Source of the DNA: a virus
DNA length: 23,895 nt
Virus record (IMG/VR): IMGVR_UViG_3300037502_000941
Coordinates: 1 to 23,895 of that record
Direction: 5' to 3' (one strand)
Shown: in pieces, positions 1-23,895 of the stretch
How positions within the stretch are numbered: position 1 is the first letter of the stretch
Layout: each line of letters starts with the position of its first letter
Notes under the pieces: generated by a model
What the model was told of the DNA's origin: nothing
Seen by the model: only the letters and a program-made list of their open reading frames with translations
Databases searched by the model: none
Translations under genes and position numbers: made by a program

Positions 1-47
1 GCCGCTACGCTGATGCCGGAATCAAAGCAAGGTGAACATACGCTCAT
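1..47 (-). CDS. Start of a gene cut by the window edge, downstream of large terminase
   Basis: Only the first 15 codons are visible, beginning MSVCSPCFDSG. The ATG overlaps the TGA of the large terminase gene in an ATGA junction, a typical sign of translational coupling. In tailed phages the gene after the large terminase is often the portal or another head gene, but 15 residues cannot show that. The two cysteines close to the start recall the start of the virion gene at 18510-19556. The frame is certain; the function is unknown. Confidence 0.55.
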   Translation of the reverse strand, partial: MSVCSPCFDSGISVA

Positions 48-1321
48 AAGTATCGCTTTAGAATTGCGTTTACAAAGTAACGAAAACAATCCAAGAAGTC
101 AGCACGCTCGGCAATGTTTTTTCGATTGGTCTTTATGATGGACCCATTGGCATCACATTGCACTTGCTTCGCATCGAATACAAATCCCTTGCACCGCTTA
201 GAGTTCACGCGGATGTCAAGCTTGCGCAATGCTGCGTTGCAATCGATGCGGCTGTTGTAGTGCGTTGGGTTGGCCGGAATGAGAAACTGGCTATCGCTCA
301 TGCCGAGCCGCCGCTTAATCATCGTGTACGCGCTGGAGTTATCGCGCTGTTGAACCGTGCCACCCTTACCCATCGCATCGCCTGTAATACGTATCAGCCC
401 CATCGGCACTCCGAGCGCAAGCACAGCATCGCAGAACGCATCCACGCTGCCCTTGTCAATCTTAATCTCATCCACCACTACCGCGCCTCTGCCAACGTGC
501 TGAATAACCAAAGCGCAAAGTGGGTTAATGTTGAAGTCAACGCTGATGTGCACTGGCATGTTGCGGTTCAGCTGCACGCTGTCATCGATGTGCTTATCAT
601 CGCTCCATTCGTACAGGAACGGGTTCGCCACATCGTCCATCACATCCCAATCGCCCTCCACGAATCGAGCGTACTGCACAGGGGGTAACTCCTTCAAGCT
701 CTCGAGGTATTCAGCCGGGATGTGTGGGTTGTCGGTAATCTTGCTCGGGATGAATGTCCACCGCTCGGGCAATCTGCCTTCTCGGTATGGGTTGTAGATT
801 ATATCCTTTACCCAGTTGTTAGCTGGATTGCACGTTGCAAGGCACACGATCGGCGGCTGGCCTATTGCCTTGTTCCAACTCCCGATGCGTTCCTGTACTT
901 TGTAGAACGTGACATCTTGCAGCTCATTCACCTCATCTAATCCAGCGCCGTTAACCTCAAGACCTTTGAAGCGGTTGAGGTCTTTATCATCATCAAAGCT
1001 TTCAGCCATAAAGATAAGCTCACTGCCATTGATGAAGGTTACTACCTGCGTGTCGCGGTTCCAGTTCTCGACATATCGGTCGATTCCATCATTCAGGATT
1101 GAACTAAACGATGGAAAGGTTGTGCGCTTCAGGTCGGGCAGGCTGCGGCGAATAATAACCCATCGGCTTCGCGGGTATTGCAGCGCAAGGTAAACAAGTG
1201 TAATCAACAACCAAGTGGTTTTTCCACCGCGTATACTCCCCCCAAACACTATCACACGGTACTGCCCAGACTCAACAGCCTCGAGTGCTATGGACTGCCT
1301 TTCAAATAATTCGTATTCCAT
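44..1321 (-). CDS. terL: Terminase large subunit (packaging ATPase and nuclease)
   Basis: This is the motor that pumps phage DNA into the prohead and cuts the concatemer. Numbering from the upstream TTG at 1324: a Walker A motif GGSIRGGKTT lies at about residues 28-37, and a Walker B acidic pair (GLDEVNE) has D130 and E131. A motif III-like coupling segment (LATCNPA) is near 162-168. The C-terminal RNase H-like nuclease shows acidic residues in SVDFN (D263), ITGDAMG (D316) and ERADFLD (D409, D412). The total of about 425 residues is normal for the family. I chose the ATG at 1321 because it overlaps the TGA of the preceding small gene (TGATG); the in-frame TTG one codon upstream is the alternative. 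The small terminase gene lies just upstream, as expected. Confidence 0.95.
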   Translation of the reverse strand: MEYELFERQSIALEAVESGQYRVIVFGGSIRGGKTTWLLITLVYLALQYPRSRWVIIRRSLPDLKRTTFPSFSSILNDGIDRYVENWNRDTQVVTFINGSELIFMAESFDDDKDLNRFKGLEVNGAGLDEVNELQDVTFYKVQERIGSWNKAIGQPPIVCLATCNPANNWVKDIIYNPYREGRLPERWTFIPSKITDNPHIPAEYLESLKELPPVQYARFVEGDWDVMDDVANPFLYEWSDDKHIDDSVQLNRNMPVHISVDFNINPLCALVIQHVGRGAVVVDEIKIDKGSVDAFCDAVLALGVPMGLIRITGDAMGKGGTVQQRDNSSAYTMIKRRLGMSDSQFLIPANPTHYNSRIDCNAALRKLDIRVNSKRCKGFVFDAKQVQCDANGSIIKTNRKNIAERADFLDCFRYFVNAILKRYL

Positions 1322-1446
1322 CAATCCTCCTCGTCATTCGGGTCGGGCATGCAGTCAATGATGTTGCGAATAACAAGCACAAAGCCATACGCAAACGCAA
1401 CTATGAACAGCGTGAGCAACAATCCGGTGCCGATGGCTTTAAGCAT
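1321..1446 (-). CDS. 41-residue single-pass membrane protein between the terminase genes
   Basis: A short reading frame starts MLKAIGTGLLLTLF and ends in an acidic tail, PDPNDEED. Residues 4-27 are strongly hydrophobic and form one predicted transmembrane helix. The ATG lies 8 bases inside the end of the small terminase gene, preceded by GAGGACGGCA, a passable ribosome binding site. The TGA overlaps the ATG of the large terminase. This double coupling and the clean layout of helix plus charged tail make it probably a real gene. I do not recognise a family. Its role is unknown; a membrane anchor or a small holin or antiholin-like protein would be guesses. Confidence 0.6.
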   Translation of the reverse strand: MLKAIGTGLLLTLFIVAFAYGFVLVIRNIIDCMPDPNDEED

Positions 1447-1741
1447 TGCCGTCCTCTTTGGTCTTAATGATTACCAACGGCTCGGTAGTCTTGAGCGTGG
1501 TCTCGCTGGTCTGCTTCGGCTTGCCATAAGCGCGGTCGAGCAGCAACTCGGCGGCGCGGGTATCGCCTTTCTTAGCCCTTGCATGTAGCGCGTTTAGTAT
1601 CTCTTCTGCGGCTGTTTGTCCATCTTTACCTTCCTTGCCGAGCACGTTCGCAAGTAGCGTGTGAAGCTCTGGCAGCTTTGGCCTGCCAACATTCTTGGTA
1701 TTGCCTGACTTCAACTTGCCGCCGTTTCTGCCTTCTCTCAT
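1439..1741 (-). CDS. terS: Probable terminase small subunit (DNA recognition)
   Basis: The protein is about 100 residues from the ATG at 1741. Its basic N-terminus (GKLKSGNTKNVGRPK) resembles the NTGRPKG-type start of phage small-terminase and DUF5681 proteins. A helical segment follows (EILNALHARAKKGDTRAAEL, then LLDRAYGKPKQ) that is characteristic of those proteins. Small subunits bind the packaging start site and load the large subunit, whose gene lies downstream with only a 41-codon gene between. The frame stays open upstream to 1807, but that part overlaps the 46-residue gene. The ATG at 1741 follows an A-rich leader with a tandem AAACTCGTAA element, which is usual for strong Bacteroidota starts. 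The AGGAGG at 1764-1769 is too far away to act as its binding site. Confidence 0.7.
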   Translation of the reverse strand: MREGRNGGKLKSGNTKNVGRPKLPELHTLLANVLGKEGKDGQTAAEEILNALHARAKKGDTRAAELLLDRAYGKPKQTSETTLKTTEPLVIIKTKEDGNA

Positions 1742-1760
1742 TTTACGAGTTTTTACGAGT

Positions 1761-1901
1761 TTACCTCCTACGTGCTTTGCGGTACTTCTCAGCCTCTGCA
1801 TAAGCAATCGCTGCCGCTTGGCTGGGTGAATATCCCTCGCTTATTAGCTTGCGGATGTTCATCTGAATTATCTCTTGGCTGTCGCCTTGGAATAGTGGCA
1901 T
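1761..1901 (-). CDS. 46-residue conserved-type small phage protein
   Basis: This short frame begins MPLFQGDSQEIIQMNIRKL and continues with SEGYSPSQAAAIAYAEAEKY. It matches a pattern I know from many phages: a short protein of the form 'MPL..G.S...I..NI..L...G....QA.AIA...A', usually unannotated in function and often close to structural or packaging genes. It is a helical, charged protein without membrane segments. It stops with TAA inside AGGAGGTAA, 19 bases before the terminase small subunit start, and begins 3 bases after the stop of the 127-residue gene upstream. The reading frame is convincing; the role is unknown. Confidence 0.65.
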   Translation of the reverse strand: MPLFQGDSQEIIQMNIRKLISEGYSPSQAAAIAYAEAEKYRKARRR

Positions 1902-1904
1902 AAT

Positions 1905-2288
1905 TTACAAATTTACTAAATTTTCAAATAGCTTGCCTTCGTAGGTAATGTTCATAGAAAAGCCCCGCTCAACTATCTCTTCATATTGCGATTGGTAGAT
2001 GAATAAATCATGCAGCTTGCCTTCGATGAAAGCCTTTGCTGTAAATCCTTGCACCCCGCTTTTATCCGATGTAGGCAATAACATTCCGAGTCTATACTGA
2101 ACATCGCGCTCTTTGCTCAAAACAATCTTATTGATCTTGCTGAACTTGCGCACATCGTCAATAGTGATTCCAACAGCAATGTCGTATTCAAGTGCCGGAT
2201 GGGTTAAATATCCAAAGTAGCAATGGTCTCGCATGTACTCAGCATCGACAAACATGCCAGCCCTGAGTCTTGTGGTTTGGTTAGTCAT
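1905..2288 (-). CDS. Hypothetical protein, 127 residues
   Basis: I do not recognise this protein. It is soluble-looking and mixed alpha/beta, beginning MTNQTTRLRAGMFVDAEYM, with no signal peptide or membrane helix. It overlaps the 3' end of the preceding gene by 8 bases and is followed after 3 bases by the 46-residue gene, so it belongs to the tightly packed operon running from replication into packaging. Nothing in it suggests a catalytic site. Confidence 0.75.
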   Translation of the reverse strand: MTNQTTRLRAGMFVDAEYMRDHCYFGYLTHPALEYDIAVGITIDDVRKFSKINKIVLSKERDVQYRLGMLLPTSDKSGVQGFTAKAFIEGKLHDLFIYQSQYEEIVERGFSMNITYEGKLFENLVNL

Positions 2289-2493
2289 CTTTTCGGCTGT
2301 GATATCGTTCGCAATCTAAGTCAATCCAATCGAGCTCAGGCTCTTCATCGTCATCAACAACTGCATCGTAGTTCGTTGGTGCTCTTGCCATGTCTCTGAG
2401 ATAGGCGAAGTAATTCGGATGTCCTAGGTTTTCTGTTTCAATTCCGAAATGCTTTAAGCACATCTCTCGTTTGTACTCTTGGTATTCTGTCAT
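2281..2493 (-). CDS. Hypothetical acidic protein, 70 residues
   Basis: No family is recognised. The C-terminal half is strongly acidic (DAVVDDDEEPELDWIDLDCE), which would suit a protein-binding or DNA-mimic-like surface, though that is only a suggestion. The frame is open to 2511, but I chose the ATG at 2493 because it is preceded by the leader TACACACACTATG, identical to the one at the primase start (5682). The stop overlaps the next gene by 8 bases. Confidence 0.7.
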   Translation of the reverse strand: MTEYQEYKREMCLKHFGIETENLGHPNYFAYLRDMARAPTNYDAVVDDDEEPELDWIDLDCERYHSRKDD

Positions 2494-2504
2494 AGTGTGT
2501 GTAT

Positions 2505-2693
2505 TTAGCAACCGTGTTCCGGTTCATGTTTCTTTGGTTTAATTGTCAATGTTGAAAGGTAATTGCGAACCATCATGCGTACTGTCTCTTTTGCTGATAG
2601 TGGAACGCGGAAGGATATGGTAGACATTTTCTCGCCGTAAATCGGCTTTCGCCCGGCACCTGATCGCCTACCTCCTCGTTTTTCTGTGTTCAT
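2505..2693 (-). CDS. Small GRK-motif DNA-binding protein, ribbon-helix-helix-like
   Basis: The 62-residue protein opens with a basic AT-hook-like segment (RGGRRSGAGRKPIYGEK). A short beta-strand and helix follow, MSTISFRVPLSAKE, the pattern of phage ribbon-helix-helix regulators in which the strand SFRVP would enter the major groove. It probably binds DNA as a dimer and regulates transcription. It is a distant relative of the 53-residue protein at 22412-22573, which has the same AGRK-x(n)-(I/V)SFR-x-PLS arrangement. A Bacteroidota-type promoter lies directly upstream at 2699-2730, so this gene may begin its own transcript with a very short or absent leader. Confidence 0.7.
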   Translation of the reverse strand: MNTEKRGGRRSGAGRKPIYGEKMSTISFRVPLSAKETVRMMVRNYLSTLTIKPKKHEPEHGC

Positions 2694-2698
2694 GTGTG

Positions 2699-2730
2699 CA
2701 AAGGTATTTATTTGTTTGTGTTTTGCAAAT
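2699..2730 (-). promoter_or_regulatory. Bacteroidota-type promoter before the small regulator gene
   Basis: On the minus strand TTTG (2727-2730) is followed after 20 bases by TACCTTTG (2699-2706), close to the TTTG-N19-TAnnTTTG consensus. It lies inside the last codons and stop region of the upstream gene. The expected transcription start falls almost on the ATG at 2693, so the message may be leaderless. Seen by eye only; spacing is one base longer than ideal. Confidence 0.5.
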
Positions 2731-2944
2731 TAATATTATTCTTGTGCAGAAGCCTCAGCCAGTTCAATGCCTTAATCGTGTAGGTTCGATGAACTAATGT
2801 TCCATGCGCAGCTGTTGTGAGATATCTCGCAAGCGATTTATGAGCCTGTTGTGTTGAGGTATAAGTTAGCGGCTCATCCACAATCATTGCCTCATCTGGA
2901 AGCATCTCGGTCATGTAGTGAATAATCTTGTCGTACTTAGTCAT
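2708..2944 (-). CDS. Hypothetical protein, 78 residues, possible winged-helix-like fold
   Basis: I do not recognise a named family. The sequence begins MTKYDKIIHYMTEMLPDEAM. The segment QAHKSLARYLTTAAHGTL followed by VHRTYTIKALNWLRLLH has the look of a small helix-turn-helix protein with helices around an Ala/Gly turn, but the match is weak. It overlaps the preceding nuclease gene by 8 bases and is followed by the ribbon-helix-helix gene, whose promoter lies in its 3' end. Confidence 0.7.
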   Translation of the reverse strand: MTKYDKIIHYMTEMLPDEAMIVDEPLTYTSTQQAHKSLARYLTTAAHGTLVHRTYTIKALNWLRLLHKNNINLQNTNK

Positions 2945-3263
2945 GGTTTATGATGTTTAAGAATTCCTCTTCATTGCGCACTATGTGGTATTCATGGCCG
3001 AGTGATCGGCAAATCTTTTCAAATCTCTTCTGCTCTTCCGACTGCTTTCCGGTTTCGGTCTTCCATTCAATCCAGCATGTCCGACCTTCCGGCTTCAAGT
3101 AGCACATATCGGCAACGCCTGGCACAACTCCCATCGCTTTGTTCATTGCACCCTTAATGCCGTTCACGCTGTTGTTATTGATGGCAAAAACTCTTCCACG
3201 CAAGTCTGGGCGGGCGTTCCATAGGTTTGTGAAGGCTTTGGATTGGGCTTTTACTTCGCTCAT
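2937..3263 (-). CDS. VRR-NUC family nuclease
   Basis: VRR-NUC proteins are small PD-(D/E)XK nucleases of phages that act on branched or flapped DNA during replication and recombination. The family signature is present: VVPGVADMCYL (first acidic residue) followed by CWIEWKTETGKQSEEQKRF (the E-x-K core and the conserved QxxF-type helix), then LGHEYHIVRNEEEF, the last strand and helix. At 108 residues it is a complete stand-alone domain. The ATG at 3263 is preferred; a GTG at 3275 in frame lies inside the GTTGCCAC hairpin that immediately precedes the gene, so that hairpin may control expression. It sits just after the primase-helicase gene and repeat array. Confidence 0.88.
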   Translation of the reverse strand: MSEVKAQSKAFTNLWNARPDLRGRVFAINNNSVNGIKGAMNKAMGVVPGVADMCYLKPEGRTCWIEWKTETGKQSEEQKRFEKICRSLGHEYHIVRNEEEFLNIINHD

Positions 3264-3267
3264 AATT

Positions 3268-3555
3268 GTTGCCACTTAGTAAGGTGGCAACAATGTTTTT
3301 GACTGCCAAAAACGCTTGTATCGCAATCGCTGCAATGGTTACAGCGATTTGTTGCCACTTGGGCCAAAAAAAGCCCTGTTAGTATAATATGTGTGTGTGT
3401 GTGCATGTGTGTGTGTGTGTGTATATAAATATTGTTAAGGTATGAAAAGTAAGTGGCAACAGTGGCAACAAATGGCTGTAAGGCTTGGTATAATTGGGCT
3501 TGGAGTGTTGCCACTTGCTTTTTTGAAGTGGCAACAAAGTGGCAACACTGGCAAC
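3268..3555 (-). repeat. Array of GTTGCCAC / GTGGCAAC repeats, candidate origin or operator region
   Basis: This gene-free gap of about 290 bases holds eight perfect copies of the octamer. GTTGCCAC on the plus strand is at 3268, 3351 and 3507. GTGGCAAC is at 3284, 3453, 3462, 3528 and 3539. A near copy (CTGGCAAC) is at 3548. Two pairs form perfect inverted repeats, 3268-3291 and 3505-3537. A second dyad, AATCGCTG/CAGCGATT, is at 3327-3352, and a (TG)n tract lies in the middle. The location between primase-helicase and nuclease, with repeated binding-site-like words in both orientations, fits an iteron-type replication origin or an operator cluster. A 100-codon frame crosses it on the minus strand, but it encodes mostly the repeats and is rejected as a gene. 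Confidence 0.75.
3391..3422. repeat. TG/AC dinucleotide tract
   Basis: The tract is an almost uninterrupted TG run of about 32 bases on the plus strand, broken once by CA, followed by an AT-rich stretch (ATATAAATATTG). Alternating purine-pyrimidine tracts can adopt Z-DNA and often vary in length between isolates. Together with the AT-rich flank it may act as an easily unwound element within the repeat region. Confidence 0.85.
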
Positions 3556-3558
3556 ATA

Positions 3559-5682
3559 TCACATCGGATTTTTGTTGATAAGGTACATTCTAACAATCGA
3601 ATTTCCACGGCGTTTGCGGTCTTGCGTATAGCCTAATGCAGTGAGTATCGAACCAATACGCTGCGTGTTGAGGTAATTGAACTTGGTCTCAATCATAAGG
3701 TATTGCTGAATCTCGGTAAGCGACATCCACTCTCCATAACTTTCAGAGTTCGCTGGACTCAGCTTCTTGTGGATTAGGTCTTCTTCAGGTGTTGAATGCT
3801 TGAACGCATCAGTTGATTGGTTTAGCTCTTCGATGTCTTGGCGCAATACTGTGTAATCCCAGCCGTTGCGATACATGGCATACAGCTCACGCCATAGTGC
3901 AACCTTATCGCACTTGTTATAATATTCCTGATTGATATCCACGATGTGAATTGGAATCTGCCTACGGTTTCCGGTAGGGTCATTAAGTATCTGCGTTTCG
4001 TTCGATGTACCGCAGAACACGGCCAGCCTACGAAGGTCGAGCGACACGCGGCCATAAGGTTCGCGCACGTTTATGAACTCTTTCGATGTTAGCTCTTTGA
4101 GTCGCTTCTCTTCCTTTTTGGACTTACCGCCGTATTCGTCATCGAGGATGATCAGCTTCTTGCACATGAGGATTTCGTCATCCTTTCCGGCATCCATCTT
4201 CGACTCAGCGAATAGGTACCTGAGCTGCTTGGGTAGCAAGTAACGAAACCAGTGTGTCTTTCCGGTGCCTTGCTTCTCGCCTGAGAATATGAGCACCAAT
4301 GGCGAGTGATTGCCATAGGCAGATGCGACCACTGATACGAGCCACTTGAGGACGAACTTATCAGCGTTTGGCGTGTCGGTTATTATGCTGTTGAGCAGGT
4401 GCGTCACGTTGTGGCAATCTTCCTCGGTGTGTAGTTCCTCTTCAAAGAACTCGTGCAGCGGGTTATATGTCTCGATGCGATTTGAGAAAATAATGGAAGT
4501 TACCAGGTCTTTTGTGGCCTCTTTGAACACGGCCTTGCAATCAAGAAAAATCGAATTTATATCACTGTCATCGATAGGCCTTCCATTTAGTTCCACGTTG
4601 CGCGTAACTACGTTTTTTCTGAGGTCAAAAGTTTTTATAAACGCCGCAATATCAGCACTTACATTCTCCGATTTGAATTTAATATCCTTTGCTACTATTT
4701 CATTGACAACTTTCTCACTTTCCTCCGGGCTGATGCCAGCTACCTCCAGCGACTTGACGATGGCTTCAGGCGAAAGCCCAGCGGCACGTTGCGAGCTTGC
4801 GGCTCGGAGAATCTCCTTGGTCTGCTCGGAGTAGGCTTGTATGCCGTTTTGCTTGGCCTGGTAGTAGATGGTTGCAATTGTTGACCGCTTGCCCTTGCTC
4901 TCGCTGTGGTTCTTCAGGCAGGCTGTGTACTGCGCATTGCAGTCATCGGAATTGTACTTGGAAGAGTGCGATGACAGCGTGTGAAAGTAGTCGCGACCAC
5001 CTTCTCCAAATTCGGACACCAGTGCGTATGCGATTTGAATCCACTCGGAGTAATCTTCGCAGAGGTTAAGCCCCTTGCGATCCATCTCTGCAATCATGGC
5101 ATCGAAGTCGGTTTTCACTACCGCGACTTTTGCGAGCTTGCGTTCCTTCGGTTTTGCGAGGTACTTCTTGAACATGACGGCCTTGGTGTTGATGTGAATC
5201 CAAGGGTCGTAAGATATGAAGCGAGCGCGTGATACGTTTTTGCCGGACTGGTCAACAATTAGCTGATAGGTGTGGTATAGGTACGATGCTATGCCATTAA
5301 ACGCATCTGCGTGGCGTGTGCCATCGATTTTTACTATAAGGCATAGTCCACGCCCACTGATGGAAGTAAACGCAGCATAAACGTAAGAATCCGATTGAAT
5401 TAGCTTCTTAACATCTTCAGGGCTTTCGATGTTGTCGATGTCGATTGCGATGAATCCTGAGTGCGCTCGGATAGCATCGTCCTTTCGGGCTGAGAATGAG
5501 CCGCTGATGGTGACTAATGGAGCTGATTTTTTCTTTTTATCGCGCTCGGTCTTGTCGGCTGTTGCGCGAACTTGGAGGACTATGTCCTGCCATTTGCCAG
5601 TTCTGACTCCTTCCAGAAAGGAGCTGAGTTCGATGTCAGTGTCTTGTGTGTCATAGATGTTTTGGTAATGTGAGATGAGCAT
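3559..5682 (-). CDS. Primase-helicase: BT4734-like primase domain, PriCT, VirE/D5-like ATPase
   Basis: The 707-residue replication protein has three parts. Residues about 15-175 form a BT4734-type primase-like domain, with the acidic motif FIAIDIDN (D81, D83) and TSISGRGLCLIVK (107-118). Residues about 195-280 resemble a PriCT linker domain (CEDYSEWIQIAYAL). Residues about 435-640 form a VirE/VapE or D5-like superfamily 3-type ATPase. It has Walker A GEKQGTGKTHW (468-478), Walker B LIILDDEYG (510-518), sensor GTSNE (558-562) and an arginine-finger candidate GNRRQIP (571-577). It would prime and unwind the phage origin, plausibly at the repeat array directly downstream. The ATG at 5682 follows the TACACACACT leader and lies 103 bases inside the end of the helicase gene, an unusually long overlap. 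Confidence 0.9.
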   Translation of the reverse strand: MLISHYQNIYDTQDTDIELSSFLEGVRTGKWQDIVLQVRATADKTERDKKKKSAPLVTISGSFSARKDDAIRAHSGFIAIDIDNIESPEDVKKLIQSDSYVYAAFTSISGRGLCLIVKIDGTRHADAFNGIASYLYHTYQLIVDQSGKNVSRARFISYDPWIHINTKAVMFKKYLAKPKERKLAKVAVVKTDFDAMIAEMDRKGLNLCEDYSEWIQIAYALVSEFGEGGRDYFHTLSSHSSKYNSDDCNAQYTACLKNHSESKGKRSTIATIYYQAKQNGIQAYSEQTKEILRAASSQRAAGLSPEAIVKSLEVAGISPEESEKVVNEIVAKDIKFKSENVSADIAAFIKTFDLRKNVVTRNVELNGRPIDDSDINSIFLDCKAVFKEATKDLVTSIIFSNRIETYNPLHEFFEEELHTEEDCHNVTHLLNSIITDTPNADKFVLKWLVSVVASAYGNHSPLVLIFSGEKQGTGKTHWFRYLLPKQLRYLFAESKMDAGKDDEILMCKKLIILDDEYGGKSKKEEKRLKELTSKEFINVREPYGRVSLDLRRLAVFCGTSNETQILNDPTGNRRQIPIHIVDINQEYYNKCDKVALWRELYAMYRNGWDYTVLRQDIEELNQSTDAFKHSTPEEDLIHKKLSPANSESYGEWMSLTEIQQYLMIETKFNYLNTQRIGSILTALGYTQDRKRRGNSIVRMYLINKNPM

Positions 5683-7121
5683 AGTGTGTGTAATTTATCA
5701 TGTATTAGCTGCCTGTGAAACTGGTCAAAGCGTTTGCCCTTTTCGCGGCACCAGAGCCTTGCAAGTTCGTGAATTTCTTTTTCGATTTGTGCGCGATGCT
5801 GAGGTGTTGGATTGTGAAATATGCGCACAGCCTTGTTGAAAACTTGCTCAATTAACACATAAAGAGAGCGATAATCTTTGTAATGAGCATTTGATTCAAT
5901 TATCTTTTTTACATCAATAGCCTTGGATACTTGGATGAACTTCTCGATGGCCTCGTCCTTTTGTTTGATTACTGGGAAGGCATGGCCGCAATCGCAAAGG
6001 CGAACAGCGGTATGCATCAGTGCGCCACAATCAGGGCACTCTTTCACAGGAGCCACCCCTTCGCCGGGCTTCTTGGGGTTGTGGAAGATATCGCTCCAAT
6101 TGCGAGGCGATGACCAGAGGCCATGCGTGATGCAGTTTCCTCCAAGATCTATGATGGTGAATGCGAGCTTGACATTGTGTGGCCTTGCACCGCGGCCGCA
6201 CATCTGAAGCCATAGCGGCATTGATGCTGTGGCCTTGTTTACGATGACGGTCTCGATGTCGGGCTGGTCGAATCCGGTGGTGGCAATTCCGATGTTGTTG
6301 AGTATTGCATCGGGAGTGTTGGCGAACCATTGCAGCACCTCAGCGCGATCAGGCGAGTCAGCATCGAGATGCCGAGAGTTGAATCCAGCTGCCACGAATG
6401 CGCTGTTCACGGCCATCGAGTGCTCGACATTGCAGTTGAAGATGATAGTCTTGCGGCCGAGTGAGTGTGCCTTGTAGGCGTTTACTGTTGTCTCAATGTA
6501 CTTAGGTGCTTTGAATGCCGCTGCCATCTGTGCCGCATCGAAGTCTCCAGCTTTCATCTTCAGCTTTGCCCGGTCGACAATTTGAGCGGCTGAGTAGGTC
6601 AGCTCTGGGCATAGGTAGCCTTGCTCGATAAGGTCGGGAATATCGATGCCGCACACAATGTCATCGAAGTAGTTGCGCAAGGGATTGGTCTTGCGAGCTG
6701 CCAATGGCGTTGCCGTGAAGCCTATGATGTAGCTTTCTGTGAAGTGCTCGATGACCTTGGTGAAGTTGCCGATATGCACTTCATCGACAATGACCAGTCC
6801 GATGTTGGTGAACTTGTCGAGCCGCTTGTATGCCGTCTCAACCATTGCCACATACACGCGAGCATGTGGAATCGACTTCATGCCAGCGGTTACGGCTTGC
6901 GATGGGATGCGAATCGCTTTCGTGGCCTGTTTCAGCAGCTCCTCACGATGGACAAGGATTAGGATGTCTTGGCTCGACTTCGCGCAATAGCGGTCACATA
7001 TTGCAGCGAAGCATACGGTTTTGCCTCCACCAGTTGCGAGCTGCGCAACCACCTTGCGATTGCTGCGCAGGCTCGCTGCGATGTTATTGATGAAAGTCTC
7101 CTGGTAGGGGCGAAGAGTCAT
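5580..7121 (-). CDS. DEAD/DEAH superfamily 2 helicase with zinc ribbon
   Basis: The 513-residue protein is an RecG/UvrB-like SF2 DNA helicase of the type common in phage replication modules. Motif I LATGGGKT is at 28-35, motif II VDEVH at 112-116, motif III FTATP at 135-139, and motif VI QMCGRGAR at 306-313. After the helicase core comes a four-cysteine zinc ribbon (CPDCG at 362-366, CDCG at 376-379). The C-terminus is basic and helical and ends out of frame with the primase, overlapping its start by 103 bases. It starts with a 4-base overlap with the 70-residue gene upstream. The likely role is unwinding DNA at forks or recombination intermediates. Confidence 0.9.
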   Translation of the reverse strand: MTLRPYQETFINNIAASLRSNRKVVAQLATGGGKTVCFAAICDRYCAKSSQDILILVHREELLKQATKAIRIPSQAVTAGMKSIPHARVYVAMVETAYKRLDKFTNIGLVIVDEVHIGNFTKVIEHFTESYIIGFTATPLAARKTNPLRNYFDDIVCGIDIPDLIEQGYLCPELTYSAAQIVDRAKLKMKAGDFDAAQMAAAFKAPKYIETTVNAYKAHSLGRKTIIFNCNVEHSMAVNSAFVAAGFNSRHLDADSPDRAEVLQWFANTPDAILNNIGIATTGFDQPDIETVIVNKATASMPLWLQMCGRGARPHNVKLAFTIIDLGGNCITHGLWSSPRNWSDIFHNPKKPGEGVAPVKECPDCGALMHTAVRLCDCGHAFPVIKQKDEAIEKFIQVSKAIDVKKIIESNAHYKDYRSLYVLIEQVFNKAVRIFHNPTPQHRAQIEKEIHELARLWCREKGKRFDQFHRQLIHDKLHTLCSSHITKTSMTHKTLTSNSAPFWKESELANGRT

Positions 7122-7330
7122 GATTCAAGCCGCTTATCCATTGGTATAAAGTCCGAGCCGTTGCCGTGTACTGTCTTGATGAAATCTACCTCAACCTTTG
7201 CTGAGTTGATGATGGTCTGCGCCACATCGGTGATGGCTTTCGCCTTTTCGATTTCCATGTCACCATCTTTGAGCATTTCGATTACTTCAAATAGATGGTC
7301 TCTTAGGTGTTCAATCTTGTTCCTTGCCAT
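7118..7330 (-). CDS. Small conserved-type phage protein, 70 residues
   Basis: A helical protein starting MARNKIEHLRDHLFEVIEML, with the segment EKAKAITDVAQTIINSAKVE followed by VDFIK. This helix pattern (K..K/A..I.D..QTII.SAKVE.DFIK) occurs in a widespread family of short, function-unknown phage proteins placed near replication genes. It starts inside the last 20 bases of the HNH frame and ends with a 4-base overlap with the helicase, so it is part of the same operon. The role is unknown. Confidence 0.8.
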   Translation of the reverse strand: MARNKIEHLRDHLFEVIEMLKDGDMEIEKAKAITDVAQTIINSAKVEVDFIKTVHGNGSDFIPMDKRLES

Positions 7331-7940
7331 GATTTTTTAGTTTGCGTTTTAGTTTAGAAAGAATTTTCATTGTTGATTTGAGCTCTTCAGGATAGCGATG
7401 GATGGTGTTAAGTCGCATGTTGCTTTCGCGATCTACGAGCATAAGGTTTTCAATATCAAAGTTGCCTTTGTTGCCATCGATAAAGCGAAGAAATTTGCCT
7501 TTGGGTATCGGACCGTTCTCGAGTTACCAGGCAAGGCGGTGAGTCATCACCCAGCCATTGAGCCCTTCTTTTACCTTTGTCCAGTGATAGCCTTCAGCAT
7601 CGATGCGAGTCCAGCCGACAGGCTTGTAGTTTGCCGGAATGTGGCCGTTTTTGAATAGCGTGTGCTCAGGCGAGTTGTTGCGTCCTTTGATACCTTTGTT
7701 CCAAGGTGTGTGTCCTTTGGTGAATCTATTCTTCACCCCGGCAATTGCCACAACTTTGCCATGAACCTCTCGGATATACTCAGGTGCCTTCTTTAGTCCG
7801 AGCTTATGCGCGATATTGTAAACGCTCGACTCAGATATCCCAAGCACTTTGGCAATCTCTGCCGTCTTGGTGTGCGAGTAATACTCAACAACGTAATCGA
7901 TTACAAGCTGGCCGTGTCGCTTACTTCCCATAGTTACCAT
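7311..7940 (-). pseudogene. HNH homing-type endonuclease gene interrupted by an in-frame TAA
   Basis: The first 138 codons encode a helix-turn-helix segment (KTAEIAKVLGISESSVYNIA) and the phage HNH N-terminal motif FTKGHTPWNKGIKG, ending at THRLAW with TAA at 7524-7526. Reading straight on in the same frame, without any shift, restores the rest of the family: ENGPIPKGKFLRFIDGNKG, NFDIENLMLV and a basic helical tail, until TGA at 7311-7313. The stop replaces a residue that is commonly Glu or Lys in relatives, so GAA-to-TAA is a simple explanation. The part after the stop holds the DGNKxNxDIENL half of the nuclease site, so the truncated product should be inactive unless the stop is read through. 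Start is ATG 7940 or 7931. Nonsense mutation, sequencing error and recoding are all possible. Confidence 0.85.
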
Positions 7941-8511
7941 CGAATTGATTGAGAAAGCCTGCGATTAGCTGGAAGGCATGGTCGAGTTCTTGCTGATTGT
8001 GGCGGTAGAGGTAGAGGTCTTTGAACTGCCCCGATTTTTTCACCTTTGGCGGCACGCCGATGTAGTAGAAATCTTTCGGATCCCATCCCATCAGCATGCA
8101 GTACCACACAGCCTGCACATGGTTGAAGTGCTTAATCATGTCATCAGCAAAGGCTTGAAGATTCTTGGCGGTTGTGGTCTTGACATCAGCGATAATCTTC
8201 ATTTCATCCCAGCAGATATCCATTGCACCCTTGGCGAGCACGGTCTTATCCCCGAAGGTTAGCTCAGTCACCACGATGCGCTCCTTCTCGCTTTTGTCGA
8301 ATAGCTCACCAAGCAGCTCGACCTGGTGAATTGCATCGTAAGTGTTGCGCACTGCATCGCCCATCTCTGAGTAGTCACACTCAAGCAGCGAATAGTGGAA
8401 GTCCTTGCCATAGTTAAGCGATGCCTTAGCGTAGCTGATGTCTCCAGTGTAGAAGCGTTTGATACGGCTTGCGCTTACCGCTGGGTAAGCAATGTATTCT
8501 TCGCGTGTCAT
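7921..8511 (-). CDS. PD-(D/E)XK exonuclease, RecE/Cas4-like
   Basis: The 196-residue protein has the layout of phage recombination exonucleases of the PDDEXK_1/RecB-like group. Its N-terminus MTREEYIAYPAVSASRIKRF fits the 'YHA..AVSAS.LK' start of the family. A His-containing helix follows (GKDFHYSLLE). The catalytic core is KGAMDICWDEMKIIADVKTT, giving D98, D109 and K111, followed by a QAVWYCMLMG helix that carries the Q-x(3)-Y motif. Such enzymes resect double-stranded ends for annealing, and a single-strand-binding-like protein is encoded upstream. It overlaps the HNH gene start by 20 bases and the preceding gene by 4. Confidence 0.88.
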   Translation of the reverse strand: MTREEYIAYPAVSASRIKRFYTGDISYAKASLNYGKDFHYSLLECDYSEMGDAVRNTYDAIHQVELLGELFDKSEKERIVVTELTFGDKTVLAKGAMDICWDEMKIIADVKTTTAKNLQAFADDMIKHFNHVQAVWYCMLMGWDPKDFYYIGVPPKVKKSGQFKDLYLYRHNQQELDHAFQLIAGFLNQFDGNYGK

Positions 8512-8792
8512 AAATTATCCCCTCTTAATTCTGTGAATTCTTCCCATGATTTTACACCTGCACCACGCATATTAAAAAACATTTCTTTAGTCACTTGAGA
8601 TGGGTAAATATCAGAATCTAATGATATATGACGCAATATGTTTCTAAGCCTAACAGAACCATCTATAACATTAATCCACTCGCTAAGTACCAAAGAGGTT
8701 GATGCTTTTATTTTTTCTCTTTTTATCAATTCTGCTAAACACCTTTTATCGCTATCATTTAAGCAATAAGTGTAAAATTTAAATAAGTCCAT
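8508..8792 (-). CDS. Small protein with RNA polymerase alpha-CTD-like helix-hairpin-helix
   Basis: The 94-residue protein is more AT-rich than its neighbours. The C-terminal half (SVRLRNILRH, then PSQVTKEMFFNMRGAGVKSW, EEFTEL) reads like the C-terminal domain of the bacterial RNA polymerase alpha subunit. There a repeated hairpin ends in 'R.x.GxKSxEEI'. That domain binds UP elements and activators, so a stand-alone copy could bind DNA or tamper with host transcription. The resemblance is by eye and partial; another helix-hairpin-helix DNA-binding role is equally possible. It overlaps the nuclease gene by 4 bases. Confidence 0.7.
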   Translation of the reverse strand: MDLFKFYTYCLNDSDKRCLAELIKREKIKASTSLVLSEWINVIDGSVRLRNILRHISLDSDIYPSQVTKEMFFNMRGAGVKSWEEFTELRGDNL

Positions 8793-8804
8793 GTTGTGAG
8801 TTTT

Positions 8805-9023
8805 TTATTGGTTAAAAACGTGATTATAATATTGCTCTCCCAGTTGCAGGCCGTCGAGTGCGCCTTCGTTGTAAGCTTCAACAATCTGTTGCTTCTCAAT
8901 TGCGATATACTTGTGAAAGTTATTCAGGAACTGCCTGCCCTTGTCGGTATGAACTTCAAAGAATTCCGGATGCAATTCTCTCAGCTCGGTCATTAGTTGC
9001 TGGACTGCTGTCTTAGTTGCCAT
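8805..9023 (-). CDS. Small phage protein, member 1 of a tandem paralogous pair
   Basis: A 72-residue protein with TAVQQLMTELRELHPEFF near the start, a helix with EKQQIVEAYNEGALDGLQLG, and the end EQYYNHVF. This matches a family I know from Bacteroidota phages: 'TAVEWL ... A..ME..QI..A...G ... EQYYNETF', function unknown. The next gene upstream encodes a second copy of the same architecture, with a 11-base overlap between the two, suggesting an old tandem duplication. Confidence 0.8.
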   Translation of the reverse strand: MATKTAVQQLMTELRELHPEFFEVHTDKGRQFLNNFHKYIAIEKQQIVEAYNEGALDGLQLGEQYYNHVFNQ

Positions 9024-9228
9024 AAGTCTCGTTAAAATATTCGTTAGCTGTTTGCGGACCTTCTTTTATGCCTTCGAGCTTTCCGGCTGAATACATCTGC
9101 ATCATGTATTCGCGCTCCAGTGCTTTTGCTTGCTGAAAAGCCTCTGCGAAATATGGTCCAATTTCGGCTGTTAGCTTGTTCTGAATGGCTATTTCAAGCC
9201 ATTGTACTGCTGTCAATTTAGTAGGCAT
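9013..9228 (-). CDS. Small phage protein, member 2 of a tandem paralogous pair
   Basis: The 71-residue protein begins MPTKLTAVQWLEIAIQNKLT, continues with AKALEREYMMQMYSAGKLEG, and ends NEYFNETYGN. The order of motifs is the same as in the 72-residue neighbour, and this copy is closer to the 'TAVEWL ... YYNETF' form common in Bacteroidota phages. No function is established for the family to my knowledge. It starts 3 bases before the preceding gene's stop codon, counting in transcription order, and is followed by its paralogue. Confidence 0.8.
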   Translation of the reverse strand: MPTKLTAVQWLEIAIQNKLTAEIGPYFAEAFQQAKALEREYMMQMYSAGKLEGIKEGPQTANEYFNETYGN

Positions 9229-9231
9229 GGT

Positions 9232-9855
9232 TTATCGTGTTATGGTTTGTATTTGCTCTTCATAAATCTCAATGCCAGCGATGGCGGTCACGTTGCACTT
9301 CTCCATTGCCTTGAGCAAGTTTTGCGTGAGGTCTTCGGGCTTATACATCCCGGAACCGAATAGCACACTGAGCACCTTGATCCAGTCCACTTCGCCATTG
9401 ATGCGAGCGCGGCGGATTGTGCGAATGCCTTTGATGTGATTATGCTGGATGCTTACATCAGCGAGCTGATCGGTTAAGGCTGCCATCGAGCTTGCTTGCT
9501 CTTGGATGCGCTTCTGCTCTTCTTGCTGCTTGCGATTAAGCTCGGCTGTGTACTTCAGCATTTCAGCTTTGGTCGATGCGATGAAAGCCTGAAGCGGTTC
9601 GGTAGCATCGGACTCGATGCGCATGAGTTCTTTCTTGTAGGCATCGATAGGACCAGTGACCATCTTACGCGCATCTTGGATAGCTTTAACAGCGGCATTG
9701 ACCTGAGCGATTGCGTGTGATGCGGCGGTGTATTGGTTTTGGGTTTCGATTGGCTGTATGTTAGCCGTTAGCCTCTGAGCGTTTAATGTCTCAGGTGAAT
9801 TTATTGATTGATACAATTTCTCGATAGGAATTGTTATCTTTGCGATACTGTTCAT
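9232..9855 (-). CDS. Coiled-coil phage protein, 207 residues, probable recombination/replication accessory
   Basis: I chose ATG 9855 (MNSIAKITIPIEKLYQSINS); the open frame reaches 10029 but that part overlaps the upstream gene. The middle is a long charged helix with AAVKAIQDARKMVTGPIDAY, and LNRKQQEEQKRIQEQASSMA, typical of DUF1351-like phage proteins found beside single-strand-binding and exonuclease genes. The C-terminal 60 residues (RRARINGEVDWIKVLSVLFG) look globular and resemble the C-terminal part of that group. Its place between SSB-like protein and exonuclease suggests a role in recombination, but this is inference from context. Confidence 0.75.
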   Translation of the reverse strand: MNSIAKITIPIEKLYQSINSPETLNAQRLTANIQPIETQNQYTAASHAIAQVNAAVKAIQDARKMVTGPIDAYKKELMRIESDATEPLQAFIASTKAEMLKYTAELNRKQQEEQKRIQEQASSMAALTDQLADVSIQHNHIKGIRTIRRARINGEVDWIKVLSVLFGSGMYKPEDLTQNLLKAMEKCNVTAIAGIEIYEEQIQTITR

Positions 9856-9870
9856 GTGTTTCAATGTTAG

Positions 9871-9904
9871 TAAAGCCCGGTCATAGTGTGTACGCCGGGC
9901 TTTA
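9871..9904. terminator. Perfect 10-bp inverted repeat with T-run, terminator or attenuator
   Basis: TAAAGCCCGG (9871-9880) and CCGGGCTTTA (9895-9904) are perfectly complementary with a 14-base loop. On the plus strand the stem is followed by a run of six T, so it reads as a rho-independent terminator against plus-strand transcription. On the minus strand only TTTA follows, so there it would be a weak terminator or a leader structure for the gene starting at 9855. The loop contains TACACACTATG, and that ATG opens a five-codon frame (MTGLY). Confidence 0.6.
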
Positions 9905-9913
9905 TTTTTTTGG

Positions 9914-10561
9914 TTAGAATGGAGTTTTATCGTCTGAGTCGGTGAATAGCGAATCGAAGTCAGTGGTCGATGCTTCCCAAGTCGGTGCTGCAACGGTTGG
10001 CTTTGCGGTAGTTCGCGCAATCCATTCATCGCTTTTGCGAATGTCCTCCTTTAAGAAGTCAGGCAGCTTATTGAACACCTCTTCATTGTGCTCGGTTGTA
10101 TCATAACTAAGCAGCTCGTTAATTGCTGGCGGGCAAGCAAGGCCTTTCGGCAGGGGAGAGATGCTCATGATGTTAGCATACACTCGGTCCTCTTTGCCAT
10201 TGTGCGCGATGTTGATCATGCCGGGATGTCCGAGTAGCTTAGTGATGTCGAAGTCACCTGCTTGCGCATCTGTGAGCTTCTTGCCTATCCATGACTCGAT
10301 GAACTTGCGCAGCGATGCTTTCTCGCCCATTGTGAGGTTGAATACTGTCTTAACATAGAACGGCTGTTCGCCTTTGTCTTCGCTGAATACAGCGGTCTCG
10401 GTTGGCAGTTCAAAGAGAAATTGAACTTTGCGTTTTTTGTTGCCCCACTTTTCATCGAAGGTAGTGCCCTTGTCAATGATTTGGTAGCAACGCGCAGGAT
10501 ATGCGCCTTCGGGTGCGATTTGGCGGGTTTGACTTCCGCCTGAGTTTACTGGTGCTTTCAT
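9914..10561 (-). CDS. Single-stranded DNA-binding-like protein
   Basis: The 215-residue protein starts MKAPVNSGGSQTRQIAPEGA and continues with PARCYQIIDKGTTFDEKWGN, then KKRKVQFLFELP, a beta-rich segment. This matches DUF669-like and OB-fold phage proteins that begin 'PEGTYxAxxxxIxDxGxQ' and track with recombination genes. The C-terminus is acidic and ends DSDDKTPF, like the D-D-x-x-P-F tip by which SSB proteins recruit partner enzymes. Together these make a single-strand-binding role likely. It lies early in the operon that starts at the promoter 10906-10935, ahead of exonuclease and helicase genes. Confidence 0.72.
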   Translation of the reverse strand: MKAPVNSGGSQTRQIAPEGAYPARCYQIIDKGTTFDEKWGNKKRKVQFLFELPTETAVFSEDKGEQPFYVKTVFNLTMGEKASLRKFIESWIGKKLTDAQAGDFDITKLLGHPGMINIAHNGKEDRVYANIMSISPLPKGLACPPAINELLSYDTTEHNEEVFNKLPDFLKEDIRKSDEWIARTTAKPTVAAPTWEASTTDFDSLFTDSDDKTPF

Positions 10562-10571
10562 GATTAAAAGA

Positions 10572-10883
10572 TTAAATTGAGGTTAAAAGTGCTTGAGTTG
10601 ATTGTTCGTGAAGGTATTCAGTGACGAATGCAAACTGGTTGTGAAACTCCTCCATATTGCAAGGGTCATAGATGCGCTTCTCAGGTGGCGTGCCGTAATC
10701 CATCGAGCGATGGTACTGCCGTGCGAGGTTTGCTGCTTGGCTGTCGCATCGGGTGTAAAGGCCCTTGATGCAGCCGTCATTTACAACCATCACCATAGTG
10801 CCTGTGAGGTGGTTGTAATGAAAAAATTCAGTGCCCTTCCAATTCTTGAAGGTCGTTGCTGTTGAGATTTCTGGTGTGTTCAT
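10572..10883 (-). CDS. Hypothetical protein, 103 residues, first gene of the early operon
   Basis: No family is recognised. The protein begins MNTPEISTATTFKNWKGTEF and contains GTMVMVVNDGCIKGLYTRCD, suggesting a small beta-rich fold, followed by a helical C-terminus. It is the first gene after the Bacteroidota-type promoter at 10906-10935, with an A/T-rich leader of roughly 15-20 bases, so it should be among the earliest and most strongly expressed genes of this unit. First genes of phage early operons often act on host functions, but nothing in the sequence shows that here. Confidence 0.75.
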   Translation of the reverse strand: MNTPEISTATTFKNWKGTEFFHYNHLTGTMVMVVNDGCIKGLYTRCDSQAANLARQYHRSMDYGTPPEKRIYDPCNMEEFHNQFAFVTEYLHEQSTQALLTSI

Positions 10884-10905
10884 GTTTTTAATTGTTTTAT
10901 GTCAG

Positions 10906-10935
10906 CAAATGTAAAACCTTATTTTGATTTCACAA
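10906..10935 (-). promoter_or_regulatory. Bacteroidota-type promoter for the early/replication operon
   Basis: Minus strand: TTG (10933-10935), 19 bases, then TACATTTG (10906-10913), an exact fit to the TTG-N19-TAnnTTTG form. The gap between the lysis region and the early genes (10884-11001) is AT-rich and otherwise empty, apart from a weak GCGA/TCGC hairpin near 10968-10979 that could end upstream transcription. Confidence 0.75.
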
Positions 10936-11001
10936 TACTAAAACAAAGAAAAAAGTAAACCACCAGCGCGAAAAATCGCAAGTGCTTAATAATCAACCCA
11001 A

Positions 11002-11646
11002 TTATTTTGCGCGACCAATTGCGACACCAACAAGCCCCCCAAGCGCGAAAGCGAATGCGCGTGTCTCGTACCACTTCTTAGGCGGTTCGGCCACGATTAT
11101 GTTATTCATGCCGGTAACGGTTACATAAGGGTTATCAATGCCAAGCCGAACCACCTTATCACGCTTACGCGATAAGAAGCCCTTACGCAGCGTATCTCCA
11201 ATTGCAACGGTATAAGATACCGGAATGATAATTGAGTCCAACTGAAGCCGTCCCAAGCGGTTAATCGAGCCACCTATCTCGAGCCACTTACCCGGCCTGT
11301 GGAAGTAACGCGGCAGGCGAAGGTGCGGGAAGCTATCAATGTACACGGTCTCGCCAAGCTCAATCTCTGTCTTGACAACTGTCCGCGTTTGGTACCTTAC
11401 CACCACCTCAGGCTCTCGCAATTCCAAGGCTCGCAGCTTGGTGCCTGCCGCTGCGAGCTGCACTCCTTGGCTGTGCATCTTGCTGCTGTCTCTCGCGATT
11501 CGCACAGCGTACTCATTGTTGAGCGAATCGAGGTACATGGCATTGCTTTCGGCCTCGCTTAATGCCGCGCAAGTTCGCAGCAATAGCAGCAATAAGAATA
11601 GGCATATTGCCAAAAGGCTTAACGTGCTGATGTTGTTTTGCTGCAT
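11002..11646 (-). CDS. Membrane-anchored coiled-coil protein, spanin-like position
   Basis: The 214-residue protein has one N-terminal transmembrane helix (about residues 8-26). A helical stretch rich in Ala, Ser and Glu follows to about 75, then a conserved-looking middle (RTVVKTEIELGETVYIDSFP, YFHRPGKWLEIGGSINRLGR) and a hydrophobic C-terminal segment (AFALGGLVGVAIG). It resembles the DUF6549-type proteins encoded near lysis genes of Bacteroidota phages. The topology, one anchor and a periplasmic coiled coil, is that of an inner-membrane spanin, which joins inner and outer membranes at lysis, but the beta-like middle is larger than in classical Rz. It is the last gene of the lysis unit. Confidence 0.72.
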   Translation of the reverse strand: MQQNNISTLSLLAICLFLLLLLLRTCAALSEAESNAMYLDSLNNEYAVRIARDSSKMHSQGVQLAAAGTKLRALELREPEVVVRYQTRTVVKTEIELGETVYIDSFPHLRLPRYFHRPGKWLEIGGSINRLGRLQLDSIIIPVSYTVAIGDTLRKGFLSRKRDKVVRLGIDNPYVTVTGMNNIIVAEPPKKWYETRAFAFALGGLVGVAIGRAK

Positions 11647-11813
11647 AGTATAAGTTCGTTTAATCGTTTGAGGTAGGTGCTCTTATCGCGCAGCTCGTTT
11701 AGCAATATATCGCCCGCCACCTTTATCGGCATCGACTTCTCGGCTATGTAAACTGCCAGCACCTTCACAAGTCGCTCATCGCATTCACAATCGGTCGCCG
11801 GTAGGTTTCTCAT
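11619..11813 (-). CDS. Hypothetical protein, 64 residues, between phosphoacceptor and spanin-like genes
   Basis: No family is recognised. It begins MRNLPATDCECDERLVKVLA and is mostly helical with a basic C-terminus. The ATG overlaps the stop of the PAS/phosphoacceptor gene (ATGA), and its last 28 bases overlap the spanin-like gene, so it is probably translated in coupling with both. It has no ATP-binding motifs, so it does not supply the ATPase domain missing from the upstream kinase-like protein. It could be a partner of that protein, though this is only inferred from adjacency. Confidence 0.65.
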   Translation of the reverse strand: MRNLPATDCECDERLVKVLAVYIAEKSMPIKVAGDILLNELRDKSTYLKRLNELILCSKTTSAR

Positions 11814-12376
11814 AGTTGCCTTGTTGCTTTTTTGACTAAGAGCCGAATCACATTGTCGAGCTTATCCACGCTGTCCTCGAGCATCTTCATCACCCCATCG
11901 CGCTCTTGGTCCGTTGCCCAGCTGTGATCGTTGAGCATCTTTACCAAGCCACCGATGGATGTCAATGGCTGCCTTAATTCGTGCGATAGGGTGAAACGAA
12001 ACTCTTCCAGAAGCATCTTTTGCCGTTCGTATTCATGGCTGCTTATGGAAGTAACATCGACAAGCTGAATGCCGATGAAGTGAAACATATCAACAATGGC
12101 GTAAACATTCCACATATTGTACCGCTCGGATGCAATCTTCTGCTTGGTCTTTGCGTATGCCCTAATCGGGTCGGGTGATTTGCTTTGCGCCTTGCGAATT
12201 GCCGAAAGCAGCTCATCGCGGTCGCTGTCTTGCGCTGCGATGTCGAGGATATTGACTGGCTTAATGTGGCTCGAATACTCTTTGAATAGCTCATTGCTTG
12301 TGACTATTCGCCCATCCCTGTCGGTAATCACATAGAAGAGGTCAATTGATGACTCAAGGATGTGCAGCGATGCCAT
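11810..12376 (-). CDS. Orphan PAS plus HisKA phosphoacceptor protein without kinase ATPase domain
   Basis: The 188-residue protein resembles the middle of a bacterial sensor histidine kinase. Residues about 8-110 form a PAS-like sensor (DLFYVITDRDGRIVTSNELF at the start, IGIQLVDVT as the last strand). Residues about 118-185 form a dimerisation and phosphoacceptor hairpin with the H-box TLSHELRQPLTSIGGLV, the phosphorylatable residue being His132. The protein ends right after the second helix, so the N, G1, F and G2 boxes of the ATPase domain are absent, and the next gene does not supply them. There is no membrane segment, so it should be cytoplasmic. It may dimerise with, be phosphorylated by, or draw phosphate from host kinases, as single phosphotransfer domains do. 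It sits in the lysis cassette between membrane proteins. An extended TATCTTTG is at 12381-12388 without a clear -33 box. Confidence 0.85.
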   Translation of the reverse strand: MASLHILESSIDLFYVITDRDGRIVTSNELFKEYSSHIKPVNILDIAAQDSDRDELLSAIRKAQSKSPDPIRAYAKTKQKIASERYNMWNVYAIVDMFHFIGIQLVDVTSISSHEYERQKMLLEEFRFTLSHELRQPLTSIGGLVKMLNDHSWATDQERDGVMKMLEDSVDKLDNVIRLLVKKATRQL

Positions 12377-12390
12377 GCTGCAAAGATACG

Positions 12391-12783
12391 TTAAACCGAA
12401 CGTAAATCGCTAAAGAAAGCACGCCATGCAGGCACGCATCCGAGCGCATATTTGATGGTAAGCAGCATCGTGAAGGTAAGCACGATGCCATTTGCGAGTA
12501 TATCGTAATTCATAGGCGTTTGCATTTCCGGCTCATTTCTTACAGCGTGAGTTTTCGGTATGTAATACGTGGCGGCTGGGTACAAAGATACATCACACGG
12601 CTGAATTGTATCAAACGCGGTTAATACTTTCGGCTTTGCCGGTTGCGCCATGACTGCCTGAAAGCTTTCGCGGTTGGCTTGCTGAAATGAGGTATCGGCT
12701 TCGGGCGCATGCCAGCTCATGGTATCGATGTTGAGCTTGCTGTGGCGCACTACCTTTATCGTGTCTCTTCTAATCTGTTGCAT
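12391..12783 (-). CDS. Membrane protein of the lysis region, 130 residues
   Basis: The N-terminal 90 residues are soluble and polar with several Pro and Ala; a single transmembrane helix follows near the C-terminus (DILANGIVLTFTMLLTIKYA), and a short tail ends FFSDLRSV. I recognise no family. Its start overlaps the holin-like gene by 14 bases, so it probably belongs to the same lysis unit. A tail-anchored protein in this place could be a holin partner or a spanin-related protein; the sequence does not decide it. Confidence 0.7.
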   Translation of the reverse strand: MQQIRRDTIKVVRHSKLNIDTMSWHAPEADTSFQQANRESFQAVMAQPAKPKVLTAFDTIQPCDVSLYPAATYYIPKTHAVRNEPEMQTPMNYDILANGIVLTFTMLLTIKYALGCVPAWRAFFSDLRSV

Positions 12784-12973
12784 CGCTTTTGGCTTTTGGG
12801 ATATATCCTGCGGCTATTAGTGCTGCAATGATGGCGGTTAATGTCTCGGCTGTTATCACTTTGAAGATTAGTAAGAAGATTGATACCAAAATCATGAGCG
12901 AACCGATTGTGCTTCGCCAGTGCTTAACAATCACATCGAGTATGCGCCTTGGTTTGGTAGGTCTTCGTGCCAT
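12770..12973 (-). CDS. Holin-like small membrane protein
   Basis: The 67-residue protein begins with a very basic N-terminus (MARRPTKPRRILDVIVKHWR). It then has two hydrophobic helices (SLMILVSIFLLIFKVI, and LTAIIAALIAAGYIP) and ends in a short charged tail. This is the size and layout of class II-type holins, which open the inner membrane so that the endolysin can reach the wall. The GH24 endolysin gene lies 46 bases upstream, which supports the call. Holins share little sequence, so the assignment rests on topology and context. The gap to the endolysin gene holds a CCTTGC/GCAAGG hairpin without a T-run. Confidence 0.75.
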   Translation of the reverse strand: MARRPTKPRRILDVIVKHWRSTIGSLMILVSIFLLIFKVITAETLTAIIAALIAAGYIPKAKSDATD

Positions 12974-13019
12974 GCCTTAATATACGCGCAAAGCCTTGCA
13001 GCGTTTGGGCAAGGTAGGG

Positions 13020-13478
13020 CTAAAAATTACAAAGTGAGAAATAGAGATTTGCCTCGTCCCTGCGCCTGTTGGTAAGCCCTTGCAGTGCTTTGCCGCCTGC
13101 CTTGTTCCATTTCAGAAATTCATCGAGGATGCTCGGGTCGGCTGGGTTGGCTTTGGCTTTCTTTAGCAGCGTAGATTTGACCAACGCACCAGTGCCCACG
13201 TTATAGGCGAAGCACACCAGCGCATCGAATTGACATTGGTTAATGTTTGGCAGGTGCTTATTGACCGTTGCCTCAAATGGGTCGAGCGTTGCGAGTAGCA
13301 ATTGCGTTGCTTCCTTTTCAGATGTGAGCTTTTCGCCCAGCATTACCTTCTTACCATTGGGGTATCGTGTCGAGCCGTAGCCAATCGTGGGCACTGATGC
13401 CGGGCATAGGTAGCTTGAGAGCCTCAATCCCTCGTACTTCTTAATCAGATTAAGCCCGAGAATTGAGGTGCTGCGCAT
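13020..13478 (-). CDS. GH24 endolysin (T4-lysozyme type) with E-C-T active site
   Basis: This 152-residue enzyme hydrolyses peptidoglycan between N-acetylmuramic acid and N-acetylglucosamine at the end of infection. Its start, LIKKYEGLRLSSYLCPAS, followed by PTIGYGSTRYPNG, places the catalytic Glu at E16. The residues at the T4 D20 and T26 positions (+9 and +15) are C25 and T31, a natural E-C-T triad. Downstream family segments are present: QCQFDALVCFAYNVGTGAL, LKWNKAGGKALQGLTNRR and the end RRRDEANLYF. There is no signal peptide, so it should depend on the holin. The ATG shares one base with the stop of the fibre gene upstream (TAATG). Confidence 0.93.
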   Translation of the reverse strand: MRSTSILGLNLIKKYEGLRLSSYLCPASVPTIGYGSTRYPNGKKVMLGEKLTSEKEATQLLLATLDPFEATVNKHLPNINQCQFDALVCFAYNVGTGALVKSTLLKKAKANPADPSILDEFLKWNKAGGKALQGLTNRRRDEANLYFSLCNF

Positions 13479-14200
13479 TATGGAATTACTACTTTGATTG
13501 TGTCATCTGATTGGTCATGGTAGAGATAGTAATCTCCAGCATGCGCACCAAGCGCAACCGTTATAGCAGCGGCAGCGGCTGTGGCATCTGCATAACTTGG
13601 CAAGTTCTGCGCAGCGATAACAAACATATTGTTTAGTGTATTGCTATTAGCGGCATCTTCACCTATGGCAGTTACATAATCGCCTGTGTTTTGGTTAGCG
13701 GCACCATTACCCAATCCGATTACATTATTACCAGTATTTTGACCCCCTGTAAGCTCTCCTAAAAATATTGCATTATCGCCTGTGTTTTGGTCGCCTGCAC
13801 CAGTTCCAATAGAAATAGTATTTGAAGATGTATCATCTGCGCTTGCACCACTGCCTATCGCAACTAAACTACCACCACTTGCATTTGCACCTGAACCAGT
13901 TCCTAACGCAATCAAATCGGAAGCAGTTGCCCCATTGCCAGTACCTCTTCCAATTGCAATAGTATTACCTCCGCTTGGCGGCGTTGCTAAATTTGTAGCA
14001 ACTACAAAGTCATTGTTAGTGTTAATAATAACGGTTGCCGAGTTAACAGTATTGCCATTGTCATAGGCAGTTTGCAGATTGACTACATCGCCTACCTCAA
14101 TTTGCTTCGATGTATTGCTGCTTGTGTCAACGATATAAAATACATCGTCACTCGCCGCCGTTGCTAAGGGTGTAAGGTCGGTTACTTTTACGCCTGCCAT
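13478..14200 (-). CDS. Tail fibre/adhesin with YadA-head-like repeats
   Basis: The 240-residue protein opens with MAGVKVTDLTPLATAASDDV, the N-terminal pattern of phage tail-fibre modules. It then carries repeated 13-16-residue units of the form 'N.I.IG.G..........' (NTIAIGRGTGNGA, SLVAIGSGASADD, NTISIGTGAGDQNTG, NNVIGLGNGAANQ, YVTAIGEDAAN). These are the left-handed beta-roll repeats of YadA-type trimeric adhesin heads. The protein is therefore probably a trimeric receptor-binding fibre. The repeats QNTGDN and QNTGNN also recur at DNA level. It precedes the endolysin gene directly. A TAACTTTG element at 14216-14223 and the leader TTTGTAAAAACTA lie before the ATG. Confidence 0.82.
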   Translation of the reverse strand: MAGVKVTDLTPLATAASDDVFYIVDTSSNTSKQIEVGDVVNLQTAYDNGNTVNSATVIINTNNDFVVATNLATPPSGGNTIAIGRGTGNGATASDLIALGTGSGANASGGSLVAIGSGASADDTSSNTISIGTGAGDQNTGDNAIFLGELTGGQNTGNNVIGLGNGAANQNTGDYVTAIGEDAANSNTLNNMFVIAAQNLPSYADATAAAAAITVALGAHAGDYYLYHDQSDDTIKVVIP

Positions 14201-14220
14201 AATGAGTAGTTTTTACAAAG

Positions 14221-14445
14221 TTATAAATTTTCGGGCTCAATTATTATTAATTCAAATTCTACGCCTTCACCAAGTACCGCCAATGTGTACTCATCTTCGT
14301 GAATAAACCAATCACCATTGCCATTTTCTTTCGGCTGTGAATGGGTGTCATGTAGTTCGTTTGGTAAGCCAAGAGATTGATTGATTAAATAAATAGCCTG
14401 TTGGCATTCCTCTTTTGATTTATAAAGGTGTCCTCTTATTATCAT
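14221..14445 (-). CDS. Small phage protein between fibre genes, 74 residues
   Basis: It begins MIIRGHLYKSKEECQQAIYL, continues NQSLGLPNELHDTHSQPKEN and ends VEFELIIIEPENL, with a tryptophan-containing middle (GDWFIHEDEYTLAVLG). This pattern is familiar from short proteins encoded among the tail-fibre genes of Bacteroidota phages; they have no proven function that I know of. A fibre-specific assembly chaperone would fit the size, acidity and position. It overlaps the gene before it by 4 bases. Confidence 0.75.
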   Translation of the reverse strand: MIIRGHLYKSKEECQQAIYLINQSLGLPNELHDTHSQPKENGNGDWFIHEDEYTLAVLGEGVEFELIIIEPENL

Positions 14446-15455
14446 GGCGTTGCATAGTATTGGCGTAAGTCCTCATTGTATGGCGAAAGGTTGTAGAATA
14501 GCTGCTGTGATTGGCGGTAGAGGTATAACTCAGAAACGTAACCGAGCAACAAATTTCCACTATTGCCATTGCCTCCCAACTGCAAGCTGAATGATGCGTT
14601 TGAGTTAGATGGTACAAGATTTTGCGCGTTTGTATAAACAGCGTCTTGATTATTTACGAAAACATAATTTCTTAAGCGTATATTTGTTGACCTTGATACC
14701 AAAAATGACACTACATTTAATTGATTAGGAATCGCAATATTAGCATCATTTGTGTTTATAACCGTCAAGCCTGCACCTGCTGCATTATATGTAATATTTC
14801 TTAATCCGTTATTAATAGGCACAATTGCTCTATCGTCAAAGCAAAATAAAATACCTATATTGGAACTTAATGTGGCAGCGTTTCCAATCAGTGAATATAA
14901 AGCGTTTGGATTTGAAGAAGTTCCAAACTGACAAACTGATAATATCTGCGCTGTATTTTCAGCATCGGTAAGGTTATGCAGCCAGTTGTAAGTAGCAGTT
15001 GAAGAAGCAACAGCCATAACATCATTCACCCCATCAAAAAACATTGATGGCTTACCGTTTACCGTATCAACAACCCCAGAATTTACTATGCGCGGTTGGT
15101 TAGCAACAACCGTCTGAGTGAAATTATTTGAGCCTACTTGGTCATATAGTGTCCTTACGAATCCTGAACCCGCACCAACAAAAGCCAAAAGGCTTGCCGT
15201 GTCAAGTTCGTTGTCTGCTGTATAGCCAATAGTCTGCGTGGCATTATCTGAACTCCTGCGAACTTCAATGAGCGAACCAGTGTATAACTCATTCACTCTC
15301 CTTGCCACGCTATAACAGCCGAAAGGTAGGCTCAATTGACTTTGCCACTTCTGAACCGGAAGCTGGGCGAAGTTTATCACATCGCCCATAGCTCTCGCTG
15401 GAAATAATGCGTTACCGAAATTCTGCCTTTCAGTAAATCCAATAAAGCCTGTCAT
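14442..15455 (-). CDS. Tail protein with concanavalin-like / arabinofuranosidase-B-like sugar-binding domain
   Basis: The 337-residue protein contains, at about residues 45-140, a segment close to the GH54 alpha-L-arabinofuranosidase B catalytic domain and related phage lectin folds. It reads CYSVARRVNELYTGSLIEVR, then RSSDNATQTIGYTADNELDT, ASLLAFVGAGSGFVRTLYDQ and QPRIVNSG. In phage tails this region usually acts as a carbohydrate-binding or capsule-degrading module. The second half (FFDGVNDVM, then LQLGGNGNSGNLLLGYVSEL) continues a jelly-roll LamG-like fold. The likely role is recognition of host surface polysaccharide. It is coupled by 4-base overlaps to both neighbours. Confidence 0.8.
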   Translation of the reverse strand: MTGFIGFTERQNFGNALFPARAMGDVINFAQLPVQKWQSQLSLPFGCYSVARRVNELYTGSLIEVRRSSDNATQTIGYTADNELDTASLLAFVGAGSGFVRTLYDQVGSNNFTQTVVANQPRIVNSGVVDTVNGKPSMFFDGVNDVMAVASSTATYNWLHNLTDAENTAQILSVCQFGTSSNPNALYSLIGNAATLSSNIGILFCFDDRAIVPINNGLRNITYNAAGAGLTVINTNDANIAIPNQLNVVSFLVSRSTNIRLRNYVFVNNQDAVYTNAQNLVPSNSNASFSLQLGGNGNSGNLLLGYVSELYLYRQSQQLFYNLSPYNEDLRQYYATP

Positions 15456-15892
15456 AGCTCAAAATCGCCTATTGATGCGCGAACATTCAATGTAGTGTTA
15501 GCAGCCAAAGTTGTAACGGATACGAATATCTTTTGGCCGTCCTCGAGCTGGAAATCTTGAAATGCAACCTCAACATAATAACCCGGAACGGTGTTGCTTA
15601 TAGCACCTGCGGCCAATGGTATTGTTACCATACGGACAACTCTTGCATTTGCGCCTGCGTTATTAGTCAGCCAAATATTAGCGATGCCAGCAGATACAGT
15701 ACCAGTTCCAACGAATTGAAATGCTATTGATGTAACCTTTGAGCCTGCCGTTACAGGACTAACATAAAGCTCTCGAAAGCTCGTTGAATCCGATGGGCTT
15801 GCCACCTCGGCATTTGATGTGTTTGCCGCGCTTATATTTACAACTGGTGTCTTTGGGTTGTAAGCGAAGACTGGTCTTTGATTTGTTGCCAT
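15452..15892 (-). CDS. Tail/baseplate-associated beta-sandwich protein, 146 residues
   Basis: The protein begins MATNQRPVFAYNPKTPVVNI and contains AGSKVTSIAFQFVGTGTVSA, NIWLTNNAGANARVVRMVTI and QDFQLEDGQKIFVSVTTLAA. This is the arrangement of a small, conserved phage protein that I have seen beside tail fibre genes ('KPxFP..P......S..N........L..AG..G..I..I......GT......RLF'). It is a compact all-beta domain, probably part of the fibre or an attachment decoration. The start is preceded by an A/T-rich leader; the stop overlaps the next gene by 4 bases. Confidence 0.75.
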   Translation of the reverse strand: MATNQRPVFAYNPKTPVVNISAANTSNAEVASPSDSTSFRELYVSPVTAGSKVTSIAFQFVGTGTVSAGIANIWLTNNAGANARVVRMVTIPLAAGAISNTVPGYYVEVAFQDFQLEDGQKIFVSVTTLAANTTLNVRASIGDFEL

Positions 15893-15902
15893 ATTAATTT
15901 AG

Positions 15903-17936
15903 TTAGTAATTGTAGAAGAGATATAAGTCACTACCGACCGATGGTTCATTAACTGCATTATCAACGTAGGTCTTAACGGCTGCCTGTGTTGGATACAATG
16001 TATTGCTTGTGCCTAATGTTGTTGCAGTGCTTTTGTTAGCTACGTCTTCAGGTGTGAATCCAAGTACCTGAGTAATCGTTCGGTTTCTCCAAAGGTTGTT
16101 CACGCCTGTTGTATAAACCAATAACTGATTATTTGCGAGCGGCGTTGTAGTGATGTCAACATCCGAAAGCTCGTCGAGCTGGAATCCATTTTGCACGAAA
16201 ACATAAATCTGACCATTGCCAGCATTCGCCCTTTCAACTATCCCAATTCGGGTTAAGTGGTTCGGAGCAAATGGCATTGTATTGGTCAAAGCCCCTGCCG
16301 TATTGCCAACGTAAAGCGTATCGCCTGCGCTGTAAGCGTTGGTATTGATTCCATCAATTACACCTTGCGTAATGATGTAGCCCTTTTGATTTGGCGCAAT
16401 TGAGCTGCTAAAAACAAGCCCGACAGTCTTTGAAGATGTAGCCTCGCTTGTGTTATTCGCAAGCTTCACAGTCATTCTATCGCCTGTTGCGCCAAAGGCA
16501 TAAACAGGCTGCCCTCGGTTAATCGTAACGCTGTCGGCATTGGTAACATAGGCGAACATCTGATTAGGCGCAACGCCTAACAATTGAAAGTTCGTGCCGT
16601 CATATATTGCGATGAATTGCTGATTCGCTGCAATGTCACCGCCAATAATCGGCACCACGTTATTCTTTGCGATGTTTACCGCACCAAGGCCGTTGATGTT
16701 TAGCGTGGATGCGCCTGTGTTCGCGTTGGTGAATCCAATCGCATAGGCATCATTCAGGCTATATGCTGTAACGCCGGGAATAGTAACGGCATAGGTATCA
16801 GTGCCAGTGGCTTGACCGCCTTGCATCCCTGTTGCCGCCGTGCTTGCAATGGTGAAGCTAGGATAGGTTCCGGTAATTGAGATGTCAGTGCCAGCCGTAA
16901 GCGATACAACCTGATCGGGCGCGGTATTGCTTACCACATTACTTGTGATGTCGATGCCTGTGCCCGCTGTTAGCGTGTCTTGCTTCCCATCAAATGTGCT
17001 CCAATCAGCTTGGCTCAGATATCCATCCGAGCTGCTTGTCGCTTGGCTTATGCTGATGTCAGGCGTAGCCCCGCCGCTTGATGCAATCGGAGCCGTGCCT
17101 GTTACTGCTGTAACACCACCGCCACCGCCACCGCTCGGGATATTTACCTCAACCACACCGGGTGAAGTAAGCGAAGCCGTCACGCCATCGCCTGTGAAGT
17201 TTAGCGTGGTTGTATTGGTGCTTACGTTTGTGCCTTCATCTTGCGTGGTTATTGGTGTACCACCTCCACCGCCAATGGCTACCAACGGGTCGGCTGGTGT
17301 TCCGTTTCCAGTTATGGTCACCCCATCCACAGCTACCGATGTTAGGCAAGGCTCGCATGGTTCGAAGTCTGGCAGAGGTATGTCACCAGTAGCGCAAGTA
17401 TCGTAGCAGCCGTCCTCGCTCGATGTGCTAACATTCACATCCACATCGATTGCAACCGCAGCCCACTCATAATTCACTGGCAGGTATTTTATCTCGGTTG
17501 CGTAGCCGCTTGGCACCACCTCATAAGCGATTGCCCCGATTGCGGTCTTGAATTGCGGGTCAGTGCCGCTAATTAAACGAAGCACCCGCGATGCCACCCA
17601 GTCCTGTGCATCGGCTGAGTCGCAAGGTAGGTGGCTTTTGCGCACCATTGCATAAGCGGTCATGCTGAAGCGTGTCTCGTAGATTGAGCGGCAACCGGCA
17701 AGCCTGAGCGAATCGTTTTTGGTTACGCTTGTCTTGCTTCGCTTCGCCCAGAATAGCGTGCCCTGCTTCGCATCGTAATCCGTTACAGGAATCGCTTGTC
17801 CGTTGCCGATGTAGAATGCCCAGGCTTTATCATTGCCCTCGCCTACAAGCTCGCTAAGGCCGTAAATCTTATCGAAGATATTGCCGACCTCAATGCGTTG
17901 GTTAAGCCTCTCGAGAATGGTAGATAGTATATTCAT
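15903..17936 (-). CDS. Large modular tail fibre protein, 677 residues
   Basis: Residues 1-190 form a unique N-terminal domain (MNILSTILERLNQRIEVGNI at the start) that probably attaches the fibre to the virion; it ends in a cysteine-rich stretch (CYDTCATGDIPLPDFEPCEP). A long Gly/Thr/Ser-rich beta-repeat shaft follows (VDGVTITGNGTPADPLVAIG, GVTAVTGTAPIASSGGATPD, SDGYLSQADWSTFDGKQDTL). The C-terminal third has phage fibre motifs such as NRGQPVYAFGATGDRMTV, a segment IGIVERANAGNGQIYVFVQN and the common end module YPTQAAVKTYVDNAV. It is the largest virion gene in the window. It starts within the 4-base overlap with the gpG-like gene. Confidence 0.85.
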   Translation of the reverse strand: MNILSTILERLNQRIEVGNIFDKIYGLSELVGEGNDKAWAFYIGNGQAIPVTDYDAKQGTLFWAKRSKTSVTKNDSLRLAGCRSIYETRFSMTAYAMVRKSHLPCDSADAQDWVASRVLRLISGTDPQFKTAIGAIAYEVVPSGYATEIKYLPVNYEWAAVAIDVDVNVSTSSEDGCYDTCATGDIPLPDFEPCEPCLTSVAVDGVTITGNGTPADPLVAIGGGGGTPITTQDEGTNVSTNTTTLNFTGDGVTASLTSPGVVEVNIPSGGGGGGVTAVTGTAPIASSGGATPDISISQATSSSDGYLSQADWSTFDGKQDTLTAGTGIDITSNVVSNTAPDQVVSLTAGTDISITGTYPSFTIASTAATGMQGGQATGTDTYAVTIPGVTAYSLNDAYAIGFTNANTGASTLNINGLGAVNIAKNNVVPIIGGDIAANQQFIAIYDGTNFQLLGVAPNQMFAYVTNADSVTINRGQPVYAFGATGDRMTVKLANNTSEATSSKTVGLVFSSSIAPNQKGYIITQGVIDGINTNAYSAGDTLYVGNTAGALTNTMPFAPNHLTRIGIVERANAGNGQIYVFVQNGFQLDELSDVDITTTPLANNQLLVYTTGVNNLWRNRTITQVLGFTPEDVANKSTATTLGTSNTLYPTQAAVKTYVDNAVNEPSVGSDLYLFYNY

Positions 17937-18508
17937 TTGCTCATTGCGTTTATGATTTGCTCAACTAACTGCTGTGCATGGTCTTCAAGCATCTCGGCTT
18001 GCTCTTCGGCTGTCGGTTTGAATATTTCGCCGTATCCTTTGAATCTTTTACCATTGCCGAATTGAAGCCCTTGCGCTTTTTCCTTTTCCGATTCAGGCAA
18101 TCCGATGCCAGCGGTTAAGCCTTCTGTGATTACTTCTTGCGATAAGAATCCACCCTTCAGCCTGCCAGTTAATTCGAGGGGCAGCTTGCGCGAAGTTTCT
18201 TGTTTCAATTGTGCGTAGCCGTCTGGAAAGTAAAGAGACTTAATTGGCTCACCAAGTTTGCCTACTTTGAACCTACTCGGCGCATTCGCCAAACTTCTCG
18301 GACTAACATATATCGGAGTTGTTTTGTATGGCACAGTCGGCAATTTATCACCCGCAGTGTTCGTGCCACCAGTTGAGCCAGTGCCGAATATACGCTTAAA
18401 CATGATGCGCTTCAATTCACGAACAGGCGCGTATAACGGAGTGAACTTGGATGTCCACCCCTCATAAAGCGCATCAAGATTCTTTTGAATTTCAGCGGGC
18501 GTCGGCAT
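17933..18508 (-). CDS. Virion morphogenesis protein, gpG / HK97-gp10-like
   Basis: The 191-residue protein begins MPTPAEIQKNLDALYEGWTS and has the segment LELTGRLKGGFLSQEVITEG, then TAGIGLPESEKEKAQGLQFG followed by GYGEIFKPTAEEQAEM. The 'tGrLr.s......' motif followed by '.....YA..hQfG' and a conserved Phe-Pro region is the pattern of phage virion morphogenesis and tail-completion proteins, which finish the head-tail connector. The similarity is by eye and moderate. It starts 1 base after the end of the 348-residue virion gene. Confidence 0.68.
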   Translation of the reverse strand: MPTPAEIQKNLDALYEGWTSKFTPLYAPVRELKRIMFKRIFGTGSTGGTNTAGDKLPTVPYKTTPIYVSPRSLANAPSRFKVGKLGEPIKSLYFPDGYAQLKQETSRKLPLELTGRLKGGFLSQEVITEGLTAGIGLPESEKEKAQGLQFGNGKRFKGYGEIFKPTAEEQAEMLEDHAQQLVEQIINAMSK

Positions 18509-18509
18509 G

Positions 18510-19556
18510 TTATGGTAACGCAGTTACGTACTTCATGTTTCGCTTGCAATCCCAGCAATGCGTGTCATCAGGCAGTCGCATGTTTTGAAGCATCGCGCCC
18601 ATCTCTTCTGAATAGCGCGTTGCTGCGATGTCGCGTGCTGCCACAATACCCTCAAAGGCATCGGCAGTCGCAAAGGGCTTCGAACCGCGATTAACAATAA
18701 CCGTTGTATTCACCCTTTGATTCGGGCTAATGGTTAGCGCATAGTTGTAAATCTCAACCGCCGTAGCATAGGCTAACGATAAAGCCATCGTGCCACCTAT
18801 CGAGCAGAGCCATCCTTGGCGGTCGCAGTTCACATTATAAGTGAGGCTCATGCCTGTCGTGTACTTACTCGAGCTGCTTGTAAGGACATTCGTTCCATCA
18901 GTAGTGAGCTCGATGCCTATCGCATCCACAAATGGGCAGATATGCGCCTCACGAGCACCACCGCCACAGCTTGTGCAAGTGCCCTTCTTTGGCGTGAACT
19001 TAGCCGTGTTCATGGTCGATTCATACACGATAGCAATATCGAGCTTGCGCTTTGCAGAGGTGAAGGTCTTGCCAATGAACTGATCGAGCGCACCCTCTGC
19101 ATAGGTAATCGTCTCAATAAGCTTTCCGGTTGTCATGTCGAAGATTAACACAGGCACGTTCGTATTCGTAGAGGCAATGGCAAGGTTAATATCCGCTAAG
19201 TAAAAGTTAAGGTATGCAATAGTGTTAGGGTCAATCTTTAATCGGATGCCGCCATAATTGCCAGCACCGAGGGCAGTCTGCACGTTTGAATAATTGGTCA
19301 CCACCTGACCAACGCGCTTGCTTTCGATGACCGTATCGCTCTTCATCATTGGACTGAGCTTGGTTAGCACATCCGATGAAAGCTTGCGCCATGCGAAGGC
19401 TCGTTTATCTTCGAACAGCTCAACGCCGTTGCGGTATTGGTCTGTGATAAGTTGCCCGAGAAAGGTTTGATTGATGCCGAGGTCATCGATGTAGAGCCCA
19501 GTCGATGGCTCTGGTGATTCGCAGCCTCTTAATCCGAGTAGTGATTCAATGCACAT
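18510..19556 (-). CDS. Probable virion structural protein, 348 residues
   Basis: It begins MCIESLLGLRGCESPEPSTG with Cys at 2 and 12, contains a cysteine-rich loop (KKGTCTSCGGGAREAHICPF) and ends with HCWDCKRNMKYVTALP. I do not recognise the family, but it follows the probable capsid gene and precedes the morphogenesis gene, so a virion role is likely (head, connector or tail tube). The many cysteines are unusual for a capsid-associated protein and may form disulphides or a metal site. A terminator and a TATCTTTG element with the shared TTTGTAAAAACTA leader lie upstream, so it may have its own promoter. Confidence 0.7.
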   Translation of the reverse strand: MCIESLLGLRGCESPEPSTGLYIDDLGINQTFLGQLITDQYRNGVELFEDKRAFAWRKLSSDVLTKLSPMMKSDTVIESKRVGQVVTNYSNVQTALGAGNYGGIRLKIDPNTIAYLNFYLADINLAIASTNTNVPVLIFDMTTGKLIETITYAEGALDQFIGKTFTSAKRKLDIAIVYESTMNTAKFTPKKGTCTSCGGGAREAHICPFVDAIGIELTTDGTNVLTSSSSKYTTGMSLTYNVNCDRQGWLCSIGGTMALSLAYATAVEIYNYALTISPNQRVNTTVIVNRGSKPFATADAFEGIVAARDIAATRYSEEMGAMLQNMRLPDDTHCWDCKRNMKYVTALP

Positions 19557-19570
19557 CTCTTTAGTTTTTA

Positions 19571-19605
19571 CAAAGATAAAAAAAAGAGGGCACGAAGCCC
19601 CCTTC
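19571..19605 (-). terminator. Rho-independent terminator after the capsid gene, running into a promoter-like TATCTTTG
   Basis: On the minus strand a 7-bp stem (AGGGGGC / GCCCTCT, with one G-T pair) encloses the loop TTCGT and is followed by eight T (19578-19585). The stem starts one base after the TAA of the predicted -1 extension of the capsid gene. The T-run is followed at once by TATCTTTG (19571-19578), a fit to the Bacteroidota -7 box, but I see no TTTG at the right distance, so the promoter part is weak. Confidence 0.82.
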
Positions 19606-19695
19606 TTATTGCGTGGTTAGATTATCTAATCCGTCTTGGGTCAATAAGTCCTCATCGGCTTGCGAGAGTAAACTTAATGACCCGATTACGGGTTT
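19606..19695 (-). other. Predicted -1 frameshift extension of the capsid protein, with signal
   Basis: The last three codons of the capsid gene before TAA read GTA AAC CCG, which contains the X_XXY_YYZ heptamer A_AAC_CCG (19695-19689). Five bases later starts an 11-bp stem with one mismatch: GGGTCATTAAG (19683-19673) and CTTATTGACCC (19648-19638), with a 24-base loop. Slipping -1 on the heptamer leads past TAA into an open frame of 27 codons (VIGSLSLLSQADEDLLTQDG, then LDNLTTQ) that ends at TAA 19606-19608, one base before the terminator. That frame has no ATG, GTG or in-phase early TTG start of its own. Slippery site, spacer and stem have the geometry of known -1 sites; phage T7 uses the same trick at the end of its capsid gene 10A/10B. 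Confidence 0.6.
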
Positions 19696-20729
19696 ACGAT
19701 GCTAACGCAGTTAACATAGTTCACGCCAGCGAACTTGTCAGCAGCCTCGTAAATGTCAGTCGGAAGGGTTACAATCTTTCCAGTTGTGGTTAACACGATT
19801 GACAAGTTACCGCAATCATCCTTCATGGTAAGGTCGCAAGGTACTCCAGCTGGTGTGAACACCAAGGTCTTTGAGTAATTGCTTCCAGCAACAGGCGTGA
19901 TGCCAGTGTTCCAGTCAGCCAGGTTAAATGATAACCACTGGATTGCTCCGGCAGTTGTCACTAACGCTGAGTTCTGGTCACCTTGCGCAGCCGCTAAACG
20001 AGAATCGTAAGCGAAGCCGAAGCCGTTTTGCTGCGTGATTGCCAACAAATCCAAGCCATACTGAGAGCAACAGCCAGCAGCCATCGCATTAGCATAACGC
20101 TGCATTGCAGCACCGCCAAACGCAACAGGTGCGCCCGGATAGTTAGCCATGCGAGTTGCTTGCTGAATGTCAGCGATTGCAAATGGGTTCGGCTCAGTTG
20201 TGCCGTTCATCGTTGCAATCTCCAAGCAGTCACCAGTTACGGTGTAGAAGCCTTCAACATCAGTGCCCCACTTACCGATTTCAGCCACAGCCTGAACAGC
20301 GGCGGCAGAAGCCACCTTGCGATCAAGCACATCCATCAAGCGCATAACGCTCTCAAGGACGTAACGGCTGTTCTCCTGACAATGGCGTGCGATGTCAGCA
20401 GCGTTGATAAGCTGCGAAGCAACGAAAGTGTCAGTAGTATCAACCGTGTACGTGGTTGTTGAATCTCCGTAAGTGTTCTCTGAAGTACACGTAAGGATGT
20501 CACCGCCCTCGTTTACTTCGGTCTCAGGTAAACGCTGAATCCAACGAGCTTGTACGGTTTTTAATTTACCGCCACCGGGTGCAACCTCGGTGCGGATTAG
20601 TTTTGCGTTTTCAGGCGAAAGCAAGAACTCTAAGAAAGGCAATTGCTCACGCTGACCAACTTCGATGAAGAGTTCGCTAAGTGACATTTGCACATTAGGA
20701 CACTCCGATAGAATGCGAGAAATAGACAT
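19686..20729 (-). CDS. Probable major capsid protein
   Basis: The 347-residue protein starts MSISRILSECPNVQMSLSEL and contains LRTEVAPGGGKL-like and IQRLPETEVNEGG segments, a long central helix (ADIARHCQENSRYVLESVMR), and beta-rich regions (WLSFNLADWNTGITPVAGSN). The length, composition and position after a coiled-coil scaffold-like gene, with a separate transcription unit and terminator, fit a major capsid protein; the fold cannot be proved by eye. The ATG at 20729 was chosen over the TTG at 20759 because it follows an AAAAACTAC leader shared with other late genes here. A 7-bp palindrome (TTGGAAG/CTTCCAA) lies at 20744-20759. The stop carries a predicted frameshift signal. Confidence 0.62.
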   Translation of the reverse strand: MSISRILSECPNVQMSLSELFIEVGQREQLPFLEFLLSPENAKLIRTEVAPGGGKLKTVQARWIQRLPETEVNEGGDILTCTSENTYGDSTTTYTVDTTDTFVASQLINAADIARHCQENSRYVLESVMRLMDVLDRKVASAAAVQAVAEIGKWGTDVEGFYTVTGDCLEIATMNGTTEPNPFAIADIQQATRMANYPGAPVAFGGAAMQRYANAMAAGCCSQYGLDLLAITQQNGFGFAYDSRLAAAQGDQNSALVTTAGAIQWLSFNLADWNTGITPVAGSNYSKTLVFTPAGVPCDLTMKDDCGNLSIVLTTTGKIVTLPTDIYEAADKFAGVNYVNCVSIVNP

Positions 20730-20827
20730 GATTAATGTAGTTTTTGGAAGACCTTCCAATTACAAAGGCTGGAAGTTGCGCCTACTTTGCCGCGATAAGT
20801 TGCGGCTCACTACATCATAAGGTGGCG

Positions 20828-20865
20828 CAAAGGTAATAAAAAAAATAATACGCTACGAATTAGCG
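20828..20865 (-). terminator. Terminator after the accessory block, followed by promoter-like TACCTTTG
   Basis: A minus-strand hairpin CGCTA-ATTCG-TAGCG (20865-20851) is followed by a T-rich run (TATTATTTTTTTTATTA, 20850-20834) and then TACCTTTG (20835-20828), which fits the -7 box. No matching -33 box is visible. Transcription from here would give the capsid gene a leader of about 90 bases. Confidence 0.6.
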
Positions 20866-20876
20866 CGTATAAGAGA

Positions 20877-20973
20877 GTTATAGGCAAGCGGGGGAAAGTG
20901 CTTCATATTATAGTTTCCGTTGAGAAAAAATAAAAAATAGCCCCACCCGCATCGGCTGTAACTAGCCGTTAGG
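20877..20973 (-). repeat. attC-like half-sites after the PP-loop gene
   Basis: Immediately after the TAA of the PP-loop gene the minus strand reads CCTAACGGC (20973-20965). A CGGCT/AGCCG hairpin (20968-20953) overlaps it, and GCCTATAAC follows at 20885-20877. The last element is identical to the outer box of the complete site at 22055-22122. Such RYYYAAC-like boxes directly at a gene stop are typical of integron gene cassettes; here the right-hand partner box is not in the expected orientation, so the site looks degenerate. Confidence 0.4.
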
Positions 20974-22017
20974 TTAAGAACCACATTCCGAAAACACCTC
21001 ACAGCTTTCACCGCCAAGTAAGTCAAGTTGGTATGTATATTCATCTGCATCGTTTTTTATAGTTCCGTTCCAGCTTTTAGCTTCTTCAAGTATTTGCAAT
21101 GTGCTTCTGTTTTTTCTAAAAAATGTTCTGTCTTTGGGTATAAATTCCTTTCTTTCGCACGTTTCAACATAACCTATCAATTCTTCATCTTCTTCTCCCT
21201 CATAAATATAAATTGGCTTACCTATTTCCATTGGCTCGTTTTTTTCAATAGTGCCGTTTATTAAATAAAAATCAGGGTATTCTTTTCCAAACTCGTTCCC
21301 CACTCTCGGATATTTTCGTTCCATTTCAGCCATAAATTCAAATGCTTTTGGGTTTTCTTGTGCAATTTGATACAGCTTCTTATCTGCCTTTTTCCAACAA
21401 GTCGCACAATTACCTTGATACCCTTTTAATTCTAATCTAAAAGGCATTGAACGCCAATAAAAGTTTATCATTGGCTTTGTTGCAGGTATCATTTTGCTGC
21501 TTATTAACGGATATATAAAGCCCATTTCTTTAGCTTTTGCGTTCATTCTATCTGCCTCGTCTTGCCTTATACCTATCGCTGTATGATACTTTTCACCATT
21601 AAACCAATCTTTGCCAAATGCCTTTATTGGCGCTTGCTTTAATTCCCTCGTGCAGTGTGGAAATGCCTGATTTGGTATTCCGTATTTTTTAATTATTGCT
21701 TCAAAAGGTTCACCTTTTCTGCTTGCATTATCAAAATCGGTTCTATAAAATCCAGTTCCTTTTCTTATGCCTTGTTGCACATCGGCTTCAACCCATTGCA
21801 CATTTAATTTAAAGTGTTTATCGCATCGCTCCACAAATTCAAGTGTTTGCTCATTCTCTAATCCTGTATTTGCAAACACAAACACAATATTTTCATAGCC
21901 ATATTCTTCATAATGGTTGTTTAACCATTGTGCCATAAAAGCGGAAGTTTCACCGCCTGAAAATGAAACGAGAAGATTTTTTGCCCCCGCTTCGCTATTT
22001 TTTATTTTTTCTTTCAT
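20974..22017 (-). CDS. PAPS-reductase-family PP-loop protein
   Basis: The 347-residue protein carries the PP-loop ATP-pyrophosphatase motif VSFSGGETSAFMAQWL (about 17-32). Further family landmarks are IVFVFANTGLENEQTLEFVE, the cysteine motif FPHCTRELKQAPI and AIGIRQDEADRM, with a second cysteine pair NCATCWKKADKK. This is the phosphoadenosine phosphosulphate reductase superfamily, whose phage members are common but mostly of unknown substrate; some related enzymes modify DNA with sulphur (DndC). A free sulphate-assimilation role is unlikely for a phage gene beside capsid genes. It is clearly AT-richer than its neighbours and lies between attC-like repeats, which points to acquisition. Start ATG 22017 follows an A-rich leader. 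Confidence 0.88.
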   Translation of the reverse strand: MKEKIKNSEAGAKNLLVSFSGGETSAFMAQWLNNHYEEYGYENIVFVFANTGLENEQTLEFVERCDKHFKLNVQWVEADVQQGIRKGTGFYRTDFDNASRKGEPFEAIIKKYGIPNQAFPHCTRELKQAPIKAFGKDWFNGEKYHTAIGIRQDEADRMNAKAKEMGFIYPLISSKMIPATKPMINFYWRSMPFRLELKGYQGNCATCWKKADKKLYQIAQENPKAFEFMAEMERKYPRVGNEFGKEYPDFYLINGTIEKNEPMEIGKPIYIYEGEEDEELIGYVETCERKEFIPKDRTFFRKNRSTLQILEEAKSWNGTIKNDADEYTYQLDLLGGESCEVFSECGS

Positions 22018-22054
22018 TGCTTCGATTTTTGTTTATTCTTAATAAATTCCGCCA

Positions 22055-22122
22055 GCCTATAACAGCACCTTAGCGTCAGCTTCGTTTCTCAGCCGAACGC
22101 CAAGCTGCAAAACGTTATAGGC
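22055..22122 (-). repeat. Complete attC-like inverted-repeat site between two accessory genes
   Basis: The gap of 97 bases between the 70-residue gene and the PP-loop gene is filled by a nested inverted repeat. Outer boxes GCCTATAAC and GTTATAGGC (22055-22063 and 22114-22122) are a perfect 9-base pair. Inside them CAGCTT (22077-22082) and AAGCTG (22102-22107) pair around a 19-base loop. The outer box contains the stop codon of the upstream gene. Two nested pairs, an asymmetric spacer and contact with a gene stop are the features of integron attC recombination sites. No integrase gene is in the window. Confidence 0.6.
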
Positions 22123-22327
22123 AATCCTTGCAGTACTTCCAATCAACGACTTGTTCCCCATCCTGAAAGGTTTTACTTCCTGCGTATGAATACCAACCAT
22201 CATCGTAATAAACAACCTCATACCATTTCGATTTACCTAAGTCGTTTATGTGTTCTATTTTCGCAAGAATAGGACTGCCTATAACATCAGGTATATTCAA
22301 TTGCGGGTTTTGTGCTAAATTTGACAT
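22115..22327 (-). CDS. Hypothetical cassette protein, 70 residues
   Basis: A short protein starting MSNLAQNPQLNIPDVIGSPI, with a beta-rich centre (KWYEVVYYDDGWYSYAGSKT, FQDGEQVVDWKYCKDCL). It resembles short, function-unknown proteins of Bacteroidota with the 'W.EVVY.....W.SYAGS.TF..GE.V..WKY' pattern. The TAA lies inside the outer box of the attC-like site, the usual arrangement for a cassette gene. It is AT-rich and preceded by an A/T-rich leader of about 85 bases that contains a second, incomplete attC-like hairpin. Confidence 0.72.
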   Translation of the reverse strand: MSNLAQNPQLNIPDVIGSPILAKIEHINDLGKSKWYEVVYYDDGWYSYAGSKTFQDGEQVVDWKYCKDCL

Positions 22328-22376
22328 TTGTTCTATTTATTTAAGTTATTACTAATTTGAAAGTTTGTGCTTTTAA

Positions 22377-22411
22377 GTCCGCAACTAAATATACCTGCGG
22401 AACGTTAGCTG
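22377..22411 (-). repeat. Incomplete attC-like hairpin after the small regulator gene
   Basis: Directly after the TAG of the 53-residue gene the minus strand reads CAGCTAACG (22411-22403). The arms GTTCCGCA (22403-22396) and TGCGGAC (22383-22377) follow around a 12-base loop; one arm has one extra base, as the extrahelical bases of attC sites do. The expected partner of the outer box (CGTTAGCTG on the far side) is absent, so the site appears truncated. Confidence 0.45.
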
Positions 22412-22573
22412 CTATTTTGCCGACCACTCCGAAAGTTTAGACTTGACAATTAATTTCAGTTCATTAACTTTTGACAATGGACAGCGAAAGCTGACCGTTT
22501 TTGTCGGTTCGGTAAATGCCGACTTTCTGCCAGCGTTTGACCTTTTGCCGCCTGATTTCTTTTTCTTAGCCAT
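22412..22573 (-). CDS. Small GRK-motif, ribbon-helix-helix-like DNA-binding protein, 53 residues
   Basis: This short frame starts MAKKKKSGGKRSNAGRKSAF, very basic and AT-hook-like, and continues with TKTVSFRCPLSKVNELKLIV. The order of basic AGRK segment, strand SFRxPLS and helix is that of the protein at 2505-2693, so the two are distant relatives and probably dimeric DNA binders. The ATG overlaps the stop of the 93-residue gene by 8 bases, so the two are translated together. A regulator paired with a second small protein can be an antitoxin-type pair, but the partner shows no toxin motif, so this stays open. The TAG is followed directly by an attC-like box. Confidence 0.72.
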   Translation of the reverse strand: MAKKKKSGGKRSNAGRKSAFTEPTKTVSFRCPLSKVNELKLIVKSKLSEWSAK

Positions 22574-22847
22574 TTTGAAACTTGGTTAAAAGTGAGCGAA
22601 CATCTTGAATTCTATCACGGCTGAATTGTATTAATATATCTCCGTTATCACGATAGACTTGGTTATCCAAATCAGAAGCATCTAATTGAATATTGTCAAC
22701 TATCTTATTCATAAAGTAGTTGAACATTTCAATTTCACTTTCAGTAAAAGAACGGCTCACTTTTTTTGGCTTAGTTCTTACGTGCTTTGGTTCACTATTT
22801 AATGACCAATCACCTGTGTTTCTTTCATTAATTCTACCGTTTTGCAT
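22566..22847 (-). CDS. Hypothetical protein, 93 residues, first gene of the accessory block
   Basis: It starts MQNGRINERNTGDWSLNSEP, then a basic stretch (KHVRTKPKKVSRSFTESEIE) and an acidic helical end (VYRDNGDILIQFSRDRIQDV). No family is recognised and there is no membrane helix. The gene stands behind the best promoter in the window (22872-22902) with a leader of about 20 bases, so the block can be expressed independently of phage late transcription, as is usual for lysogenic-conversion or cargo genes. AT-rich relative to the structural genes. Confidence 0.7.
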   Translation of the reverse strand: MQNGRINERNTGDWSLNSEPKHVRTKPKKVSRSFTESEIEMFNYFMNKIVDNIQLDASDLDNQVYRDNGDILIQFSRDRIQDVRSLLTKFQNG

Positions 22848-22871
22848 ATTGCTTAATTTTGATTTCGTTTA

Positions 22872-22902
22872 CAAAATTACACCTTTATTTTGAACATGCA
22901 AA
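22872..22902 (-). promoter_or_regulatory. Consensus Bacteroidota promoter for the accessory block
   Basis: Minus strand: TTTG (22899-22902), exactly 19 bases, then TAATTTTG (22872-22879). This is a full match to the TTTG-N19-TAnnTTTG consensus of the Bacteroidota primary sigma factor. It lies between a strong terminator and the 93-residue gene. Confidence 0.85.
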
Positions 22903-22926
22903 CTTTTTCAAAAAAATATTTTTCAG

Positions 22927-22957
22927 AAAAAAAAGCCTGCATTTCTGCAAGCCTTTT
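22927..22957 (-). terminator. Rho-independent terminator isolating the accessory block
   Basis: Minus strand: an 11-bp stem with two G-T pairs (AAAAGGCTTGCA / TGCAGGCTTTT) closed by a GAAA tetraloop and followed by eight T. It ends transcription from the small genes at 23015-23895. A further small dyad, AATAGT/ACTATT, is at 22961-22978, and the direct repeat GAACGAATAA/GAACGAATGA lies at 22983-23003; their role is unknown. Confidence 0.88.
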
Positions 22958-23014
22958 CAAATAGTGCCTAAACTATTGGTATGAACGAATAAAGAACGAA
23001 TGAGCTGCAATATA

Positions 23015-23287
23015 CTAAGGCAATTCGATTCTACCAAAAAAAGGTTTATCGCTTACAGACCTTCGCCCCTCGCAGCTCCAAAGCTGCCGCGCCCACCAAT
23101 TCGCCGAGCCTTTCGGAGAAGGGATGCCGTTACTACGAGCGCAGTAAGAATTGCCTGCATCCGTGCCGGGCTTAATCCGATAGCCTTCAGCACCAAAGTG
23201 AATCTCATTGCCGTCATCGTCTACCGCTTTATACTTTTTTCCCGCACGCTCCGATGAGGTGACATTGAAACCTTCATATTGTGGCAT
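23015..23287 (-). CDS. Small conserved-type phage protein, 90 residues
   Basis: The start MPQYEGFNVTSSERAGKKYK is followed by VDDDGNEIHFGAEGYRIKPG and then DAGNSYCARSNGIP and GSANWWARQLWSCEG, ending KPFFGRIELP. The order 'KKYKA...G...I.FG..GY.I.PGT..G.SYCARS.GI....SANW.AR..W.C.GKKS' recalls short phage proteins related to the DUF5754 group, found next to head genes. Function is unknown. It starts 14 bases inside the end of the 53-residue gene and is followed by a terminator. Confidence 0.8.
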   Translation of the reverse strand: MPQYEGFNVTSSERAGKKYKAVDDDGNEIHFGAEGYRIKPGTDAGNSYCARSNGIPSPKGSANWWARQLWSCEGRRSVSDKPFFGRIELP

Positions 23288-23435
23288 GGCTCTCTTTCAT
23301 TAGTTTGTTCTCGAGATATGTAAGCACAATCTCCAACGCTTTGGTAAGTTCGGCAGGGCTTATCATTTGCGATTCATGGCCTTGCCTCCATTCGGCATGG
23401 TGCTTCAGTATCTTATACGCTTGCTTAACGGTCAT
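23274..23435 (-). CDS. Small phage protein, 53 residues
   Basis: A short helical protein starting MTVKQAYKILKHHAEWRQGH and continuing SPAELTKALEIVLTYLENKL. The pattern 'V..AL.IL..H..WR.G.......P.ELG.AID..I..L' is frequent in phage genomes, function unknown. The ATG overlaps the stop of the scaffold-like gene (ATGA), and the stop lies inside the next gene, so translation is coupled on both sides. Confidence 0.75.
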   Translation of the reverse strand: MTVKQAYKILKHHAEWRQGHESQMISPAELTKALEIVLTYLENKLMKESHATI

Positions 23436-23895
23436 TTGGTAAAGAATCGAGGGTTAACACCTTTGATGCGTTTATCTGCTTGACTTTCGAGCGGTGGGAT
23501 GATAGCCTGCCCCGGTCTTGGTACACGCTGCCCGGCTGATGGGTTTTTCTGAATGATGCCAGCCGCCGTAGCTTCTTGAAGCAGCACATCAGATAAGTTC
23601 AGGAATGAGCCCGCTTTCTCTTTTGACTTCAATCGCTCGCCGCTCTTCTTATCCTTAACAAAGATGTTTCCATCGTCCTCTAAATCGATTGCATACTTCT
23701 CGCCGATGGTAGCCTTAAAGCCTTTAATGGTAAACTCATTGACCGATGGGTCGAGCTTGATTGCTGAGAGCTCACGCTCGAATGTGTGGCTTATCTTGCT
23801 TTGCTTCTGCTCCTCTGCCATCTTCTGCTTAAACTGCTCGAATTGATTAATCGCTTCTTGGCGTGCGGTGTCAACTTCGGTCAGTTTGCGCTCAA
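23432..23895 (-). CDS. C-terminal part of a coiled-coil, scaffold-like protein (5' end outside window)
   Basis: The frame is open to the window edge, so the true start lies outside; the ATG at 23821 is internal. The visible part begins ERKLTEVDTARQEAINQFEQ and continues FKQKMAEEQKQ, a charged coiled coil. A compact domain follows (NEFTIKGFKATIGEKYAIDL, then VKDKKSGERLKSKEK) and the tail ends PLESQADKRIKGVNPRFF. A coiled-coil gene a few genes upstream of the capsid gene is the usual place for a scaffold protein, which is the best guess. The alternative is a head-associated decoration or protease-linked protein. Confidence 0.62.
   Translation of the reverse strand, partial: ERKLTEVDTARQEAINQFEQFKQKMAEEQKQSKISHTFERELSAIKLDPSVNEFTIKGFKATIGEKYAIDLEDDGNIFVKDKKSGERLKSKEKAGSFLNLSDVLLQEATAAGIIQKNPSAGQRVPRPGQAIIPPLESQADKRIKGVNPRFFTK

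Follow-up and report, generated by a model that had tools for sequence, protein, structure and literature searches.

What does a phage do with a protein that resembles the sensor and phosphoacceptor parts of a histidine kinase, has no ATPase domain, and is encoded beside its lysis genes? The question is raised by a gene in the virus record IMGVR_UViG_3300037502_000941, of which we analyzed positions 1 to 23,895 (below, the window; 23,895 nucleotides in all). On the minus strand, the gene runs from an ATG start at 12376 to the stop codon TGA at 11812-11810 and encodes 188 amino acids. An earlier note had placed it correctly at 11810-12376 and had described a protein with a PAS-like half and, behind it, a HisKA hairpin carrying His132, but with no ATPase domain. 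This description was confirmed by profile search, by PDB search and by a structural model. That is, the reading frame stops right behind the HisKA hairpin, and the ATPase domain is absent. We refer to the product as the PAS-HisKA protein.

The PAS and HisKA parts of the protein

The HisKA part was recognized by its profile. The Pfam family PF00512 (HisKA) matched residues 129-178 of the window protein with an E value of 3.7e-8 and 33.7 bits, against a curated cutoff of 26.9, and it matched every member (41 of 41) of a diverse alignment. In NCBIfam, residues 16-181 aligned with PhoR-type kinases. The signaling helix and the HisKA (DHp) helical hairpin together occupy residues 113-186 (11819..12040, minus strand); in the monomer AlphaFold2 model, the helices lie at residues 113-138, 141-150 and 156-186, and the pLDDT of the hairpin is moderate (46-69).

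The profile search proposed in the earlier note thus gave the expected match for HisKA but not for PAS, which Pfam did not call in the window protein. In the diverse alignment, 4 of the 41 members matched PAS_9 weakly, the best E value being 0.019. The assignment of the PAS domain comes from structure and from an end-to-end match to a PAS kinase. The AlphaFold2 model, built with the 41 diverse homologues, has the PAS topology with a pLDDT of about 78-94 over residues 11-100, and residues ~11-109 (12050..12346, minus strand) match known PAS domains with Z values of 13-14 and an rmsd of about 2 Å over ~95 residues. The model therefore contains the five-stranded PAS fold with a helical connector. 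The top matches in Foldseek were PAS/LOV-histidine kinases, covering both the PAS domain and the hairpin, and in the PDB search residues 6-181 aligned end-to-end with the PAS-HisKA kinase ThkA (3a0r, E 6e-7). At the end of the PAS domain stands D107-V108-T109, at the place where the sensor of PAS kinases is coupled to the signaling helix (a DIT-type motif); the first two of these residues do not vary in the 41-sequence alignment. Since the window protein contains no Cys, it cannot form a LOV-type flavin adduct.

The H-box (S-H-E-L-R-Q-P-L-T, residues 131-139) lies at 11960..11986 on the minus strand, and the codon of His132 at 11983-11981. Its conservation was judged from 22 homologues found via the terminase, which form an unbiased sample because they were not picked by the H-box. 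All 22 have Ser-His-Glu and a Pro at H+5, and H+4 was Gln in 20, Ser in one and His in one, but never Thr or Asn. The longer pattern FRFxLSHELRQP was not accepted as wholly invariant, because many loci had been retrieved by that very pattern, which makes the argument partly circular, and because H+4 varies among Q, S and H. Kinases of the FixL/DctB type naturally have H-E-x-N-Q-P, that is, Gln at H+4, and therefore Gln at this position is no proof of a lost phosphatase activity. Studies of the HisKA kinase CrdS indicated that its kinase activity depends crucially on the Glu after the His, whereas its phosphatase activity does not, and that the latter requires the Asn at H+4, the N375Q protein having no measurable phosphatase activity (PMC3510030). 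Because the His-Glu pair is invariant here and H+4 is never Thr or Asn, phosphate acceptance fits the protein better than phosphatase action.

Conservation of the gene, its neighbors and its promoter

Scans of IMG/VR gave 136 distinct full-length relatives of 185-189 amino acids, down to ~50% identity to the window protein, and all of them share one end point just past the hairpin. The dN/dS values between the window gene and 12 members were 0.04-0.10, which means strong purifying selection, and in most comparisons the value was lower in the HisKA half. A search with a distant member's large terminase, and not with this gene, retrieved 21 contigs of at least 30 kb, and the gene was present in all of them. 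Four shorter terminase-bearing contigs have no PAS-HisKA gene, but these are not counterexamples, because the lysozyme gene and g215 are absent from them too, so that the region is probably not covered. One locus (L253) carries a broken copy of the gene.

The protein looks like a cytoplasmic PAS kinase of which only the N-terminal part is present, and in principle it could be a nonfunctional remnant of a histidine kinase, degraded or truncated, or a sequencing artefact. The 136 homologues with the same end, the low dN/dS values and the presence of the gene in every long contig leave this explanation practically no credence. The earlier note had pointed out that a full-length kinase in related phages would reduce the window gene to a truncation. 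No full-length version was found in them, and the truncation reading fails.

The earlier statement that the flanking genes supply no ATPase was borne out, and it extends beyond the flanks. No HATPase_c domain was detected in the window or in 53 related records, searched in six frames and read through stops, while the same search matched 14 of 14 control genomes. HATPase_c_2 was absent from 16 related records and response regulators from 16 phage records, in both cases with positive controls. One of the searched records, G008, is 35,348 bases long and probably complete, as it carries a direct terminal repeat of 127 bases. We therefore rejected the idea that the kinase domain is encoded elsewhere in the phage. 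Because the phages show no HATPase_c, HATPase_c_2 or response regulator, the partner or phosphate source must be that of the host. With an H-box maintained by selection and no kinase in the related genomes, it is reasonable to think that the PAS-HisKA protein carries phosphate without a kinase of its own.

As for the distribution, scanning 84,980 genomes of bacteria and archaea gave no close relative, and the exact H-box pattern FRFxLSHELRQP had no match in the same genomes; both scans respond to near-exact stretches, so that divergent relatives could escape. Within this range, a cellular or prophage origin was rejected. Among cultivated phages there was no full-length relative. The HisKA part alone was weakly matched by records that carry no annotation and go under the names of Listeria, Enterococcus and Staphylococcus phages; these possibly represent host DNA. 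The best-covered terminase match in a cultivated phage was that of Flavobacterium phage 11b, with 30% identity. Shine-Dalgarno motifs were near the shuffled level, which fits a Bacteroidota host. PADLOC gave no match. The PAS-HisKA gene is thus a fixed gene, beside the lysis genes, of a large group of uncultured phages that probably infect Bacteroidota.

The neighborhood was compared in 73 contigs that had both flanks and distinct gene sequences. The survey of related phages suggested in the earlier note found the gene in the same place in all 73. All the genes described here are on the minus strand. Upstream lie the endolysin, a phage lysozyme (13020..13478; Pfam PF00959, E 2e-38), and a holin-like protein of 67 amino acids (12770..12973; PHROG 565 holin, a weak match with E 0.004), each with an upstream homologue in 73/73 contigs, and then g130 (12391..12783), which by hydropathy has one C-terminal TM helix and was found by BLAST in 60/73. 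Downstream, g64 (11619..11813), a conserved 64-amino-acid protein, adjoins the PAS-HisKA gene in 72/73 contigs, followed by the membrane protein g214 (11002..11646) in 73/73. By hydropathy and alignment, the latter has an N-terminal TM helix, an invariant Cys26 and a C-terminal hydrophobic Gly-rich stretch. Thus, in the lysis cassette that the earlier note described, the lysozyme is secure, the holin is a weak assignment, and g214 may be called spanin-like by its anatomy only, that is, by hydropathy and the conserved Cys.

At the junction of the PAS-HisKA gene with g64, stop and start overlap by 4 nt (ATGA), and g64 is likely to be translationally coupled to the PAS-HisKA gene. The g64 product could be a partner of the PAS-HisKA protein. 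This product is soluble, keeps the motif (D)xRLxxVxxxYxxExxMP across clades and matches no family.

A Bacteroidota-type -7 box, TATCTTTG, lies at 12381..12388 on the minus strand, 12 nt upstream of the PAS-HisKA ATG. The consensus is TAnnTTTG, as given for Bacteroidota in PMC10309648. Of 167 distinct loci, 119 have such a box at exactly this distance from the ATG, against a background in which 3.8% of random 60-nt windows hold one anywhere. The divergent members L250, L270 and L238 are without it. From the position of the box, transcription may start at the ATG or a few bases from it, and the PAS-HisKA mRNA may be leaderless. A second -7 box is found at 10913, before the next gene group, so that in most members the PAS-HisKA gene, g64 and g214 look like a short unit of their own between the lysis and the replication genes. 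Since most members have their own -7 box, adjacency to the lysis genes need not mean co-expression. This layout speaks for an expression that is separate at least in part, so that the gene would not simply be a passenger of the lysis genes. The earlier note had proposed a role in lysis timing from the position between holin and spanin. The position itself proved invariant, but the proposal is weakened by the promoter box that most members have in front of the gene itself, and we regard such a role as possible.

Besides these two boxes (at 12381-12388 and 10906-10913), minus-strand -7 boxes occur in the window at 2699-2706 and 19571-19578, all a short distance upstream of one of several gene groups. 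A near-leaderless layout, with the box 12-13 nt before the ATG, is seen also at a 62-amino-acid gene (2505-2693) in the window and in the genomes G001, G002 and G008.

Possible modes of action and known systems

The missing kinase domain suggests that the PAS-HisKA protein plugs into the host's own signaling. The explanation that we consider best, with a probability of about one half, is a PAS-gated, dimeric phosphoacceptor without kinase that would engage two-component proteins of the host. The PAS domain would sense a cytoplasmic cue, which would pass via the DVT motif and the signaling helix to the dimeric HisKA (DHp) hairpin. His132 would then be phosphorylated in trans by the ATPase domain of a host kinase or, alternatively, by phosphate passing back to it from a phosphorylated response regulator of the host. 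By acting as a sink, a relay or a dominant-negative partner, the protein would shift the phosphorylation of the host response regulator during infection, possibly timed around envelope stress or lysis. Of this scheme, the domains, the conservation of His132 and Glu133, the lack of a kinase domain in the phages, the fixed position and the promoter box of most members are observed, and the dimerization, the phosphorylation, the host partner, the timing and the benefit are inferred. A wider reading, which we offer tentatively, is that in a whole clade of Bacteroidota-type phages a core PAS-gated DHp protein reads host phosphorylation to time lysis or to switch off a host stress response, the phage encoding the phosphoacceptor only and borrowing the kinase.

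Three other explanations were weighed against the phosphoacceptor. The PAS sensor and the dimerization hairpin might act on a phage partner (g64, g214 or the holin) to time lysis without any phosphorylation. The invariable position near the lysozyme and holin-like genes (73/73 contigs), and the ATGA coupling to a small, co-conserved g64, speak for such a partner, but pure dimerization needs no invariant His-Glu pair and the separate promoter box of most members loosens the tie to the lysis genes, which leaves this explanation doubtful. We think it unlikely that the protein is a stand-alone DHp phosphatase that drains a host response regulator in the manner of the isolated DHp of EnvZ. Such an activity would not need the ATPase, and the Gln at H+4 of FixL-type kinases leaves some doubt over an argument from H+4. 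Nevertheless neither T nor N was found at H+4, where the residues are Q, S and H, and a change to Gln is what made CrdS phosphatase-dead (N375Q, PMC3510030). That a DHp without catalytic domain can be a phosphatase is attributed to Zhu et al. 2000, as cited in PMC3510030.

The remaining explanation is a dominant-negative heterodimer, in which the phage DHp would pair with the DHp of a host kinase and silence it, His132 serving merely a native-like fold. DHp domains do dimerize, and PIT4 is a known lytic-phage protein that binds HK domains (PMC10714779). However, the phage DHp was not found to mimic closely that of any one host kinase, FRFxLSHELRQP occurring in 0 of the 84,980 genomes, and the invariance of the His would then be without explanation. 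We consider this heterodimer improbable.

The kinase-less phosphoacceptor can be compared with several known systems. Like ThkA (3a0r) and the LOV-kinase 4gcz, the phage protein has a PAS domain, a DVT/DIT-like junction, a signaling helix and a HisKA H-box. Unlike these PAS kinases, it is without the catalytic ATP-binding domain, has Gln at H+4, and was found here in viral contigs only. Spo0B, ChpT and PhyT are kinase-derived phosphotransferases with a degenerate catalytic domain (PMC5898713). What they share with the phage protein, for which phosphotransfer is putative, is a DHp-type phosphoacceptor that is not itself active as a kinase (PMC5898713). In contrast to these proteins with their catalytic remnants, the phage protein ends after the hairpin and has a PAS sensor. 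No full-length homologue has a degenerate CA-like domain behind the DHp, and since there is no degenerate catalytic domain at all, we did not file the PAS-HisKA protein with Spo0B, ChpT and PhyT. Spo0B, named in the earlier note as a precedent, thus fits imperfectly: it is a DHp phosphoacceptor without kinase activity, but it keeps the degenerate catalytic domain that is absent here.

Among viral proteins, Rap proteins are TPR proteins that are regulated by peptides and are not known to have a phosphoacceptor His domain; unlike Rap of phi3T, the PAS-HisKA protein carries HisKA. The Rap-Phr modules (phi3T) are mentioned in PMC13389391 as phage-encoded control of a host phosphorelay. Full-length histidine kinases are known from uncultured phages and giant viruses (for example BFVD A0A6J5L941), and the PAS/HisKA architecture is common to them and to the present family; those kinases are mostly far longer and annotated as kinases, whereas the family here has a fixed 188-amino-acid form without the kinase domain. 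In Pseudomonas phage LSL4, PIT4 is expressed early and is reported to bind host HK domains; the 2023 paper stated that, until PIT4, direct interaction with a two-component protein had not been described for any phage protein (PMC10714779). PIT4 is a lytic-phage protein aimed at host two-component kinases, as the PAS-HisKA protein may be too. Compared by description only, PIT4 is not described as a DHp protein, whereas the PAS-HisKA protein is itself one. A search of the open-access literature, with most subscription journals outside it, gave nothing direct on phage DHp-only proteins or on a part of phage-encoded histidine kinases in lysis. Should phosphate indeed reach the protein from kinases or regulators of the host, this would amount to a minimal viral tap on bacterial signaling, in which the phage brings the sensor and the phosphoacceptor and the host the ATPase, and the family would add a structurally explicit and widely conserved case beside PIT4. 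The single residue His132 makes the phosphoacceptor idea directly testable.

Other features of the window and of related contigs

In eight contigs, the large-terminase reading frame is interrupted within Walker A (GGAI-R-GGKT) by an insert, 39 or 41 nt long, that holds a hairpin. The 41-nt form is found at L416:3091-3134 and also in L418, L422, L425, L442, L443 and L448, and the 39-nt form at L362:8405-8446, in the genome G002, a relative of the window that carries the PAS-HisKA gene. The insert is flanked by Arg codons, CGA before it and CGT after it (CGA in L418). The 41-nt insert shifts the frame and has an in-frame stop in most copies; in the 39-nt insert, UAA directly follows CGA. Both forms hold a GNRA-loop hairpin with compensatory changes. 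The hairpin has 9 pairs, which are 100% paired in 7 sequences with 3 pairs changed on both sides, and its fold z values are -2.2 to -4.7. When reading resumes on the second Arg codon, an intact terminase results, and sister contigs are without the insert. There was no Rfam match. The insert looks like a translational-bypass element, similar to that of T4 gene 60, or a tiny intron.

The window also encodes, at 20974-22017 on the minus strand, a 347-amino-acid protein with a PAPS-reductase domain (E 3.7e-7), in a stretch with a G+C content of 0.35-0.36 versus 0.43-0.54 in most of the window. In the record IMGVR_UViG_3300008259_000070 (40,001 bases; loci L360/L361), diverged copies of one and the same gene block stand at the two ends, near 780-4398 and 35916-39744, and look like either an assembly join of two related phages or a real duplication.
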